Below, piece after piece: positions 1 to 64,000 of a stretch of DNA of 64,000 nucleotides (positions are counted from its first letter, which is position 1; every line of letters starts with the position of its first letter). The notes beneath the pieces are model-generated. The model saw nothing but the letters and a program-made list of their open reading frames with translations, did no database searches and was not told where the DNA came from. Location: positions 1 through 64,000 of the forward strand of contig NZ_LQAQ01000099.1 in the NCBI RefSeq assembly GCF_001583495.1. Reading direction: 5' to 3'. The DNA is from Flammeovirga sp. SJP92 (GTDB lineage Bacteria > Bacteroidota > Bacteroidia > Cytophagales > Flammeovirgaceae). A program made the translations under genes and the position numbers.

Positions 1-233
1 AGTTCTTGTTCAGGTGTTTTCTTTTTCATGGCACTGACTTTATGGTTCCAGTCAAAGTTACCATATTTTTGTAACCAAACCTTTACTGTTCTATCTCCCT
101 GTATTCCATATTTACGTGTAGCACCTTTTAAACTTAATTGACCACTTTCAACTTCTGAGACAATTTGAAGTTTTAAGGACATTGAATAATCTTTCTGAGT
201 TCTTTTAACATATTGACTTTTATTGTCTTCCAT
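1..233 (-). CDS. Transposase OrfA-like helix-turn-helix protein (3' truncated by window)
   Basis: About 77 codons are visible from an ATG at 233. The N-terminal part (residues about 15-60) has the IS3/IS911 OrfA pattern: a short basic start, a helix rich in Leu/Gln/Val/Glu, then LKGATRKYGI followed by TVKVWLQKYG, which is a typical helix-turn-helix that binds the terminal repeats of the element. The DDE catalytic domain would be in a downstream OrfB beyond the window edge. The gene reads out of the window, so whether it is intact is unknown. Family assignment rests on the HTH pattern only. Confidence 0.65.
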   Translation of the reverse strand, partial: MEDNKSQYVKRTQKDYSMSLKLQIVSEVESGQLSLKGATRKYGIQGDRTVKVWLQKYGNFDWNHKVSAMKKKTPEQE

Positions 234-275
234 AATAACGATTGTTTTAGTGTATCGTTATTTTAGGACTTTACA
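1..275 (-). mobile_element. End of an IS3-family-like insertion sequence (cut by window edge)
   Basis: The strip holds the 5' part of a transposase OrfA-type gene (start at 233) and a short AT-rich leader. On the minus strand the likely element end reads TGTAAAGTCC from position 275 inward; IS3-family elements commonly start with TG, so 275 is my proposed boundary. The other end and the OrfB integrase lie outside the window, so completeness and target duplication cannot be judged. The element sits just beyond the terminator of the neighbouring SDR gene and appears not to interrupt a gene on this side. Confidence 0.6.
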
Positions 276-285
276 GTAACCATAT

Positions 286-321
286 AAAAAGGGTCAGTTA
301 TTTATTTAACTGACCCTTTTT
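286..321. terminator. Bidirectional intrinsic terminator
   Basis: A 14-bp perfect stem (286-299 with 308-321) encloses an 8-nt AT loop. The stem has an A-run on one side and a T-run on the other, so it can end transcription in both directions. It lies 5 bp beyond the SDR stop codon and separates that operon from the insertion sequence. Confidence 0.85.
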
Positions 322-325
322 ATTT

Positions 326-1144
326 TCAACTGATTTTTATTCCTGTAAAAGACTGAGAGTATTGTAATAATTCATCTAACAATACATCTCCTTTCTTGAT
401 TTTTGAATTGACAGACTTTCCTTTCCCTTTGACATAAAATTGATGCATAGTGTGATCTGATAATATCAGGTTCACGATTTGCTGACCTGCTTCCTTTGGA
501 GAAATCATACCCATTAATTTCGAAAGTAAACGCACAATAAGTCCTTCCTTCTGTACAGTTTGTGTATTGACAATACCAGGATTCCAATGGAAATGAGAGA
601 CATCTGTATGAGAAATCATTTTCCAATTGTAAACCAATAAAGCACTTCCTATTGAGTTTTGCCACACCTTTGTAATCATACTATATTGGGGGTTGTCAAG
701 TTGTTGATATTTTATCTTACCTATTATTGATCCATTGATATGAATGACTTTTTTGATAGGTGATTTTTGAAGCAATGGATTTAACCTCACAGAAAAAAGA
801 TACCTTGAAATATAACCTGTAGTAAAAGACTTATCTATACCATCAATTGATAGTAATGCTTCTTTGGGTTGTATACCAGCATTTAAAATGAGTACATCCA
901 AGGAAGGGAATTGTAGTAGGTATTGGTCTAAAAACTGATTTACAGCTTTAATTGAGGATAAATCACATATAAATAATTGATGTTCTTTTTCCCCACTAAT
1001 GTTTCTAAGTTCTTTTAATACAACTTCACCTTTATTTGAGTTTGTACCTAATACATGAATAATGTATCCATGTTGTGCTAACAAGATTGCAGTAGCTTTT
1101 CCTATTCCGTCTGTAGCTCCTGTTATTAAAGCTGTTTTCTGCAT
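326..1144 (-). CDS. Atypical short-chain dehydrogenase/reductase (SDR) family protein
   Basis: 272 aa from ATG at 1144; the longer reading would need a TTG start and would overlap the upstream gene. The N-terminal Rossmann motif TGATDGIG (residues 8-15) and the NAG motif (88-90) are intact, and PGIVNT (about 189-194) fits the SDR fold, so nucleotide binding is likely. The catalytic tetrad is not conserved where I align it: the Asn of the usual F-x-x-N is Gly110, Ser139 is present, and the YxxxK pair falls on Asn163 and Ser167. It may be non-catalytic, or use a different residue such as Tyr172. It follows the YceI gene by 4 bp and is probably co-transcribed from the promoter at 1705-1739 under the divergent MerR-type regulator. 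Substrate unknown. Confidence 0.8.
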   Translation of the reverse strand: MQKTALITGATDGIGKATAILLAQHGYIIHVLGTNSNKGEVVLKELRNISGEKEHQLFICDLSSIKAVNQFLDQYLLQFPSLDVLILNAGIQPKEALLSIDGIDKSFTTGYISRYLFSVRLNPLLQKSPIKKVIHINGSIIGKIKYQQLDNPQYSMITKVWQNSIGSALLVYNWKMISHTDVSHFHWNPGIVNTQTVQKEGLIVRLLSKLMGMISPKEAGQQIVNLILSDHTMHQFYVKGKGKSVNSKIKKGDVLLDELLQYSQSFTGIKIS

Positions 1145-1148
1145 TGTT

Positions 1149-1682
1149 TTACTCTTCAAGTTTACATGTAATAGATAATCTCACCTCATTGCCCACAGTG
1201 AAAGTACTGTTCCCTCCTACTTTATAATCGATTCTATTGATCGAAGTTTCACCTTTGAATACTTGGTGATCATAATTAAATGGAATTGTGATTTCTTTTG
1301 TTATTCCATGTAATGTAAGGTTTCCAGTGACAATGTATCCTTCTTCTTTTTTCTCAATTTTCTTCGACTCAAAACAAATCAGAGGATAGGTTTCTACATC
1401 AAAGAAGTCTTCTGTTCTTAGATGTTCATCCCTTTTTTTATTTTCAGTATTGATAGACGTTGCAGGAATACAGACGTTCATTGATGCATTTCCAAGTTTT
1501 TGTTCATCAAAAGAGATCTCACCCGTGAGGCCTTTAAAAGAACCTGTTACTGTTTTGATCTTGAAGTTGTCGATGGAAAATTTTACTTCAGATTTTAGAG
1601 GGTCGATGTTTTGACCGAATGAAGAATACATAGCCCCTTGTACTAAGAAGATGATTGTTAGAATGACTTTTTTGATTTCCAT
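1149..1682 (-). CDS. YceI-family periplasmic lipid-binding-like protein
   Basis: 177 aa. Residues 1-23 form a Sec signal peptide ending before QNIDPLKSEVKF. The rest is a YceI lipocalin-like barrel: the family segments SEVKFSIDNFKIKTVTGSF, LRTEDFFDVETYP (the usual xSxDFFDxxxYP) and NLTLHGITKEITIPF are all present. YceI proteins bind long isoprenoid or fatty-acyl chains, but their physiological roles are mostly unassigned. It is the first gene of a two-gene operon with the SDR protein, divergent from the MerR-type gene, which suggests a small inducer-controlled detoxification or lipid-related unit. A second YceI paralogue lies at 43756-44319. Confidence 0.88.
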   Translation of the reverse strand: MEIKKVILTIIFLVQGAMYSSFGQNIDPLKSEVKFSIDNFKIKTVTGSFKGLTGEISFDEQKLGNASMNVCIPATSINTENKKRDEHLRTEDFFDVETYPLICFESKKIEKKEEGYIVTGNLTLHGITKEITIPFNYDHQVFKGETSINRIDYKVGGNSTFTVGNEVRLSITCKLEE

Positions 1683-1704
1683 AGTATTATTAATTAAGTT
1701 TATG

Positions 1705-1739
1705 CAAATATAAACCGTGGACTATGGTCAATGGTCAAA
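1705..1739 (-). promoter_or_regulatory. Promoter with MerR-type operator dyad for the YceI-SDR operon
   Basis: Read on the minus strand, TTTG (1739-1736, within TTTGACC) is followed 23 nt later by TATATTTG (1712-1705), an exact Bacteroidota -7 element. An imperfect 15-bp dyad ACC...GGT (1714-1728) fills most of the spacer. MerR-family activators bind in exactly this place and act on over-long spacers. The regulator gene starts divergently at 1768. No footprint evidence; inferred from spacing and position. Confidence 0.6.
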
Positions 1740-1767
1740 TCTTTTTCTAACTTTTTTTTCAAAAAAT

Positions 1768-2172
1768 ATGAGAGTAGGTCAGTTAGCAGAGAAAACTGGA
1801 GTGTCGAGAGATACTATACGTTTATATGAGCAGATGGAAATGCTTATAAATATCACACGACCATCAGAGTATAATAACTATAAAGATTACGCAAATGAAA
1901 ATGTAGAAAGAATACAGATGATTCTTACCATGAAGAAATTTGGTTTGACTTTGAAAGAGTGTAAGTATGTGTTGTCAGTTATTGAGAATGAAGAATACGA
2001 TCAGGGGTTTCACGAAGAATTTATTCTGAAAAAAGTAAAGGAATTGGATGAGAAAATTAAAGAACTCCAATTATTAAGAGGGACCTTTTTAAATTTCTTG
2101 AATATGGATTGTGATAAGCATTCATCTAAAATTGATTTAGATGAAATAAAAAATGCTTCAATTAATCATTAA
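1768..2172 (+). CDS. MerR-family transcriptional regulator
   Basis: 134 aa from ATG at 1768. A longer reading from 1717 would use a non-ATG start and translate the divergent promoter, so it is rejected. Residues 1-20 (MRVGQLAEKTGVSRDTIRLY) are the classical MerR winged-helix start, followed by the YKDY and ERI..I..MKKFGLTL segments and a C-terminal coiled coil (about 85-115) for dimerisation. There is one Cys near the C terminus (in MDCDKHS) and no clustered metal-binding cysteines, so an organic ligand is more likely than a heavy metal. It probably regulates the divergent YceI-SDR operon through the dyad at 1714-1728. The stop codon lies inside the terminator hairpin at 2148-2186. Confidence 0.88.
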   Translation: MRVGQLAEKTGVSRDTIRLYEQMEMLINITRPSEYNNYKDYANENVERIQMILTMKKFGLTLKECKYVLSVIENEEYDQGFHEEFILKKVKELDEKIKELQLLRGTFLNFLNMDCDKHSSKIDLDEIKNASINH

Positions 2173-2186
2173 TTGAAGCATTTTTT
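2148..2186. terminator. Bidirectional terminator between convergent genes
   Basis: A 19-bp self-complementary sequence (2148-2166 with 2168-2186), A-rich on the left and T-rich on the right. It overlaps the last codons of the MerR gene and serves the convergent TPR gene that ends at 2203. Confidence 0.85.
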
Positions 2187-2202
2187 ATTTCATCAAATTT
2201 AT

Positions 2203-3837
2203 TTATTGAGCATTGATCACATCAATTTTTGAATAAATTTCTCTAACAACAGGGCTGTCTTTCATGCCAATGCCTTCATAAAGAGAAATTGCTCTGCGGT
2301 AAGTTTTCAGAGCTACAACTTTTTTCTCCTCTCCCATTTTAGCATAAAGATCACCTAGTTCTTTTATACATGTAACATGCTCTAAGGTTAAGGCTCCATA
2401 ATACCCTTCTCTTACTTTAGCTACACTTTTCAATGCTTTTTCAGCTTTCACTAAACTGTCTTGAGAAGAATAAAGTCTTGATAAACTATATAGAGAATTA
2501 CCATAGTCAATATGCTGTTTACCCATATTTTTTTCTCTGGTATCAAGTCCTTTTTGGATTTCCTGCTCAGCATCCTCAAATCTTTTTCTCTCAATATAGA
2601 AGAAGGCCAAACTATCTAGGGCTTGACCATAACTGGAATGTTTGTCAGATAAATTCTGTTCAGCATCAGCAATGGCTTTCTTATAAAGCTTTTCAGCTTC
2701 TGTATCTTTCTTTTGCTTACTGTTTACTCTTGCCAAAGTAATAGTAGCGATGATGCCTTCAGGTGATTTTTCCTTTCCTAACTTTTGATACGTTTCAAGG
2801 GCCTTTTTAGAATACTGTTCAGCTAAAGGAACATTATTTTGAGTAATTTCAATTTCAGCTAATTCAATATAAGTTGCAGCGACTTGGGTACTGTTTTCAG
2901 TATGTGTCGCGATGTTAGCATCAAGCTTTTTCTTGATGAAATTATAAGCATCTTCAGGAGCACTTAATTTCTCATCCAAATGAATAGCCAAACGTTCAAC
3001 CTCAGTAATGTATTTAGGATTTTGGATTGTGATTGCTTTTGCTAAATTATCTACATACTTGTAATACGATTTGATTGCAGCATCTCTCTGCCCTGTTTTT
3101 TCTAACAAAGAAGCTTCTTGAAGATAAAGCTGTACATAAGTTGACTTAGGAGCTTTTGTTTTTTCATAAGCAACAATGGACATGCTAAGCTGAATTGTTG
3201 CCTCATCAACTCTTTTGAGTCCCATGAATACCTCAGCTTGTTCTGAAAGAATTTGGGCATATTCATCAGAGCCTTTCATTGTTTTTTCAGCAAGGTCTTC
3301 AAGGTTTCTGTACATTGTTTCGGCTTCCTTGTATTTACGACCTCTCAAGTACAATCTTGCATACTTGTGATATGTGGTAGCATAGGCTTTAGATGTTTTT
3401 CCACTTGTTTTCTCTCTAGTTGTCAATGCCTTTTGATAGTACACGTCAGCTTGAGGAAAGTTTTTCATTACCAGGCTATTGTCAGCAATAATTTCTTGAG
3501 TATCACCCATTTTATTAGAGACTGCATTGCCAGACTTTACTAATAATTTTTCAAGAGAAGTATAGTAAATGTTGGCGTTGCCCAGATCTTTTTGTGCTTC
3601 ATAAGATTTGGCAAGAAACTCAATGTTAAGAATATAGTCAGGGTGCGTCTCACCTATTGTTTCCTTCCCTACACTTCTAGCAGTTTGGAATTTTTGAATT
3701 GCTTTATTATAATTTTTTTGGTCAAAAGCTGCTTTTCCGTCTGCAAAATAAGTATTAAAATTTTGAGCAAAACTATTTGAGGATAAGAAGATAAAAAAGA
3801 CGACAGAGGATAATAAGTATTTGATTATTTTCGTCAT
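2203..3837 (-). CDS. Secreted tetratricopeptide (TPR) repeat protein
   Basis: 544 aa from ATG at 3837; the longer frame from 3864 would need TTG. Residues 1-25 are a signal peptide ending SSNSFAQ. The mature protein is almost wholly alpha-helical and made of kinesin-light-chain-like TPRs: repeated A..Y..AL....... G..H..Y...L..LA.LY patterns, e.g. SYGQALDSLAFFYIERKRF and DYGNSLYSLSRLYSSQDSL. TPR arrays are protein-interaction scaffolds; a periplasmic location is inferred from the signal peptide. No enzymatic domain is visible. It stands alone, with terminators on its 3' side and a divergent peptidase gene upstream. No specific function can be assigned. Confidence 0.82.
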   Translation of the reverse strand: MTKIIKYLLSSVVFFIFLSSNSFAQNFNTYFADGKAAFDQKNYNKAIQKFQTARSVGKETIGETHPDYILNIEFLAKSYEAQKDLGNANIYYTSLEKLLVKSGNAVSNKMGDTQEIIADNSLVMKNFPQADVYYQKALTTREKTSGKTSKAYATTYHKYARLYLRGRKYKEAETMYRNLEDLAEKTMKGSDEYAQILSEQAEVFMGLKRVDEATIQLSMSIVAYEKTKAPKSTYVQLYLQEASLLEKTGQRDAAIKSYYKYVDNLAKAITIQNPKYITEVERLAIHLDEKLSAPEDAYNFIKKKLDANIATHTENSTQVAATYIELAEIEITQNNVPLAEQYSKKALETYQKLGKEKSPEGIIATITLARVNSKQKKDTEAEKLYKKAIADAEQNLSDKHSSYGQALDSLAFFYIERKRFEDAEQEIQKGLDTREKNMGKQHIDYGNSLYSLSRLYSSQDSLVKAEKALKSVAKVREGYYGALTLEHVTCIKELGDLYAKMGEEKKVVALKTYRRAISLYEGIGMKDSPVVREIYSKIDVINAQ

Positions 3838-4043
3838 AACAAAAGACAAGTATTTATTATACAAGTTCTACGGGAGCATGCGTAAGAACGTATGCTTTTA
3901 AAAATTTAAGTTAATCTATCTTAAACTAAGAGATTAAGAGTATATAATCTTAATGCAAATCTTGGTCCTAATGTGATTTGTTAAATGATTTTGGTAGAAT
4001 TGCAATAGAATAATTAAGAATATTTACTAACCATACGAGAATA

Positions 4044-6290
4044 ATGAAAAAATGGATTCAAGTTTTACTTGTTTTGATGTTGTCATCACAGGTAATTGCC
4101 TCTGATTTAGGTCCAAAAAAGCAACTAGATGAAGGAATGTGGTTGCCAATGTTTGTGTCACGTCTGAATTACACAGACATGAAAAAAGAAGGTCTTAAGC
4201 TTACAGCTGAAGAGATCTATAGTGTCAATAATAGCTCTCTTAAAGATGCAATCGTTCACTTCGGCGGATTCTGTACAGGTGAAATCGTATCTGACAAAGG
4301 TTTAATTTTTACAAACCATCACTGTGGATATGGTGGAATTCAATCGGTAAGTACTGTAGAAAATGATTACTTGACGAATGGATTTTTTGCCAAAAGTCAC
4401 GATGAAGAAAAGCCAATCGAAGGATTGTTTGTACGTTTCTTACAGCGTATGGATGATGTTTCTGAAAAAGTGAATAAAGAATTAAAAGGTCTTACTGGTG
4501 CTGAAAGAGCTAAAAAGGCACAGGAAGTAATGGCAGGTATCAAAGCAGAAAAAGAAGGTGAATTAAACAACGACAGCTATGAGGTTGTTGTGAAATCTTT
4601 CTTTGAAGGAAACGAGTTCTACATGTTCGTTTATGAGCGTTATGATGATATCCGTTTAGTAGGTAACCCTCCTGAGGCTGTTGGTAAATTTGGTGGTGAT
4701 ACAGATAACTGGATGTGGCCAAGACACACAGGTGACTTCTCTATCTTCCGTGTATACGCTAGCAAAGATAACAAGCCAGCAAAATACTCTAAGGATAACA
4801 TCCCTTACACACCAAAACATCACTTACCAGTTTCTATCAATGGTGTTCAGAAAGACGACTTTGCAATGATCATGGGTTATCCTGGGTCTACAGATCGTTA
4901 TTTAACTTCTGAAGGTGTAAAACAACAAATTGAGGTATTTAACCCATTGTTTGTTGAAATGCGTGATGCAATCTTGAAAACTTGGAGAAAGCACATGGAT
5001 GCAGATCCGAAAGTAAGATTACAGTATGCATCAAAATATGCTAGTACGGCTAACTATTGGAAATACTTTATCGGTCAGACAAAAGGTCTGAAGCGTCAAC
5101 ACGTCATCGAGAAAAAACAAGCAGAAGAAAGTCAATTTAATGCTTGGATTGCAAAAGATGCCAACCGTAAGAAAGAATATGGTACTGTGACTGATATGTT
5201 GAAAGAAGGTTATGACGGTAAAAGAGACGGCCGTGTAGCAATGGTTCTTTTAACGCAAGGTGGTTTCCGTATTGAAGCGGTGATGCAAGCAAGAAAAGCA
5301 GCTCGTTTTGTAGGTGAGGTTTCTGCAGAAGAAGTATCAGAGACAGTGATCAAAGATGCTAAAGAAACTGCTTTAGAGCAGGCAAAAGGTTTCTTTAAAA
5401 ACTATGACTACGCTACAGATAAAGAATTGGCAGTAGTGTTATTGAAGAAGTATAAAGAAGTTTTAGGTCGTCCTGAAAACAAAAATCTTCCAGTTCCTTC
5501 AGTATATGAATTAATTGAAAGAGAGTTCAGCGGAGATTATGAAGCATATGTGGAAAAAGCATTCACAACTTCAGTATTTACGGATCAAGGTCGTTTGGAA
5601 GCATTTATCAGCAACCCTTCTGCTTCTGTTTATGAAGAGGATATGTTGACACAGTTGCACAACGAATTCTTCCAGTCTTACTTATCAGTAGCGAAAGGTG
5701 AGCAAGAAGCTGAAATGAAAGTAGAAGATGGTAACAGATTATATGTGAAAGGTATTCGTGAAATGAATCCAGATAAATCATACTATCCAAATGCCAACTC
5801 AACAATGCGTTTGACTTATGGTACTGTAAAAGATTATATTCCAGGTGACGCAATGTTCTATTCTTACTATACTACTTCAAAAGGTTTATTGGAGAAAGAA
5901 GATCCTAAAAACCATGAGTTTGTTTTACCAAAAGAAATCAAGGAGAAAGTAGTGAAGAGAGACTTTGGCAGATATGCAGATCAAAATGGTGAGTTGCGTA
6001 TTGCTTTCATCACTAATAATGATATTACAGGTGGTAACTCAGGTTCTCCAGTAATCAACGGCAACGGTGAATTAATCGGTTTAGCTTTTGATGGAAACTG
6101 GGAAGCAATGAGCGGTGACATCGCATTCGAACCAGAATTACAGCGTTGTATCAACGTGGACGTACGTTATGTACTTTGGACAATTGACAAAGTATATGGT
6201 GCTAAAAACATTGTTGATGAAATGACAATTGTTGGAGGTAAGAAAGCGAAAGGTAAAGCATACGAAGACTTAATGCCTACGAAGTATTAA
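4044..6290 (+). CDS. S46-family dipeptidyl peptidase, DPP7-like
   Basis: 748 aa with a signal peptide (1-19). Family S46 serine peptidases release dipeptides from the N termini of oligopeptides in the periplasm of Bacteroidota and related bacteria. The triad regions are visible: TNHHCGYG (His92/93), FGGDTDNWMWPRHTGDF (Asp219/221) and TGGNSGSPV with Ser666 as nucleophile. The residue 18 positions after the serine is Gly684. In Porphyromonas gingivalis DPP11 the equivalent residue is Arg673 and confers Asp/Glu preference, while DPP7 has Gly, so a hydrophobic P1 preference (DPP7 type) is predicted. Codon use is clean and the gene is monocistronic, followed by a terminator at 6313-6347. It likely supports peptide scavenging. 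Confidence 0.92.
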   Translation: MKKWIQVLLVLMLSSQVIASDLGPKKQLDEGMWLPMFVSRLNYTDMKKEGLKLTAEEIYSVNNSSLKDAIVHFGGFCTGEIVSDKGLIFTNHHCGYGGIQSVSTVENDYLTNGFFAKSHDEEKPIEGLFVRFLQRMDDVSEKVNKELKGLTGAERAKKAQEVMAGIKAEKEGELNNDSYEVVVKSFFEGNEFYMFVYERYDDIRLVGNPPEAVGKFGGDTDNWMWPRHTGDFSIFRVYASKDNKPAKYSKDNIPYTPKHHLPVSINGVQKDDFAMIMGYPGSTDRYLTSEGVKQQIEVFNPLFVEMRDAILKTWRKHMDADPKVRLQYASKYASTANYWKYFIGQTKGLKRQHVIEKKQAEESQFNAWIAKDANRKKEYGTVTDMLKEGYDGKRDGRVAMVLLTQGGFRIEAVMQARKAARFVGEVSAEEVSETVIKDAKETALEQAKGFFKNYDYATDKELAVVLLKKYKEVLGRPENKNLPVPSVYELIEREFSGDYEAYVEKAFTTSVFTDQGRLEAFISNPSASVYEEDMLTQLHNEFFQSYLSVAKGEQEAEMKVEDGNRLYVKGIREMNPDKSYYPNANSTMRLTYGTVKDYIPGDAMFYSYYTTSKGLLEKEDPKNHEFVLPKEIKEKVVKRDFGRYADQNGELRIAFITNNDITGGNSGSPVINGNGELIGLAFDGNWEAMSGDIAFEPELQRCINVDVRYVLWTIDKVYGAKNIVDEMTIVGGKKAKGKAYEDLMPTKY

Positions 6291-6312
6291 TTCTTAATAT
6301 AGCATTTAAAGG

Positions 6313-6347
6313 AAAGGTTGGTTTGTATTATACAGGCCAACCTTTTT
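6313..6347 (+). terminator. Terminator of the S46 peptidase gene
   Basis: A 9-bp stem AAAGGTTGG/CCAACCTTT (6313-6321 with 6337-6345) followed by T residues, 22 nt after the peptidase stop. Confidence 0.75.
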
Positions 6348-6368
6348 ACATTTATAAAAAAATACATA

Positions 6369-6989
6369 ATGAATAACCTATTCTATACACTTCAACAAAA
6401 AGCAAAATATCATCAACCTCTGATGGTAGGAATATCAGGAATTGATGGATCAGGAAAAGGCTACATTGGTCAAAAAATATTTGATGGATTAACTTCAAGA
6501 AGTGTAAAATGTGAGTTGATTGGTATTGATGGATGGCTGGAACCTCCTTCTCGTCGTTTTTCTAAGGAAAAACCTGCCGAGCATTTTTATAAAAAGTCTT
6601 TCCGTTTTGAAGAGATGAACGAGAAATTGATTAAACCATTAAAATCAGATGGTAAAATTGATTTTATCGCTCAGCATTCAGCTCCAGATCACAGTGAAGA
6701 ACTGATAGACTTTCATTACGATATCAATGATGTAGAGATCATATTAGTAGAAGGTATTTTCCTTTTTCAAGAACAGTTTGATTTTGATTATAGAATTTGG
6801 GTAGAATGTAGTTTTGAAACCGCCTTTGAGCGTGCTTTGGTAAGGAATCAAGAAGGTTTATCAGAAGAGGCTTTAAAGGAAGAATATGATACTACTTATT
6901 TTCCTGCACAACATCTTCATTTTGAAAATGACAAACCTAAAGATAGAGCTGATTTTATTTTGATTAATGATCACCTTTTGGAAAAGTAA
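6369..6989 (+). CDS. Uridine-kinase-like P-loop NTPase
   Basis: 206 aa from ATG at 6369; an extended frame from 6318 runs through the upstream terminator hairpin and is rejected. Walker A is GIDGSGKG (residues 24-31), with Gly where Ser/Thr often follows the Lys. The segments IGIDGWLEPPSRRF, HFYKKSFRF and LVEGIFLFQEQFDFDYRIWV match the uridine kinase/phosphoribulokinase family, in which an Asp binds the sugar and a VEG-x-F-L segment carries the Walker B-like glycine. The likely reaction is ATP-dependent phosphorylation of a nucleoside or small metabolite; the exact substrate is not readable. It is monocistronic and faces the convergent DHFR-like gene across the structured element at 7055-7203. 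Confidence 0.8.
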   Translation: MNNLFYTLQQKAKYHQPLMVGISGIDGSGKGYIGQKIFDGLTSRSVKCELIGIDGWLEPPSRRFSKEKPAEHFYKKSFRFEEMNEKLIKPLKSDGKIDFIAQHSAPDHSEELIDFHYDINDVEIILVEGIFLFQEQFDFDYRIWVECSFETAFERALVRNQEGLSEEALKEEYDTTYFPAQHLHFENDKPKDRADFILINDHLLEK

Positions 6990-7054
6990 TATTAATCTAG
7001 TGAACAGCACTTTGATTGAAGAATTAATGATTAGGACAGAATATACTATTTGCT

Positions 7055-7203
7055 AGAAGTCAAAGACTTCTAAAGACCTTCCAAACACAAGAGACGCTAT
7101 CGCTTAACTCTTGCGCTAGGGAAAAGTAGTAGAACCACTGGTGCGAATGTTAAGCGCCAGCGTCATTCGTGTCCTACAGATCATCAGAAATCTCCTGATT
7201 TCT
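7055..7203. repeat. Inverted pair of two-hairpin units (REP/BIME-like element)
   Basis: Four stem-loops in mirror order between convergent genes. P1 is at 7055-7071 (AGAAGTC/GACTTCT). Hairpin A is at 7088-7113 (CAAGAG stem, 14-nt loop). Hairpin A' is at 7144-7169, which on the minus strand reads as a CGAATG stem with a 14-nt loop. P4 is at 7186-7203 (AGAAATC/GATTTCT). A and A' loops match at 12 of 14 positions (ACGCTnnCGCTTAA), while three stem positions differ with both partners changed so that pairing is kept. P1 and P4 differ by one compensated pair. Both P-to-A spacers are 16 nt between stems. This is the pattern of two inverted copies of one structured unit. Biological role unknown. Confidence 0.7.
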
Positions 7204-7255
7204 AAATACTATTTATCTAATTCAATTTGTGGAAGTGATGAGATAAATAGTATTT
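7204..7255 (-). terminator. Long stem-loop at the 3' end of the DHFR-like gene
   Basis: A perfect 15-bp inverted repeat (7204-7218 with 7241-7255) around a 22-nt spacer. It overlaps the stop codon of the minus-strand gene at 7254. There is no long T-run after it, so it may stabilise the mRNA end rather than terminate strongly. Confidence 0.5.
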
Positions 7256-7796
7256 AACTTCTATTTCTAAAATAAGTATCTTGAGTAATTTGATTCAGCA
7301 GTACTTTTGACTCAACATGATCAAACATCATCGACTTTGGAAGGCTTCCAAAAAGAGGAGTACCACCACCCAATAAAATAGGTATAGTTGAAATAATCAT
7401 CTCGTCAATTAAATCTTCTTTCAAGAAGTTCTGTACCGTAACACCTCCATCAATATACAATTGATAAAATCCCTCAGCATGAAGGTCGTTGATTAACTCA
7501 TGCAAAGGACCGTTGACGATAATTGCCTTGTCTTCGAATTCTTCAGGAACCTCTTTTAAAGTATTGGATAAAACAAATACAGGTTTCTGGTAAGGCCATT
7601 CACCTCCCATATTACAAACCATTGTAAATGTATTTCGTCCCATGATCAAACCATCAATTCTTTCCATTAAAGGATGGAGCCCAACATCTTCATGGTTAGG
7701 ATTGGGTACACTGTTTAGCCAATCTAGCTCTCCTTCTGGGCCAGCGATGTAACCATCTAAACTTTTTGCAATAAATACGATATTTCTAGTTTCCAT
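7254..7796 (-). CDS. Dihydrofolate-reductase-family (RibD C-terminal-like) reductase
   Basis: 180 aa. The start IVFIAKSLDGYIAGPEGELDWL is the hallmark of the YyaP/YwjB-type DHFR/RibD_C family; GLIMGRNTFTMV, LYIDGGVTVQNFL (NADPH-binding Gly-Gly) and TIPILLGGGTPLFG complete the fold. These stand-alone proteins are predicted NADPH-dependent reductases whose substrates are mostly unknown; they are not the essential FolA. It is monocistronic. The 5' side follows the terminator of the Nfu gene (7874-7923), leaving about 75 bp for its own promoter. Confidence 0.87.
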   Translation of the reverse strand: METRNIVFIAKSLDGYIAGPEGELDWLNSVPNPNHEDVGLHPLMERIDGLIMGRNTFTMVCNMGGEWPYQKPVFVLSNTLKEVPEEFEDKAIIVNGPLHELINDLHAEGFYQLYIDGGVTVQNFLKEDLIDEMIISTIPILLGGGTPLFGSLPKSMMFDHVESKVLLNQITQDTYFRNRS

Positions 7797-7873
7797 TATT
7801 TCTTTGATTGATCTAAGAGCGAAATTAAATATGGATTATCTATAGAAAAATAACAGGGGTCAATACCATAAAA

Positions 7874-7923
7874 AAGAGTTAAGGATAAAGAACAGTTATT
7901 TTAGTTCTTCATCCTTAACTCTT
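7874..7923 (-). terminator. Terminator of the Nfu gene
   Basis: A long stem of about 18 bp (7874-7893 with 7904-7923, one mismatch region near the loop), with AT-rich flanks giving T-runs on both strands. It lies 29 bp beyond the Nfu stop codon. Confidence 0.75.
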
Positions 7924-7951
7924 AATTTTTTATTCAAAAAGTGCTGTTGTA

Positions 7952-8557
7952 TTAAACGCCTTCCGCTACTACTTCTTTCACTTGAGGAACCATTCTTTTC
8001 AGTAAGTTCTCAATGCTCATTTTAAGTGTGAAAGTAGAAGAAGGGCAACCAGAACATGCACCTTGAAGTAATACTTTTACGATTCCAGTTTCTTCATCAA
8101 AAGAGTGGAATTTGATAGCACCACCATCCATTTCAACGGCTGGCTTGATGTACTCATCTAAAACACCTCTGATTTTTTTGATGGCTTCAGACTCGGCCTT
8201 TTCTACGATAGTCTCATCAATATTCTCGAAGATTGGCTTTTCAGCTTCGAAATACTCCAATAAGAACTCTTTGAACTTAGGAATGATTTCGATCCAGTCT
8301 GTACTTCCCTCCTTTTTTGTAATTGTGATAAAATTACTCATATAGAAGATACGCTCTACTTCCTCAAACTTTTCGAAAAGCTCTTTTGCTAAAGGAGAAA
8401 CCTCTGCTTCTTCGATGCTTGGGAAATCATAGCTCTCACCACCTTTCAATAACATAAAACTCAACATGAATTTCATGGAATTCGGGTTAGGGTTCGCTTC
8501 TGTATATATCGTTATATTTTGCTTTGGACGTCCTGCTTGTTGTGTTGAATTTTCCAT
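7952..8557 (-). CDS. Nfu/NifU-type iron-sulfur cluster scaffold protein
   Basis: 201 aa from ATG at 8557; a longer frame to 8623 would run through the promoter (a TATATTTG -7 element sits at 8586-8579 on the minus strand) and is rejected. Residues about 20-105 are the Nfu N-terminal domain (ITIYTEANPNPNSMKFML and FYMSNFITITK). Residues about 120-195 are the NifU C-terminal domain with the cluster-binding CSGC motif in LLQGACSGCPSSTFTLK. The protein assembles and delivers 4Fe-4S clusters to apo-enzymes in the cytoplasm. It is divergent from lipoyl synthase, a radical SAM enzyme that depends on Fe-S supply; Nfu proteins are known to restore the LipA auxiliary cluster, so the neighbourhood is functionally sensible. 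Confidence 0.92.
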   Translation of the reverse strand: MENSTQQAGRPKQNITIYTEANPNPNSMKFMLSFMLLKGGESYDFPSIEEAEVSPLAKELFEKFEEVERIFYMSNFITITKKEGSTDWIEIIPKFKEFLLEYFEAEKPIFENIDETIVEKAESEAIKKIRGVLDEYIKPAVEMDGGAIKFHSFDEETGIVKVLLQGACSGCPSSTFTLKMSIENLLKRMVPQVKEVVAEGV

Positions 8558-8728
8558 CGTGATTGATTTTTTTATGATCAAATATATTTTGTGTGTAATC
8601 ACAATATTTGGCAAAACAAACATTTAGCAGATTCTTATCAAAAGAAATAGGGAAAACAAACAGCTTTTTCAGTCAAAATTAACAATTCGACCTCCAAAAA
8701 GAGGAAATATATTGAATTAGTGACATGA

Positions 8729-8760
8729 TTTCATAATTCTGAAACAAGTTTGTAACTTTG
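8729..8760 (+). promoter_or_regulatory. Candidate lipA promoter
   Basis: TAACTTTG at 8753-8760 matches the Bacteroidota -7 consensus TAnnTTTG; a near-consensus TTTC at 8729-8732 lies 20 nt upstream where TTTG is expected. The predicted leader to the lipA ATG is about 45 nt. Confidence 0.5.
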
Positions 8761-8810
8761 TCCTTGATTATGAGTTATTCTTGTAATCGAAAACGAAAAC
8801 GAGAAATTAA

Positions 8811-9701
8811 ATGATAGAACTACCAGTAATCTCTTCGGAGAAAAAAGAAAAGCCTCAACGTAGGCCGGATTGGTTGCGTGTAAAACTACCTATCGGGAAG
8901 GAATATGCTAAAGTGCGTAAATTGGTAGATCAGCATAAGTTGAATACTATTTGCCAAAGCGGTAACTGCCCGAACATGGGGGAATGCTGGGGTGAAGGTA
9001 CAGCTACTTTCATGATTTTAGGAAATATATGTACTCGTGGATGTTCTTTCTGTGCAGTAGCAACAGGTAGACCAACCGAATACGATGCAGAAGAGCCCAA
9101 ACGTGTTGCGGATGCAATCCACAAAATGCAGGTAAAGCATGCCGTAATTACTTCTGTAAACAGAGATGAGCTAAAGGACAGAGGTGCTGAAATTTGGTAC
9201 CAAACTGTAGTAGAAACGAAGAAGCTCAATCCGGAAACAACTATTGAAACGCTAATCCCTGATACAAGAAAAAACTGGGATGCGTTGTATAGAATGATGG
9301 AAGGTGGTCAGGAAGTGATTTCACACAATATGGAAACAGTGAAAGAACTTTACAGAGCCGTTCGTCCTCAAGCAAAATACGATCGTTCTTTAGAGCATAT
9401 CAAAAGAATTGTGGATGCTGGCCGTCGTGCTAAAACAGGTATCATGCTTGGTTTAGGAGAAACAGACGAGATGGTATTCAGAATCATGGACGACCTTGCA
9501 GAAAGAGGCTTGCATGTAATGACTTTAGGTCAATACTTACAGCCTACTAAAATGCACCATGAGGTAATTGAGTACATCCACCCAGACAAGTTTGAGATGT
9601 ACAGAGAAGAAGGTTTAAAAAGAGGTATCAAATACGTTGAGTCGAGCCCATTAGTACGTTCATCATACCATGCTGAGCGTCACGTAAATGTGCCGATTTA
9701 A
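8811..9701 (+). CDS. lipA: Lipoyl synthase
   Basis: 296 aa, normal family length. It has both cysteine sets: the auxiliary cluster motif [12 protein letters not shown] (C-x4-C-x5-C) and the radical [11 protein letters not shown] (CxxxCxxC), plus the C-terminal [11 protein letters not shown] with the conserved Arg-Ser-Ser-Tyr that ligates the auxiliary cluster. LipA inserts two sulfurs at C6 and C8 of the octanoyl group on E2/GcvH domains, sacrificing its auxiliary 4Fe-4S cluster. It starts at ATG 8811. It is divergent from the Nfu scaffold gene and ends in a clear terminator, so it is a single-gene transcript. Confidence 0.97.
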
Positions 9702-9725
9702 TTCAAATGACATAAACTTTTTCAC

Positions 9726-9760
9726 AATGGCTTTGTTATATTCGATTTAACAAAGCCATT
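9726..9760 (+). terminator. lipA terminator
   Basis: A 13-bp perfect stem (9726-9738 with 9748-9760), 9-nt loop, then ATTTTT. It lies 25 nt after the lipA stop and just before the b5-like gene. Confidence 0.85.
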
Positions 9761-9772
9761 ATTTTTATCCTT

Positions 9773-10003
9773 ATGGAAAAATATACAAAACAACAGTTAG
9801 CGTTGAGAAACGGTCAGGACAAAGAGGAGATCTGGGTAGCTTTTGAAGGGAAAATCTATGATATGACCAAATCAAGGTTGTGGAGAGATGGAAAGCACTA
9901 TCAGCACTGGGCAGGGCAAGACCTGACACCAGAAATGAAAGACGCTCCTCATACTGCTTTTGTTTTCGACAAATTTGAGCCAATCGCAGAATTGGAAGAC
10001 TAA
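9773..10003 (+). CDS. Small cytochrome b5-like haem/steroid-binding domain protein
   Basis: 76 aa. KYTKQQLALRNGQDKEEIWVAFEGKIYDMTKSRLW and GKHYQHWAGQDLTPEM match the single-domain cytochrome b5-like family of bacteria (COG4892-type): E/V-WVA--GKVYDVT and a haem-binding His in the H-x-x-x-G-x-D-L segment, with a second His in DAPHTA. No signal peptide, so it is cytoplasmic. Its role is unknown, perhaps small-molecule or haem binding. The next gene begins 1 bp after its stop, so the two are translationally coupled; the link to a DMT transporter may be only operonic. Confidence 0.82.
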   Translation: MEKYTKQQLALRNGQDKEEIWVAFEGKIYDMTKSRLWRDGKHYQHWAGQDLTPEMKDAPHTAFVFDKFEPIAELED

Positions 10004-10004
10004 A

Positions 10005-10895
10005 ATGACTAAACTAACAAAACTTCATGCTCACCTCTTCTTGATGGGTGCGTCTGTAATTTATGGATGCAATTTTGTGATTTCTAAGCTGGCAATGCCT
10101 GCTTACATCACCCCTTACGCCTTTATTTTTTTAAGAATAACAGGTGGAGCAATTCTTTTTACGCTCTTACATCAATTTACTGTAAAAGAAAAAATCAAGG
10201 ATAAGAAAGATCTACCTCGGTTTTTAGCCGCAGCTATTTTTGGAGCCTGTATTAATCAATTATTATTCTTCGATGGACTATCTCAGACAAGTCCCATCAA
10301 TGCTTCTATTATTGTAGTTTCTTCTCCCGTAATAGTGCTTACACTGTCTTTTATTTTCTTAAAAGAGAAAGTGACTCCCTTGAAAATAACAGGGATAGCA
10401 ATGGGTTTTATAGGTGCAATTATGATGATAGGACTTAACGGAGTGGCTTTTCATTCAGGGTCTATGAAAGGTGACTTTATGGTTTTTGTCAATGCCGCAT
10501 TTTATAGTGTTTATTTGGTGGTTTCGAAACCTCTTTTGATAAAATATCATCCATTTACAGTAATGAAATGGGTATTTGTCATGGCTACACCTTTTGTAGC
10601 TGTAGCCACATGGTCAGACGTGCAAGCTACAGATTGGGAAGCTATTCCAGCATCTATTTGGATAGCAATCTCTTACGTGGTGGTGTGTACATCTTTCCTC
10701 GCTTATTTATTTTATGCTTTGGCAATGCGAGTAGTAAATGCATCAACAGCTAGTTTTTATATTTATTTTCAACCTATGGTTACAACAATTGTGGCTGTAT
10801 TAGTTTTAGATGAGTCAATAAAGGCAATGCAAGTGATTGCAGCTGCTTTTATTTTTATTGGGGTGTATTTGATTAGTGTGAAGAAAAAAAAGTAG
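10005..10895 (+). CDS. EamA/DMT-superfamily transporter
   Basis: 296 aa from ATG at 10005, directly after the TAA of the b5-like gene; the 45-nt longer frame would overlap that gene. It shows the EamA duplication: two five-helix halves, each starting around ...ASVIYGCNFVISKL and ...NAAFYSVYLVVSK, about ten hydrophobic segments in total, ending with IAAAFIFIGVYLIS and a basic tail. Members export or import amino acids, nucleosides or other metabolites across the inner membrane; the substrate is not predictable here. Confidence 0.88.
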   Translation: MTKLTKLHAHLFLMGASVIYGCNFVISKLAMPAYITPYAFIFLRITGGAILFTLLHQFTVKEKIKDKKDLPRFLAAAIFGACINQLLFFDGLSQTSPINASIIVVSSPVIVLTLSFIFLKEKVTPLKITGIAMGFIGAIMMIGLNGVAFHSGSMKGDFMVFVNAAFYSVYLVVSKPLLIKYHPFTVMKWVFVMATPFVAVATWSDVQATDWEAIPASIWIAISYVVVCTSFLAYLFYALAMRVVNASTASFYIYFQPMVTTIVAVLVLDESIKAMQVIAAAFIFIGVYLISVKKKK

Positions 10896-11254
10896 TTCAT
10901 ATTGAGTTGACTGACTTTATATTTTTAATAAAAGTTAAATAATATATTGTTGGTGGTGGCAAAAAGATAGTAAGTAGGTCTAAATAGCGAACACCAAAGA
11001 AAAGTATATAATCAATTCAATTCATGTTTAAACTTAAATAACTAAAACAGTAGGAGTATTAAGGCTATTTTTTAATGAAATTTGAAATTCGTTTTATAAT
11101 TGCTCTTAGTATGTAAAACCAATATTATACTTGAAGTAGATTTTATAAATTTCTAAGGTAAATAGCAAAAGCTATTCTATTTAAAAATAAACTAACTATC
11201 GAAATATAAATATTCCGTGATAATGAAAAGGGATATTTAGTAAACAGCTAACTA
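10896..11254. other. 359-bp AT-rich intergenic region upstream of the RiPP locus
   Basis: No ORF of note. A possible long-range stem TTGGTG/CACCAA (10950-10955 with 10992-10997) and a small hairpin AATAGC-AAAA-GCTATT (11161-11176) are visible. I find no full TTTG/TAnnTTTG promoter, although the promoter of the downstream operon must lie here. The region is markedly AT-rich, like the RiPP genes that follow. Confidence 0.4.
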
Positions 11255-13600
11255 ATGTTTAAAATAATTCAATTTATATTATTTACTTCAATAACAACGA
11301 ATTTTTTATACGCTCAATCCACGTTTGATGGGAAGGTAGTAAATGTAGAAAATGCTCCTGTTGAATATGCCAATATTGTATTGTTAAATGAGTCAGATAG
11401 TTCAATTATAAATGGAACATTTTCTGATTCTACTGGTTTTTTTAAAGTATCAAGTAATCTACCGAATGTAATTTTACAGGTAAGTTCAGTAGGTTACCTT
11501 ACAAAGACCATGAAAGTTGGTAATACGCACAACCTTGGAGAGGTAGTATTGTCTTTTGATCAAAAATTGAAGGAAGTAGTTGTAAGAGATCAGAATATTT
11601 TTGAGAAAAAAGAAGATAAATTTATTTTCCATGTGAGTGATTCTCCTTTAGAAAAAGAAAGTTCATCTATTGAGATGTTACAGAAAGTACCTATGATATG
11701 GGTAAATCATAACAATCAAATCTTATTAAGGCAAGAAGCTGCAACTATTCTTATAAATGGTCGAAGATTAAACTTAAAAGGAGATGCTTTAAGCGATTAT
11801 TTAAATAGTCTATTGACGAAGGATATAGATAGGATTGAGATCCAAACGAATAATTCGGCAGAAAACGATGGGGATATAACTGGTAGTGTTATTAATATAG
11901 TATTGAAAAAAGAAAGTGCTGGTTATAATCTAAACCTGAAAACTTATTATAGTACATATTTTAATAATTTGTATGATTTAAATAACTCTATGTCATTTAA
12001 TTATGCAAAAAGTAAATGGCAGTTTTATTTTACACTAGGACTAGTAAATGAATTAGGTAAAGAAGATTATAAATCTAACTTTTTGATTAAAGAGTCTTTA
12101 GAAAATCAAACTACTGAAGGTTATTATGATCATAAGATTAATAATAATGTTAATAGCAGACTTGGTACAATTTTTAAAATTTCACCTAAACAAGAAGCTG
12201 GTTTAGAATTTTATATTAAGGATGATAATTTAGGACTAAATAATAACAATAATCTTTTAATTTCTGATGTTAATAATATTCCAAAAGTGGAAGGGAAAAC
12301 CTATTCTACTTATGATATTTCGACTCAGATGGTAGATTTCATATTGAACTATAGTTTCAAGTTAGACACCTTGGGAAGCAAAGTTACATTCGTTGGTGAT
12401 TATATAAATCATACATATAATAATGATTTATTTAATTCATCGGAGTATGACTCGCCTGAATATGATGGTGTGGAAGATTTGAATAAGTCCAATAATTTAA
12501 CTGAAATGTATTCCATTCAATCTGATTTGAATAAAAAGTTTATAAGCGGATTAAACCTTTTAGTAGGTATAAAACATCTTTCGACTTTAAGAGATAATGT
12601 TTTAGATTCCAAGACTGTTATTGATGGACAATTTGTGCCTAATGAAAGAACTAACCATTCTAAAAATAAAGAATATATAAACTCTGCATATACTTCTATT
12701 GGTTATGCTTTAGATGAGAATTATATAAAAATTGGATTACGAGGTGAACATACACAATTTGAAAACAATGATCTGACCAATAGTTCAAAGGTAAATGGTA
12801 GTTATTTGACATGGCTTCCTTCTATATATTATTCTAGCAAGCTAAAGAACGACATATCTATTTCATTGAGTTATTCTAAAAGGTTGACAAGACCTTCCTT
12901 TAGAATATTAAATAATAACGTGAACAAGATTAATGATTATAGATATGATATTGGAAATCCTAACTTAACACCTGAATTGCTAGATAAGTATGAGTTTACT
13001 GTCTCGAAAAGAAATCATAATTTATCTTTTTACTTTAATCACAAGAAAGATGTAATTACAGGGTTGTGGAGTATGGAAAACGATATTGCTGTTCATCAAA
13101 ATGTGAATAATGGGACTACCCAGCAGTACGGTGTAGAATATAACTACAACAAAAAAATTACGGAGTGGTGGAAAATAAAACTGATAGGAGAACTTTTCGA
13201 AAGAAAAATAGTTAATCAAAATCTCAATCAAGCTACAGCATTTTTCTATATGTACAATGGCTTTTCATTGAATAAAACAATGTCTATTGATCTTTTTGGA
13301 AATTATATGTCCCCCTTTTTAAGCGGAACTTATTTTAATGCTGAAAACTACTCTTTAAATCTTATTATCAAGAAATCTTTTCTTAATAATAAGCTTAATA
13401 CAAGGCTCTATCTTACTGATATTTTGAATTCAATTAGAGTTAGAAATGAATCCGAGTTTCAAGATTCATACTTTGATTTCTATCAGAAAAAGAACACAAG
13501 AAGTATTGTATTATGGCTAAGCTATACTATTAACTCCAAGAATAAATCATCAAAGAAAAAACGTAACACTTCGAATAATCAGAATAAACATAGATTATAA
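11255..13600 (+). CDS. Outer-membrane beta-barrel protein with carboxypeptidase-regulatory-like N-domain
   Basis: 781 aa. Signal peptide 1-20 (ending LYAQ), then a CarboxypepD_reg-like beta domain (about 22-100: STFDGKVVNVENAPVEYANIVL), a plug-like domain (about 120-215: IEMLQKVPMIWVNHNNQILL, TILINGRRLNL, IDRIEIQTNNSAE) and a long barrel of the outer-membrane-protein type related to TonB-dependent receptors (PF14905-like). No clear N-terminal TonB box. Codon use is very AT-rich, like the three following genes. It sits 56 bp before the peptide precursor on the same strand, so it may be the outer-membrane passage or receptor for the peptide; that link is inferred from position only. Confidence 0.82.
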   Translation: MFKIIQFILFTSITTNFLYAQSTFDGKVVNVENAPVEYANIVLLNESDSSIINGTFSDSTGFFKVSSNLPNVILQVSSVGYLTKTMKVGNTHNLGEVVLSFDQKLKEVVVRDQNIFEKKEDKFIFHVSDSPLEKESSSIEMLQKVPMIWVNHNNQILLRQEAATILINGRRLNLKGDALSDYLNSLLTKDIDRIEIQTNNSAENDGDITGSVINIVLKKESAGYNLNLKTYYSTYFNNLYDLNNSMSFNYAKSKWQFYFTLGLVNELGKEDYKSNFLIKESLENQTTEGYYDHKINNNVNSRLGTIFKISPKQEAGLEFYIKDDNLGLNNNNNLLISDVNNIPKVEGKTYSTYDISTQMVDFILNYSFKLDTLGSKVTFVGDYINHTYNNDLFNSSEYDSPEYDGVEDLNKSNNLTEMYSIQSDLNKKFISGLNLLVGIKHLSTLRDNVLDSKTVIDGQFVPNERTNHSKNKEYINSAYTSIGYALDENYIKIGLRGEHTQFENNDLTNSSKVNGSYLTWLPSIYYSSKLKNDISISLSYSKRLTRPSFRILNNNVNKINDYRYDIGNPNLTPELLDKYEFTVSKRNHNLSFYFNHKKDVITGLWSMENDIAVHQNVNNGTTQQYGVEYNYNKKITEWWKIKLIGELFERKIVNQNLNQATAFFYMYNGFSLNKTMSIDLFGNYMSPFLSGTYFNAENYSLNLIIKKSFLNNKLNTRLYLTDILNSIRVRNESEFQDSYFDFYQKKNTRSIVLWLSYTINSKNKSSKKKRNTSNNQNKHRL

Positions 13601-13656
13601 TGGCGGAAACCGAAAAGCCAGCAATGAGTAGGTCATAACCAAATCATTTAATTAAA

Positions 13657-13842
13657 ATGAAATCTAAAAAAACGTTAGAACAACTTGCAAAAGAACTTTC
13701 CAAATTAGAAGAAAATCAATTAGGAAAATTGAAGGGTGGATTCGTAGCTTTTTCTTCTTTAAAAGCTAAAGAATTACCATCAACAGATTCTGTTTCTGTA
13801 TCAGTTTCAGGAAATTGTTCATGTTCATGTACATGTTCTTAA
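13657..13842 (+). CDS. RiPP precursor peptide with GG leader and Cys-x-Cys-x-Cys-x-Cys core
   Basis: 61 aa. Residues 1-28 look like the Bacteroidota double-glycine leader: basic start, amphipathic helix with repeated Leu/Glu (EQLAKELSKLEENQL) and GKLKGG at 23-28, the expected C39 cleavage point. The 33-residue core (from Phe29) has a Lys/Glu stretch, then SVSVSVSG, then NCSCSCTCS with cysteines at 54, 56, 58 and 60. The strict alternation of Cys and Ser/Thr is unusual. The next gene encodes a radical SAM/SPASM enzyme and the one after a C39 peptidase-ABC exporter, so the peptide is very likely modified, cleaved after Gly28 and exported. Modification chemistry (Cys thioethers to alpha or beta/gamma carbons, or another type) cannot be read from sequence. 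Confidence 0.85.
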   Translation: MKSKKTLEQLAKELSKLEENQLGKLKGGFVAFSSLKAKELPSTDSVSVSVSGNCSCSCTCS

Positions 13843-13848
13843 ATTAAA

Positions 13849-13913
13849 GCCATTTAACTAATTAATGGCCTAATTTCTAACTATTTCAATGGAGAAGTTT
13901 ATCTTCTCCATTG
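13849..13913 (+). promoter_or_regulatory. Two stem-loops between precursor and maturase genes (attenuator-like)
   Basis: Hairpin 1: GCCATT/AATGGC (13849-13854 with 13864-13869). Hairpin 2: a perfect 11-bp stem (13887-13897 with 13903-13913) with a TTTAT loop. Neither is followed by a real T-run, so they probably act as a partial terminator or 3' end protector, making more precursor than enzyme. That is common between a RiPP precursor gene and its maturase gene; the function here is inferred. Confidence 0.6.
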
Positions 13914-13935
13914 ATGTTCTATCAATTTATTTACT

Positions 13936-15237
13936 ATGCTATACAGCCAATTTAACTCTATACTTTCTTATAAAAACAACTATATATTGCATAATGCCTT
14001 CACTAACAAATTCATGTATCTTAATCCTCTTTTGAAAGAGTTGATTGAAGCGGCTAAGAATGAGGACAATTTGGAAGGCTTGAGGGAAATTCACCCTGAT
14101 TTCTATCAACAATTAGTGGAACTAGGATTCTTTGTAAAACAATCTGATAATGAGATAGAAAAAGTTAGACAAAGAATTGATGAAGTAAACTATAATGAAG
14201 AAGAATATTATTTGATAATCAATTCTACTATGAACTGTAATTTTGGTTGTTGGTATTGCTATGAAACTCACAAAAAAAACTCCCATATTTCAGATGCTTC
14301 ATTACAAAAAATAAAAAAGTTTATAGAAAATACCCTCGAAAAAAATAAGAAAATAACAAAATATACTATTCAGTTTTTTGGAGGAGAACCATTACTTGAT
14401 TACAAGAAAAGTGTATTGCCAATTATGGATTATGCTTTTAAAAAAGCTCAGCAAAGAGGTATTATATTATTATTAAATTTCACAACGAATGGTTATCTCA
14501 TTAGTGATGATATGATTCAGGATTTCTTAAAGTATAAGGTTAATGGTTTTCAAATCACTTTGGATGGAAATAGGGATGAACACGATAAAGTTCGTTTTGT
14601 TTCAAAGACCAAAGGATCATATGATAAAATCGTTGAGAATATTAAGAAGATAGTCCGTAATAAAATGTCAGTTGTATTGAGAATCAATTACACTGAGAAA
14701 AACCTTAAAGAATTAGATTTAGTTTTTGAAGACCTTGAAGATTTAGAATTAGAGTACAGGTCATTGATTACCTTCTCTTTGAATAAAGTATGGCAGGAGA
14801 GTAATAATAATTTAGGTGAAAAAGTTTCTACATTTTTATCCTTAGCTACAAATAAAGGATTTTCATTGCCAGATGCTTTATTATCTGATCGTGTTGAAAA
14901 TTCATGTTATGCTGATAAATTTAATCAGGCAACGATAAATTATGATGGGAATGTCTATAAATGCAATGCCAGAGATTTCACAGATGAGAATAAAGAAGGT
15001 ATACTAAATGATGAGGGAGTTGTTGAGTGGAATGAAAAGCGAACATTTAGAATGGAACATAAGCTTAAAAATAAAGCATGCCTTGAATGTAGAATATTAC
15101 CTATTTGTGGAGGAGGCTGTAGTCAAAATATGATAGAACACGTGGACAAAGATTATTGTGTAAATGATTTTGACGAGGCTAAAAAAGATGATATTATTTT
15201 AAGTATGTTTTTATCTGAAAATGTTGAGAAAATTTAA
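13936..15237 (+). CDS. Radical SAM/SPASM peptide maturase
   Basis: 433 aa. Residues 15-70 resemble a PqqD-like peptide-recognition fold (YILHNAFTNKFMYLN ... QLVELGFFV). The radical SAM cluster motif is C101-x3-C105-x2-C108 (CNFGCWYC), with FGGEP following. The C-terminal SPASM domain is complete: C324-x13-G-x4-C343, then C382-x2-C385-x5-C391-x3-C395, then C408, enough for two auxiliary 4Fe-4S clusters. Enzymes of this layout install thioether, C-C or other crosslinks on ribosomal peptides. The substrate is presumably the Cys-rich peptide encoded just upstream. The 3' end overlaps the exporter gene by 17 bp, so the two are translationally linked. Signs of a transferable cassette: the gene is more AT-rich than the flanking housekeeping genes. 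Confidence 0.92.
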   Translation: MLYSQFNSILSYKNNYILHNAFTNKFMYLNPLLKELIEAAKNEDNLEGLREIHPDFYQQLVELGFFVKQSDNEIEKVRQRIDEVNYNEEEYYLIINSTMNCNFGCWYCYETHKKNSHISDASLQKIKKFIENTLEKNKKITKYTIQFFGGEPLLDYKKSVLPIMDYAFKKAQQRGIILLLNFTTNGYLISDDMIQDFLKYKVNGFQITLDGNRDEHDKVRFVSKTKGSYDKIVENIKKIVRNKMSVVLRINYTEKNLKELDLVFEDLEDLELEYRSLITFSLNKVWQESNNNLGEKVSTFLSLATNKGFSLPDALLSDRVENSCYADKFNQATINYDGNVYKCNARDFTDENKEGILNDEGVVEWNEKRTFRMEHKLKNKACLECRILPICGGGCSQNMIEHVDKDYCVNDFDEAKKDDIILSMFLSENVEKI

Positions 15238-17428
15238 ATTATATAGGCAATATGACCAAATGGATTGTGGGCCAGCTTGCGTTAGGATGCTTACTAAATA
15301 TTATGGGAAAAATTATTCATTAGACTCTTTGAGGGAATTGTGTTCGATTGCTACAGATGGGGTCTCTTTACTAGGTATTGACGATGCTTTAAAATCTTTA
15401 GGTTTCTCTACAATAGGTTGTAATGTTAGTATTGATCAACTAGAAGAGGATGTTCCTTTACCATGTATTTTGCATTGGGAACAAAACCATTTTGTCGTTC
15501 TATATAAGATTAAGAAAGATACATTTTCAAATACATCTAAGTTCTACATTGCAGACCCTGGAGCGGGTTATAAAAGCTTTAAGAAAAATGATTTTTTAAA
15601 ATATTGGGGTGAAAAAGCAAATGACACACTTCATTCTGGAACTGTTCTATTGGCTACCCCTTCTGAAAATTTTGAATCTATAGAAGAAGAAGGATCTTTT
15701 TCAATGAGTTTGAAGTATATTTTACTGTATCTAAAAAAGTATAAGAAATACTTTCTACAGCTATTTTTTGGTATCCTTCTTACAAGTTTTATCCAGATTC
15801 TTCTTCCTTTACTAACTCAATCAATTGTTGATGTTGGAATAAAAAACCATGACATCGATTTTATATATTTGATATTGATAGCTCAAATGGGGCTAATAAT
15901 AAGTCGGATGTTTGGAGATTTTATTCAGAAATGGATTTTACTACATATCAGTACAAGAATTAATATATCATTGGTTTCAGATTTCTTTATTAAGTTGATG
16001 AAGCTACCTATGAGCTTTTTTGATACAAAATTAATAGGTGATATTTTACAGCGAATAAGTGATCATGATAGAGTTGAACAATTTTTATCTTTCCATATTC
16101 AAAACATTGTCTATTCATTTTTTACATTCATTGCATTTGGTTCTGTATTAGCTGTTTATAGCCTTAAAATATTCTCAATTTTTTTAGCTGGTAGTTTTTT
16201 ATATACCCTATGGATTTTTTTCTTTTTGAGAAAGAGAAGAGAACTTGACTATAAAATGTTTGAACAAAAAGCACTTAGTCAAAGTAAAACTTACCAATTG
16301 ATATCTGGTATCCAGGAAATAAAACTTCAAAACTACGAGAAACAAAAACGATGGGAATGGGAAGATTTACAGACAGACCTTTTTAAAACTAATATTAGCT
16401 TTTTAAAGTTAGAACAGATCCAAACCTCAGGTAATGTTCTTATCGATGAATCTAAAAATATATTGATTACTATTATCGCTGCCACTTCAGTGGTTAATGG
16501 AGAAATAACTTTGGGTATGATGTTGGCCATTCAATATATAATAGGACAGCTTAAAGCACCGATTGATCAGGTAATAAGTTTTATATACGATTTCCAGAAT
16601 ACACAAATCAGTTTAGAAAGAATTAATGATATTCATTTAAAGAAAAACGAGAATAGAAGTAATGATCAAGAAGATAGAAGTATTAAAATAGACAATGATA
16701 ACTTGATCCTTAATAATCTCTCTTTTAAATATAACAAGTACTCATCATTTGCACTGGAGGATATTTCTTTATTTATTCCTAAAGGGAAGGTGACAGCAAT
16801 TGTAGGAGCTAGTGGAAGTGGTAAAACGACATTAATTAAATTATTGCTTCAGTATTACGAAGTGAGTTCAGGAGAAATAAAAGTTGGAAATACAAACTTA
16901 TCAAATTTTAAAACTGATATATGGAGAAATCAATGTGGAGCAGTAATGCAAGAAGGTTTTATTTTTTCTGATTCAATAGCGAATAACATTATTGTAGGTT
17001 CAGAGTTTGATGCTGAAAGGTTATTATATTCTTCAAAGATGGCTTGTATAGATATTTTTGTTGATAGTTTACCTCTGAAATATGACACTGTTATTGGAGA
17101 AGAAGGACAAGAGCTTAGCCGAGGGCAAAAGCAAAGAATATTAATTGCAAGGGCCATTTATAAAAATCCTAATTTTTTATTTTTAGACGAAGCTACAAAT
17201 TCTCTAGATGCAAATAATGAAAAACAAATCACCGAAAATCTCGAAAGTTTTTATCAAGGAAAAACTGTTATTGTAATTGCACACCGACTTAGTACTGTAA
17301 AATATGCTGATCAGATTGTTGTTTTAGAAAAAGGTAAGGTAAAAGAAATAGGTAATCATGAATCGTTAACAATGGTCAGAGGAGCATATTATCATCTTGT
17401 AAAAAACCAATTAGAGTTAGGAGATTAA
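15221..17428 (+). CDS. C39 peptidase-containing ABC exporter (PCAT)
   Basis: 735 aa. Residues 8-135 are a C39 peptidase: the QMDCGPAC motif gives nucleophile Cys16, with His90 (NHFVVLY) and Asp112 (IADPG) as partners, so it should be active. Residues about 165-460 carry six membrane helices of an ABC exporter. The nucleotide-binding domain follows: Walker A GASGSGKTT near 529-537, signature LSRGQKQR, Walker B FLFLDEATNSLD and H-loop AHR. Such transporters cut the leader after Gly-Gly and pump the core out of the cytoplasm. The precursor with KLKGG at 13657 is the evident substrate. It shares ATGA with the next gene (17428). Confidence 0.95.
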   Translation: MLRKFKLYRQYDQMDCGPACVRMLTKYYGKNYSLDSLRELCSIATDGVSLLGIDDALKSLGFSTIGCNVSIDQLEEDVPLPCILHWEQNHFVVLYKIKKDTFSNTSKFYIADPGAGYKSFKKNDFLKYWGEKANDTLHSGTVLLATPSENFESIEEEGSFSMSLKYILLYLKKYKKYFLQLFFGILLTSFIQILLPLLTQSIVDVGIKNHDIDFIYLILIAQMGLIISRMFGDFIQKWILLHISTRINISLVSDFFIKLMKLPMSFFDTKLIGDILQRISDHDRVEQFLSFHIQNIVYSFFTFIAFGSVLAVYSLKIFSIFLAGSFLYTLWIFFFLRKRRELDYKMFEQKALSQSKTYQLISGIQEIKLQNYEKQKRWEWEDLQTDLFKTNISFLKLEQIQTSGNVLIDESKNILITIIAATSVVNGEITLGMMLAIQYIIGQLKAPIDQVISFIYDFQNTQISLERINDIHLKKNENRSNDQEDRSIKIDNDNLILNNLSFKYNKYSSFALEDISLFIPKGKVTAIVGASGSGKTTLIKLLLQYYEVSSGEIKVGNTNLSNFKTDIWRNQCGAVMQEGFIFSDSIANNIIVGSEFDAERLLYSSKMACIDIFVDSLPLKYDTVIGEEGQELSRGQKQRILIARAIYKNPNFLFLDEATNSLDANNEKQITENLESFYQGKTVIVIAHRLSTVKYADQIVVLEKGKVKEIGNHESLTMVRGAYYHLVKNQLELGD

Positions 17429-17892
17429 TGAACACATTTGATAAAAACCATCTTTTAAGAAGTAAGAAAGTTCAAGAATTATTAGATCAAGAACTACCTT
17501 GGATGATGAGGTTAGGGATATTGATAATTTTGATACTTGTATTGTTTTGCAGTTTGTTCTTTATCACAAGAAAATGGGATTCTAATTTTGAAGCGAAAAT
17601 TGAGTTACATAAAAAAGCAGACTTCGTATATAAAGCAAAATTGAAAATGCCACTAGGTCTATCCGAAACTATTTCAGAAAAAACGAGTACCTATGTAGAA
17701 ATGTCTCATATTAACGGGGGAAAGCACCTTACTAAGATTCTTAATATTGATAGTATATTGAATATCAATAATGAGATAGTCTATTATTATGTAACCTTAG
17801 AATCTGTTGATAGTGTAGGAATAAATGTTGACTCTATTTTAGATATAGCTAATGTGGAAATACCTAGGTCATTATCAAATCTTGTTAAGTAA
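17428..17892 (+). CDS. Very short HlyD-like membrane protein of the peptide exporter
   Basis: 154 aa; ATG overlaps the exporter stop, and a Shine-Dalgarno-like TAGGAG lies just upstream. The N terminus (LLRSKKVQELLDQELPWMMRLG) resembles the start of Bacteroidota HlyD-type adaptors (RSEEVQ...P.W..R.G followed by a helix), with one membrane segment at about 28-47. The remaining 105 residues are periplasmic and look beta-rich (VYYYVTLESVDSVG resembles the C-terminal beta-barrel part of HlyD proteins). There is no room for the lipoyl/barrel-sandwich domain or the coiled-coil hairpin that reach an outer-membrane channel. I infer a minimal adaptor or accessory subunit; alternatively it is an unrelated immunity protein. 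Confidence 0.65.
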   Translation: MNTFDKNHLLRSKKVQELLDQELPWMMRLGILIILILVLFCSLFFITRKWDSNFEAKIELHKKADFVYKAKLKMPLGLSETISEKTSTYVEMSHINGGKHLTKILNIDSILNINNEIVYYYVTLESVDSVGINVDSILDIANVEIPRSLSNLVK

Positions 17893-17931
17893 CCCATTTG
17901 TAATACTTTAGTAGAAGTTGAATGTATAAAA

Positions 17932-17959
17932 AGGAAAGAGCTGAAAACAACCCTTTCCT
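17932..17959 (+). terminator. Weak terminator at the end of the RiPP operon
   Basis: A 7-bp stem AGGAAAG/CTTTCCT (17932-17938 with 17953-17959) followed by a mixed CT/A stretch. It lies between the convergent exporter operon and the PUL. Confidence 0.4.
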
Positions 17960-18006
17960 CTAAAAACTTCCATGAAGGAAGACACGCATCTATTACATTA
18001 TATGAT

Positions 18007-18975
18007 TTAATTGAAAGTCATTGTTGTACTCCAACTAAAAACCTCACCCGCTCCCAATGCTTTAATACCTTTTTTGTTGGTGATATCTTGATTGAAATCT
18101 TCATAATCCGGTAAACCATACCAAGGTTCTAGGCAAACAAAAGGACTTTCATTAGAAGGTGACCAAACGCCTAAATAAGGAACATTTTCGATGGTCATTT
18201 CTATAGAAGAACTGTCTTTTGTATTGTTTTTATTTGAAAGTTTGATGGTGGAGGATTGAGGATTTTCAACAATAAAAACATCTTCTTTGAAAAGTGATTT
18301 TGAAAGTGATAGAGAAGATGAATTGTTAAGGAAATCTCTTTCTTGATCACTGATTAATCCATTTTTCAACGTTAAGCTCTTTAAATTTTCAACTTTACTG
18401 AAGGTTAATTGATAATCTTCAAATGTTTCATCCTGATGTAATGGAATATTAAACCCAGGATGATAGCCGGATGAAAAGTATAGGGTTTCCTCTCCTTCAT
18501 TGACTACTTTAAAAGCGACATTCAATTGATTCTGATGCAATGTGTAGCACACTTCATACGTAAAATCGAATGGATAATATCGCTTGGTTTCTTCAGAACT
18601 TTTTAATTGAAAAGTGACAGACGTATTGCTCGATTGTACTGTTTCGAAAATACTGAGTCGTGCAAAACCATGCGACATCATCGGGTAGTCTTTATTGTTG
18701 TATTTATAGAATCCGTCTTTTAAGTCACAAACTATTGGGAATTGTAATATGGCATGATCTGCCCATGATATGGAGTCGCCTTGCCATAAGTATTCTACTT
18801 TTTTGCTGTCAGAATAAATGCTTGTTAGTTCGGCTCCATGTGTTTTCGCCATCACTTTTAAAAAATCATTTTGGAGTGTGATATGATCTTTGTCGACTGC
18901 TTTTGAAACACAAGAGGAGAAAAGGCTTGCCAGTAAAATAGCCAGCAAACCTTTCAATATATTTCGATTTATCAT
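18007..18975 (-). CDS. Aldose 1-epimerase-like lipoprotein
   Basis: 322 aa. The N terminus is a lipoprotein signal with lipobox SLFSSC (Cys22). The rest follows the galactose mutarotase/aldose-1-epimerase fold: NDFLKVMAKTHGAELTSI, YLWQGDSISWADHAILQFP, MMSHGFAR with a conserved His, and SSGYHPGFNIPL with the second His. Family members interconvert anomers or bind sugars; this one is of the LacX-like branch. As a lipoprotein in a PUL it would act in the periplasm on released hexose. The ATG overlaps the stop of the beta-mannosidase gene by 4 bp, so the two are translationally coupled and belong to the same leftward operon. It is the last gene of the locus. Confidence 0.82.
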   Translation of the reverse strand: MINRNILKGLLAILLASLFSSCVSKAVDKDHITLQNDFLKVMAKTHGAELTSIYSDSKKVEYLWQGDSISWADHAILQFPIVCDLKDGFYKYNNKDYPMMSHGFARLSIFETVQSSNTSVTFQLKSSEETKRYYPFDFTYEVCYTLHQNQLNVAFKVVNEGEETLYFSSGYHPGFNIPLHQDETFEDYQLTFSKVENLKSLTLKNGLISDQERDFLNNSSSLSLSKSLFKEDVFIVENPQSSTIKLSNKNNTKDSSSIEMTIENVPYLGVWSPSNESPFVCLEPWYGLPDYEDFNQDITNKKGIKALGAGEVFSWSTTMTFN

Positions 18976-21548
18976 TGGTTCAGAATATTGTCGTTGTTGA
19001 AGTCTGCGTAAGATCTGATAATCAAATCTTTTGGAGTGCTTCCTTCTTTAGGCGTAAAAGTGATTTCTACTTCCTGGTTGGGTAGAAGATCAAGGTAATT
19101 GTTAGAGAAATGACCTTCCGCTTCTTTATAAGATAGGAATACATTTTTCGCATAACTTGAAGCAGAAAGTGTAATAGTGATCGTACCATTCATATTTTTA
19201 GCACTGCTTTTTACAACATCAGCTTTCAAATTCATTTCTTTTTCAACCACAAAGTCAAAATGATTTTCAGTAATGACTTTATCATTTTCAAGCAACTGCA
19301 CTTGAAGTACAACATCATTCTTTTGTGCTCTATTCAAGAATTTTTCAGCATCTGCTCCAAAGTAGATCTTGCTATTATTTTTCTCGACTAGAACATTTAG
19401 TTTCTGATCATTTAATACCGTTCCATCGTGTTTCATTAAAGTCACAACTAATTCTCCTTTGATGTCCTTCAAACGGTCAGAAACCAAGTAGATGTTCAAT
19501 TTTCCATCTTCGATAATCACTGGAGCAATCACTTCTTGATAAACATCTCTTACCGTATAATGAGGTGCTTTCCAATTACCATAATAATCAATGGTAGACC
19601 ATGAGATCGCAGGCCAGCAATCGTTCAATTGCCAGTATAACGTACCCATACATTTCGGCATATTTCTACGGTGTGCCTCAATCGCTATTTTTGTTGCTTT
19701 GGCATGAAGGATCTGACTTCGGTACACATAAGTTTCAAAATCCTTTGGAATACCATAGTAGGTTTCCATTTTTCTTTCAATGGCTTGATTGCCAAAGTTT
19801 GGATCTCTTGTCTGATCTTGCTTGGCTCTATTGTGTGCAAACATCACTTCCGATGTTTTATTTCTCTCCCATTTCTGAGTGAATTTCTTGATCGTCTTCA
19901 TTTCAGGGTAAGACTGAAAACCGTATTCAGACATAAAACGCCCTACTACTTCATCATAAACCGTAAGTGGTGTATCCCCTTTGGTATGCCATAAGTGAAC
20001 ATCACCATAATTTTCTGAAATGTTGTTATATCCTGTGTTTGGAGAAGTAGGGTGATAATGTCTCGTTTGATCCATTGTGGCAATAGCATCAGGAATGACA
20101 TTGTAGAACAATTTCTTTAAGTTTCCGATATAAATTTTTTGCTCTTCATCAGTGTATTTATGTTTCCATCCCCACTCATGCCATGAGATTTCGTTTTCAT
20201 TATTACCATTCCATAAAGCAATACTTGGGTGATTTCTTAACCTTTTGACATTATATTTTACCTCTTCTGTTACAGATTGTAAGTAGTCTTGATCAGCAGG
20301 GAACATTCCGCATGCAAACATAATATCTTGCCAAACCAATAGGCCATTTTCATCACACAAATCATAGAAAATATCTTCTTCATAAATACCGCCACCCCAA
20401 ACTCTCAACATGTTCATATTGGCATCTACAGCTTGTTGTATATAGTATCTGTATTTCTCTTCCGTAACTTGATCTTGTAAATTGTGTAGAGGAATATAGT
20501 TTGCCCCTTTCATAAACACTTTCACTCCGTTCAACTCCACTGTCATGCTTTTGCCGATAGCATCTTCTTCTTTAATCACTCTGATAGAACGGATACCTGT
20601 TCTTACCTTTTGAGTGACAGATTTAGAGGCAGATTTTACAGTACAGTCAAAAGTATAAAGATGCGGATCACCTAAGCCTTTTGACCACCAAAGTTTTGGG
20701 TTTTTAATATTGAATGTTACTGGAATTAAGTTTTGTCCTTCTTTTAAATCAAAAGTTTTAGTGCCATATACTTTTCCTTTATGGGCAATTTCAAGGCTTG
20801 CTCCCTTTTGTGCTTTACTTGCAATGATTTCATAAACAGCCTTTACTGTAGCTTGTTTCTTGCTTACTTTCTCTGAAGTAATTTGGACGTCTTCCAGCTT
20901 GAAGTTGTTCCATGCTTCCAAATAAACAGGTCTCCAAATACCAGAAGTGATTAATCGAGGTCCCCAGTCCCAACCGAAGTGGAAACCTGCTTTTCTTGAA
21001 TAAAGACTCAACCAAATTTCAGAGTTTTGATCGTTATTTGGCCATGCTTGAAGTTTGAAAGGAGCATTTAAATACTTGGGCATATCTTTTTTGAAGACAG
21101 AGTGAAAATAAACTCTTACCGTATTTTCACCTTCTCTCAGTAATTCTTTGCAGTCCACTTTCCAACCTCTGTGCATATTGTTGGCTTCTAAGACCAAAAT
21201 GTCATTGATGTAGACATCTGCGTAAGTATCTAATCCGTCAAAATTAAGGGAGATATTATCTTTTGCTAAAGTTACTTTGCTGACAGTGAAGTTCGTTTTG
21301 TACTCCCAGTCTTTTTCCCCTACCCATTGCACGGCTTTTTCATTTACTCTGTAGAAAGGGTCTTTGATAATTTTGTTATTGATAAGGTCAGAATGTACCG
21401 TTCCTGGTACCGACGCTTTATGCCATTTGGTAGTATTGACTTGTTTAAAACTCCAACCTTTATGTAATTGTATTATTTCACTATTACTTCCTAATGCTAC
21501 TTGAGCGATCAAGAGTAAATTGACCAGGTAAAATAAGATTGTTTTCAT
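18972..21548 (-). CDS. GH2 beta-mannosidase
   Basis: 858 aa with a signal peptide (1-20, ending ALGSN), so periplasmic. The domain order matches GH2 mannosidases: sugar-binding beta domain (WSFKQVNTTKWHKASVPGTVHSDL), Ig-like domains, and a TIM barrel with RVWGGGIYEEDIFYDLCDE. The acid/base lies in WNGNNENEISWHEWGW (Glu451, possibly Glu453) and the nucleophile in GRFMSEYGFQSYP (Glu541). The 90-residue spacing is close to that in known Bacteroides mannosidases. It cleaves terminal beta-mannosides, from beta-mannan oligomers or the Man-beta-1,4-GlcNAc of N-glycans. It is coupled to the downstream epimerase-like gene, with intercistronic inverted repeats upstream at about 21576-21610. Confidence 0.93.
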   Translation of the reverse strand: MKTILFYLVNLLLIAQVALGSNSEIIQLHKGWSFKQVNTTKWHKASVPGTVHSDLINNKIIKDPFYRVNEKAVQWVGEKDWEYKTNFTVSKVTLAKDNISLNFDGLDTYADVYINDILVLEANNMHRGWKVDCKELLREGENTVRVYFHSVFKKDMPKYLNAPFKLQAWPNNDQNSEIWLSLYSRKAGFHFGWDWGPRLITSGIWRPVYLEAWNNFKLEDVQITSEKVSKKQATVKAVYEIIASKAQKGASLEIAHKGKVYGTKTFDLKEGQNLIPVTFNIKNPKLWWSKGLGDPHLYTFDCTVKSASKSVTQKVRTGIRSIRVIKEEDAIGKSMTVELNGVKVFMKGANYIPLHNLQDQVTEEKYRYYIQQAVDANMNMLRVWGGGIYEEDIFYDLCDENGLLVWQDIMFACGMFPADQDYLQSVTEEVKYNVKRLRNHPSIALWNGNNENEISWHEWGWKHKYTDEEQKIYIGNLKKLFYNVIPDAIATMDQTRHYHPTSPNTGYNNISENYGDVHLWHTKGDTPLTVYDEVVGRFMSEYGFQSYPEMKTIKKFTQKWERNKTSEVMFAHNRAKQDQTRDPNFGNQAIERKMETYYGIPKDFETYVYRSQILHAKATKIAIEAHRRNMPKCMGTLYWQLNDCWPAISWSTIDYYGNWKAPHYTVRDVYQEVIAPVIIEDGKLNIYLVSDRLKDIKGELVVTLMKHDGTVLNDQKLNVLVEKNNSKIYFGADAEKFLNRAQKNDVVLQVQLLENDKVITENHFDFVVEKEMNLKADVVKSSAKNMNGTITITLSASSYAKNVFLSYKEAEGHFSNNYLDLLPNQEVEITFTPKEGSTPKDLIIRSYADFNNDNILNQ

Positions 21549-21640
21549 GATTTCTGTAGTTGATTTTTTATTTGAAGGGTGTAACCGCCCTATCTCTTTT
21601 TGAAAAAGAGGTCACACATCTCTATTAATTACTTTAATGA

Positions 21641-23944
21641 TTATTTCATGACGACTTTTTTAGAGACCATACCTCTGTCGTGTATTAGGTTTACGATATA
21701 TATTCCTTTCGTCCATCCGTCTACTGCTATTGTACTTTTTACAGAATGAAGTTCCTTTTCTAATAATACACTGCCACTTAAATTTAGAATTTGAAGGTGC
21801 TGTTTGCCTTGAAGTTGAGATTCTATTGAAAAGTGATCCCCAAGTACAGGGTTAGGGATCACTTTTACTTTTTGTCCCAAATCATTAGAAGGGAGATCTG
21901 TAATGGGATTTTCTTCTTTGATGGTACTGCTTGAAATTTTGATTTTAGAGCTTTCGTTGATGTCTAATTTCAATTGAACTATAATATAATTGTCTTCTTT
22001 GATGAAGTAATAATCTTCTGAACTGACATTCTTTCCATTGATATTAATATACACCTCATCTTGTTTCCATTCGTTGATTTTGAAAAGAGGCTGTACCATT
22101 TTCTTATCCGGAGAAAGGTTAAAGTAAGCACTCGCTTTTTCTTCCAAAGCAGTAAACTCAAACCAACGGTCATCATAAGAATATCCTTTGAACTGACAGG
22201 AGTCATCTTGCATAATGACAAAACCGGAGTACAACCATGACTGCGTTAAATCTTTAGCATAAGCCGTATTATTTTTTGGAGATAGGCCGGCCATCATCAA
22301 CCATTTTCTGTATTTTCTACCGTTTTCTCTTTCCAAGTAGTTACTTTTCCAGTCAGTTCCTCCGTAAACACCCATCCCAACAAGTGACGTATGTGCAATT
22401 TGCTCTTGCCATCTCGCCCATGATTTATGTGGTTTTTCGTAAGGTTCTTTATTTATAGGCCAATGGGCGAACCTTAAGTTGGCATTATGCCAGTCAATTT
22501 TATAATTGAGTTTGTTCCCTCCGAAAGTTTCAGGAACGCTAGCATCATCAGAAAATACGTTGAAAGCATCTGGCTCATCTTTGATATGTCCATATATGAT
22601 CGTTGGGCCTAGATTATCGTCGTTTTTATAATCTTTGTTGGTTCTAATGTCAAATGAGGTCATTTTATCCTCAAAAGAAGAATAAAGACTTACTGCAGGA
22701 ACACTTAATAAGTCAATAGGCTTATGATTGTTTCCAGCGATCAACATAGGTTCCGTTAATTCATGCCATTTTCTAAAACTAGTATCCAGTTTAGGAGTGT
22801 ATTCAATGCGTCTGATGACCGTACCGTTGGCATAAATCGTATAATACTCGTCCACTTCAGGAAGCTGAGTTCCGTGTTCGTAGTCAGGAATTTTATAATC
22901 AGGATCCATTAAAACATAGTGCCAGTGAATCACTTTACGGATTGCATTATCTTCTAATAATTCTACTTTTGAATGACTTAATAAACGGTCTGACATAGGT
23001 TCAAAACATCCTACTGAACCATCCCACCATGTTTCTACAAATTCATAAGAATAATGTGTGTCTTTGTTGATATGCCATGCAGGTACAAAATTAGATTGTT
23101 CCCACAAGATAAACTTCTTATCCTCCTTTGCATATTCAAAGTTGTCATCAAATGAGACAACAAGTGCGTTTCCAGAATAGCCTGACCAATTGTATTCTCT
23201 CCATGTAGCTTTAAAACCTGTCTCCAAGTCACTTTGATCATGTAAAGGAGCTTGAGTGACCGTTACTTTATTGAAAACAGCCTCTCCATGCACGCCTACT
23301 AACCCCACAAAATACTCGCTGTCCTCTCCCCATAGTTTTGAAGGAGGCAATTCCATCCAATTTTCAGCATATTTTCCATACACCTCTTTGCCTACACCAT
23401 AATAAAAGTGGAAAAATTGTTCTCCTTCATGTCTAAGTATTCTTAGCTTTTTTGAAGTTGCTGTAAAAGGATTAGAATACGTTGTTCCTGTGAGTGTGTG
23501 TTTGTATAGTTCACTCTTAACTTTTCCTGTATTGTCCAGTACATTTTTCTCTCCGTTTTGAACATCTTTAAGGTTAACAGTCACAAGATTATTTTCATCA
23601 CTTTTTACCTGAAGCAAAGTGTAATTTTCTAAGTCAGGGGCTCCATTTTTATTTTTAAATAAAGCTAGCCCGATATGATTGTCTTCTGAAAACTCAATAT
23701 CAACATGAAAATGTCCGCTGAAAGTTTGATCAGAATAGTAAGAGGCAAACCTACCGCTTTCTTCAGCTGTGATAATAAGCGAGTTATTTTTAATGACAGA
23801 ATTTCCATTAGATCCGTCGAGGGATAATGGAAGCCAAAACTGATTGTTAGTTTCAAAGTTCTCTGAAAAAATTACTTTTGATTGCCCAACTGCTTGATAG
23901 GCAGTCATTATAATGATTGAAAAATACAGTACTAAGCGAGTCAT
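21641..23944 (-). CDS. Large T9SS-secreted protein of unknown catalytic type in the PUL
   Basis: 767 aa. Signal peptide 1-20. Residues about 25-225 look like a concanavalin/LamG-type beta-sandwich (SENFETNNQFWLPLSLDG, IGLALFKNKNG, EYFVGLVGVHG). Residues about 230-660 form a large region I do not recognise, rich in Trp/Tyr/His/Asp (EQSNFVPAWHINKDTHYSY, VIHWHYVLMDPDYKIPDYEHG, FRKWHELTEPMLIAGNNH), as expected for a carbohydrate-active protein. The last 75 residues are a type IX secretion sorting domain (VIPNPVLGDHFSIES ... GWTKGIYIVNL ... KKVVMK), so it is secreted to or past the surface. Its place between the surface lipoprotein and the beta-mannosidase suggests it attacks the polysaccharide first. 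No catalytic residue can be named. Confidence 0.75.
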   Translation of the reverse strand: MTRLVLYFSIIIMTAYQAVGQSKVIFSENFETNNQFWLPLSLDGSNGNSVIKNNSLIITAEESGRFASYYSDQTFSGHFHVDIEFSEDNHIGLALFKNKNGAPDLENYTLLQVKSDENNLVTVNLKDVQNGEKNVLDNTGKVKSELYKHTLTGTTYSNPFTATSKKLRILRHEGEQFFHFYYGVGKEVYGKYAENWMELPPSKLWGEDSEYFVGLVGVHGEAVFNKVTVTQAPLHDQSDLETGFKATWREYNWSGYSGNALVVSFDDNFEYAKEDKKFILWEQSNFVPAWHINKDTHYSYEFVETWWDGSVGCFEPMSDRLLSHSKVELLEDNAIRKVIHWHYVLMDPDYKIPDYEHGTQLPEVDEYYTIYANGTVIRRIEYTPKLDTSFRKWHELTEPMLIAGNNHKPIDLLSVPAVSLYSSFEDKMTSFDIRTNKDYKNDDNLGPTIIYGHIKDEPDAFNVFSDDASVPETFGGNKLNYKIDWHNANLRFAHWPINKEPYEKPHKSWARWQEQIAHTSLVGMGVYGGTDWKSNYLERENGRKYRKWLMMAGLSPKNNTAYAKDLTQSWLYSGFVIMQDDSCQFKGYSYDDRWFEFTALEEKASAYFNLSPDKKMVQPLFKINEWKQDEVYININGKNVSSEDYYFIKEDNYIIVQLKLDINESSKIKISSSTIKEENPITDLPSNDLGQKVKVIPNPVLGDHFSIESQLQGKQHLQILNLSGSVLLEKELHSVKSTIAVDGWTKGIYIVNLIHDRGMVSKKVVMK

Positions 23945-23971
23945 AGAAAAGGTTGTTTCGTTTAATATTCA

Positions 23972-24000
23972 AGGTTGCCACATGTTGTTTGTGGCAACCT
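23972..24000 (-). other. Intercistronic stem-loop inside the PUL transcript
   Basis: A perfect 11-bp stem (23972-23982 with 23990-24000) and 7-nt loop lies 10 bp beyond the stop of the PKD lipoprotein gene and before the secreted protein gene, with no T-run. It probably stabilises the upstream susC-susD-lipoprotein mRNA and sets higher expression of binding proteins than of the enzymes. Confidence 0.65.
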
Positions 24001-24010
24001 CTTAAATAAT

Positions 24011-24937
24011 TTATTGCATTACTTCTACTATACTGATGTTGTCTAGTTCCACTCCATTACCGAAGCTGACTTCACCCCATCCTGAGCCCACTTTGAATGC
24101 CAAGTAGAATGAACCACTTTCAGTTAACTCTTCAGCAGTAAGTGTGAACGTTCCGTCAGCATTGATCAATACAGGGCTTTCATCAGCACTAGCACATCCT
24201 TGTTGAGAAACTTCATTGATATCACCATCAAACTCACTTACAATACAAGTAGAACCTTCCTCTCCGAAGCTAGATAAGTATACTCTTGCTTGTCCTTCTA
24301 AATCAGAATCCGCAGGGTTTAAGTTGGTGAAATAAGTTTCAAACCAGATTGCACTTGTTCCAGCACCTTTTACATGAGCATTGAATTTGTATGTTTTACC
24401 AGCTTCAAGACCTGTAATTTCCTGATAAAGGTAAGATTGAGAATACTCGTTGCCTTCAGGGATATTGAAAACAAATTTTCCGTCTTTAAATTGATGAAGT
24501 ACTTCATTACCTTCTCCATCCCAAACCTGTCTGAAAGTCCAGTCTGCTTCATTGTCCATTTCACTGCCTTTCACTAAGTTTTCACCATAAGTTGGTTCTC
24601 CGCTTCCTGCCTCAATGGTAACGGCTACTTCTTTTGTAATCATATCAGAAGAAGCTTCTCCGATGGCTGTTAGTGACACATCATAATTACCTGTTTCGTC
24701 ATATTTGTGTGTAGGATTAGGCTCTGTGGTAGTTGCCGAACCGTCTCCGAAGTCCCAAACATAGTCTTTGGTGTTTTCACAAGATTCTGTGAATGTAACC
24801 GTACCATCTTGGCTGTCAGAAACTGTATAACTAAAGTCTGCTTTTGGAGCTGTTGCAGTGACACCCTCGTCATCTGAACTACATGCTGTTAAACCAAAAA
24901 GAAAAGCTCCGATCAAGTAATAATTTTTAATTTTCAT
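24011..24937 (-). CDS. PKD-domain surface glycan-binding lipoprotein
   Basis: 308 aa. Lipoprotein signal with lipobox FGLTAC (Cys19) followed by SSDDEG, an acidic stretch of the type that acts as a surface-export signal in Bacteroidota. Residues about 32-110 are a PKD domain (YVWDFGDGSATTTEPNPTHKY). Residues about 120-305 are a jelly-roll-like carbohydrate-binding-module region (NLVKGSEMDNEADWTFRQVW ... GLEAGKTYKFNAHVKG ... SGSFYLAFKVGSGWG ... GVELDNISIVEV). Position after susD and this architecture match the surface glycan-binding proteins (SusE/F-position) of PULs. No catalytic motif; it likely captures glycan at the cell surface. Confidence 0.85.
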   Translation of the reverse strand: MKIKNYYLIGAFLFGLTACSSDDEGVTATAPKADFSYTVSDSQDGTVTFTESCENTKDYVWDFGDGSATTTEPNPTHKYDETGNYDVSLTAIGEASSDMITKEVAVTIEAGSGEPTYGENLVKGSEMDNEADWTFRQVWDGEGNEVLHQFKDGKFVFNIPEGNEYSQSYLYQEITGLEAGKTYKFNAHVKGAGTSAIWFETYFTNLNPADSDLEGQARVYLSSFGEEGSTCIVSEFDGDINEVSQQGCASADESPVLINADGTFTLTAEELTESGSFYLAFKVGSGWGEVSFGNGVELDNISIVEVMQ

Positions 24938-24961
24938 GTTCTTAGTTGTTTATTCAATTCA

Positions 24962-26446
24962 TTACAATGGGTTCTGCTCTAAGTTTGGATTACGATCCAA
25001 TTCTTGTTGTGGCAGAGGAAGTAATATTTTATTTTCAGTCATATTGTAATTGACCTTCTCTCCTGTTCTCAAGTCAATTTCAACTAACTCGTTCATGGTG
25101 CTTACTGCTTTTCCGAAGCGTACAAGGTCATCCCATCGGTGTCCTTCAGCGGCAAGTTCCAATCTTCTTTCGTCTAGAATAGCTTGAAGCAATACCTCTT
25201 TGTTGGCTACTTTATCTGCTGTCAATCCAAGCAAGCTTACTCTTCTTCTTACTTTATTCACCTCATTGACGGCCTCACCGAGTTGTCCTAAATGAGCGAG
25301 TGCTTCTGCCTTCAGTAATAAGATATCAGCAAAACGAATCAAGTAAGCGTTATCAGAACTTTGCCATCCGTTGGCATTTTTCCATTTATAAGAGAAAGGA
25401 ATGGTACTGCCTACAGCATTACCCCAGTATTCATCTACCCAGTCTACAGCTTCAAAAAGTGTGGAAGCGTTTTTTCTAATCGCATCACCTTCAGCATCAT
25501 AAGCATTGATAAGGTCATGTGATGGTGTGAGGAATTTTCTCCATGTATCACCTGAAATAGAAGGAGGTAATAATAATTGAGGACCAAAACTTCCGGCATT
25601 AGGACCTAAAAACTGAATCTCTAAAATTGACTCGGCGTTGTTAGGGTGAATTCCATCAAAAAGATGCGTGTAGTCAATCAATCTATAGCCTGCACTGCTT
25701 TGCTCTACTGCATTGATGTGATTCAATGCTTTCTGATACTCAGGATTAGGCTTTTGGAGGTATACTTTTGCTAGCATTGCATTGGCAGCGCCGGCAGTAG
25801 CTCTAGCTTTATTCACACTAGGATCACCACCGTATGTATCAGGCAATACTTTCACGGCATCTTCCAGATCAGTGATAATCTGAGCATATACTTCATCTAC
25901 CGAAGCACGTGGAATATGCAATGCTTCAGGGCTTACAGACTTGATGAATTCTAATGTGATCGGCACACCGCCAAACATATTTACAAGGTTGTAATAATGG
26001 TATGCTCTTAAGAATTTCGCCTCCCCAATGACCTGTTCTCTTCTTTCATCTGAGAAGGTAGGATCTTGTAGTTCTTCTGCTTTCTCAATAATATTGTTGG
26101 CTTTGGAAATGGCATCATATAAACCTTTCCAAGTATCGAAAAGCCTTACATTAGTAGGGGCAACTTCAAGTAAATCAATGGCAAAAAGTTCAGGTGTATC
26201 ACCACCTGCGTAGTGATTGTCTGCCCTCATATCCTGGAAGTTCAACTTGTCCCAGACATAGTATTCCAAAGAGCCAAATGTATCATAAACCCCTACTAGC
26301 CCTGCTTCCACCTGACTTCCTCTTTCATAAGCCGTTTCACTGGTTTCTTCCGAAATTGGTTTGAGGTCCAATACGCTATGACATTGGGTAAATCCCAAAA
26401 TAACAGCGAGTGATATTAATAATTTCTTTATCATTTTATCCTTCAT
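24962..26446 (-). CDS. SusD/RagB-family nutrient-binding lipoprotein
   Basis: 494 aa. Lipoprotein signal (LGFTQC) and mature start SVLDLKPISEETSETAY, as in SusD. The TPR-like helical core is recognisable: LFDTWKGLYDAISKANNIIEKA, EAKFLRAYHYYNLVNMFGGVPI, RATAGAANAMLAKVYL. The C-terminal segment YLIRFADILLLKAEALAHLG ... ILDERRLELAAEGHRWDDLVRFG is diagnostic for RagB/SusD. It forms the lid over the SusC channel and hands oligosaccharides to it at the outer membrane. The start lies 1 bp after the susC stop (an alternative ATG at 26434 is also possible), so the pair is tightly coupled. Confidence 0.95.
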   Translation of the reverse strand: MKDKMIKKLLISLAVILGFTQCHSVLDLKPISEETSETAYERGSQVEAGLVGVYDTFGSLEYYVWDKLNFQDMRADNHYAGGDTPELFAIDLLEVAPTNVRLFDTWKGLYDAISKANNIIEKAEELQDPTFSDERREQVIGEAKFLRAYHYYNLVNMFGGVPITLEFIKSVSPEALHIPRASVDEVYAQIITDLEDAVKVLPDTYGGDPSVNKARATAGAANAMLAKVYLQKPNPEYQKALNHINAVEQSSAGYRLIDYTHLFDGIHPNNAESILEIQFLGPNAGSFGPQLLLPPSISGDTWRKFLTPSHDLINAYDAEGDAIRKNASTLFEAVDWVDEYWGNAVGSTIPFSYKWKNANGWQSSDNAYLIRFADILLLKAEALAHLGQLGEAVNEVNKVRRRVSLLGLTADKVANKEVLLQAILDERRLELAAEGHRWDDLVRFGKAVSTMNELVEIDLRTGEKVNYNMTENKILLPLPQQELDRNPNLEQNPL

Positions 26447-26447
26447 T

Positions 26448-29414
26448 TTAGAATTTGAGATTTACACCCAATAATAAGGTTCTTGTTTGAGGGTATGTAC
26501 CGTAGTCAATTCCTTTTGCAAGATTGTCACCACCGAAAGTGTTCACTTCAGGGTCAAAGCCAGAGTAGTTGGTGATGGTAAATAAGTTTTCACCTGTCAC
26601 ATATACTTTAGCACCTTTTACATGTACTTTATCCAATAAATCTTGAGGTAAAGTGTAAGCCAATGAAAGCGTTTTTAATCTTAGATAAGAGGCGTCTTCG
26701 ATAAACCTTGTCGAAACTCTAGAGTTGTTTACCCCTCCACTAGCTTCAACTGCAGGAATGTCTGTAAAGTCACCGGGCTTTTGCCAGCGGTTCAGTACGG
26801 TGGTCAGTTGATTACTTGGTGTGTTCATGCTTTCACCTTCAATTCGAGTGGCATTCAGCATTTGATTGCCCTGTGATCCTTGAAGGAAAATTGTTAAGCT
26901 AAACCCTTTGTAAGTAAGGGTATTGGTCATACCATAAATAAAATCAGGGTTGGCGTCTCCAATGATTGTGCGGTCATCAGCAGAAGGATTATCTGTTGAT
27001 TCTCCATCTTTAGTGAGATATAAAGCTCTACCCGTTACAGGATCAACTTTGTCAAAAACATAACCGTAAAGTGTTCCTAAAGGAAGGCCTTCTCTCGCAA
27101 TACTTGCATTATCTCTATCGTTGATATAGCCTCCGAATACCTCTTCACCTTGCAGGCTTATAACTTTATTTCTATTGAAAGAAATGTTGAAGTTGGTAGT
27201 CCATTTCAAATCATTTTTATCAATGTTTGTAGAGTTGATGTTGAATTCCATACCTCTGTTTTCAAGTGCACCTAAGTTTTGTACAGCTCTATCAAAACCT
27301 GAAGTAGTTGGGATTGGTGCATCTACTAATAAGTGACTTGCTCTTTTGATATAAGCATCAACATTGAATTCTAATCTTCCATCAAATAAACCAAGGTCAA
27401 TACCAATATTCTGCTGTTCTGATTGTTCCCACTGTAAGTCTTGGTTTTCAACTGTTGAAGGGTAAATACCAGGAAGAACTTGCCCTCCAATAACATAATT
27501 AGCACCAGATCCAACTCTACCTAAATAGGCATAAGAACCAATATTATCGTTACCAACTATACCCCATCCTGCACGAAGTTTTAGGTTGCTGATCAAGTCC
27601 GAGTCTCTTAGAAAACCTTCTTCACTTAACCTCCATCCAACTGATACTGATGGAAAATATCCCCATCTTTTATTAGGTCCAAATACGCTAGAACCATCTG
27701 CTCTAAAGTTGGCTGTCAAAAGGTATTTATCGTTGTAAGCATAATTCAATCTACTGATATAAGAAAGGTTGGCTTTTTCTGAGGCACTTGCTGAAGCGGT
27801 GATCAATTCAGAACCTGCGTTTGGTGTTGTAATACCATCACTGGCAAAGTTTCTTGTTGTGACATAGTTGTCTTGCCAGTAGTATTTTTGATAAACATGA
27901 CCCGCCATCACTTCAATATTGTGATTGTTAACCACTTTGTTGTATCGCAGTATGTTATCAAAAATCTGATAAGAATAACGGCCTACATTACTGATTGATT
28001 CTCCATTAAGTGCTCTACCATAACTTGTTCTGTAAGGATCAAGGAATGATTCGTAAATACCTGTACTTTGCTCGATACCTAAGTTTGTTTTGAAAGAAAA
28101 GTCTTTAAGAAATTTGATCTCTACAAAGGCATTACCGAGCATTCTGTTGCTATTGAAATTTCTATCTAAACCATCAGTACTTGCGAGAGGGTTTTCCCAG
28201 TTCTGGAAAGGGTTACTAGTGAAAGTGCCATCTTCATTGTAAACACCAATTACAGGAGGTGTATTGATTGCGCCGATTAAAACACCGCCGTTTGAAGCAG
28301 GAGAGTTGTCATTGACAGATATATCACTGTAATCTGAATAAGTGATTCTAGTACCTAAAGTCAGCCAGTCATTGACTTCTTGATCTAAGTTCATCTTGAA
28401 GTTGGATCTTGTCATTTCAGAACTTCTTACAGCACCTACTACATCAATCCATCCACCTGAAACATAATATTTTGTCTTATTGGATTTTCCTAAAAGCGAC
28501 AGTTGGTAGTTTTGTGTGGTTCCATCTTGGAATACTTTATCTTGCCAGTTAGTGTTGGCATTGTATTGATCCCAGTCTGTATTTCGTCCCATTTCAGTCA
28601 TCAATTCTCTATATTGATCACCATTCAGAACATCCATTTTTTTCCAGACCTGAGAAACGCCACCATAAGCATCTAAGCTTACATGCATACCGTCTACCTT
28701 ACCTTGTTTTGTAGTGATGAGTACTACACCATTACCACCTTGTGCACCGTAAATAGCAGCAGAAGCGGCATCTTTCAAGATAGAAATTGATTCAACATCG
28801 GCAGGGTTTAGCGAACGAGTATCTGTAGTGGGAACTCCATCAATTACATATAACGGTTCACTGCTACCTTTAAACGAGTTGGTACCACGTATTCTCAAAC
28901 TCAACCCTTGTGAAGGGCTACCTGAAGAAGATGCAATTTCTACACCTGCCACTTTGCCTTGTATCAGGTTACCGATCTGTTGATTCGGGCGGTCTTCAAA
29001 GTCTTCACTTGTGGCTAGACCTACAGCCCCTGTAATGTCTTTTTTATCTTGAGTACCATACCCAACAATAATTAGTTCATCTAGTTGTTGGGCGTCTTCC
29101 TGAAGAACTACATCAATGTGCGTTTGCTCTCCAATAAGAATTTCTTTTGTTTTCATTCCAACATAACTGACAATAAGAACGTCAGTTTTTTCATACCCTA
29201 GTATCTTGAATTTTCCATCAAAGCCAGTAATAGAACCTTTTTTTGTTCCCTTAATAAATACATTTACGCCTGGTATTTCCATTCCAGAATCATCTTTGAC
29301 AACTCCAGTTAAACTTTTTTCTTGAGCGAAAAGGATTTGACTCAGAAAAAATAAAATACCTATGGCCATAGTTCTCTTGTTAACTACTTTAAGTGAATAG
29401 TACAGATTTTCCAT
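26448..29414 (-). CDS. SusC/RagA-family TonB-linked outer-membrane transporter
   Basis: 988 aa. The signal peptide region ends SQILFAQ (about residue 31). A CarboxypepD_reg-like domain follows (SLTGVVKDDSGMEIPGVNVFIKG), then the signature QLDELIIVGYGTQDKKDITGAV and the TonB plug (IRGTNSFKGSSEPLYVIDGVP ... SISILKDAASAAIYGAQGGNG), then a 22-strand barrel ending in GVNLKF with terminal Phe. It imports oligosaccharides using TonB energy, paired with the adjacent SusD. With the beta-mannosidase downstream the likely cargo is a mannose-containing oligosaccharide. It is the first structural gene of the PUL. A -7 element TACATTTG on the minus strand at 29544-29537 suggests a leader of about 115 nt. 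Confidence 0.96.
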   Translation of the reverse strand: MENLYYSLKVVNKRTMAIGILFFLSQILFAQEKSLTGVVKDDSGMEIPGVNVFIKGTKKGSITGFDGKFKILGYEKTDVLIVSYVGMKTKEILIGEQTHIDVVLQEDAQQLDELIIVGYGTQDKKDITGAVGLATSEDFEDRPNQQIGNLIQGKVAGVEIASSSGSPSQGLSLRIRGTNSFKGSSEPLYVIDGVPTTDTRSLNPADVESISILKDAASAAIYGAQGGNGVVLITTKQGKVDGMHVSLDAYGGVSQVWKKMDVLNGDQYRELMTEMGRNTDWDQYNANTNWQDKVFQDGTTQNYQLSLLGKSNKTKYYVSGGWIDVVGAVRSSEMTRSNFKMNLDQEVNDWLTLGTRITYSDYSDISVNDNSPASNGGVLIGAINTPPVIGVYNEDGTFTSNPFQNWENPLASTDGLDRNFNSNRMLGNAFVEIKFLKDFSFKTNLGIEQSTGIYESFLDPYRTSYGRALNGESISNVGRYSYQIFDNILRYNKVVNNHNIEVMAGHVYQKYYWQDNYVTTRNFASDGITTPNAGSELITASASASEKANLSYISRLNYAYNDKYLLTANFRADGSSVFGPNKRWGYFPSVSVGWRLSEEGFLRDSDLISNLKLRAGWGIVGNDNIGSYAYLGRVGSGANYVIGGQVLPGIYPSTVENQDLQWEQSEQQNIGIDLGLFDGRLEFNVDAYIKRASHLLVDAPIPTTSGFDRAVQNLGALENRGMEFNINSTNIDKNDLKWTTNFNISFNRNKVISLQGEEVFGGYINDRDNASIAREGLPLGTLYGYVFDKVDPVTGRALYLTKDGESTDNPSADDRTIIGDANPDFIYGMTNTLTYKGFSLTIFLQGSQGNQMLNATRIEGESMNTPSNQLTTVLNRWQKPGDFTDIPAVEASGGVNNSRVSTRFIEDASYLRLKTLSLAYTLPQDLLDKVHVKGAKVYVTGENLFTITNYSGFDPEVNTFGGDNLAKGIDYGTYPQTRTLLLGVNLKF

Positions 29415-29780
29415 AGATTGTTTTGTAAAATGTAATACTAAAAATAGATTACGATGTAAGTACTAAAGCAAAAGCTTTATTTTCTTTTACTCTGATACTT
29501 TAAGTTCCGACGAAACCTTGGTTGTTTTGATCATTACAAATGTAGAAGGCTAAAAAATCAAAAAATACTTCATACAGTTAAAAAGTGGATCGTTGTAATA
29601 TTTAAAACATTGATTATTAGTTGATTAATGAGATTTTGTTGACTTCATAAAGTGGATCAATTACAGTAATTATTGACCTTAATAATTAGGTTTATATGTA
29701 TTATGAACACTTTTATTATCTTGGATTTGGTAAAGAATCGAGGCATGAGGGATTTTTTCTAAACCTCATGCTCTTAAAAA
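29415..29780 (-). promoter_or_regulatory. Intergenic region upstream of susC (promoter and long leader)
   Basis: On the minus strand TACATTTG (29544-29537) matches the Bacteroidota -7 box; upstream is a T-rich stretch with TTTG at 29562-29559, only 14 nt away, so the -33 box is imperfect. The leader to susC would be about 115 nt, long enough for post-transcriptional control. Near 29743-29771 an 8-bp stem GCATGAGG/CCTCATGC lies just 3' of the regulator gene and may terminate it weakly. The rest is AT-rich without ORFs. Confidence 0.5.
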
Positions 29781-31466
29781 TTATTTTACAGCAGGTAATT
29801 CATTGAAGTCGGTTGAAGCTCCAATTTTCAGGATCTGTTTTTCAAATTCTTTCCTGTCCCCTTTAGCTTTCCCTTTCACTTTGGCTCTATAATTATAAAT
29901 GGTGTTGACAGAGAATTTCAGAAGGTGAGCAATTTGAGCACTGTCCTTAATTCCCAATCGGATCAAAGCCAAAATTCTTAATTCAGTATTTAAGATCTCA
30001 CCGTTTTCAAGTACAATATGCTGATCATCTTCCAACAGTTTATTGACTTCTTCAATGAAGTTTGGATAGATATTCAAGAAGGTCGTATCAAACATCTGAT
30101 GGAAATTTTTGATCTCCTCATTGATATTTTCTTTGTCTTTGGCTAATTCTAATAATTGCTGATACTTTCTACCTGTAACCAGCTTTTTCACATCCAGTCT
30201 GTAATTGTCTAATTTATCAATAAACTGAGCATAGATATTTACGAAGTTGCCAATATAAGTGGTTTTAATACTGCTGGCTTTCGCAATTTTAGAATAAGAA
30301 ACCTTCAACTGTTCCATGGTGTTCTCCAGTCTTTCATTTACGACAGCCATCTTTTCATTGGATTCCTTTAATTCATCCCTCACCCCAATGATTTTTTTCA
30401 TTTGTTTGAAAAGAAATACAGATAGAATAATAAGACCGATTACCAACACTGAAATAATGATGATCACATATTTCAGCTGTGTATCTTCCTCTTTTTTATA
30501 AAGCTGAAAAGTATCAAGAATAATGGAAAAGATATTTCCGATTTCAGTATACCTCACTTTTGAATTATAAAATAGAGCATCCTCAAAAGAAAACTTGATC
30601 AATTCATATGATTTCTCCACATCACCTTCATTATAAATTAGGTAAGCCAGTTTAGCTAGTGAAGCATTATCTTTTCTTGAAGACTTGATATCAGAAATTG
30701 CAGAAAGGATAAGATATTTTTTCTGTTTATCCCTGTTTTTACGGCTCATTTCATAGATCATCGCCCTTTGAAATGTGATATAGGAATATTTCTCAGTTCC
30801 TGAATATGTTTTTGCGAGTCGAACGGCGTTGACAGATAACGCTTTTTTATATCTTTTATCTTCCAGATACTTCCATTCCTTCGCATAAAGAAATTCATCT
30901 GATTTTTCATCGATATATTGAGCAATAGAATCAGCATAATGCAGATATTCTTCTCTGTAAGAAATTCTTTTTGAGTCATCTAAAGCAAAATAATCCAAAT
31001 CAGAATAGATTTTTACATAACAGTTGTAGTACTTCTGCTTTAACTCAGGCGTCAGGCGGCCCAATGCAATTTCCTGCAATATATCTTCTGCTTGTTTATA
31101 ATGTCTTGAGGAAGCAAGTAGGTAAGCTAACTCCAAATTGGCCTCAAAGATGTATTCTTCATTTTCCATCTTTTTGGAGACCTTCTGATTAAGTTTGATA
31201 TAATGCAGTGTAGAATCAAAAGAGAAAGAATAATACTCTTTGATCAGATTTTTATTGATAACATACTGATGATTAAGGTTTACATTTGATTCTTTCAGCA
31301 GTTTTTTGATTTCAAATACCCTTTTTTCTTTTATTTCATCATACTGTTCCCTTTTCTCCATCACCAATTTAAGTTCCTTTAATAAGGAATCTACTTCAAC
31401 AGTATTTCCTAAGGATTGAAAATTAATCAGCAAGAAAAGTGATAATAATGGTATAGTAAATTTCAT
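29781..31466 (-). CDS. PUL regulator: periplasmic TPR sensor, membrane helix and LuxR-like HTH (DUF6377 type)
   Basis: 561 aa. Signal peptide 1-20, then TPR-like helical repeats (about 25-320) predicted periplasmic, one membrane helix (YVIIIISVLVIGLIILSVFLF, about 330-350), a cytoplasmic coiled coil (about 355-400) and a C-terminal region with a LuxR-like helix-turn-helix (LRILALIRLGIKDSAQIAHL then FSVNTIYNYRAKVKGKA). This layout fits the DUF6377 regulators that, like SusR, sit beside susC-susD pairs. I infer that it senses a glycan fragment in the periplasm and activates the PUL just downstream. It is on the same strand as susC with 366 bp between, so it is probably a separate transcript. 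Confidence 0.82.
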   Translation of the reverse strand: MKFTIPLLSLFLLINFQSLGNTVEVDSLLKELKLVMEKREQYDEIKEKRVFEIKKLLKESNVNLNHQYVINKNLIKEYYSFSFDSTLHYIKLNQKVSKKMENEEYIFEANLELAYLLASSRHYKQAEDILQEIALGRLTPELKQKYYNCYVKIYSDLDYFALDDSKRISYREEYLHYADSIAQYIDEKSDEFLYAKEWKYLEDKRYKKALSVNAVRLAKTYSGTEKYSYITFQRAMIYEMSRKNRDKQKKYLILSAISDIKSSRKDNASLAKLAYLIYNEGDVEKSYELIKFSFEDALFYNSKVRYTEIGNIFSIILDTFQLYKKEEDTQLKYVIIIISVLVIGLIILSVFLFKQMKKIIGVRDELKESNEKMAVVNERLENTMEQLKVSYSKIAKASSIKTTYIGNFVNIYAQFIDKLDNYRLDVKKLVTGRKYQQLLELAKDKENINEEIKNFHQMFDTTFLNIYPNFIEEVNKLLEDDQHIVLENGEILNTELRILALIRLGIKDSAQIAHLLKFSVNTIYNYRAKVKGKAKGDRKEFEKQILKIGASTDFNELPAVK

Positions 31467-31583
31467 TTCATTCAGTTAAAAAAGTAAAGTTACATACAGC
31501 AAAAAAATAGCAATTAGAAAAGTTGAAGTTATAGAAGTCTAGAAGTGATAATTCAGGAATAACAGGGGTGGATGATTGTAAAA

Positions 31584-32240
31584 CTAAACCACCAACCCAT
31601 CTTTAATTCTAATCACTCTGTCGGCTTTTTTAGCCAATTCCTGATCGTGAGTAACAATGATAAGCGTTGTGCCCTTGTCTTTATTCAATTCAAAAAGAAG
31701 GTTTTCTACATGACTACTTGTTTCTTCATCAAGGTTGCCCGTTGGTTCATCAGCAAATAATACTTTTGGCTTGCTGACAAAAGCCCTAGCCAAAGCCACT
31801 CTTTGCTGTTCACCACCAGAAAGTTGATGCGGATAGTGTGTCTCTCTTCCCTCCAATCCTACTTCACTTAAAATTTCCTTCGCTCTATTTTTAACATTCT
31901 TCTCTCCTCTTAATTCCAATGGCGTCAAAACATTTTCCAGTGCAGTAAGCGAAGGTAAAAGCTGAAAGTTTTGAAAGATAAAGCCGATCTTTTGGTTTCT
32001 GATATCAGCCTTTTGATCTTCAGAAAGAGTTGTCAGGTCGATATTGTCTAAAATCACTTGTCCAGAAGTAGGTGCATCCAAGCCTGCCGTAAGGCCAAGT
32101 AAAGTCGTTTTGCCAGAACCCGAAGTGCCTACAATTGCTACAATTTCTCCTTCTTTGATTTCGAAAGAAATACCTTTAATGACTTCAAGTTCTCCTTTTG
32201 AACTTTTAAAAGATTTTTTCAAGTCAATTACTTTCAGCAT
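31584..32240 (-). CDS. LolD/MacB-type ABC transporter ATP-binding protein
   Basis: 218 aa, a single nucleotide-binding domain. Walker [10 protein letters not shown] (about residues 37-45), Q-loop [17 protein letters not shown], signature LSGGEQQR, Walker [13 protein letters not shown] and H-loop VTHD are all intact. The ENV.TPLEL pattern is that of the LolD/MacB/FtsE group, which serves MacB- or LolCE-type permeases for lipoprotein release or export. No permease gene is adjacent, so the partner is encoded elsewhere. It is the third gene of a compact operon after the HSDR_N-like and DUF4465 genes (11-bp gap). Confidence 0.9.
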
Positions 32241-32251
32241 GTGTTTAGTTT

Positions 32252-33256
32252 TTAAGGTGTGTTGTTAAATCTCTCTGAGTTTTCTATCAATACAAGGTCA
32301 TCAATACAGAAACGCTTGTCAATGTACTCAATACCCGTATTCTCATGTACGGCAGTTGTATTGATGCTGAACTGCAACCCTCTAACTTTACCTAATGCGG
32401 AGAGGTCGATTGGAGTCCAGTCTCCTACTACGGTTAAAGAAAATGCACTTCTATCAATCATACGTGTAGCAACAGAGTCTGAAGTAATAGATCCGTCATT
32501 ATTTATACCTTTAATGACAACATCAAAATAATCTCCGTTTGTGAAAGCCGAATCAGGAGATATATCACCTCTTGCATAGCGAACCACTTTTGGACTATTG
32601 GCCAGCGAAATACTCAGTGGAGAATATAAAGTATCAAAAGTGATTTTAATATCTTCCTGTAAAGTATCCATTCTAGCAATACCAAATTGATTTCGGCTTT
32701 GTGTTAGAATATATGCTCCATATTCTACAAAATCAGTTTTGGTAGAATCTATAATATTGGAATACCCAAAGTTGGCATATTCTGTTGTGTCTGAAGGAGG
32801 GGTATTGAGGAAGTCGATACCTCCAGAATTGAACGTAGTAGGTTCTGTGTTTCCACTGCCAATCCAAAATGAATAATCTTCTAATGGCAAATCTTCAAAA
32901 GTGGCAATCTTGTTGATGACATTGATGAGAATTTCAGCAAAAGATTCATAGTTTTCATTTGAAGCAAAGAATCTTGCAATATGCTGTCCTTCTTCCGTAT
33001 ACATAATTGGTTCAGAGACTAATCCATTGGCAATTACTTCACCGTCAACGATCCATTGATAAGAAGTAGTGTCGCCGCCTCTTACTCTTGCTTCATAGAC
33101 TACTGTGTCCTGTGTTGTGACTAATGCTTGTGCCGTAACAGGGTTAACTTTAGGAGAAACAATAGTCAGTTCTAATCTTGGCCCCGTGATTTCTTCTACA
33201 CCACAGCCTAAAGCAATCAAGAAAAGTAGAACAAAAGTATATTTATAGTATTCCAT
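32252..33256 (-). CDS. DUF4465-like surface/periplasmic lipoprotein
   Basis: 334 aa. Lipobox LIALGC (Cys18). Residues about 30-115 look like a PKD/Ig-type domain (TTSYQWIVDGEVIANG ... YTEEGQHIARFFASNENY). Residues about 120-330 resemble DUF4465: EDLPLEDYSFWIGS, FNSGGIDFLN, YANFGYSNIIDS, GDYFDVVIKGIN, WTPIDLSALGKVRGLQFSI, FCIDDLVL. This domain occurs in extracellular Bacteroidota proteins of unknown function and probably adopts a jelly-roll fold. It lies between HSDR_N-like and LolD-like genes (gaps 14 and 11 bp), probably one operon, with no clear functional link. Confidence 0.78.
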   Translation of the reverse strand: MEYYKYTFVLLFLIALGCGVEEITGPRLELTIVSPKVNPVTAQALVTTQDTVVYEARVRGGDTTSYQWIVDGEVIANGLVSEPIMYTEEGQHIARFFASNENYESFAEILINVINKIATFEDLPLEDYSFWIGSGNTEPTTFNSGGIDFLNTPPSDTTEYANFGYSNIIDSTKTDFVEYGAYILTQSRNQFGIARMDTLQEDIKITFDTLYSPLSISLANSPKVVRYARGDISPDSAFTNGDYFDVVIKGINNDGSITSDSVATRMIDRSAFSLTVVGDWTPIDLSALGKVRGLQFSINTTAVHENTGIEYIDKRFCIDDLVLIENSERFNNTP

Positions 33257-33270
33257 ATTTTATGAACAAC

Positions 33271-33723
33271 TTATTTTTTAACGTATGGAGGTAATGGTAA
33301 GTCTTTTAAAAACTGATACGAAGAATTTTCAAAATCTATCTTGCAGAAATAATGCTGTAGACCATTGGTGATACCTATGAATGGAGCCTTCAGTGTGGCA
33401 TTATAAGCGGCCACTTGCTTAAAAGTTTCATTCGTTAGTTTTACAGACGGAGCTTTGCATTCTATCAGCAGATATGGCTGACCATTTCTATCATATAAGA
33501 GAAGATCCGAACGCTTTGCTTTTTTATTTACCTTTAGTCCACTTTCAATCCCTACTAATCCTTTGGAAACACCCATGGAAAGCAACATTTGTAGAAACTG
33601 CTGTCTCACCCACTCTTCGGGAGTAAGTTGGAGCATTTTCTTCCGTATTGGATCAAAAATATACTGCTTTCCGTTTTTTTCTTCTAAGCGGACCTTTGAC
33701 TTAGGTAAATTTAGTTCTTGCAT
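33271..33723 (-). CDS. HSDR_N_2-domain (type I restriction R-subunit N-terminal-like) protein
   Basis: 150 aa. The segments MLQLTPEEWVRQQFLQMLL, KRSDLLLYDRNGQPYLLIECKAP and FKQVAAYNATLKAPFIGITNG match the stand-alone HSDR_N_2 family, a PD-(D/E)xK nuclease fold: Asp in RSDLLL, Glu-x-Lys in IECKAP. A full restriction subunit would be over 900 aa and is not present; no HsdM or HsdS is nearby. In Bacteroidota this short protein is a common chromosomal gene of unknown role, so I do not call it a defence gene. First gene of the three-gene operon. Confidence 0.85.
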   Translation of the reverse strand: MQELNLPKSKVRLEEKNGKQYIFDPIRKKMLQLTPEEWVRQQFLQMLLSMGVSKGLVGIESGLKVNKKAKRSDLLLYDRNGQPYLLIECKAPSVKLTNETFKQVAAYNATLKAPFIGITNGLQHYFCKIDFENSSYQFLKDLPLPPYVKK

Positions 33724-34115
33724 GCATTGAATCTAATTTGAAGTAAATTTACAATACTTCATTAATTTATTATTGTTTCTCTACAAGCAATTTGATTCAA
33801 ATTTCGAATTTGTTAGCACTGTCATCTTCTTCTCTAAGTACTCAAACTTCGTGGAATGTCTTCAAGCTATTGTTTATTTTTGATTTAGTTATTTGATTCA
33901 GAGTTTGTTTTGATGATTTTAATGTCGTTTTTATTCATTGCAAAGAGTGATTGGACTACTATTAAAAACGAAAATGCATCAACCTTTCAATATAGACATA
34001 AACAGATCACTAAATACTAAGCATTGACAGTGAAGATGGTTTTTTTTAAATCAGACATTTTTGATCATATTGACATAGTGACAGATTTTCTTTCAACTTA
34101 ATCAAAGTATTGAAC
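33724..34115. other. 392-bp AT-rich divergent intergenic region
   Basis: It separates the HSDR_N operon (minus) from the kelch gene (plus) and must hold both promoters. A TAAATTTA sequence at 33744-33751 is a near -7 element on both strands. No complete TTTG/TAnnTTTG pair, ORF, or strong stem-loop was found. Confidence 0.35.
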
Positions 34116-35120
34116 ATGAAACAGCTTCTAATTACTATCAATTTATTCATTGTTTCACTGAGTGTTTTTGCTCAGAAAAATGACCTTCAAAGTCAATTAT
34201 TAGAAAAATATCAATGGTCTTCCGTAACTCAAAATCAGATAGTTCAAGGAAGGCACGAAACTTCTTTTGTACTTCATAAAGATAAATTCTATTTGATAGG
34301 TGGTCGTGAATCAAAAGCAGTAGAAGTATTTGACCCGTCTTCTAATACTTGGAAAAAGATAGGTGAAGCTCCTTTTTTTATGCATCATTTTCAAGCGGTT
34401 TCTTATCAAGACCATATTTATTTTGTGGGAGCCATGAAAGGGAACTATCCAGTAGAAACACCTTTAGAGCACATTTGGACTTATCAGCCTGAAAAAAATG
34501 AATGGAAAAAACAAGGCGTCATTCCTAAAGAAGTAAGAAGAGGTGGTGGTGGAGCCGTTTTATATCAGAATAAAATTTACCTTGCTTGTGGTATCACCAA
34601 CGGCCATACTTCAGGCTGTTCCAACCGCTTTGATGTTTATGATTTAATGACCAAGACATGGAAACAATTAACTTCTGCTCCTCACTTAAGAGATCACTTC
34701 AACGCAGTTGTGGCCAATGATAAGCTCTATCTTATTGGGGGAAGAAATAGTAGTGTACATTATAAAAATAACTTTACGGCATTCTTTAAGTATACAAATC
34801 CTTTTGTTGATGTTTATGACTTTAATACACAGCAATGGGTAACACTGGAAGACCGCCTTCCTTATCCAAGTGCCGCAGGAGGTATTGTGAAATTAGATAA
34901 TTATCTGATATATATGGGAGGTGAAAATGCTCAGCCTAAAGCATCTAATAAAACACAGATTTTAGAACTGACTACTCATAAATGGTCACTTATGCCTGAT
35001 ATGATTGAAGGAAGACATGGTACAAATGCTATTTTATATAAAGGAAGCATTTATGTTTTTGGTGGAAGCCCAGTAAGAGGTGGAGGAAGAGTGAATTCAA
35101 TGGAGAAGTTGTGTAAGTAG
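34116..35120 (+). CDS. Secreted kelch-repeat beta-propeller protein
   Basis: 334 aa from ATG at 34116 (the frame can be extended 6 nt to a TTG, rejected). Signal peptide 1-19 ending SVFAQ. At least five kelch repeats with the double-Gly pattern: FYLIGGRESKAVEVFDPSSN, IYFVGAMKG, IYLACGITNG, LYLIGGRNSS, LIYMGGENAQ, IYVFGGSPVRGGGR, each followed by a WxxL/WKxx element. The protein is a six-bladed propeller, comparable to bacterial kelch proteins including N-acetylneuraminate epimerases, but no sialic acid genes are near, so I leave the function open. Monocistronic. Confidence 0.85.
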   Translation: MKQLLITINLFIVSLSVFAQKNDLQSQLLEKYQWSSVTQNQIVQGRHETSFVLHKDKFYLIGGRESKAVEVFDPSSNTWKKIGEAPFFMHHFQAVSYQDHIYFVGAMKGNYPVETPLEHIWTYQPEKNEWKKQGVIPKEVRRGGGGAVLYQNKIYLACGITNGHTSGCSNRFDVYDLMTKTWKQLTSAPHLRDHFNAVVANDKLYLIGGRNSSVHYKNNFTAFFKYTNPFVDVYDFNTQQWVTLEDRLPYPSAAGGIVKLDNYLIYMGGENAQPKASNKTQILELTTHKWSLMPDMIEGRHGTNAILYKGSIYVFGGSPVRGGGRVNSMEKLCK

Positions 35121-35266
35121 AAGAAAGATTTTATATAAGTCACTTTTGGAATAATAATTTATAGGAATAAATATACTATTTGAACAAGCACCAAGATTCA
35201 ATTGTATATTTAGGTGTAAAGTAGATTGTAAATCTTTTTTTAGTAACTAGAGTCCACCAATAAGCA

Positions 35267-35812
35267 TTGTCTCAAGAAGAACCATATTTTTCAGTACAAA
35301 AGGATTATACCGTAAGTGATCTAACTCAAGATAACAATGGCTATTATTATTCTTACAGTTACCAATACAATTGGGTGAAGATGGAGGAAAATGAAGACTT
35401 AAAGTATGAGTTGGATTCCTATTTTTTCTTAAAACTCTCTAGCTTCTTTTTAGAGATTTCTTTGCCCACTACCCATCGGAAATTCGAAAGGAAAATGATT
35501 CAGTCTGTTGCTTTGAAGAAAAAGAAACTCATACTTCCTCTGCTTGTTGGAGGAATAGTTGGACCTTTATCATTGGTAGCAGCCAACATAGGAAGTGTCT
35601 CGCTTTTTACTGGATTATCTCTTTTTCTGGGGGCATCATTGTTATTTTATTTCGGATTTGTAGGAAATTTTCAATTAGAGGTGAAATTTAAGAATGGTAC
35701 CCAAAATCAATTTTTTATAGAGGTTGAAAAGACTGATATACAATATTTTATTCAACAAATTAATACGGAAATTGTAATGGGTAACAGTAAGCACTCCCGA
35801 ATGAATCTTTAA
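35267..35812 (+). CDS. Hypothetical membrane protein with two helices
   Basis: 181 aa if it starts at TTG 35267, right after an in-frame stop at 35261-35263; the only later starts are a GTG/ATG near codons 37-39, which would cut a Tyr-rich N terminus. Start is therefore uncertain. A hydrophilic N-terminal third is followed by a basic KKKK-x-LILPLL and two membrane helices (about 88-105 and 110-130), then a beta-rich tail. No family recognised. It lies upstream of the tRNA-Gln pair on the same strand, but the tRNAs have their own promoter. Confidence 0.5.
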   Translation: MSQEEPYFSVQKDYTVSDLTQDNNGYYYSYSYQYNWVKMEENEDLKYELDSYFFLKLSSFFLEISLPTTHRKFERKMIQSVALKKKKLILPLLVGGIVGPLSLVAANIGSVSLFTGLSLFLGASLLFYFGFVGNFQLEVKFKNGTQNQFFIEVEKTDIQYFIQQINTEIVMGNSKHSRMNL

Positions 35813-35849
35813 ATATTTACATTTATTTGTGGAATATTTTTCAGAATAA

Positions 35850-35881
35850 TTTGGATAGTAAGAATTATCCCTCTACATTTG
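35850..35881 (+). promoter_or_regulatory. tRNA-Gln promoter
   Basis: TTTG at 35850-35853, exactly 20 nt, then TACATTTG at 35874-35881: a full match to the Bacteroidota sigma-ABfr consensus. The predicted transcription start is about 7 nt downstream, roughly 25 nt before the first tRNA. Confidence 0.8.
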
Positions 35882-35913
35882 CATCGCATTTCAGAGAAAC
35901 GGCCTCAGAAGAT

Positions 35914-35986
35914 TGTCCGATGGTGTAATTGGCAACACGTCTGATTTTGGTTCAGAAGAGTCCAGGTTCGAGACCTGGTCGGACAA
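35914..35986 (+). tRNA. tRNA-Gln (anticodon UUG), copy 1
   Basis: 73 nt. Acceptor stem TGTCCGA/TCGGACA with U1-A72, a glutamine identity pair. Anticodon stem TCTGA/TCAGA with loop TTTTGGT and anticodon TTG at 35947-35949. T-arm CCAGG-TTCGAGA-CCTGG and discriminator A at 35986. The 3' CCA is not encoded. The arms all pair, so it is intact. Confidence 0.95.
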
Positions 35987-36021
35987 CTACCGAAAATATT
36001 TGAGACCTTTCTTTGAAACAC

Positions 36022-36094
36022 TGTCCGATGGTGTAATTGGCAACACGTCTGATTTTGGTTCAGAAGAGTCCAGGTTCGAGACCTGGTCGGACAA
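36022..36094 (+). tRNA. tRNA-Gln (anticodon UUG), copy 2
   Basis: Identical over all 73 nt to the copy 108 bp upstream, with anticodon TTG at 36055-36057. The 35-nt linker between the copies is unlike the sequence before copy 1 or after copy 2, so the duplicated unit is essentially the tRNA body. Both are probably cut from one transcript starting at the promoter at 35850-35881. Confidence 0.95.
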
Positions 36095-36098
36095 CAAA

Positions 36099-36133
36099 AG
36101 CCTTATAGTTTTTCGCTATAAGGCTTTTTTTTT
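36099..36133 (+). terminator. tRNA operon terminator
   Basis: A 10-bp stem AGCCTTATAG/CTATAAGGCT (36099-36108 with 36116-36125) followed by nine T residues, directly after the second tRNA. Confidence 0.9.
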
Positions 36134-36183
36134 GTTTGCTATTTCTATATTTGTAAAATGATAGCTTAAAAAAAATTACTAGC

Positions 36184-36879
36184 ATGTTAAAAAGAATAAT
36201 TAAATTAGTTACAACTTTTGTGCTGATGGTGACTTTAACCACAGCTTACGCACAAGAGACTGCAGGTTCAGGTACTTCTACTAGTACAACAACGACATCC
36301 ACTAATACAACTACAAAAGTTAAACCGACTGGTCCTGCTGATGATACCCTGTTAGAAGGTTATAAATTCATGTCTAAACGAGGTGGACGTTGGAAAGAAT
36401 ATAGAATGATCAAACAATCTTGGTTGGATGATTATTGGGTGTTGGTGGAAGATTCTCTTCAAACTGCCTATTCTGATGCTATTGACGCTCGTAAAGAAAC
36501 AGCTTTAGCACAGCAGGAAGTAAAAGAAATGCAATCTCGTTTAGGAGAAAAAGATAGATTAATCGAACTGGGAGATTACATTAACCTCATTGGTATGGAT
36601 ATACCAAAGTATTCGGTAATGTATACTGCCTTTGCTGTTATTGCTGTTTTAATTATTGTAGTGATCGTTTTATTAATTCGTTTCCAGACTAATAATCAAG
36701 CAGTAAGCGTGATCAAAAAAGATCATGATTCATTACAGACAGAGTTTGATGATTTCAGAACTAGAGCACAGGAAAGAGAAATGCAGGTGCGTAGAGAACT
36801 AGTTACTGAAAGAAATAAAGGTGAAGAATTACAGAAAGAATTAAGCGCTCTAAGAAAAAGAGAGAATAAGTTATCATAA
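36184..36879 (+). CDS. Conserved Bacteroidota coiled-coil membrane protein
   Basis: 231 aa. Signal peptide 1-23, a Ser/Thr-only linker (26-45), then a conserved domain with KEYRMIKQSWLDDYWVLVEDSL, a coiled coil (about 100-130), a membrane helix (about 147-168: AFAVIAVLIIVVIVLLI) and a second charged coiled coil to the C terminus (EFDDFRTRAQEREMQVRRELVTERNK). I recognise the layout as a widespread Bacteroidota family sometimes mislabelled as a tRNA methyltransferase; no methyltransferase motif is present here. Function unknown, perhaps an envelope scaffold. A TATATTTG -7 element sits at 36146-36153, giving a leader of about 25 nt. Terminator at 36906-36937. Confidence 0.75.
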   Translation: MLKRIIKLVTTFVLMVTLTTAYAQETAGSGTSTSTTTTSTNTTTKVKPTGPADDTLLEGYKFMSKRGGRWKEYRMIKQSWLDDYWVLVEDSLQTAYSDAIDARKETALAQQEVKEMQSRLGEKDRLIELGDYINLIGMDIPKYSVMYTAFAVIAVLIIVVIVLLIRFQTNNQAVSVIKKDHDSLQTEFDDFRTRAQEREMQVRRELVTERNKGEELQKELSALRKRENKLS

Positions 36880-36905
36880 TTCTTTTATCAAAATACTATA
36901 CATTT

Positions 36906-36937
36906 AAAGCTCACTTCCTCCCCAAAGTGAGCTTTTT
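36906..36937 (+). terminator. Terminator after the coiled-coil gene
   Basis: An 11-bp perfect stem AAAGCTCACTT/AAGTGAGCTTT (36906-36916 with 36925-36935), an 8-nt loop and a T-run, 26 nt after the stop. Confidence 0.88.
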
Positions 36938-37013
36938 TGTGCATTTTGCATTTTCATCATTTAGTAAAACGATTTGCTAAGTTTTTAAAATTCATCAATT
37001 GCATTCCATAAAA

Positions 37014-38114
37014 ATGTTGTTCAGAAGATATTTTACTCCATTTGTACTTTTAATTTGCCTTTTAGGCTGTCAGAAAAAACAAAACACGCTAGAAGGTTTA
37101 GTGGATGCCTCTGCACATGAAGATGAATTTTATGAGAAACAAATCTCTTTTCTAGACGAAATTATTTCACAGAAATCTGATGATGCCTCACTTTATGCCA
37201 AAAGAGGCGGAGTAAAAGTGAGAAAGAAAGATTATACTGGAGCGTTGGAAGACCTTGAACAAGCCATTAAACTGGATTCTACGCAAGGGATGTATTATTT
37301 TGGTGTTGCTTCTTCTCATTATTTTCTAGGAAATATGGAGGAATCAATTTCCAACGGTAAAAAAGCAATAGCGTTGGGTTACAGGCACCCTCAGCTGAAA
37401 ACATTTATTGGCTCATCGTATACTGCCTTGAATCAATTTGATAGTGCCATTTATTTTTTAGAAAACTCTCTTAAAGAAATTCCTCAAAACAGTAAAACGT
37501 ATAGAGCATTGGGTAAAACTTATGCTAGAATGGAAAATTCAGAACTTTCAATCATCAATTATCAAACAGCCATTGATTTAGACCCTTTAGATTCTATTGC
37601 TTATGCGGGGATCATTGAGGAAAACATCCTTCTGAATGATTTAGATAAAGCTGTGTTGATATTCCAGGAAGCAAAAAAAATGTCTTTAACTTCTCCTGAT
37701 ATGGAATATTCTTATGGTATGATATTAAGTGAACAAGATCAATATGATAGTGCTATTCTTGTCTTTGAGGAAGTACTGAAAGAAAATCCTGCTCATTGGA
37801 AATCTTCAAGACAGTTAGGCAAACTTTTCAGAAGAAGAAAACAACCTTTGGAAGCTAATAAAATATTTTTAGAGGCATTAAAACATACACCAGAGACAAA
37901 AGAACTTTGGTATGAACTTGGACTAACCAATCAGTATGTGTTGAGAAACTATGCTGAAGCTAGAAAAAACTACGAGAAAGCATTAGAAATAGACCCAACT
38001 TATAAAGACGCCCGATTGGCATTAGTTAATTTAAAGGCGACTTTAAGAAGACTATATGCACCACCGGTTGAAGAGAATACAGAAAATTCTACAACAGGAG
38101 AAGTGCAATCATAA
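37014..38114 (+). CDS. TPR-repeat lipoprotein
   Basis: 366 aa from ATG at 37014 (a TTG 15 nt earlier is rejected). Lipobox CLLGC (Cys18). Residues about 55-345 are TPR units: ASLYAKRGGVKVRKKDYTGA, MYYFGVASSHYFLGNMEESI, SKTYRALGKTYARMENSELS, KELWYELGLTNQYVLRNYAE, with the typical Gly8/Ala20/Pro32 spacing. The C terminus is acidic and disordered. Likely a periplasmic or outer-membrane-anchored interaction scaffold. It precedes the YifB gene by 46 bp and may be co-transcribed. Confidence 0.85.
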   Translation: MLFRRYFTPFVLLICLLGCQKKQNTLEGLVDASAHEDEFYEKQISFLDEIISQKSDDASLYAKRGGVKVRKKDYTGALEDLEQAIKLDSTQGMYYFGVASSHYFLGNMEESISNGKKAIALGYRHPQLKTFIGSSYTALNQFDSAIYFLENSLKEIPQNSKTYRALGKTYARMENSELSIINYQTAIDLDPLDSIAYAGIIEENILLNDLDKAVLIFQEAKKMSLTSPDMEYSYGMILSEQDQYDSAILVFEEVLKENPAHWKSSRQLGKLFRRRKQPLEANKIFLEALKHTPETKELWYELGLTNQYVLRNYAEARKNYEKALEIDPTYKDARLALVNLKATLRRLYAPPVEENTENSTTGEVQS

Positions 38115-38160
38115 ATCCTTAACGATATCGTTTGACGATTCTAAAAATTACGAGTAAACT

Positions 38161-39705
38161 ATGATTTCAAAAACTTTTGGAAGCTCCGTATATGGAGTAG
38201 ATGCTACACTGATTGAAATAGAAGTGAACGTGCTTAATGGCAAGAACCTTTATGTGGTAGGATTGCCTGATAGTGCCATCAAAGAAAGTGAACACAGGGT
38301 AGAATCTGCTGTGAAACACTACGGTTATGCTATACCAAGACAAAAAGTGGTAGTGAATTTGGCACCAGCTGAAGCCAAAAAAGAAGGAGCAGCGTTTGAT
38401 TTGCCTATTGCTCTTTCTATTCTTCAATCTTCAGGACAGATTGGAGCGAGAGACTTTGATCAATATGTCATTTTAGGAGAGTTGTCTTTGGATGGGAAAT
38501 TAAGACCCATCAAAGGAGCTTTGCCCATAGCCATTGAAGCCCGTAAAAAAGGGTTCAAGGGTTTTATACTTCCCAAAGAAAATGCAAAGGAGGCGGCAAT
38601 AGTCAATAATCTTGATGTGATTGGAGTAACCACATTGCTGGAAGCTATTGAATTCATCCAAGGAGATAAAGAAATTACGCCATTAAAAATAGATACTAGA
38701 GAGCTTTTCAATGATACACTTGACCATTATGAGGTGGATTTTTCACAGGTACAAGGTCAGGAGAATATGAAAAGAGCCATGGAAATTGCTGCTGCCGGTG
38801 GTCATAATGTCATTATGGTAGGCCCTCCAGGAGCAGGAAAAACAATGCTGGCAAAAAGACTACCAACAATTTTGCCTTCATTGGGGTTGCAGGAAGCGTT
38901 GGAGACAACTAAAATTCATTCTGTAGCAGGAAAACTGGGTGCCGATGGACAGTTGATTTCCACTAGGCCTTTTAGAGCACCGCATCATACTATCAGTGAT
39001 GCTGCATTGGTTGGTGGTGGCGGAATTCCTCAGCCAGGAGAAATTTCGTTGTCACATAATGGTGTTTTATTTTTGGATGAATTGCCAGAATACAAAAGAA
39101 CAGTGTTGGAAGTAATGCGTCAGCCTTTAGAAGAAAGAAAAGTCACAATTTCAAGAGCGAGAATGTCTGTAGATTTTCCTGCTAATTTTATGCTGATTGC
39201 AAGTATGAATCCATGTCCATGCGGTTATCATAACCATCCAGAAAAGGAGTGTTCTTGTCCTCCAGGTGCGGTACAGCGTTATCTGAATAAAGTGAGTGGC
39301 CCACTTTTGGATAGAATAGATTTGCATGTGGAAGTTACGCCTGTTTCTTTTGAAGAAATGACGGAAGTGAAACCTGCAGAAAGCAGTGAGGCAATAAGAG
39401 AGAGAGTAATTGAGGCGAGAAAAATTCAAGAAGAAAGGTTCAAGGATTTTACGAACGCAGTACACTGCAATGCTATGATGCCTTCTCAATTGGTCAAAAA
39501 GGTCTGTGTGCTGGATGCATTAGGTAAGAACTTATTAAAAGCTGCAATGGACCGTTTAGGTCTTTCAGCACGAGCTTACGACAGAATTTTGAAAGTTGGT
39601 AGGACAATAGCAGATCTTGCAGGAAGTGAGAACATTAAAGCAGAGCATATTGCGGAAGCAATTCAATATAGAAGTTTAGATAGAGAGAGTTGGGCAGAGG
39701 GATAA
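38161..39705 (+). CDS. YifB/ComM-family Mg-chelatase-like AAA+ ATPase
   Basis: 514 aa, full family length. N-terminal ChlI-like domain (SSVYGVDATLIEIEVNVLNG ... VVGLPDSAIKESEHRVESA), AAA+ core with Walker A GPPGAGKTM (221-229), Walker B GVLFLDELPEY, the sensor SMNPCPCG followed by the characteristic C-x-C cluster (CPCGYHNHPEKECSCPP), and the C-terminal Mg_chelatase_C (LSARAYDRILKVGRTIADLAG). ComM, the best-studied member, is a hexameric helicase that promotes branch migration during natural transformation; YifB roles elsewhere are unproven. All motifs are intact. Confidence 0.95.
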   Translation: MISKTFGSSVYGVDATLIEIEVNVLNGKNLYVVGLPDSAIKESEHRVESAVKHYGYAIPRQKVVVNLAPAEAKKEGAAFDLPIALSILQSSGQIGARDFDQYVILGELSLDGKLRPIKGALPIAIEARKKGFKGFILPKENAKEAAIVNNLDVIGVTTLLEAIEFIQGDKEITPLKIDTRELFNDTLDHYEVDFSQVQGQENMKRAMEIAAAGGHNVIMVGPPGAGKTMLAKRLPTILPSLGLQEALETTKIHSVAGKLGADGQLISTRPFRAPHHTISDAALVGGGGIPQPGEISLSHNGVLFLDELPEYKRTVLEVMRQPLEERKVTISRARMSVDFPANFMLIASMNPCPCGYHNHPEKECSCPPGAVQRYLNKVSGPLLDRIDLHVEVTPVSFEEMTEVKPAESSEAIRERVIEARKIQEERFKDFTNAVHCNAMMPSQLVKKVCVLDALGKNLLKAAMDRLGLSARAYDRILKVGRTIADLAGSENIKAEHIAEAIQYRSLDRESWAEG

Positions 39706-39843
39706 AAGTGGAGTATTGCTCCTCTCAATGAGGATATTCCAAACAAGCTCTAAAAATTATCGCTATCCGAAAAATCACATTATATTTGCATTGTCTTCCG
39801 ACTATTATAGAAGATACATACTATCAATTAAGAGATTTAACTT

Positions 39844-41187
39844 GTGAAAATCATAATCGCAGGTGCAGGAGATGTAGGGTTCCACTTAGGTAAACTACTG
39901 GCACACGAAGATCACGATATTACCCTTATCGATACTGATGAGGATAGTTTAAACCATGCGGCAAATCATATTGATGTTGCCACAATCAAGGGTTCGTCTA
40001 CTTCATTTGCAACATTGGATGATGCAAATGTGAGTAAATCTGACATGCTAATAGCAGTCACTTCATCAGAGGAAACTAACCTTATCACTGCAATGGTAGC
40101 GAAAAGGTTGGGAGCAAAGAGGACTATTGCAAGAATCACCAATAGTGAATACTTGCATTCTCGTGAGGTTCTAGACATGAGGCGAATGGGTGTGGACGAA
40201 ATGATTTCACCTCAATTGCTGGCAACAAAAGAGATCAAGCGCCTGTTGAAAGAGGCGGCAATTACTGATACATTTGAATTTGAGAAGGGGTTATTATCTC
40301 TGATTGGTATTACCATTGATGAGGAAAGACCACTTTGTGGAAAAACACTAGAGGAAACGGCATATTTGAACAAAGATTTCAAATTCTTAACCGTAGCCAT
40401 TCTTCGTAATGATGAAACAATCATTCCAAGAGGAGATACACGTTTTGAACTCGGTGATCACGTTTATTATATCGCCAAGCCAGAGGGTGTAGAGAGTGTT
40501 TTGCAATTGACAAGGAAAAAGCTGTCTAAGAAAATTAAGCGATTAATTATTTTAGGTGGTGGAAAAGTAGGTTTCTATGCTGCTCGTTCGCTGAGCCACA
40601 AATACAATGTGGTCTTAATTGAAAAAGACAGAGATAAAGCCATTGAAATGGCGGAGGAACTACCAAATACTTTGGTCATTCATGGTGATGGTAGGAATGT
40701 AGACTTATTGGAGGAAGAAGGAATTGATACAGCAGATGCGTTTATTGCTGTAACAGGTGACTCTGAAACCAATATCATTACTTCTCTAGTGGCGAAGAAG
40801 CACGGTGTCCAGAAAACAATTGCCCTTGTAGAGAATATGGATTATATCCACCTTTCTCAAAATATGGGTGTGGACACATTGATCAATAAAAAACTAATAG
40901 CAGCAAGCTTTATTTTTAGATATATCCGTAGAGGGGAAATTATATCACTAACAAACGTTCATGGTGTTGACGCAGAAGTGTTAGAATTTGTAGTCAACGA
41001 AAATTCTCCAGTGACTAAAAAGGAATTGAGAGCACTAGGCTTCCCTAAATCCGCTATTATTGGTGGAGCAATCAGAAAAGGAAAAGCTTATATTCCTAAA
41101 GGTGATTTCCAATTTGAACCTTATGACAGAGCCGTGGTATTGACACGTCCGGAATGTATTTCTAAAGTAGAAGCATTTTTCCGTTAA
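39844..41187 (+). CDS. trkA: TrkA, K+ uptake regulatory (RCK) protein
   Basis: 447 aa from GTG at 39844, directly before the NAD-binding KIIIAGAGDVGFHLGKLL; no ATG fits. Two RCK-N/RCK-C modules are present: the second Rossmann motif is IILGGGKVGFYAARSL (about 235-250), and the RCK_C parts include GKTLEETAYL and VTKKELRALGFPKSAIIGG. TrkA is a cytoplasmic, nucleotide-responsive gating ring for the TrkH channel, which is encoded 13 bp downstream. A TATATTTG -7 box at 39781-39788 gives a leader of about 50 nt; the -33 box is poor. Confidence 0.95.
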   Translation: MKIIIAGAGDVGFHLGKLLAHEDHDITLIDTDEDSLNHAANHIDVATIKGSSTSFATLDDANVSKSDMLIAVTSSEETNLITAMVAKRLGAKRTIARITNSEYLHSREVLDMRRMGVDEMISPQLLATKEIKRLLKEAAITDTFEFEKGLLSLIGITIDEERPLCGKTLEETAYLNKDFKFLTVAILRNDETIIPRGDTRFELGDHVYYIAKPEGVESVLQLTRKKLSKKIKRLIILGGGKVGFYAARSLSHKYNVVLIEKDRDKAIEMAEELPNTLVIHGDGRNVDLLEEEGIDTADAFIAVTGDSETNIITSLVAKKHGVQKTIALVENMDYIHLSQNMGVDTLINKKLIAASFIFRYIRRGEIISLTNVHGVDAEVLEFVVNENSPVTKKELRALGFPKSAIIGGAIRKGKAYIPKGDFQFEPYDRAVVLTRPECISKVEAFFR

Positions 41188-41200
41188 GCGCTGAAATTTT

Positions 41201-42685
41201 ATGGGAGAACAACTTCAACAACGTAAAAGCCAATTCAATATTGGGTTGATTGCTAGAATCATGGGTATTCTGATTGTGATCAATGGTATTTTCATGTTTA
41301 CATGTTTGCCTTTCTCTTTTTATTTTGGAGGAGAAGATTGGTTTGCATTATTGCAATCAGGAGTAATTAGTATTCTGGCAGGAGGACTGACGGTTCTTTA
41401 TGGTGAACATAGAGGATACAAAAGAGAAATTAAGAAAAAAGATGGATATATCGTCGTGTCTCTAGGATGGGCTTTAATGGCATTTTTTGGTAGTTTACCT
41501 TATTTGTTCAGCCATGAAATCCCCTCTTTGACTGACGCTTATTTTGAAACTATTTCAGGATACTCTACAACAGGTGCTTCAATTCTTACCGATATTGAAG
41601 GAGTAGGCAAAGGAATTTTATTCTGGCGAAGCCTGACACAGTGGATCGGTGGTATGGGTATTATCGTATTGGCTGTAGCAGTACTACCTTTCTTAGGAAT
41701 TGGAGGTATGCAGCTTTTTGTAGCAGAGGCGCCAGGTATTTCACCAGATAAATTGCAACCAAGAATCAAAGAAACAGCCAAGAGACTTTGGTGGGTATAT
41801 GCAGGCTTGACAGTTGTAGAGACAATATTACTGATGACGGGTGGTATGAGTTTTTATGACGCCCTCAATCATGCATTAACTACAATGGCTACAGGCGGTT
41901 TCTCAACGTACAACGACAGTGCGGCATCAATGAGCCCGTACATTCAATATATATTGATCTTCTTTATGCTTTTAGCAGGAACCAATTTTACGTTGAATTA
42001 CTTCCTGTTTAAAAGAATGTTCAAAGCCATTTGGACCAACGAAGAATACAGGTATTATATTGGAATTATTTTTCTTGCAACAGTTTCCATTGGAGGAGTT
42101 TTAACGTTCACCACAAACCTGGGAATAGAAAAATCATTTAGAGATGCTTTATTCCAAGTTGTATCTATAATGACTACCACAGGCTACGTCTCTGCCGATT
42201 ATACAGCTTGGGCACCATATGCCACAATGGTCGTTTTTGTGTTGATGTTCTGCGGGGGTATGGCAGGGTCTACAGCCGGAGGTGTAAAGATTGTCCGTCA
42301 TATTATCCTTTTTAAAAATACATTCCTTGAGTTGAAAAGACAGTTGCATCCAACGGCAATTATTCCAGTAAGATTCAACAATAAAGCCGTAAAAGGAGGA
42401 ATTACATTTAATGTGCTCGCTTTTATTATGGCTTATTTCTTAATCTTCGGAATTGGTATTTTAGTATTGTCGGCCTTGGGTGTAGATTTGATGTCATCTA
42501 TAGGTGCTGTGGCAACTTCATTGGGCAACATTGGTCCTGGTATTGGATCAGTAGGGCCTGTGGACAACTTTGCACACTTGCCATATGCTGTAAAATGGGT
42601 TTTATCCTTCTTAATGTTGCTGGGAAGATTAGAATTGTTTACAGTAATGATTATCTTCACACCATACTTTTGGAGTAGATTCTAA
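41201..42685 (+). CDS. trkH: TrkH-family potassium uptake channel
   Basis: 494 aa. Four M1-P-M2 repeats are visible by their selectivity loops: GYSTTGASIL, TMATGGFSTYN, TTTGYVSADY and SLGNIGPGIGSVGP, each carrying the conserved Gly. The GGMAGSTAGGVKIVRH segment is the intramembrane-loop region typical of TrkH/KtrB, and the conserved R in KIVRHIILFK is present. It is an inner-membrane K+ channel/transporter gated by the TrkA encoded immediately upstream; together they form a complete two-gene Trk unit, useful for osmotic adaptation in a marine habitat. Confidence 0.95.
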   Translation: MGEQLQQRKSQFNIGLIARIMGILIVINGIFMFTCLPFSFYFGGEDWFALLQSGVISILAGGLTVLYGEHRGYKREIKKKDGYIVVSLGWALMAFFGSLPYLFSHEIPSLTDAYFETISGYSTTGASILTDIEGVGKGILFWRSLTQWIGGMGIIVLAVAVLPFLGIGGMQLFVAEAPGISPDKLQPRIKETAKRLWWVYAGLTVVETILLMTGGMSFYDALNHALTTMATGGFSTYNDSAASMSPYIQYILIFFMLLAGTNFTLNYFLFKRMFKAIWTNEEYRYYIGIIFLATVSIGGVLTFTTNLGIEKSFRDALFQVVSIMTTTGYVSADYTAWAPYATMVVFVLMFCGGMAGSTAGGVKIVRHIILFKNTFLELKRQLHPTAIIPVRFNNKAVKGGITFNVLAFIMAYFLIFGIGILVLSALGVDLMSSIGAVATSLGNIGPGIGSVGPVDNFAHLPYAVKWVLSFLMLLGRLELFTVMIIFTPYFWSRF

Positions 42686-42721
42686 AATAATTCTAAACAG
42701 CAATTTTTTAAATAAATAATA

Positions 42722-43363
42722 GTGGAGTTAGAAGTAGTGAAAGAAAATAAAAAGAAAATTAGTTTGTCGGCTATTTATGGTGTGGCCATTTTAGTCATCA
42801 TTATAGATCAAATCAGTAAAATCCTTGTCCATAATTTTATGGAAATGGGTACGCTTGGAGAAATTCATGTGATTGGTGATTGGTTCCGTTTGCATTACTT
42901 GCTGAACCCAGGAATGGCATTTGGTATGCAGTTCGGAAATGAGTATGGAAAACTCTTATTGACTGTATTTAGGATCATTGCATCTGGGGGTATTGTATAT
43001 GCTATTTATAGTTTGTATCAAAAGCCCACACATCCAGGTTTTCTCATTTGTATTGCCATGATATTGGGTGGAGCAATTGGAAACGCCATTGACAGTATTT
43101 TCTATGGTGTATTAATTGAAGGAAACGCTATACCGGGTTCTAGTACACCTTGGTTCCATGGGCAAGTCATCGATATGTTGTATTTCCCAATGATAGAAGG
43201 GAACTTCCCAGCATGGATACCAATGATAGGAGGAGATCACTTTTTATTTTTCAGTCCTGTCTTCAATATTGCAGATTCCGCTATATTCTTGGGGGTGACA
43301 TTTATTCTCATTTTCCAGAATAAGTTTACTGAGTTTGAAAAATCACATGAGAGTCAAGACTAA
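42722..43363 (+). CDS. lspA: Lipoprotein signal peptidase II
   Basis: 213 aa from GTG at 42722 (no in-frame ATG until codon 41, which would remove the first helix). It is longer than the proteobacterial enzyme (about 165 aa) because of loop insertions around WFHGQVIDMLYFPMIEGNFP, which is common in Bacteroidota. The catalytic aspartates lie in GGAIGNAIDSIFYG and FNIADSAIF, and the conserved NPGMAFGM is intact. It cleaves prolipoprotein signal peptides after diacylglyceryl transfer; this genome has many lipoproteins in the window alone. It lies 36 bp after trkH and is probably co-transcribed. Confidence 0.93.
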   Translation: MELEVVKENKKKISLSAIYGVAILVIIIDQISKILVHNFMEMGTLGEIHVIGDWFRLHYLLNPGMAFGMQFGNEYGKLLLTVFRIIASGGIVYAIYSLYQKPTHPGFLICIAMILGGAIGNAIDSIFYGVLIEGNAIPGSSTPWFHGQVIDMLYFPMIEGNFPAWIPMIGGDHFLFFSPVFNIADSAIFLGVTFILIFQNKFTEFEKSHESQD

Positions 43364-43410
43364 ATACAAATGAGAATAAAAGTTTAGGGCTTGCTAAATA
43401 GATATTTATA

Positions 43411-43447
43411 AAAAGAGTAATGGTTAAAACTGTTACTCTTTTTTTTG
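43411..43447 (+). terminator. Terminator of the trkA-trkH-lspA unit
   Basis: A 10-bp stem AAAAGAGTAA/TTACTCTTTT (43411-43420 with 43433-43442), 12-nt loop, and a T-run to 43446. Confidence 0.85.
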
Positions 43448-43755
43448 CAATAAATATTTTCATCTGAAAAGTCTTTTCGACTTAAGTCATCTAATTTTTA
43501 GGCTGTTAATAATGTTAATCACTTTAAATAAATGACCATTGTCATTATCTGTAGAAGACTTTTGTAAAATGCAACCCTTGTTTACACTTGTTGTGGTTTA
43601 TTCACTGTTACTAACGATAATACTTGATATAAATCAAAAATTAGCTACTACATTGCACATGCATTCGATGATCAACGACGCAGACATCTACTTTATAATT
43701 AAGAAGATAGACACCTAACAAAATAATTATCCATATTTATCAAACTTTGAAAAAC
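43448..43755 (+). promoter_or_regulatory. Regulatory region upstream of the second YceI gene
   Basis: 308 bp without ORFs between the lspA terminator and YceI. It contains the FNR/CRP-type palindrome at 43624-43637. I see no exact TAnnTTTG box downstream of it; the promoter may be activator-dependent with a poor core. Confidence 0.45.
43624..43637. promoter_or_regulatory. FNR/CRP-type operator
   Basis: TTGAT-ATAA-ATCAA, a perfect 14-bp consensus FNR/CRP-superfamily palindrome, centred about 125 bp before the YceI ATG. It suggests control by an FNR-like (oxygen or redox) or CRP-like regulator encoded elsewhere. Confidence 0.6.
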
Positions 43756-44319
43756 ATGAAATCACTACTAAAACCATTATTAGTTTTCATCTTATCAATT
43801 TTTACTACATTTAGTGTATTTGCACAATCGAAGAATTATTCAAAAGATAACAGTGCAATTAAAATTGAGGGGACTTCATCACTTCATGATTGGCACTGTG
43901 ATGTAAATGATGTGACTGGTAATGCTGATGTTACAATTGATGGTGACAAAGTAACAGCTGTAAACGGTTTAGATTTAACTTTCGTTGTAAAAGGTATCAA
44001 ATCTGGCAAAGGAGCCATGGATAAGAACATCTATTCGGCTTTAAAAGAAAAAAGTAATCCTACTATAACATTCAAGTCAACTTCAGCAACAATTGATGCT
44101 AACGGAGCTGTAAAAGCAGAAGGACAGTTGACAATTGCAGGAACAACAAAAGACGTTACACTTTTAGCTGACGCTACTGTAGAAGGCGGAAAAGTGAAAT
44201 TTGAAGGTAAAACTACTTTCAACATGTCTTCTTACAATGTTGACCCTCCTACAGCAATGTTTGGAACAATTACTACAGGTGATGAAGTGACAATCGATTA
44301 TTCGGCTTCATTCAACTAA
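43756..44319 (+). CDS. YceI-family periplasmic protein (second paralogue)
   Basis: 187 aa from ATG at 43756 (a TTG 9 nt earlier is rejected). Signal peptide 1-24 ending SVFAQ. The mature protein has the YceI barrel pattern: IKIEGTSSLHDWHCDVND, GLDLTFVVKGIKSGKGAMDKN, NPTITFKS and GQLTIAGTTKDVTL. The SSLHDWHC variant differs from the SEVKFSIDNFKIKT start of the paralogue at 1149-1682, placing it in the subgroup often found with porins or respiratory genes. It precedes a porin gene by 103 bp; a stem-loop around 44334-44374 lies between. The FNR/CRP-type box upstream suggests redox or low-oxygen control. Confidence 0.88.
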   Translation: MKSLLKPLLVFILSIFTTFSVFAQSKNYSKDNSAIKIEGTSSLHDWHCDVNDVTGNADVTIDGDKVTAVNGLDLTFVVKGIKSGKGAMDKNIYSALKEKSNPTITFKSTSATIDANGAVKAEGQLTIAGTTKDVTLLADATVEGGKVKFEGKTTFNMSSYNVDPPTAMFGTITTGDEVTIDYSASFN

Positions 44320-44422
44320 AATCAAGAAATTTTGGAAAGGAATTTTATGAGATAACCGTCTCAATCTCCTTTCTCAATTACCTACCTAATATTTATATCT
44401 AATTTTTATTATCAGATTTATT

Positions 44423-45838
44423 ATGAAAAATCTATACAAGATTACAGGAGTATTCGCTTTACTTCTAACAATGCTTGCAGGGAATGCTATGGCCCAAAAA
44501 GTAAACGGAGTTTTTGATCGTGACATGCAATATATGCGTTACAATGATCAACGTGGAATCAATGTGTTTGAGACTACTAAAGAAGATACTGTAGGTTTTG
44601 ACGGAATGAAAGTACGTGTAGGTGCAGATTTCGCTTTACAAATGCAAGGTTTGTCTCATTCTAACAGTGGTGTAGTACAATTAGCTGATATTCACCCAGG
44701 TTTTAACTTACCAACTGCGAACTTAAACGTAGATGCTCAATTAGCAGATGGTGTGAGAGTTCACTTACAAACTTACCTTTCATCTCGTCACCACAATGAC
44801 GCATGGGTAATGGGTGGTTATTTGCAAATCGATAACTTAAACTTCTTAAACCTTAACAGCCAATTCGCTGATAACTTAATGGACGTTTTAACCATTAAAG
44901 TAGGTCAAATGGAGTTGAACTATGGTGATCAACATTTCCGTCGTACAAATAATGCTTATGCTGTTGGTAACGCATTCTTCGGTAACACAATCATGGATGC
45001 ATTTGCTACTGAAATGGCAATGGAAGTAATGGCACAGAAAAACGGTTTCCTTGCAGTTGGTGGTGTTTCAAATGGTAAATTAAACCAAAACGTTACTTCA
45101 ACAGGTAACTGGTCAGTATACGGTAAATTAGGTTTTGATAAGCAAATCAATGAAGATTTAAGAGCTCGTTTGACTGGTTCATTATACCACAACTCAAACT
45201 TAGCAAACGCTAACTTGTATGCTGGTGATAGAGCTGGTTCAAGATTCTACTCTGTAATGGACGTACCAGGTCACTCAACTACTTCTTCTTACAAGAATGG
45301 TCGTGTAGATCCAGGTTTCAATGGTCAAATCACTTCATTCATGATTAACCCATTCGTTAAGTTCAAAGGTTTAGAGTTCTTCGGTACTTATGAAATTTCA
45401 AATGGTTCAGGTAAAAACGAATTCAACGAGAACGGTGATATCGAGTCAAGAAACTGGAACCAATTGAATGCTGAATTAATCTACAGATTTGGTAGCACTG
45501 AGCAATTCTATGTTGGTGGTAAATACAACACAGCTTGGGGTACTAACAGAAACGAAGGTGGTGAGTACTTTGATGCTGAAGGAAACGGTGTAGGTGAATT
45601 CTGGTCAGTTGAGAACGCTAATTTACGTCAAACTAGACTTGAAGTAGCTGCAGGTTGGTTCATGACTAGAAACGTAATGATGAAAGCTGGTTACGTACAC
45701 CATACTTACAGTGGATATGATGTTTATGCTGATACACACAAAGCTGCTCCAGAAGGTGCAATGGGTGGATCAAGTAACGCAATCTACGAAGACGGTAAAT
45801 TCAACGGATTCATGTTAGAAGCAGCAATCAGCTTCTAG
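44423..45838 (+). CDS. Outer-membrane porin-like beta-barrel protein
   Basis: 471 aa. Signal peptide 1-24 (ending GNAMAQ). The mature protein is built of amphipathic beta strands with frequent aromatic girdle residues, and ends LEAAISF with a terminal Phe, the usual outer-membrane insertion signal. Segments such as VRVGADFALQMQGLSHSN, LTIKVGQMELNYGDQHFRRT and RQTRLEVAAGWFMTRNVMMK resemble phosphate/anion-porin-type barrels of Bacteroidota; substrate unknown. Codon choice is strongly biased (GGT, AAC, GTA, TTA/CTT) compared with neighbours, suggesting high expression. It may share the FNR/CRP-controlled transcript with YceI. Followed by a strong terminator. Confidence 0.8.
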   Translation: MKNLYKITGVFALLLTMLAGNAMAQKVNGVFDRDMQYMRYNDQRGINVFETTKEDTVGFDGMKVRVGADFALQMQGLSHSNSGVVQLADIHPGFNLPTANLNVDAQLADGVRVHLQTYLSSRHHNDAWVMGGYLQIDNLNFLNLNSQFADNLMDVLTIKVGQMELNYGDQHFRRTNNAYAVGNAFFGNTIMDAFATEMAMEVMAQKNGFLAVGGVSNGKLNQNVTSTGNWSVYGKLGFDKQINEDLRARLTGSLYHNSNLANANLYAGDRAGSRFYSVMDVPGHSTTSSYKNGRVDPGFNGQITSFMINPFVKFKGLEFFGTYEISNGSGKNEFNENGDIESRNWNQLNAELIYRFGSTEQFYVGGKYNTAWGTNRNEGGEYFDAEGNGVGEFWSVENANLRQTRLEVAAGWFMTRNVMMKAGYVHHTYSGYDVYADTHKAAPEGAMGGSSNAIYEDGKFNGFMLEAAISF

Positions 45839-45865
45839 TATAATCCTGAAATATAGAGATAAAAT

Positions 45866-45899
45866 AAAAAGGTCAGTTCTTTAGAGAGCTGACCTTTTT
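45866..45899. terminator. Terminator after the porin gene
   Basis: An 11-bp stem AAAAAGGTCAG/CTGACCTTTTT (45866-45876 with 45889-45899), with A- and T-runs on either side, so active in both directions for the convergent VOC gene. Confidence 0.85.
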
Positions 45900-45983
45900 G
45901 TGTTTTTATGAATGAAAAAGGGATGTAGTTTAGTTTAGGAATCATACCAAGTATTACATCTTCATTCTTAATTCATCCCTCCT

Positions 45984-46496
45984 TTACTCCGTATAAGCAC
46001 CAGAAGAGTACGTAAGCTCATAACTGTGTGTATAAATCTCAAATACTACTCCGAACGGATCTTCCACATACACCATTTTATAAGGCTTAGAGTTCGGATA
46101 ATACTCTCTGATTGGCATTCTTTGCTTCCCACCAGCATCTACTATTTTCTGTGTCAATTCTTCAATGTTAGGATCCTGTACACAGAAGTGAAAAAGGCCA
46201 GCATTGAAGGGGTTAAATTCTGGTTTCTTAGCTTCTGTTGTCGGGAATGAGAACAGCTCAATACCGATACCGTCTGAAGTGGCTAGGTGTGCAATTTTGA
46301 AAGTGCCCCAACCACTACCAAACACATCAATACACATTTGACCGATGGCTGTTTCGTTTTCTTCAACAACATCAGAAGGAGGCATTATAACATACCATCC
46401 CATGATTTTTGAATAGAATTCAACAGCTTTTTCAATATCAGGTACGGTGATACCAATGTGTGAAAATGATCTTGGGTAACTTTGTTCTTTACTCAT
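45984..46496 (-). CDS. VOC-superfamily (glyoxalase/dioxygenase-like) protein
   Basis: 170 aa from ATG at 46496; the longer frame to 46655 would run through the divergent promoter region and is rejected. The VOC fold is clear: SFSHIGITVPDIEKAVEFYS with a metal-ligand His, GIGIELFSFP with Glu, FNPFNAGLFHFCVQDPNIEEL with His, and YVEDPFGVVFEIYTHSYE with the last Glu. All four metal ligands seem present, so it can be a glyoxalase, dioxygenase or isomerase; the substrate is not readable. Divergent from an HxlR-type regulator, which probably controls it, a common arrangement for aldehyde or quinone stress responses. Confidence 0.88.
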   Translation of the reverse strand: MSKEQSYPRSFSHIGITVPDIEKAVEFYSKIMGWYVIMPPSDVVEENETAIGQMCIDVFGSGWGTFKIAHLATSDGIGIELFSFPTTEAKKPEFNPFNAGLFHFCVQDPNIEELTQKIVDAGGKQRMPIREYYPNSKPYKMVYVEDPFGVVFEIYTHSYELTYSSGAYTE

Positions 46497-46528
46497 AATA
46501 TATTTTTCTTTTATTTTGAGTCCAATAT

Positions 46529-46564
46529 TAAATATAAGTATTCTGTAAATCAATATCTTACAAA
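46529..46564 (-). promoter_or_regulatory. Promoter/operator between VOC and HxlR genes
   Basis: An inverted repeat TGTAA-N9-TTACA (46544-46562) sits between a minus-strand TTTG (46564-46561) and a near-consensus TATATTTA (46536-46529). HxlR-family repressors bind such dyads overlapping the target promoter. Inference from position. Confidence 0.5.
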
Positions 46565-46622
46565 TTAGTGCTATAGTTACCAAAAGGTGTGAAATACTGA
46601 TTATTAGACAAATAAAAATTAG

Positions 46623-46943
46623 ATGATTAATAAAAAATATGAATGTTCCCTTCACCTCACCATGGACTTTGTGGGAAGCAAATGGAAGCCATTGGTGCTA
46701 TTTCATTTATTGGAAGGAAAAATGCGATCAGGGGAGCTACAGAGGACAATTCCTGAGATTTCAAATAAGATGTTTACACAAACAGTAAGAGAATTAGAGG
46801 AATGCCGATTGATCAAAAGGACGGTGTATCCTGAAGTGCCACCAAGGGTAGATTATGAGTTGACGGAACTAGGTTATTCTCTGAAAGGAATTTTAAATCT
46901 GATGGATCAATGGGGGAAAGATCTGATAGAAAAGCAAGATTAA
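46623..46943 (+). CDS. HxlR-family transcriptional regulator
   Basis: 106 aa. The HxlR winged-helix signature is complete: ECSLHLTMDFVGSKWKPLVLFHL, then GKMRSGELQRTIPEISNKMFTQTVRELEECRLIKRTVYPEVPPRVDYELTELG with the wing, written here in parts: SNKMFTQTVRELE (recognition helix) and RVDYELTELG (wing). Cys8 is the conserved N-terminal cysteine that senses electrophiles in some members such as YodB and HypR. It likely represses the divergent VOC gene through the dyad at 46544-46562 and responds to an electrophile. The terminator is at 46960-46988. Confidence 0.92.
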   Translation: MINKKYECSLHLTMDFVGSKWKPLVLFHLLEGKMRSGELQRTIPEISNKMFTQTVRELEECRLIKRTVYPEVPPRVDYELTELGYSLKGILNLMDQWGKDLIEKQD

Positions 46944-46959
46944 ATTTTAGACAAAAAAA

Positions 46960-46988
46960 GAAGGCTAGTCTCAAAAAAACTAGCCTTC
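46960..46988. terminator. Bidirectional terminator after HxlR gene / small minus-strand transcript
   Basis: A 10-bp stem GAAGGCTAGT/ACTAGCCTTC (46960-46969 with 46979-46988). On the minus strand it is followed by seven T residues, so it is strongest for a leftward transcript; on the plus strand it lacks a T-run. Confidence 0.75.
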
Positions 46989-47355
46989 TCCAAGCTCTCT
47001 CTTCAATCTATTCATCTGACTTCTATGCTGCTTAACATAGTTTTTCTTTAAATGATTTGTTGCAACTACTCAAGTAGTCCAACGCAGTCATTAATTCCTT
47101 CTTGGTACATTACAAATATGCTGTTTAGAGAAGGATTACTGAAGGTATTTATGCTTTTTAATCTAAAAATGGAAAGTTTACCAATATTTTAAGAGTTATA
47201 ATAAAAAATTACTTAAAAAATGTAGAGGTGTTACCCAACGGATACCAAGTATGTAATTATTTGTAAATTCAACAAAAAACTTTCATTCTGAGTAAAAAAT
47301 CTATTAACTATGATTAACATTTACTAACTTGCAGATTGACTAACGGTAATAATTT
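46989..47355. other. Intergenic region with a possible small leftward transcript
   Basis: Between the terminator and the Ig-like lipoprotein gene. The left half (46989-47130) is less AT-rich and, read leftward, holds a near -7 element CATATTTG (47120-47113), a Shine-Dalgarno-like AAGAAGGA and a 19-codon ORF, and ends in the terminator at 46988-46960. The right half is plain AT-rich DNA that must hold the promoter of the gene at 47356. Confidence 0.4.
47032..47091 (-). CDS. Possible 19-aa small peptide (or part of a small RNA)
   Basis: ATG at 47091 to TAA at 47034-47032, encoding MTALDYLSSCNKSFKEKLC. A good Shine-Dalgarno-like AGAAGGA lies 4 nt before the ATG, stronger than for most genes in this window. 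The transcript would run from about 47107 to the terminator at 46960. Two further mini-ORFs overlap or follow it (starting near 47039 and 47012), so coding could be fortuitous and the product may instead be a small RNA. No family recognised. Confidence 0.3.
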   Translation of the reverse strand: MTALDYLSSCNKSFKEKLC

Positions 47356-48906
47356 ATGAAACTTCAGAATCTAGCCTTATATCTTTTTGCTTTTTCAACA
47401 TTTATCTCCTGCATCGCCTTAGAGGATGAATTTGATCCTACTGTTACTACTGATGTTTTAACTGATAAGATCTACTATTATAATGATTCATTTCCAGTGA
47501 GTATCACATTCAAGGATAATGCATTGATTCAAGAGGGAAAAGTAAAATTTCAGTTCGATAATCCGCAGTCCGTTGCTAATGATACGGTGGTTTTTGAATA
47601 TGAAAGAACGTTTACTGATGTTCAGGCACGTCAACTGCAGTTTGACAGTGTTTTCATTATACCGTCATTTATCAGAACAGGAAAATACATGATGGAGGTG
47701 AGTAACTTGGATGCAGGTGAAAACTTCATTGCAGATACATCTTATTTTTACATTGGCACAGATATTCAAGCTCCAACTATTGAAAACCTTTCAGTAACAT
47801 CTGTAGTGGAAGGAAACTTGGAAAATGATGCATTTTGTAGAGGAGAAAGAATTGTAGTCAATGCTTCAGTTTTAGATAATGTAGCGGTAAAGAGAATTGG
47901 TGTCAGTATTGCTGATGCCACTCCTAGATACTTTCAAGTCAACAGCAGTGATACTGTAAATGTTGCAGATATTGTGCAAAGACAGTTATTCATCTCTGAT
48001 AGCTTGACAAACGGAACTTATAATTTAAAATTAATTGCAGAGGATGTTTTTGGAAATGCTGCTGAAGTGACAACACAAGTGGATGTAAACTGTGATGATC
48101 AGCCTGCAGTTTTTGTTTCGTATACTGAAGAGAATGGTATCGAAATTCCTTCGAATAGAATTGTAACTCTTTTCCCTGGTGAGCAGTTCAAACTCAATAG
48201 TTTGGTGTTTACTGATGCGGGTGGATTAGATTCAGCAAGACTTGAAGTATCAAGAATTGGTGTAGCACCATCTATTGGAGAACCTGCTCCTGTTACAAAT
48301 GACCCTCCAATAGAAGTAGACCTTCAAGGAGTCAACGAACAAGATCTTGCTGAGGTATTTAATGATAACTTCCAATTTGGCTTTGATTTACTTGACACTC
48401 AAGCGGGCGAAACGATATTTATCAACATTACAGTGAAAGATGGTGAGCAAACTTGGGAGGAAGCAACCTTCTTCAGGTTCTCATTGGTAGCTAAAGAAGA
48501 TTTGGCGCCAATCATCAGAATCGCAGATTTGGTTATTGACGGTACCAAAGAATATGTTCCAGAAGATGAGGAATTGGAATTGACAGATCGATTAATCGGT
48601 AAAAATAGCATTGATATTGCCGTAGAAGGTAAAGTACAAGAAAATGTAGGTTTAGCCTCTATTGAATATAGTTTTGTTTGTGATAGAGAAGAAATACCAT
48701 CTGTAGGTGGTGCTTTGGATGATCCTTCAGCATTTACTTCTTATCCTGTTGATTTAGGTACAACGCTCAACACTGCATTTACCATAGATGCTAACCCTCC
48801 AGTGACAGGCGATGTGTTCTATACATTGACAATTACTGCCACGGATATTAAAGGTCAAGTAGATGACGTAACCTATAATTTCAAAGTGACCTACCCTGTA
48901 GAATAA
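47356..48906 (+). CDS. Ig-like (DUF4625-type) surface lipoprotein
   Basis: 516 aa. Lipobox FISC (about Cys19), then acidic LEDEFDPTV. Three or more Ig-like beta domains: about 35-130 (YYYNDSFPVSITFKDNALIQ), 135-245 (DIQAPTIENLSVTSV ... VVNASVLDNVAVKRIGVSI ... GTYNLKLIAEDVFGNAAEV), 250-385 and 390-515 (SIDIAVEGKVQENVGLASIEY ... YTLTITATDIKGQVDDVTY). The repeated D-N-x-x-v-k-x-i and A-x-D-x-x-G-N motifs resemble DUF4625-like domains of Bacteroidota lipoproteins. Probably an extracellular adhesion or structural protein; no catalytic features. Monocistronic with its own terminator. Confidence 0.75.
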   Translation: MKLQNLALYLFAFSTFISCIALEDEFDPTVTTDVLTDKIYYYNDSFPVSITFKDNALIQEGKVKFQFDNPQSVANDTVVFEYERTFTDVQARQLQFDSVFIIPSFIRTGKYMMEVSNLDAGENFIADTSYFYIGTDIQAPTIENLSVTSVVEGNLENDAFCRGERIVVNASVLDNVAVKRIGVSIADATPRYFQVNSSDTVNVADIVQRQLFISDSLTNGTYNLKLIAEDVFGNAAEVTTQVDVNCDDQPAVFVSYTEENGIEIPSNRIVTLFPGEQFKLNSLVFTDAGGLDSARLEVSRIGVAPSIGEPAPVTNDPPIEVDLQGVNEQDLAEVFNDNFQFGFDLLDTQAGETIFINITVKDGEQTWEEATFFRFSLVAKEDLAPIIRIADLVIDGTKEYVPEDEELELTDRLIGKNSIDIAVEGKVQENVGLASIEYSFVCDREEIPSVGGALDDPSAFTSYPVDLGTTLNTAFTIDANPPVTGDVFYTLTITATDIKGQVDDVTYNFKVTYPVE

Positions 48907-48927
48907 TACAGCTTAAGATAAAACAAG

Positions 48928-48963
48928 AAAGGCCACATCAAAAATTAAATTGATGTGGCCTTT
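48928..48963. terminator. Bidirectional terminator between convergent genes
   Basis: A 13-bp perfect stem AAAGGCCACATCA/TGATGTGGCCTTT (48928-48940 with 48951-48963), between the Ig-like lipoprotein and the LytTR regulator. Confidence 0.88.
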
Positions 48964-48991
48964 CTTAGTTATGGTTTTAAGAGAATCTTTC

Positions 48992-49693
48992 TTATAAGAA
49001 GTTCAACTTCGATAGAAAATTGTTTTTATAGGAATTACCTATTGGAATACTTTTCTGAGGCATTTCAATCTGTAAATCTTCTATTGTTTCTACTTTTGTG
49101 AGGTTGACGATGTAGGAACGATGAACTCTTATAAAATTATCAGGAAACTTTTTCTCCAAAGCTTTCATGGTAGAGTGGATGACATACTTTTTGTCAATAG
49201 TATTAATCAGCATGTAATCTGATAAAGCCTCTACGAAATAAATATTCTTCAGAGAAAGTTTTATGATTTTATTATCGGCTTTTACATACAAAGTATCATC
49301 CTCACTATTCTCCACCAACTTCTGATCACTTTCCTCAATAGATGTTTTCCCTTTTTCTACCGCTTTAAGAAAACGAGGATAAGTGATAGGCTTGATCAAA
49401 TAATCCGTAAGGTTGTATTCATAGGCTTCAGCACCAAAATCTCTTCTCCCTGTGATAAGAATTACTTCAGGCAGTTTTTCCAGCGACTGAACGAGTTCAA
49501 TCCCTGTCATCTGAGGCATTTCAATATCTAAAAAAAGAAGGTCAACGGCTGTATCCTTAAGCATTTCGTAAGCAGAAACGGCATTATCAAATTCACCAAT
49601 TAATTGTAATCCATTGGTTCTTTTGATAAAGTCTCTCACTACCATACGAGACACCTCTTCATCATCAACTATGACACATTGTAAATCGGCCAT
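48992..49693 (-). CDS. LytTR-family response regulator
   Basis: 233 aa. Receiver domain (1-120) with the acidic pair in CVIVDDEEVSR, phosphoacceptor Asp in LLFLDIEMPQMTG (about Asp56) and conserved Lys in DYLIKPI. The LytTR DNA-binding domain (about 135-233) is marked by IYFVEALSDYMLI, FIRVHRSYIVNLTKVETIED and IPIGNSYKNNFL. Such regulators are usually driven by a membrane histidine kinase of the LytS/YehU type; none is adjacent. Its gene begins 1 bp after the riboflavin synthase stop, so it is co-transcribed with ribE, a pairing that may be accidental or may link flavin supply to signalling. Confidence 0.93.
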   Translation of the reverse strand: MADLQCVIVDDEEVSRMVVRDFIKRTNGLQLIGEFDNAVSAYEMLKDTAVDLLFLDIEMPQMTGIELVQSLEKLPEVILITGRRDFGAEAYEYNLTDYLIKPITYPRFLKAVEKGKTSIEESDQKLVENSEDDTLYVKADNKIIKLSLKNIYFVEALSDYMLINTIDKKYVIHSTMKALEKKFPDNFIRVHRSYIVNLTKVETIEDLQIEMPQKSIPIGNSYKNNFLSKLNFL

Positions 49694-49694
49694 A

Positions 49695-50285
49695 CTATAG
49701 TTCTAATGTTTTTAACTTTTGAATGTATTTTCCTAATATATCAAATTCTAGGTTGATTTTAGTACCTTTTTTGATTTTATGGAAGTTTGTATGCTCAAAA
49801 GTATAAGGAATAATTGCTACGCTGAATTGACCTTTTGCATCATCTACTACAGTCAAACTTGCACCGTTTACGCAGATTGAACCTTTTTCAACTGTAAAGT
49901 TTTTCGTAGAAGGATCGTATTGGAATGTGAATCTCCAGCTGCCTTTTTCATCTACCACATCAATACACTCTCCAATTTGATCAACATGACCTTGAACAAT
50001 ATGTCCGTCAAAACGACCGTGAGAAGGCATGCTTCTTTCCAAGTTCACCACATCACCAACAGCCCAGTCACCCAAGTTTGTCTTTTGTAAAGTTTCATGA
50101 ATAGCAACAACCTGATGTTTGTTGTCTTCAATATGAGTTACAGTTAAGCAAACACCATTATGTGCTAAACTTTGGTCTATTTTCAATTCGTTTGAAATAG
50201 AAGATTCAACTGTAAATATTGTATTTTCTTGATCTTTTTGGATATCGACAATGGTTCCTAGTGCCTCTATAATTCCTGTAAACAT
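49695..50285 (-). CDS. ribE: Riboflavin synthase alpha chain
   Basis: 196 aa. The start MFTGIIEALGTI is diagnostic; the two lumazine-binding repeats follow (about 1-95 and 97-190), with NGVCLTV and NGASLTV as the paired ligand loops and GHIVQGHVDQIG at the junction. The enzyme dismutates two 6,7-dimethyl-8-ribityllumazine molecules into riboflavin. A minus-strand -7 box TAAATTTG lies at 50334-50327. No other rib gene and no FMN riboswitch are seen upstream. It heads a two-gene operon with a LytTR regulator. Confidence 0.95.
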   Translation of the reverse strand: MFTGIIEALGTIVDIQKDQENTIFTVESSISNELKIDQSLAHNGVCLTVTHIEDNKHQVVAIHETLQKTNLGDWAVGDVVNLERSMPSHGRFDGHIVQGHVDQIGECIDVVDEKGSWRFTFQYDPSTKNFTVEKGSICVNGASLTVVDDAKGQFSVAIIPYTFEHTNFHKIKKGTKINLEFDILGKYIQKLKTLEL

Positions 50286-50485
50286 TCTATGACTATGGTT
50301 TAATTATTATTACGATACAAGTTAGGCAAATTTACGAATAGAAGTTTTACTTTTGTGTATTAAGTGATGACAAAAAAGTACTCACAGAGAACAATCATAT
50401 TTTATAGTTGATATAGAGTGTGTGTTTCAAACTTACTTGAATTCATTTTATTCCAAATTACTGTACCTACCTACATTTCTTGTTT

Positions 50486-51892
50486 ATGACTGTTACCAAT
50501 TTAGAACAAAGATATGAGATTGTTAAGGGATTGATTGACAATGAAAATTGGAATGCATTAGAAGAGGTTTTATTAAAACTTCCTCCTGTAGAAATTGCAG
50601 AAATCCTTGAAAAGCTAGAAGAGAAAGATCTTTTAGTCGCTTTTACGCTGTTTCCTAACAAAGAGAAAGCTCAAATTTTTGGTGAGCTGAATAGAGACCT
50701 TCAATATTATCTTTTCAATAACCTTGAGAGGAGGTTGTTCTCTAAAGTTTTTGAAGCCATGCGTTCTGATGAAAGAGCCGATTTCTATCAAGAACTTACA
50801 GTGGATGAACAGTCTGCTTTATTGCCTTATCTTAACAAACAGGTGAGAAGCAATGTAGTGGAGTTGAGTGGGTACGATGCGGATTCTGCAGGTGGTATTA
50901 TGACCACTGACTTTGCAACAGCAAGAAATTGGATGACAGTCCGTGAAACTGTGGATAAGGTAAAGAAAGATTCACCAAGCAAAAAGATGATCTATTACGT
51001 GTATGTGGTAGATGATGAGAAAGTTTTGCTGGGTTTTGTGACCTTGAAAGATCTTATTCTTGCTGATCTTGATGATAAAATCGAAGATCTGATGATAGTT
51101 GATTTTGTTGCTGCTACGGTGGATGAAGATAGAGAACAGGTGGCCCGAAGGATTGATAAGTATAATTTAGTGGCATTGCCAATTCTTAATGAGGAGAGAA
51201 AGCTGGTTGGTATTGTACGTCATGATGACGCCATTGAAGTCATTGTAGCCGAACAGACAGAGGATATGGAGAAAATGATGGGTATTACTTCTTCTGCTGA
51301 TGAGGATGATGATGAAGGGTATATGGACATCTCTGTTTTCCGACATTTCAAGAAAAGAGTATTATGGCTTGTCTCTTTGGCCGTGATAGGTATGATTTCC
51401 GGTTTAATCCTTCATCATTTTGAAGATGCTCTAGATCAGATGGTTATATTAGCCCTTTATATGCCAATGCTTGCTGATACAGGAGGAAATGCTGGTAGTC
51501 AAGCCAGTACAGTAGTAATTAGAGCACTATCGTTAGGTGAAGTTACGACAAAAGATTGGTGGAAAATAACGTTCAAGGAGATGAGAATTTCACTGCTTTT
51601 AGCGGTTTGCCTTTCTAGTATAGCTTTCATAAAAGTGACCTTATTATCCTTCAATACGTTATTACCGGGAGAATTGACGTTATCCTATGTAGCGTTTATT
51701 ATTTCCTTAGCTTTAGCACTACAGGTAGTAACCTCCACAATGATTGGAGCAGGCTTGCCGCTTATCGTAAAAAAACTAAAAGGAGACCCTGCTGTGGTAG
51801 CCAGTCCAGCCATAACCACTATAGTGGATGTTACGGGACTATTAATTTATTTTAGCTTAGCCACTGCATTTTTATTGAATGCCGTAGGATAA
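50486..51892 (+). CDS. mgtE: MgtE-type magnesium transporter
   Basis: 468 aa from ATG at 50486 (a TTG 6 nt earlier is ignored). The MgtE N-domain (about 10-125: LPPVEIAEILEKLEEKDLL), CBS pair (about 130-255, starting DSAGGIMTTDFATARNWMTV) and five membrane helices (about 285-468) are in normal order. The signature LADTGGNAGSQASTVVIRAL and the pore Asp in TTIVDVTGLLIYF are conserved. The cytoplasmic domains bind Mg2+ and close the channel when internal Mg2+ is high. Monocistronic; no Mg-sensing leader RNA recognised in the 200 bp upstream. Confidence 0.95.
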   Translation: MTVTNLEQRYEIVKGLIDNENWNALEEVLLKLPPVEIAEILEKLEEKDLLVAFTLFPNKEKAQIFGELNRDLQYYLFNNLERRLFSKVFEAMRSDERADFYQELTVDEQSALLPYLNKQVRSNVVELSGYDADSAGGIMTTDFATARNWMTVRETVDKVKKDSPSKKMIYYVYVVDDEKVLLGFVTLKDLILADLDDKIEDLMIVDFVAATVDEDREQVARRIDKYNLVALPILNEERKLVGIVRHDDAIEVIVAEQTEDMEKMMGITSSADEDDDEGYMDISVFRHFKKRVLWLVSLAVIGMISGLILHHFEDALDQMVILALYMPMLADTGGNAGSQASTVVIRALSLGEVTTKDWWKITFKEMRISLLLAVCLSSIAFIKVTLLSFNTLLPGELTLSYVAFIISLALALQVVTSTMIGAGLPLIVKKLKGDPAVVASPAITTIVDVTGLLIYFSLATAFLLNAVG

Positions 51893-52059
51893 CCTTTTTC
51901 AAGGAGTTCATTGTCAGGTTTTTGATTGTTTTTAGAGGGGTAAAGAAGTAGTAAAACACGTGGATTTTGAAAGAAGTTTTTTGTAGGACTTAAATAATTC
52001 CAGAAATATGCTTACATTAGACTTACATTCAGACTATGAACTACTTTTTTTAACTTATC

Positions 52060-52869
52060 ATGAACTTGACTGAGCACCAACTCTCTGACTTTCAATCTTT
52101 GGAGCTAAAAGCGATGGCCTATATTGATACTATCAAGAATAGTCCTGAAGAAAGGTTAACCTCAAGAAAGGAGTATTACTTAAAATATGGTTTTGCTGAT
52201 GGAAATCAATACGGTTTCGGTAATTCTGAAATTGATTTTTTAGAGTGGGAAGTAGAAAGAGGAGTACTGGCAGCGGAATATCACGCTCGTTGGTGGTATA
52301 ACGTTAATCTTAAATTTATCTATTATTCTGTATTAGGTTCCTACGTCTTCGAACAAAAATTAGAAAATGTTGAGCTTCCTCAGCCTGTTCAAAGGTGGGT
52401 GGACTATCTCAAAAATCCATGTTCAAGCAATTGGTATAAAGCCCACAATACAAGTATTATTCATGGATATATTGAATATAAAGACATGGCTGAGAAAGAG
52501 TCATGGATTGAACAGTACTTTATAAATGAAGTTTTGGATCGTTTGCTCTATGCTGAAGTAATGGTAGAGGGAGAAACAGAAATCTTTGGAAGTATTGGTA
52601 AAATACTTGCTAATCCTCGCTTGCCTGCTGTTGATATTTTGGTGAAGATAAAAGATTTATACCCTGAAAATTACCCTTTAAAGTTCAAAGATATGCTCAA
52701 CGTACTTGATATCGGTTTTGATATTGGTACGCTGATGTCCTATGTTTTGGATAAACTGATCATAAAGAGAAATCTTAAAAAGATCTATTCATATATATCA
52801 GAATTATTAGACATTCCTGAACTCGAAAAATTTATCGTCGACAATAAGGTAACCTATCCCCAAATTTAA
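52060..52869 (+). CDS. Conserved hypothetical protein paired with FAD-dependent desaturase-like enzyme
   Basis: 269 aa, no signal peptide, no membrane helix, mostly alpha-helical. I recognise no domain. Notable segments are EYHARWWYNVNLKFIYYS, PCSSNWYKAHNTSIIHGYIEY and KDLYPENYPLKFKDML. A Tyr/Trp/His-rich centre (WWYN, NWYKAHN, HGYIEY) could form a ligand pocket. The following gene starts 5 bp after its stop, so the two are almost certainly co-translated and probably work together, perhaps with this protein as a partner for the oxidoreductase. Function not assigned. Confidence 0.6.
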   Translation: MNLTEHQLSDFQSLELKAMAYIDTIKNSPEERLTSRKEYYLKYGFADGNQYGFGNSEIDFLEWEVERGVLAAEYHARWWYNVNLKFIYYSVLGSYVFEQKLENVELPQPVQRWVDYLKNPCSSNWYKAHNTSIIHGYIEYKDMAEKESWIEQYFINEVLDRLLYAEVMVEGETEIFGSIGKILANPRLPAVDILVKIKDLYPENYPLKFKDMLNVLDIGFDIGTLMSYVLDKLIIKRNLKKIYSYISELLDIPELEKFIVDNKVTYPQI

Positions 52870-52874
52870 ATACT

Positions 52875-55103
52875 ATGACTAAAAAGAAAATTGCAATTTT
52901 CGGAGGAGGTATCTCTGGATTAACAACAGCTTGGGAACTATCAAGCATTAAAAACTGGCAAGACCAATATGAGATTCATCTTTATCAATCTGGATGGAGA
53001 TGTGGAGGAAAAGCTACAACAGGATTGGGTGAAGAAGGAAGAGTAGAAGAGAGAGGTATTCATATGTTCCAAGGCTGGTACGACAACGCCTTCAGAATGG
53101 TACAAGAAGTTTATGAGTACATAGCAGAACATAATCTGAACCCTGATGGTGCATTTCAGACATGGAGAGACGGATTTAATCCAAACCCTGTGACTTCTAT
53201 GGTGGAAAAAGATAAAAATGGGAACTGGATTGACTGGCCATTTGTTTTTCCTAATAATGATAGAGTACCAGGTTCAGGTGCACCGGTAAGTTCTTCTGTT
53301 TTGATTAAAGAGTTTGTGGCTTTGGGGTTGGAAGTGCTGATTGGGTCACCGTATCAAGAGAATGCATCAGGAAAGGTAGGATTCTGGAATGACTTGCTTG
53401 CTCATCTTTTCTTTGATCAACCGATTGCCGCAGAGAAAGTTAAGAAGTATTCAGCTTTAGAAAAGCTTGCATTGCGTTTTGCTAAAAAATTAAGTATCAA
53501 AGAAGGAAAATATAATCATACAAAACGTTTTAAAACACTAGAAGAAAAAATAGATGAATTAGAACGCCTGGATGACAGAGTAGACCTTGTAGATGATCTG
53601 ATTAAATATTCAGATAGAATAGTAAAGCTGTTGAACACATGGTTCTTCAAATTTCTTTTTAGAGGAAATCATCTTAGAAGAATTTCAGAAATAGTACAGT
53701 TGTCGCTCGTTTGTATTGAAGGTGTTTTCAAGGACGTTTACAATGTTGAGACAGGAAAATACGATTGGGAAAACATCAATAGCTATGATTTCTCAGACTG
53801 GTTGAGAATGAACGGCGCAAGTGAGCAGGTGATTAACTCTGCTATCGTGAGGTTCTTGTACAAAGGTACATTTGCCAATAAGTACAATGGAGAAAAAGGA
53901 ACTGTGGCAGCAGATATATCAGTACGAATGATGTTGATGATTCCAAGCTACAAAGGAAGCTTCGTTTGGAACTTAAGAGGTGGTACTGGGGGAACTTTTA
54001 CAGCCCCACTTTATGTTGCATTAGAAGACAGAGGAGTCAATTTCCATTTCTTCCATCATTTAGATGAAGTAAAATATTCTGAGACGGATGAAATCGAAGA
54101 GATTATTGTTGGAAAGCAAGTGGATTTGAAAGATGGTCTAACAAAGTATCAACCATTAGTGAAGCAGAAAGGATTATTCCAATGGACACTTCACCCTGAC
54201 TTATCTCAGATTAATGAAGCACAGGCGGCAGAGATCAAAGAGAAAAATATTGATATAGAATCACATTGGTCAGGTTGGGAAAACGTTGAGTCTCTTGAGC
54301 TGAAGAAAGGAGAAGATTTCGACATTGCTGTATTGGCTACATCTATAAAGCCATTAGAGTATATCTGTTCAGAAATCATGGAAAAGAAACCAAAATGGAA
54401 AAATATGGTGGAGAAGGTAAAAGCTACCGCTACACTCAACGTTCAATTCTGGTTGAATAAAGATATTGAAGGTTTAGGAATGGACCTTGGAGAATGGGGT
54501 ATGAAGGAAGGCTCTTATGCCAATACTGTTATTTACGAAGACCCATTGTATTCATGGACATCCATGACATACATTGCTCCATATGAAAATTGGAAGCCAG
54601 AATCTGAAGCTAAGCAAATTAGTTACTGGTGTGGAACTTGGCCAACCAATTATCCTGAACCTCCTAGAAGCAATACCAATTATCCAAAGGAGCAGGTCGC
54701 TCTATTGAAAAAAGTCTCACAAGACTGGATGGATAACTACATGGGCTGGTTCTGGCCAAAAGCAATGAAGGGGAACAAATTTGATTATTCATTGTTATGT
54801 GATAAGAACATGGATGCTGATCCGATGGTGAAATATGACAACCAATGTTTTGTAACCAACATGGATCCATGCATGCATTATGTGTTAGCACAGCCCGGAA
54901 CCAATAAATATAGGTTGAAAACGGATGAAACCGAATATAAAAACCTTTACTTTACGGGAGATTGGATCAATTTTGGATTGAACGTAGGCTATATGGAAGG
55001 AACAGTTATCTCAGGTATACAAGCTGCAGATAAAATACTAACAAATAGTTTACAAAAGTCCATAGAACGACAACACGCTCTCTTAGGAGTTATTGAAGAA
55101 TAA
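52875..55103 (+). CDS. Large FAD-dependent amine-oxidase/desaturase-like oxidoreductase
   Basis: 742 aa. N-terminal FAD/NAD dinucleotide motif GGGISGLTTAWEL (residues 10-22), followed by GGKATTG and ERGIHMFQGWYDN, the pattern of phytoene desaturase, hydroxysqualene desaturase and protoporphyrinogen oxidase relatives. The C-terminal FAD-closing motif is LYFTGDWINFGLNVGYMEGTVISGIQAADKI (cited in parts: YFTGDWI and MEGTVISGIQAA). It is about 200 residues longer than carotenoid desaturases. Long FAD proteins of this kind are scattered in bacteria and are of unknown substrate. No carotenoid or hopanoid genes are in the window. Co-operonic with the unknown protein upstream. Confidence 0.78.
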   Translation: MTKKKIAIFGGGISGLTTAWELSSIKNWQDQYEIHLYQSGWRCGGKATTGLGEEGRVEERGIHMFQGWYDNAFRMVQEVYEYIAEHNLNPDGAFQTWRDGFNPNPVTSMVEKDKNGNWIDWPFVFPNNDRVPGSGAPVSSSVLIKEFVALGLEVLIGSPYQENASGKVGFWNDLLAHLFFDQPIAAEKVKKYSALEKLALRFAKKLSIKEGKYNHTKRFKTLEEKIDELERLDDRVDLVDDLIKYSDRIVKLLNTWFFKFLFRGNHLRRISEIVQLSLVCIEGVFKDVYNVETGKYDWENINSYDFSDWLRMNGASEQVINSAIVRFLYKGTFANKYNGEKGTVAADISVRMMLMIPSYKGSFVWNLRGGTGGTFTAPLYVALEDRGVNFHFFHHLDEVKYSETDEIEEIIVGKQVDLKDGLTKYQPLVKQKGLFQWTLHPDLSQINEAQAAEIKEKNIDIESHWSGWENVESLELKKGEDFDIAVLATSIKPLEYICSEIMEKKPKWKNMVEKVKATATLNVQFWLNKDIEGLGMDLGEWGMKEGSYANTVIYEDPLYSWTSMTYIAPYENWKPESEAKQISYWCGTWPTNYPEPPRSNTNYPKEQVALLKKVSQDWMDNYMGWFWPKAMKGNKFDYSLLCDKNMDADPMVKYDNQCFVTNMDPCMHYVLAQPGTNKYRLKTDETEYKNLYFTGDWINFGLNVGYMEGTVISGIQAADKILTNSLQKSIERQHALLGVIEE

Positions 55104-55136
55104 CGCAACGCACTCATTTTTTTTAATTCTCTTTTT

Positions 55137-57266
55137 ATGTTTTTACCAGCACGATTTACCTACTTGTTACTACTATTTTTAATTTTAATCGGCTATGATG
55201 CTTCTGCAGAACAGCCAACGTTTGAGAATATTGGTACTCGAGTGATGATCTTTGAAGATGCATCCCACTCTTTTACAGAAATGGATGTAATTTCAGGGAA
55301 TAAGGATCACCTATTCAAATTTTATAATCAGGAAATTCCGAATTTCCAGTCTACAAAGTCGGCTTATTGGGTCAAGTTTGAGACGGATGTGTTGGACCCT
55401 GAGCATAATTATATTGAAGTAGGTAGTGCCTTTTTAGATACATTGCATTTTTATGAAGTAAGTAAAGATGGTTTGTTGCTGAAAACAGTAAAAACAGGAG
55501 ATGCGTATTCTTTTGCTTCAAGAGAAGTAGATATGGGAAATTTTGTATTTCGATTAACCGAACCACAAAATTCTACTGTTTATCTAAAAGTGTCATCTCT
55601 TCAGCCTTTATTCTTTCCATTAAGAGCAGGAACAATTACAGATTTCGCGGCATTTGAGCACGACTTTGACTTTTACCAAGGTATTTACTTTGGGTTTATG
55701 CTCTTGATGTTCTTCTATAACTTTTTTGTTTGGTACTCTACAAGAGATAACATTTACTTAGTATATGTTTGTTACGTGTTGAGTATCACCGTATTTATGG
55801 CCGCTGTATTTGGTTATATGTTTGAATATTTATGGCCTCAAACACCAATCATTAATGAGTTTGTGGTCATTAGCTCTGCATTTACACAAATCACTGCGGT
55901 AATTTTCACAAAGAAGTTTATCAAAGGAGATACGTTGCCTTCTTTTGTCAACAAAGGTTTTACGCTTTATATCATCTGGGGCTTCATTATTATTGCAAGT
56001 ATTCTCTTAGGCTATAAAGTAGAAGCACTGATGATGTCTCAGGCTGGACTTCTTACTTTAGGATTTTTACTACTAATAGCGAGTTTAATTTCTTATAAGA
56101 GAGGATACAAACCTGCTAAGTATTATTTAATAGCTTGGGGTGCATTGAATGCTGGTTTTATTGCAGCCATTTTAGAAAGCGTGAATATTTTGGAAGTGAG
56201 TATGTATTTAAATCCTATGCAAATAGGTTCAGGTATAGAAGTATTATTCCTTTCTTTTGCTTTAGCAGATAAGTTGAAAACACTAAAAGAAGAGAAAGAA
56301 CAAGCTCAATTAGATGTATTGGAAGCTTTACAACAGAATGAAACTTTGATCAAAGAGCAAAATGTGATGTTGGAAAGAAGAGTAGATCAAAGAACACATG
56401 AACTCTCTGAGGCTAATACAGAGCTGACGGCTCTTACAGAAGAGTTGTCTACGACACTTGAAACTGTAAAAATGCAGTCTAACATAATTGAGAAAGCCCA
56501 TGAGAATACAAAGGCAAGTATCAATTATGCAAAGAGAATTCAAGATGCGATGCTTCCTAATACAAACCAGTTGAAAAAAGTACTGAAAGATTTGTTCATT
56601 TTCTATAAGCCAAGAGATATTGTAAGTGGTGACTTTTATTGGTCGCATGAGAAAGATGATATCTTATACTTAGCCGCTTGTGATTGTACAGGACATGGTG
56701 TACCAGGTGGGTTCTTAAGTATGTTGGGAAATGAAGTGCTGACAGAAATTGTAAGTTTAGAAGGAGTAAGTGATCCAAAAGACATTCTTTTGGAAGCTGA
56801 TAAAAAAGTTTCTGAAATTCTGAAACAGAAAATGAATGCCAATATGGACGGTATGGATGTCTCTTTGGTGCGTATTGATAAGAAGAAAGGTGAACTTACT
56901 TTTGCTGGAGCAAAGAACCCGTTAGTTTACGTAAAAGACGGTAAAGTAATAAAAGTGAAAGGTGATAGTTTCTCAATTGGTGGAAATTATAAGAGAACAA
57001 CACCTCAATTCAAATCTCATGTAATTCCAACCGAGGGCACTAAGTTTTATCTCTTCTCTGATGGTTATCAAGATCAGACAGGTGGAGGTGAAAATAAGAA
57101 GTTCATGGTGAAAAAATTCAGAGAGTTGCTAAGAGATACGTCATTAGGAGCTTCTATGGAAGACCAAAAGAATAAGATCACAAATACCCTTGAAAAGTGG
57201 ATGAGTCAGGAAGACCATTTCACATCCCAGGTAGATGATATTCTAGTGGTTGGATTTGAAGTTTAA
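55137..57266 (+). CDS. 7TM-DISM sensor with PP2C/SpoIIE-type serine phosphatase
   Basis: 709 aa. Signal peptide 1-24; an extracytoplasmic 7TMR-DISMED2 domain (about 28-170, including KSAYWVKFETDV); seven membrane helices (about 178-385); a coiled coil (about 385-465: LEERVDQRTHEL-like segment); and a C-terminal SpoIIE phosphatase (about 475-709) with DIVSGDFYW, ACDCTGHGVPGGFLSMLGNE and LFSDGYQDQTGG carrying the metal-binding aspartates. It is predicted to sense an external ligand and dephosphorylate an anti-sigma-factor antagonist or similar protein. The partner is not in the window. Located 33 bp after the FAD enzyme gene; possibly one transcript. Terminator at 57296-57336. Confidence 0.9.
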   Translation: MFLPARFTYLLLLFLILIGYDASAEQPTFENIGTRVMIFEDASHSFTEMDVISGNKDHLFKFYNQEIPNFQSTKSAYWVKFETDVLDPEHNYIEVGSAFLDTLHFYEVSKDGLLLKTVKTGDAYSFASREVDMGNFVFRLTEPQNSTVYLKVSSLQPLFFPLRAGTITDFAAFEHDFDFYQGIYFGFMLLMFFYNFFVWYSTRDNIYLVYVCYVLSITVFMAAVFGYMFEYLWPQTPIINEFVVISSAFTQITAVIFTKKFIKGDTLPSFVNKGFTLYIIWGFIIIASILLGYKVEALMMSQAGLLTLGFLLLIASLISYKRGYKPAKYYLIAWGALNAGFIAAILESVNILEVSMYLNPMQIGSGIEVLFLSFALADKLKTLKEEKEQAQLDVLEALQQNETLIKEQNVMLERRVDQRTHELSEANTELTALTEELSTTLETVKMQSNIIEKAHENTKASINYAKRIQDAMLPNTNQLKKVLKDLFIFYKPRDIVSGDFYWSHEKDDILYLAACDCTGHGVPGGFLSMLGNEVLTEIVSLEGVSDPKDILLEADKKVSEILKQKMNANMDGMDVSLVRIDKKKGELTFAGAKNPLVYVKDGKVIKVKGDSFSIGGNYKRTTPQFKSHVIPTEGTKFYLFSDGYQDQTGGGENKKFMVKKFRELLRDTSLGASMEDQKNKITNTLEKWMSQEDHFTSQVDDILVVGFEV

Positions 57267-57295
57267 ACCACTTACCTAATAAATATTGAGTCAAT

Positions 57296-57336
57296 AAAAT
57301 CCTCACATTGCAGTAATGCCTTGTGAGGATTTTTTT
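57296..57336 (+). terminator. Terminator of the phosphatase gene
   Basis: A 12-bp stem AAAATCCTCACA/TGTGAGGATTTT (57296-57307 with 57322-57333) followed by further T residues. Confidence 0.88.
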
Positions 57337-57366
57337 ATAAAATTTTAAGATTTGTACTGAATAAAT

Positions 57367-57396
57367 ATTGATATGCATTATTTAATAGTAATTTTG
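57367..57396 (+). promoter_or_regulatory. Candidate nhaD promoter
   Basis: TAATTTTG at 57389-57396 matches TAnnTTTG, with ATTG at 57367-57370, 18 nt upstream. It implies a leader of roughly 85 nt before the nhaD ATG. Confidence 0.5.
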
Positions 57397-57488
57397 CAGC
57401 ATTAAGAGTTTTTTATTGTAAAACTACCTCAATCAAAAATCTTCAACTAATTTGGCTATTGCTTTCATTTTAATCTAAACACCTATTA

Positions 57489-58877
57489 ATGATGATGTAC
57501 TATTTAATGATCGAAATATTTGTTTTCGGTTATCTATTAATTGTGTTAGAACACAATACTCATATCAATAAAGCGGCTACTGCTTTGATAATGGGAGCAG
57601 GACTTTGGGCCCTCTATGCCATAGGTGCTCAAGAAATTTTAGAACTGGGTTTCAGTGAGTCATGGAAACTATGGTTAGCAGATGGAAACAACTCATCTGA
57701 AGAATCTATTACTCACTTTTTAGTCCATCATGAATTAACAGAGCACCTTTCAGAGATTGCATCTATTGTCTTTTTCCTAATGGGTGCAATGACCATTGTG
57801 GAAGTCATTGATGAGTATCAGGGATTTAGGGTAATTACCAACAGAATTACAGTAACGAATAAGCCGAAATTATTGGCTATCATGTCGTTCCTTACTTTCT
57901 TTCTTTCTGCAGCGTTAGACAACTTAACCACAACAATTGTAATAGTGGCAGTGCTGAACAAACTAATCAAAGATGATGAAACTCGCTGGTATTTTGCCAG
58001 TATGGTAGTTGTTGCAGCTAATGCAGGTGGTGCATGGTCGCCAATTGGTGATGTTACGACCATCATGCTTTGGATTGGCGGGCAGATCACAGCTTTGAAA
58101 ATTATTGAGGAAATCTTCCTTCCGTCTTTGGTCGCTATGTTAATTCCGTTGGGTATTTTATGCTTGAAACTTAAGGGAGAAATTGATCCTCCACAATTGG
58201 AAGAAGATGAACACAAAGCTTTTATTCCTTTACGTGATAGACTCATTGTTTTGATCATGGGTATTGTAGCTTTATTGGCGGTGCCCGTTATCAAATCTTA
58301 CACTCATTTACCTCCTTTCATTGGAATGCTATTAGGTTTAGGAGCAATGTGGTTCTTAACTGATTTCAAGCTTCACTCAAAAACACTAGAAGATAAGAGA
58401 CGCTTAAATGTTGGTAGAATTTTAACTAAAATTGATATGCCTACTGTATTATTTCTAATGGGAATTCTATTGGCAGTAGGTGCATTGAGTTCTGCAGGTC
58501 ATTTGAACGTAATGGCGGGTTTTATGCAGGAACATTTTACTGATATTTATTTCCAAAATACAATAATCGGTGTTCTATCAGCTGTTGTGGATAACGTGCC
58601 AATTGTAGCGGCATTTATGGGAATGTACCCAATTGCTGAACCTGGTGCAACAGGTGAGATGGCCAATTTTGTAGTGGATGGAAAATTCTGGGAAATGTTA
58701 GCTTATGCATCAGGTACAGGTGGTAGTATTCTAATTATTGGATCAGCTTCGGGTGTAGCGGCAATGGGAATGGAAAGAATCAGCTTTTTATGGTATTTGA
58801 GAAAAATTGGCTGGATTGCAGCGATCGGATACCTAGGCGGTATTTCTCTTTTCTATCTTGAAATGATGGTAATGTAA
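57489..58877 (+). CDS. nhaD: NhaD-type sodium/proton antiporter
   Basis: 462 aa with about 12 membrane helices. The NhaD segments are present: EHLSEIASIVFFLMGAMTIVEVIDEYQGF, SFLTFFLSAALDNLTTTIVIVAVL and ANAGGAWSPIGDVTTIMLWI; here in short form the key motif is SAALDNLTTTIV with Asp-Asn, followed by GGAWSPIGDVTT. A second SAVVDNVPIVAAFMG repeat gives the other Asp-Asn of the ion-transport superfamily. It exports Na+ (or Li+) in exchange for H+ across the inner membrane and is typical of marine and halotolerant bacteria. Monocistronic. Confidence 0.93.
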   Translation: MMMYYLMIEIFVFGYLLIVLEHNTHINKAATALIMGAGLWALYAIGAQEILELGFSESWKLWLADGNNSSEESITHFLVHHELTEHLSEIASIVFFLMGAMTIVEVIDEYQGFRVITNRITVTNKPKLLAIMSFLTFFLSAALDNLTTTIVIVAVLNKLIKDDETRWYFASMVVVAANAGGAWSPIGDVTTIMLWIGGQITALKIIEEIFLPSLVAMLIPLGILCLKLKGEIDPPQLEEDEHKAFIPLRDRLIVLIMGIVALLAVPVIKSYTHLPPFIGMLLGLGAMWFLTDFKLHSKTLEDKRRLNVGRILTKIDMPTVLFLMGILLAVGALSSAGHLNVMAGFMQEHFTDIYFQNTIIGVLSAVVDNVPIVAAFMGMYPIAEPGATGEMANFVVDGKFWEMLAYASGTGGSILIIGSASGVAAMGMERISFLWYLRKIGWIAAIGYLGGISLFYLEMMVM

Positions 58878-58920
58878 TGTGAATAACTTTATAATTATAA
58901 AATCTTAGAGATTTCATAAA

Positions 58921-58962
58921 AAAGAAAGTTATCAACACGTGTTGTTGGTAACTTTCTTTTTT
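58921..58962 (+). terminator. nhaD terminator
   Basis: A 16-bp stem with one G-U type pair (58921-58936 with 58944-58959) and a T-run to 58963. Confidence 0.88.
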
Positions 58963-59057
58963 TGTCTTTTATTCAAAATCATCGAGCACTAATTCACATA
59001 ATTTGCTAATATTGTAGTAATAACTTTAAAACCGATTTATTCACAATCCTAAGAACT

Positions 59058-59672
59058 ATGTATAAACTGTTGATAATGTCATTTTTTACCTTGATTTCAA
59101 TCAGTTGTGATCATGTTAAAACCAGCAAGCAAAAGAAAACTGTTGATAACTCTTCAATTGATATAATTCCTGAAATTGTTAACCACAGTATTGAAACCAA
59201 ATCAGGAATGTTATTCACATTAACGGAAGAAAAGTTATCCAAAAGTGTTAGTAATATTACAATACAGGGCATGAATTTTCCTAATTCCAATGAAATACTC
59301 ACATTTGAAGGAGTAGATCCTATAGAACAATTTTATGTAATTGATTTGAACAGTGATGGATTCGAGGAATTTTATATAGCTGTTAGAACCGCCGGCTCAG
59401 GTGGCTATATCAGGCTGTTGGGTATAGCTTCTTTTAATGATGAGAGTTATGGTAAAATTTATATTCAGTCCATTACAGACAATGATGATTTATCGGTAGG
59501 ATATATGGGGCATGATGAAATTGATTTCACATCAAGCGGTATTCAAAGAACATATCCACTTTATGGATATGAAGATTCTAATGCTTATCCCACAGGAAAT
59601 TTGAGAAGAGTCAATTATGAATTAATTACTGGTGAAGCGGGTTATATTTTAAATCCTTATCTACAAGAGTAA
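59058..59672 (+). CDS. Hypothetical lipoprotein with EF-hand-like calcium loop
   Basis: 204 aa. Lipobox ISISC (Cys17). Mid-protein the segment FYVIDLNSDGFEEFYIAVRT resembles a FG-GAP/VCBS-type D-x-N-x-D-G-x-x-E calcium-binding loop, followed by a beta-rich region (GGYIRLLGIASFND, IYIQSITDNDDLSVGYMGH). No other family is recognised. It is probably a periplasmic or surface protein. It lies alone between nhaD and the GIN gene; TTTG at 59002 and TAACTTTA at 59021 upstream form a poor promoter. Confidence 0.6.
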   Translation: MYKLLIMSFFTLISISCDHVKTSKQKKTVDNSSIDIIPEIVNHSIETKSGMLFTLTEEKLSKSVSNITIQGMNFPNSNEILTFEGVDPIEQFYVIDLNSDGFEEFYIAVRTAGSGGYIRLLGIASFNDESYGKIYIQSITDNDDLSVGYMGHDEIDFTSSGIQRTYPLYGYEDSNAYPTGNLRRVNYELITGEAGYILNPYLQE

Positions 59673-59716
59673 TTGTCATTGACTGGACTTAACAATTCTC
59701 AAAATGATAAGGTTTC

Positions 59717-59748
59717 TTTGTGATATAGCTTGATAGAATATAAGTTTG
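59717..59748 (+). promoter_or_regulatory. Consensus promoter of the GIN-domain gene
   Basis: TTTG (59717-59720), exactly 20 nt, then TAAGTTTG (59741-59748): a complete Bacteroidota promoter. The ATG is at 59770, so the leader is only about 15 nt. The promoter of this broken gene is intact. Confidence 0.75.
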
Positions 59749-59769
59749 TATCTAAACAAATTATCAATC

Positions 59770-60543
59770 ATGAAAAACCTAATTAATTTCTTTCTTTTCA
59801 CGCTTCTTATTGGATTTACCTTTTCTTGTAATGAAAAAGGTGAAGGTCCAGTGGTTAATGAAGAGCTCAATATCGATTATTTTAATGGGATAGAAGCTGG
59901 AGTTGCAGGCCAAGTTTTTGTAGAGCATGGCCCAGAACAAAAAGTTTATATAGAATAGCAACAGAACGTGATTAATGCACTGTCCAGAGAAGTTGTAAAT
60001 GGAGTTTGGAAAATCAGACTCAACTCAAATATCTCAAGATACGATTTTAAGTTACACATCATTATTCCAGAAATAAACAAGGCAGATGTTTCAGGTTCTG
60101 CTAATGTAACTGTTACCGAACCAGTGTCAGGAGACGGTTCATTTTCTACAAAAGTATCAGGAAGTCGCACTATTGATATATCAGGTTTTGATGATGTTTT
60201 TACTACGATGAATGTAGATGTATCAGGTAGTGGTTCAGCTTTAATTGATGACATTACGGTGAGAAATTTATCTGCAAATGTTTCAGGTTCCGGTAATGTG
60301 CAGTTGCAAGGTATGTCTTCTACTTTTACCGCTAGAGTATCAGGTTCTGGAAATATTTCTGATTACAATTTGATTTCTTCTGATGTTGATGCACAAAGTT
60401 CTGGTTCTGGTTCAATATCATTTACCTGTAATGATAAATTATACGCAAAAGTGTCAGGAAGTGGGAATATTCTTTATAAAGGAAATCCAACAGATGTACA
60501 AACTGAAGTGAGTGGATCTGGAAAAATTCAAAAAGTAGATTAA
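59770..60543 (+). pseudogene. GIN-domain (DUF2807) lipoprotein interrupted by one in-frame TAG
   Basis: Read through, it is 257 aa: lipobox GFTFSC (Cys18), then NIDYFNGIEAGVAGQVFVEHG, VYIE-stop-QQNVINALSREVVNGVWKI, and a C-terminal beta-helix-like array of repeated VSGSG units (SGSANVTVTEPVSGDG, VSGSGSALIDDI, VSGSGNVQLQGM, VSGSGNI). This is the head-GIN/DUF2807 family of putative adhesins. Codon 63 (59956-59958) is TAG, and the same frame continues without further stops to 60543, so one base change (for example CAG to TAG) explains the break. The downstream half could start at GTG 59968 but would lack a signal. Either a recent pseudogene, read-through, or a sequencing error. Confidence 0.85.
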
Positions 60544-60628
60544 GGACAAGGTAAGCGAAGCCAAAAATCTAAATACTAGAAATAGTCATAAATTCAGTTT
60601 ACTGCGTATTCAAACATATATTACACAA

Positions 60629-60673
60629 AAAAGTCTGTCAATTCGCTTTATTATGGAGTTGACAGACTTTTTC
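60629..60673. terminator. Bidirectional terminator between convergent genes
   Basis: A stem of about 13 bp AAAAGTCTGTCAA/TTGACAGACTTTT (within 60629-60673) with A- and T-runs, between the GIN gene and the radical SAM gene. Confidence 0.85.
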
Positions 60674-60687
60674 TTTATATCTAAAAA

Positions 60688-62883
60688 CTAAAGTCTTATC
60701 ACTAAAAGTCCATTTTCCCTCAGTGTTTTCCAGACTTCGCTTTCTGTGAAATCAATAAAAGCAAACCCAGTTTCTTCTTCAAAAGCTTCGGCCACTTCTT
60801 CAATTTTTAAGAACCCTTCTTCATTATAAATGCTGAAAGATTCAATGTTGTTGGCCACCCATTCTGCTAAGATAGGATGACATTCTATTTCTAAATCTTC
60901 TTTCTTATTGATAAAAATAAGTTGCCCTAGATCTTCTTCTTCATCTATTTCCAGCATTGGAGCTTTGCCTAGCCAAATCAATGAATGTTTTGACAGTTCA
61001 TGATCTTCTTTACCTGTCTCAGCTAAATATTCTTCAATAAGACTAGGAGCTAATGTAGTAGGAGAAGTTGAGAAATTAAACCATCTATGAACAGGAAGAT
61101 CTAACTCAACACCATGCATATAATTGAAGATAGAAGCTTTTAAACCTTCGCTGAATCGTGTATGTTTTGCCCCTGTTGGGTCTTTGTGAGGAAGATCATT
61201 CCAAGCAAATCCTTCAAATTCAAACTCTTTTTGTTCCACCTTATAAACCTCTGGATCTAAACCGACAGGAGCGTGAGCTGTCATGGCAAATTGATGCCAG
61301 AAACCAGAGTGCAAACAATGATTGCTAAACATCTGGCGCACCACTTCCAATGAGTCAATTGTTTCTTGATTCGTTTGTGTTGGGAAGCCATACATCAAGT
61401 AGGCGTGCACCATAATACCGGCTTCACTGAATGCTCTTGTAACCTGTGCTGCTTGTTTTACTGAAACTCCTTTTTTCATTAATTGAAGCAGTCGATCTGA
61501 GGCTACTTCAATACCTCCAGAAACTGCAACACAACCCGAAAGTTCTAACAGTTTACAAAGGTCAGGTGTGAAGGTTTTCTCAAAACGGATATTGCCCCAC
61601 CAAGTAATTTTCGTTCCTCTTCGAATCAACTCTATGGCAATGTCTCTTAATGCCAAAGGAGGTGCGGCCTCATCTACAAAGTGAAATCCAGTTTGACCTG
61701 TTTCAGCTACAATTCTCTCAATTCTGTCTACAATCAAATTCGCAGGAGCAGGATCATATCTTCCAATATAATCAAGGGAAATATCACAGAAAGTACATTT
61801 TTTCCAATAGCACCCATGAGCAACAGTAAGTTTGTTCCATCTACCGTCGTTCCAAAGGCGGTGCATAGGGTTGGCTACATCAATTACAGAAAGGTATTGA
61901 TCTAAGAGTAAATCAGAGTAATCTGGTGTTCCTACTTCAGAATGTGGAATAACACTTTGCACTTTTTGATCGATAAACTGCAGTTCCCCTTTTTCATTCA
62001 TTAGAAAAGTACGCTGTAATTGTTGATCTGATATTTTATCATCCAAGTATTTCAGAAGGTTGATCAACGGCCCTTCTCCATCGTCAAGAGTGATAAAATC
62101 GAGGTATTCAAATACTCTTTTGTCTTGAAGCGATCTTAATTCAGTATTAGGATAGCCTCCGCCCATAGCCACTCTTATTTCAGGATAGTTTTCTTTGATG
62201 TATTTGCCACATTTTAATGCACCATAAAGGTTGCCTGGGAAAGGTACAGTCAGTGCTACAAGATCAGGATTGCAAAGCTTAATTTTTTCTTCAAGAATTT
62301 CTAACAACCACTGATCAAGAATATGGGAAGGTTGCTGAAGCGCTTCTTCAATAGGAGAGAAGTTAGTAGCCGACATTGCTATACGTTCGGCATATCTGCT
62401 GAAACCAAAATCTTCAGTAATAGCTTCAATAATAAAATCACCCAGATCTTCAAGGTACAAAGTAGCTAGATATCTTGCTTTGTCATTAATACCCATGGTA
62501 CCAAAAGTCCAGTCGACATTGTTGACCTGCTGAAATCTTTTTGCTCTTGGCAGAAAATTATCTTGGCAAATGCTATGGGCAAGTGTATTGTCCTTGTTTT
62601 GAAGAAAACGAACAACAGGAGTGATGGTTTCTAGATAATCATCTTGAAGCATAAATATTCTCTGCACATTATCAGAGCAATCACCGATTACTTCTTCAGC
62701 TTCATCAAATAAAGAGGAAAGTCCTTCTTCACTAAAGATTTTTAATACTAATTCTAATCCCAGATCCACTTGGAAAGTATCGATGTTTTTTTCTCTCAAA
62801 AAACCTTTCAGATACGCAGTAGCAGGGTATGGAGTATTTAACTGAGTAAGTGGAGGGGTGACTAATAATGTTTTAATAGACAT
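60688..62883 (-). CDS. B12-binding-type radical SAM protein
   Basis: 731 aa. An N-terminal region (about 1-340) begins LLVTPPLTQLNTPYPATAYL and contains CNPDLVALTVPFPGNLYGAL and RVAMGGGYPNTEL, the layout of a cobalamin-binding Rossmann domain, but without the DxHxxG motif of methionine synthase, as in most radical SAM B12 proteins. The radical SAM core follows with HGCYWKKCTFC (C358-x3-C362-x2-C365) and FHFVDEAAPP, then GGIEVASDRLLQLMKKGVS. A 200-residue C-terminal region is unassigned. Members catalyse methylations or rearrangements, or are of unknown function. It is a single gene with a dyad upstream (62912-62949). Substrate unknown. Confidence 0.88.
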   Translation of the reverse strand: MSIKTLLVTPPLTQLNTPYPATAYLKGFLREKNIDTFQVDLGLELVLKIFSEEGLSSLFDEAEEVIGDCSDNVQRIFMLQDDYLETITPVVRFLQNKDNTLAHSICQDNFLPRAKRFQQVNNVDWTFGTMGINDKARYLATLYLEDLGDFIIEAITEDFGFSRYAERIAMSATNFSPIEEALQQPSHILDQWLLEILEEKIKLCNPDLVALTVPFPGNLYGALKCGKYIKENYPEIRVAMGGGYPNTELRSLQDKRVFEYLDFITLDDGEGPLINLLKYLDDKISDQQLQRTFLMNEKGELQFIDQKVQSVIPHSEVGTPDYSDLLLDQYLSVIDVANPMHRLWNDGRWNKLTVAHGCYWKKCTFCDISLDYIGRYDPAPANLIVDRIERIVAETGQTGFHFVDEAAPPLALRDIAIELIRRGTKITWWGNIRFEKTFTPDLCKLLELSGCVAVSGGIEVASDRLLQLMKKGVSVKQAAQVTRAFSEAGIMVHAYLMYGFPTQTNQETIDSLEVVRQMFSNHCLHSGFWHQFAMTAHAPVGLDPEVYKVEQKEFEFEGFAWNDLPHKDPTGAKHTRFSEGLKASIFNYMHGVELDLPVHRWFNFSTSPTTLAPSLIEEYLAETGKEDHELSKHSLIWLGKAPMLEIDEEEDLGQLIFINKKEDLEIECHPILAEWVANNIESFSIYNEEGFLKIEEVAEAFEEETGFAFIDFTESEVWKTLRENGLLVIRL

Positions 62884-62911
62884 TTATGAGTGATCTTGTG
62901 ATTCCATAATT

Positions 62912-62985
62912 TTGAGTATATCAAGAGTGAATTGCTTTTTGATACTCAATTTGATATAAACAGAAAAAGGCACTCAAAGGTGCCT
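62912..62985. promoter_or_regulatory. Dyad and hairpin upstream of the radical SAM gene
   Basis: An imperfect inverted repeat TTGAGTATATCAA (62912-62924) and TTGATACTCAA (62939-62949) lies 29-66 bp before the start of the minus-strand gene, where an operator could be. Further on, AGGCAC-TCAAAG-GTGCCT (62968-62985) is a perfect 6-bp hairpin that may end the DUF4296 transcript. Functions inferred. Confidence 0.4.
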
Positions 62986-63143
62986 AAAAGCCTTCTTTAA
63001 CTTAAGATACTTAAAAAAGACCTCGAAAAAGAGATTACACAAGATTAAAGCCCATATTCAATGAGTTTATAAACTTGCATAAGCTCTCTCTTTGGTATAT
63101 TGATGAAGCCTCATTAGTATTACGACCAATGGACTTCAATGAA

Positions 63144-63515
63144 TTACTTTTTCGGTTTACCGCCAGCCGCTTGAGCAAGTTCTTCTTTGACTTGCTTTAA
63201 TTTTTCAACTACTTGCTTTTGGATTTCAGCTGCAGCTTCAACATCCTCTTTTAAGTAGTAAGCATAGCTTTTATTGAAAGTTGCAGAATCAATACTGTTT
63301 TTAGAGTATATTCCACTTTCCAATTGAAGGTAAGCGTTCATTGCTTCATCTTTTGGAAGATGTTGCGTAGACACTGTTGCCTCAGCTTTGTATAGATCTA
63401 TCAATACTTCAACCATTTTGTCTTTTGGAACTAAATCCGCCGGAGCTTGTGGTTTTTCAGGACCGCAACTAACAAGTAAAAGTCCTAATGCGAGTACATT
63501 AAATATTCTTTTCAT
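63144..63515 (-). CDS. DUF4296 lipoprotein
   Basis: 123 aa from ATG at 63515 (the longer frame would use TTG at 63533). Lipobox LLLVSC (about Cys17), followed by a Pro-rich linker and the DUF4296 helix bundle: PKDKMVEVLIDLYKAEATV, HLPKDEAMNAYLQLESGIY, and KNSIDSATFNKSYAYYL, which is the usual xG.d...F..S..YY pattern. The C terminus is a long charged helix. DUF4296 is common in Bacteroidota; its function is unknown. Divergent from the DUF58 gene at 63687. Confidence 0.85.
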   Translation of the reverse strand: MKRIFNVLALGLLLVSCGPEKPQAPADLVPKDKMVEVLIDLYKAEATVSTQHLPKDEAMNAYLQLESGIYSKNSIDSATFNKSYAYYLKEDVEAAAEIQKQVVEKLKQVKEELAQAAGGKPKK

Positions 63516-63608
63516 AAAGGCAAAAATACCCAAAGTGTTTAAATGCAGGAATCATATTTTGTTACCACAGCCAAAATTGTGGTTAAATAGTGTTAAATGA
63601 GCTTTCAA

Positions 63609-63641
63609 GTTGTTCACAACAATATGGTTGAACTAAATTTG
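63609..63641 (+). promoter_or_regulatory. Promoter of the DUF58 gene
   Basis: GTTG at 63609-63612, 21 nt, then TAAATTTG at 63634-63641 (exact TAnnTTTG). The ATG of the DUF58 gene is 46 nt downstream. Confidence 0.6.
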
Positions 63642-63686
63642 GTAACTCGGAAAAGAGAAAATGTTAAGAAGAAACACCGAATTGTA

Positions 63687-64000
63687 ATGAAAGAACTGCT
63701 CAAAAAGCTAAGACGCTACGAAATTCGTATCAGAAAAGCGATTGACTCGCATATGCAAGGCGATTACCACTCTGTATTCAAAGGGTCAGGTTTGGAGTTC
63801 GACGATGTGAGGTTGTATCAGTACGGAGACGACATCCGACATATAGATTGGAATGTAAGCGCAAAGGGACACGGAACTTTTGTCAAGACATTTAAGGAAG
63901 AAAAAGAACAAAGTGTTTTCTTTGTAGTGGACGTGAGTGCCTCTCAGGATATTGGTAAGCAGGGAAGGAAAAAAATAGATATCTCCAAAGAAATAACAGG
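63687..64000 (+). CDS. DUF58-family protein (3' truncated by window)
   Basis: 104 codons are visible from ATG at 63687. The start KELLKKLRRYEIRIRKAIDS and the diagnostic stretch RLYQYGDDIRHIDWNVSAKG (a GDd.R.IDWn.sA motif) followed by FVVDVSAS, which begins a von Willebrand A-like fold with a D-x-S-x-S-type MIDAS start, identify the DUF58 family. In Bacteroidota these genes commonly stand next to MoxR ATPases and BatA/BatB proteins of the aerotolerance operon; the continuation is outside the window. Confidence 0.9.
   Translation, partial: MKELLKKLRRYEIRIRKAIDSHMQGDYHSVFKGSGLEFDDVRLYQYGDDIRHIDWNVSAKGHGTFVKTFKEEKEQSVFFVVDVSASQDIGKQGRKKIDISKEIT

Follow-up and report, generated by a model that had tools for sequence, protein, structure and literature searches.

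What does a radical SAM enzyme make of a peptide that ends in four cysteines, each two residues from the next? The question arises from a short run of genes in the 8.49 Mb genome of Flammeovirga sp. SJP92, within a 64,000-nt stretch of DNA that was analyzed as a whole (hereafter, the window). A first-pass annotation had described five packed same-strand genes as a complete RiPP locus, with a GG-leader peptide, a full SPASM maturase and a C39 exporter. An ORF check found all five on the + strand at 11255-17892, as that annotation had placed them, and the overlap it had reported among the last three genes holds: the maturase gene overlaps the exporter gene by 17 nt, and the exporter gene overlaps that of the small protein by 1 nt. 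The features of the locus are as follows.

11255-13600, + strand: TonB-dependent-receptor-like outer-membrane protein, 781 aa, with a carboxypeptidase-regulatory-like domain, a plug and an OMP_b-brl_3 barrel.
13657-13842, + strand: precursor, 61 aa, with leader residues 1-28 ending in KGG and the core FVAFSSLKAKELPSTDSVSVSVSGNCSCSCTCS; aligned with 33 further precursors, all encoded close to maturases of this family.
13789-13839, + strand: core end, S45-V-S-V-S-V-S51, G52-N53, C54-S-C-S-C-T-C60-S61, a candidate modification site.
13842-13914, + strand: two stem-loops, one at 13842-13876 and the other, a perfect 12-bp stem, at 13886-13914.
13936-15237, + strand: radical SAM/SPASM peptide maturase with an N-terminal RRE-like domain, 433 aa, assigned from profiles, alignment and predicted structure.
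15221-17428, + strand: C39 peptidase-ABC exporter, 735 aa (Pfam Peptidase_C39 113.8, ABC_membrane 108 and ABC_tran 101.4 bits).
17428-17892, + strand: small single-TM protein of 154 aa with an LRSxxV motif, a putative remnant-size HlyD-like exporter partner.

Genes, domains and context all support the RiPP assignment. Radical_SAM, Peptidase_C39, ABC_membrane, ABC_tran and OMP_b-brl_3 pass their Pfam cut-offs within the five proteins, and a small double-glycine precursor is encoded next to the genes of a modifying enzyme and a C39-ABC exporter, as in a C39-exported, leader-dependent RiPP system. Two tRNAs were the sole Rfam matches in the window at gathering scores. The locus is a real and complete RiPP locus and belongs, as a divergent member, to a cluster family that is both rare and mobile.

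The precursor reads MKSKKTLEQLAKELSKLEENQLGKLKGG/FVAFSSLKAKELPSTDSVSVSVSGNCSCSCTCS, with the Gly-Gly at residues 27-28 and cysteines at positions 54, 56, 58 and 60, confirming the 61-aa GG-leader peptide and the cysteine spacing first noticed here. Each core cysteine is flanked by Ser, Thr or Asn, and the core has no acidic acceptor after its first cysteine. The leader aligns with those of the related precursors (34 aligned in all). The leader search against RiPP families suggested by the first-pass annotation returned a weak match to NF038153 (12.8 bits, below the cut-off of 22) and no match up to E 1 to the TIGR04149 leader model (cut-off 25 bits), which gave two weak matches among the 34 aligned precursors (best E 0.0017). 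The CxCxCxC string was rejected as significant alone: it occurs twice in the six-frame translation of the window, compared with a mean of 0.15 and a maximum of 1 in 20 Markov-random windows, and is weak evidence by itself because the second match is confined to an interval of 12 residues bounded by stops. Strong evidence comes from the gene context. The gap between the precursor and maturase genes folds at -25.4 kcal/mol, compared with -9.2 kcal/mol in shuffles (z -6.5; 0/200 shuffles as good), and its two stem-loops probably act as an attenuator or as an mRNA 3' end; an attenuator would probably yield more precursor than enzyme.

The maturase carries a CxxxCxxC motif (C101/105/108) and the seven-cysteine pattern that is a SPASM signature (C324/343/382/385/391/395/408), both invariant in 25 aligned rows and together identifying it as a SPASM peptide maturase; the Pfam SPASM model scored 16.6 bits, under its own cut-off of 21.5. 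It matched 65 NCBIfam families, and each of the 25 listed scored under its cut-off. The best scores among those listed (cut-offs in brackets) were 162.9 (525) for TIGR04463, 156.3 (400) for the geopeptide family, 153.4 (600) for CefB, 132.5 (500) for FlmE/OhkG and 119.3 (340) for PapB NF047865; SCIFF TIGR03974 scored 83.7 (425), and the RumMC-type model NF035951 gave 51.7 bits (720). All 25 aligned members match those same families, and the family's maturase lies under every NCBIfam cut-off listed. The predicted structure (pLDDT 85) opens with three strands and three helices modeled at pLDDT over 90, the layout of an RRE. Its best Foldseek matches are CteB (5why, 5wgg; TMq 0.67-0.70) and TigE (8vpo; TMq 0.68), and because the chemistries of these two enzymes differ, the fold leaves that of the window's maturase unfixed. 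PMC8172795 describes an RRE at the N-terminus of CteB, and the model suggests an RRE-like N-terminal domain here as well, for which leader binding is predicted.

The outer-membrane barrel of the first-pass annotation was likewise confirmed. It scores 233.7 bits against Pfam PF14905, has profile matches to SusC, the colicin I receptor and FepA, and was modeled by AlphaFold at pLDDT 75; the 50 PDB matches listed by Foldseek (TMq about 0.45-0.58), which judged by their titles are TonB-dependent receptors, include heme, siderophore and copper transporters. Pfam yielded no plug match in this protein; profile and model together give the plug and large beta-barrel of a TonB-dependent receptor, and this likeness makes a receptor more likely than an exit channel. 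The label "HlyD-like" for the small protein comes from alignment: Pfam detects no HlyD match in the window's protein itself, but this recurrent cluster component aligns with longer relatives (242 aa) that match HlyD_3, and the series runs from these through proteins of 154-178 aa down to one of 62 aa in P. distasonis.

The closest maturase, 99% identical, is that of F. aprica. Comparison of the two copies revealed purifying selection on the maturase (dN 0.0038, dS 0.052), exporter (dN 0.0006, dS 0.070) and receptor genes, while the small HlyD-like gene holds just 4 synonymous and 4 nonsynonymous codon changes. The F. aprica draft assembly divides the locus between two contigs, the first with the end of the outer-membrane gene and the second with the core, maturase, exporter and small protein; the leader was found at neither contig end, and a search of that genome reported no match to it. 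Ten nearly complete copies of the DNA at the end of the first contig are present in the genome (98-100% identity; 23 match rows overall), six of them at contig ends, which points to a mobile element that probably occupies the leader site. F. aprica thus appears to have lost its leader at this repeated element; an intact copy may lie elsewhere, the assembly being a draft. Its core reads ...SVSVSVSGTCSCSCTC, stopping one residue earlier, with arms identical to those of the window's core and Gly-Thr in place of the Gly-Asn turn. We rejected this arm identity as proof of selection, and count it as weak evidence, because a dS of 0.05-0.08 predicts near-identity over so short a stretch.

Beyond this pair the family is rare, though spread across Bacteroidota, and patchy in its occurrence. 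The maturase was found in 4/9 Flammeovirga genomes and in none of 9 further genomes searched within the same taxonomic family; a version of the cluster matching at the DNA level occurs in 2/9 Flammeovirga genomes, those of the window and F. aprica. In overlapping genome samples, profile searches recovered the maturase in 9/390 genomes of the order, 6/395 of the class and 3/395 of the phylum (the window's own included), in 12/301 genomes of the family of Pedobacter borealis, and in 4/8 genomes of an additional family, all of them recovered before. A maximum-likelihood tree of 30 maturases, in which several deeper forks lack resolution and four end branches are long, sets the window and F. aprica on a branch of their own (length 1.17) inside a 27-row clade (100/99). 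The pair falls outside an 8-row group (99/97) holding the two other Flammeovirga copies, a placement that speaks for horizontal transfer. Relatives occur in three plasmid records: F. kamogawensis p1, Rhizosphaericola mali pB3-10 and a Parabacteroides distasonis plasmid. The R. mali plasmid is mobilizable and carries five precursors in a row. At eight loci of other Flammeovirga, the downstream window genes had no match within 1.5 kb beside the EamA gene, and no empty site emerged from this comparison.

Recurrence of the genes in other Bacteroidota had been proposed as a check of the locus, and we found that maturase, GG-leader peptides, C39 exporter and receptor do recur together. An outer-membrane protein of the same profile is present in 22/28 loci read; this profile was built from 14 of these proteins, and the count includes the opposite-strand cases L009 and L059 and the two-ORF case L064, with F. 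aprica's receptor on another contig and the L038 contig spanning just 3.4 kb. A C39-type ABC exporter was recognized in 20/28 loci by a short motif near the ORF start, a test that misses L010, L039 and L044, probably through starts predicted too far upstream, and two ABC ORFs of L078. In 27/28 loci (counting the leaderless F. aprica copy) the maturase has GG-leader peptides close by, most of them rich in cysteine; the exception, L078, showed just a peptide ORF of a different kind. Left out of these locus counts were L011-L016 (22-30% identity), among which L011 alone was examined. The pairing of GG-leader peptides with the maturase strengthens, short of proof, the earlier inference that this enzyme acts on this peptide.

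Cysteine spacing was tabulated for 34 precursors and then for 49 overall, the leaderless F. aprica copy being excluded from both; also outside the 49 are GG-type ORFs with 0-1 Cys of L067 and L069 beyond one each, one L078 peptide and one 48-aa L094 peptide. CxCxCxC occurs in the window's precursor alone (1/49), CxCxC in 4/49 (the window, L044 and two of L079), and at least one CxC in 6/49. Spacing in most relatives is 4 to 12, with cores often of the type NNCxGGNCxxGC, and the L067 and L069 precursors have a single cysteine each. Over 33 rows (L044 dropped, kinship among rows ignored), Asn is enriched in the relatives at position -4 of cysteine (51 seen, 28.3 expected) and at -1 (48 versus 32.9), Gly at -2 (45 versus 24.6) and Ser at +3 (21 versus 11.6). 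Cores found with one and the same maturase clade hold anywhere from one cysteine to many, and their spacing varies between CxCxCxC and wide; such variety offers a natural test of acceptor selection by SPASM enzymes. With this locus, Bacteroidota gain a family of radical-SAM peptide clusters that is rare, carried in part on plasmids and usually equipped with a TonB-receptor-like protein.

As the product of this locus we consider a thioether-linked peptide probable, made by a complete, horizontally moved cluster in a series of steps. The RRE-like domain at the N-terminus of the maturase would bind leader residues 1-28, and the maturase would form S-C (thioether) cross-links from core cysteines; cysteine thioethers are the most likely chemistry. 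The C39 domain would then cut after Gly28 and the ABC part export the 33-residue product, assisted by the small HlyD-like protein. The outer-membrane protein would handle the peptide outside, in uptake, sensing or immunity, rather than serve as a TolC-type exit. The most likely cross-link layout would be a beta-hairpin turned at G52-N53, placing S51, S49, S47 and S45 opposite C54, C56, C58 and C60, with some of the pairs linked. Gly-Asn and Gly-Thr both suit two-residue turns, and since residues alternate in both arms, the register would follow automatically once the turn is fixed. In favor of the scheme stand the gene order and domains, the invariant CxxxCxxC and SPASM cysteines, the CteB-like model, the aligned leaders, the recurring partner genes, the purifying selection and the receptor fold. 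Several observations weigh against parts of it. The Asn (-4, -1) and Ser (+3) enrichments of the family fall outside the positions that the hairpin uses, and the core end is encoded by near-repeats of 6 nt, so that its pattern could also stem from slippage; the hairpin is a proposal. Multiple thioethers can be no rule of the family, because the L067 and L069 precursors carry one cysteine, and the thioether proposal itself finds no close homologue of established chemistry, the listed NCBIfam scores being far below cut-offs.

The fullest form of this layout would be a ladder of four nested links joining Ser45/47/49/51 to Cys60/58/56/54 round the Gly-Asn turn, its product retrieved or sensed through the TonB-type receptor; we regard so complete a ladder as possible but rather unlikely. 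If true, it would set the acceptor strand before the donor strand, the opposite order to most nested sactipeptides. In the sactipeptides described up to 2019, as summarized in part of PMC6779426, cysteines lie N-terminal to their acceptors, the reverse of the proposed hairpin; an excerpt of PMC12395415 numbers the link of sporulation killing factor Cys22-Met4, unlike that N-terminal-Cys order.

The first-pass annotation had proposed cross-links, which it took to be new, between each cysteine and the adjacent Ser or Thr, or across the SVSVSVS strand. In the neighbor reading, each cysteine would be joined to the Ser, Thr or Asn beside it, giving a row of small rings. Precedents weigh against the novelty of such links: enteropeptin has a six-membered thiomorpholine ring from Cys and N-methylornithine (PMC12395415), neighbors as judged from the ring size, and PapB, which accepts CX0-6D, links a Cys to a directly adjoining Asp (CX0D) in vitro, though the reaction stayed incomplete (PMC9413430). 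All four core cysteines of the window do have such a neighbor, and the relatives show Asn at -1 of 48/163 cysteines and Thr or Ser at +1 of 47/157. No single neighbor is conserved family-wide, however: Ser is at -1 of just 12/163, among the neighbor positions Asn at -1 alone beat shuffles by z 3, and four fused small rings would be expected to be strained. We hold this reading to be doubtful. Equally doubtful is a peptide whose cysteines stay largely unlinked, binding metal or forming disulfides, and which the receptor takes back when loaded. The dense CxC thiols and a receptor-like partner with fold matches to heme, siderophore and copper transporters are consistent with it, but the Foldseek ranking reflects fold rather than ligand, the maturase family also pairs with Cys-poor, wide-spaced precursors, and NCBIfam and Pfam matches reveal no metal-uptake gene among the five other than the receptor.

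Less probable still, CSCSCTC and SVSVSVS would have arisen by slippage of a 6-nt unit, the precursor being in decay and its repeats having no special chemistry. The near-repeats in the core DNA fit this, as do the missing F. aprica leader and the repeated mobile element at its place; against it, the window copy is intact, purifying selection acts on the maturase, exporter and receptor genes, and the arms are identical in F. aprica, which at such low divergence says little. Chemistry on the valines of SVSVSVS (C-C or cyclopropane), with the cysteines secondary, is quite improbable: TigE is one of the two best fold matches and TvgB converts Val within repeats to cyclopropylglycine (PMC9062424), yet the other family cores listed retain cysteine and have no SV repeats. 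A class I lanthipeptide precursor was rejected as most improbable, being suggested by just the weak NF038153 leader score while no LanB or LanC domain is listed in the five proteins.

With thioether linkage as the preferred reading, the locus can be set beside known systems. Judged by title and opening of abstract, and partly from the best-ranked matches only, none of the open-access papers listed concerned this cluster family or Flammeovirga RiPPs. Bacteroidales clusters with a radical SAM enzyme, a C39 exporter (PCAT) and an outer-membrane protein, some without an MFP, are described in PMC10352776; they may overlap the window's family. CteB, of the SCIFF ranthipeptides, is the closest fold to the window's maturase; unlike the ranthipeptides, the window has a maturase under the SCIFF and PapB cut-offs and a core without an acidic acceptor after its first cysteine. 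The TIGR04149 RiPPs (GG_sam_targ_CFB) share a GG leader and a SPASM maturase distantly homologous to the window's, and the L079 peptides, which pass that model (46.5 and 45 bits versus a cut-off of 25), have cores GCCQCSC and NCCICTC, with the same C-x-C-x-C and Ser/Thr between (CCQCSC, CCICTC). The window's leader fails the TIGR04149 model, in contrast, and L079 has no C39-ABC or receptor gene by profile within 12 kb.

The nearest parallel in cysteine spacing is ruminococcin C (RumC/RumMC), which speaks against the earlier view that known sactipeptide cysteines lie farther apart: passages of PMC8172795 and PMC6779426 describe hairpin-spanning thioethers made by a radical SAM enzyme at Cys3 and Cys5 in C1 and at Cys22 and Cys24 in C2, each pair two residues apart, the pairing of Cys22/Cys24 being given in PMC6779426 as favored rather than certain. 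Its cysteines precede their acceptors, unlike those of the proposed hairpin, and the window's maturase is far from the RumMC model in score (51.7 versus 720 bits). What would be new here is four links at such density, and links from a later cysteine to an earlier serine.

The features of related loci considered here are as follows (coordinates count within each locus):
L044, 7845-8078: precursor in which CxC blocks (two Cys two residues apart) recur
L067, 6714-6968: single-Cys precursor
L069, 8716-8910: single-Cys precursor
L042, 6377-8520: six precursor genes in a single locus
L093 (Rhizosphaericola mali plasmid pB3-10), 1977-7771: five tandem precursors, maturase, exporter and HlyD-like gene
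L094 (Parabacteroides distasonis plasmid), 12741-12929: reduced HlyD-like partner, 62 aa

The L044 precursor, which is adjoined by a distant maturase homologue, carries 11 cysteines with a spacing of 2,6,2,2,6,2,2,6,2,2. The lone cysteine of the L067 and L069 precursors lies close to the C-terminus; the maturases of these two loci form one clade with that of the window, and both loci also hold other GG-type peptides, each with zero or one cysteine. Elsewhere in the window, a tandem pair of tRNA-Gln(ttg) genes occurs at 35914-36095.

In F. aprica, the closest relative, a repeated mobile element probably separates the core from the outer-membrane gene (L008, 1-262, and L025, 1-168), and this genome gave no reported match to the leader of the precursor.

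The six precursors of L042 have closely similar leaders and varied cores. The R. mali plasmid is mobilizable and 30-kb in size, with no receptor gene annotated within the 13.8 kb examined, and the P. distasonis HlyD-like partner consists only of the LRSEKV motif and one TM-like stretch.
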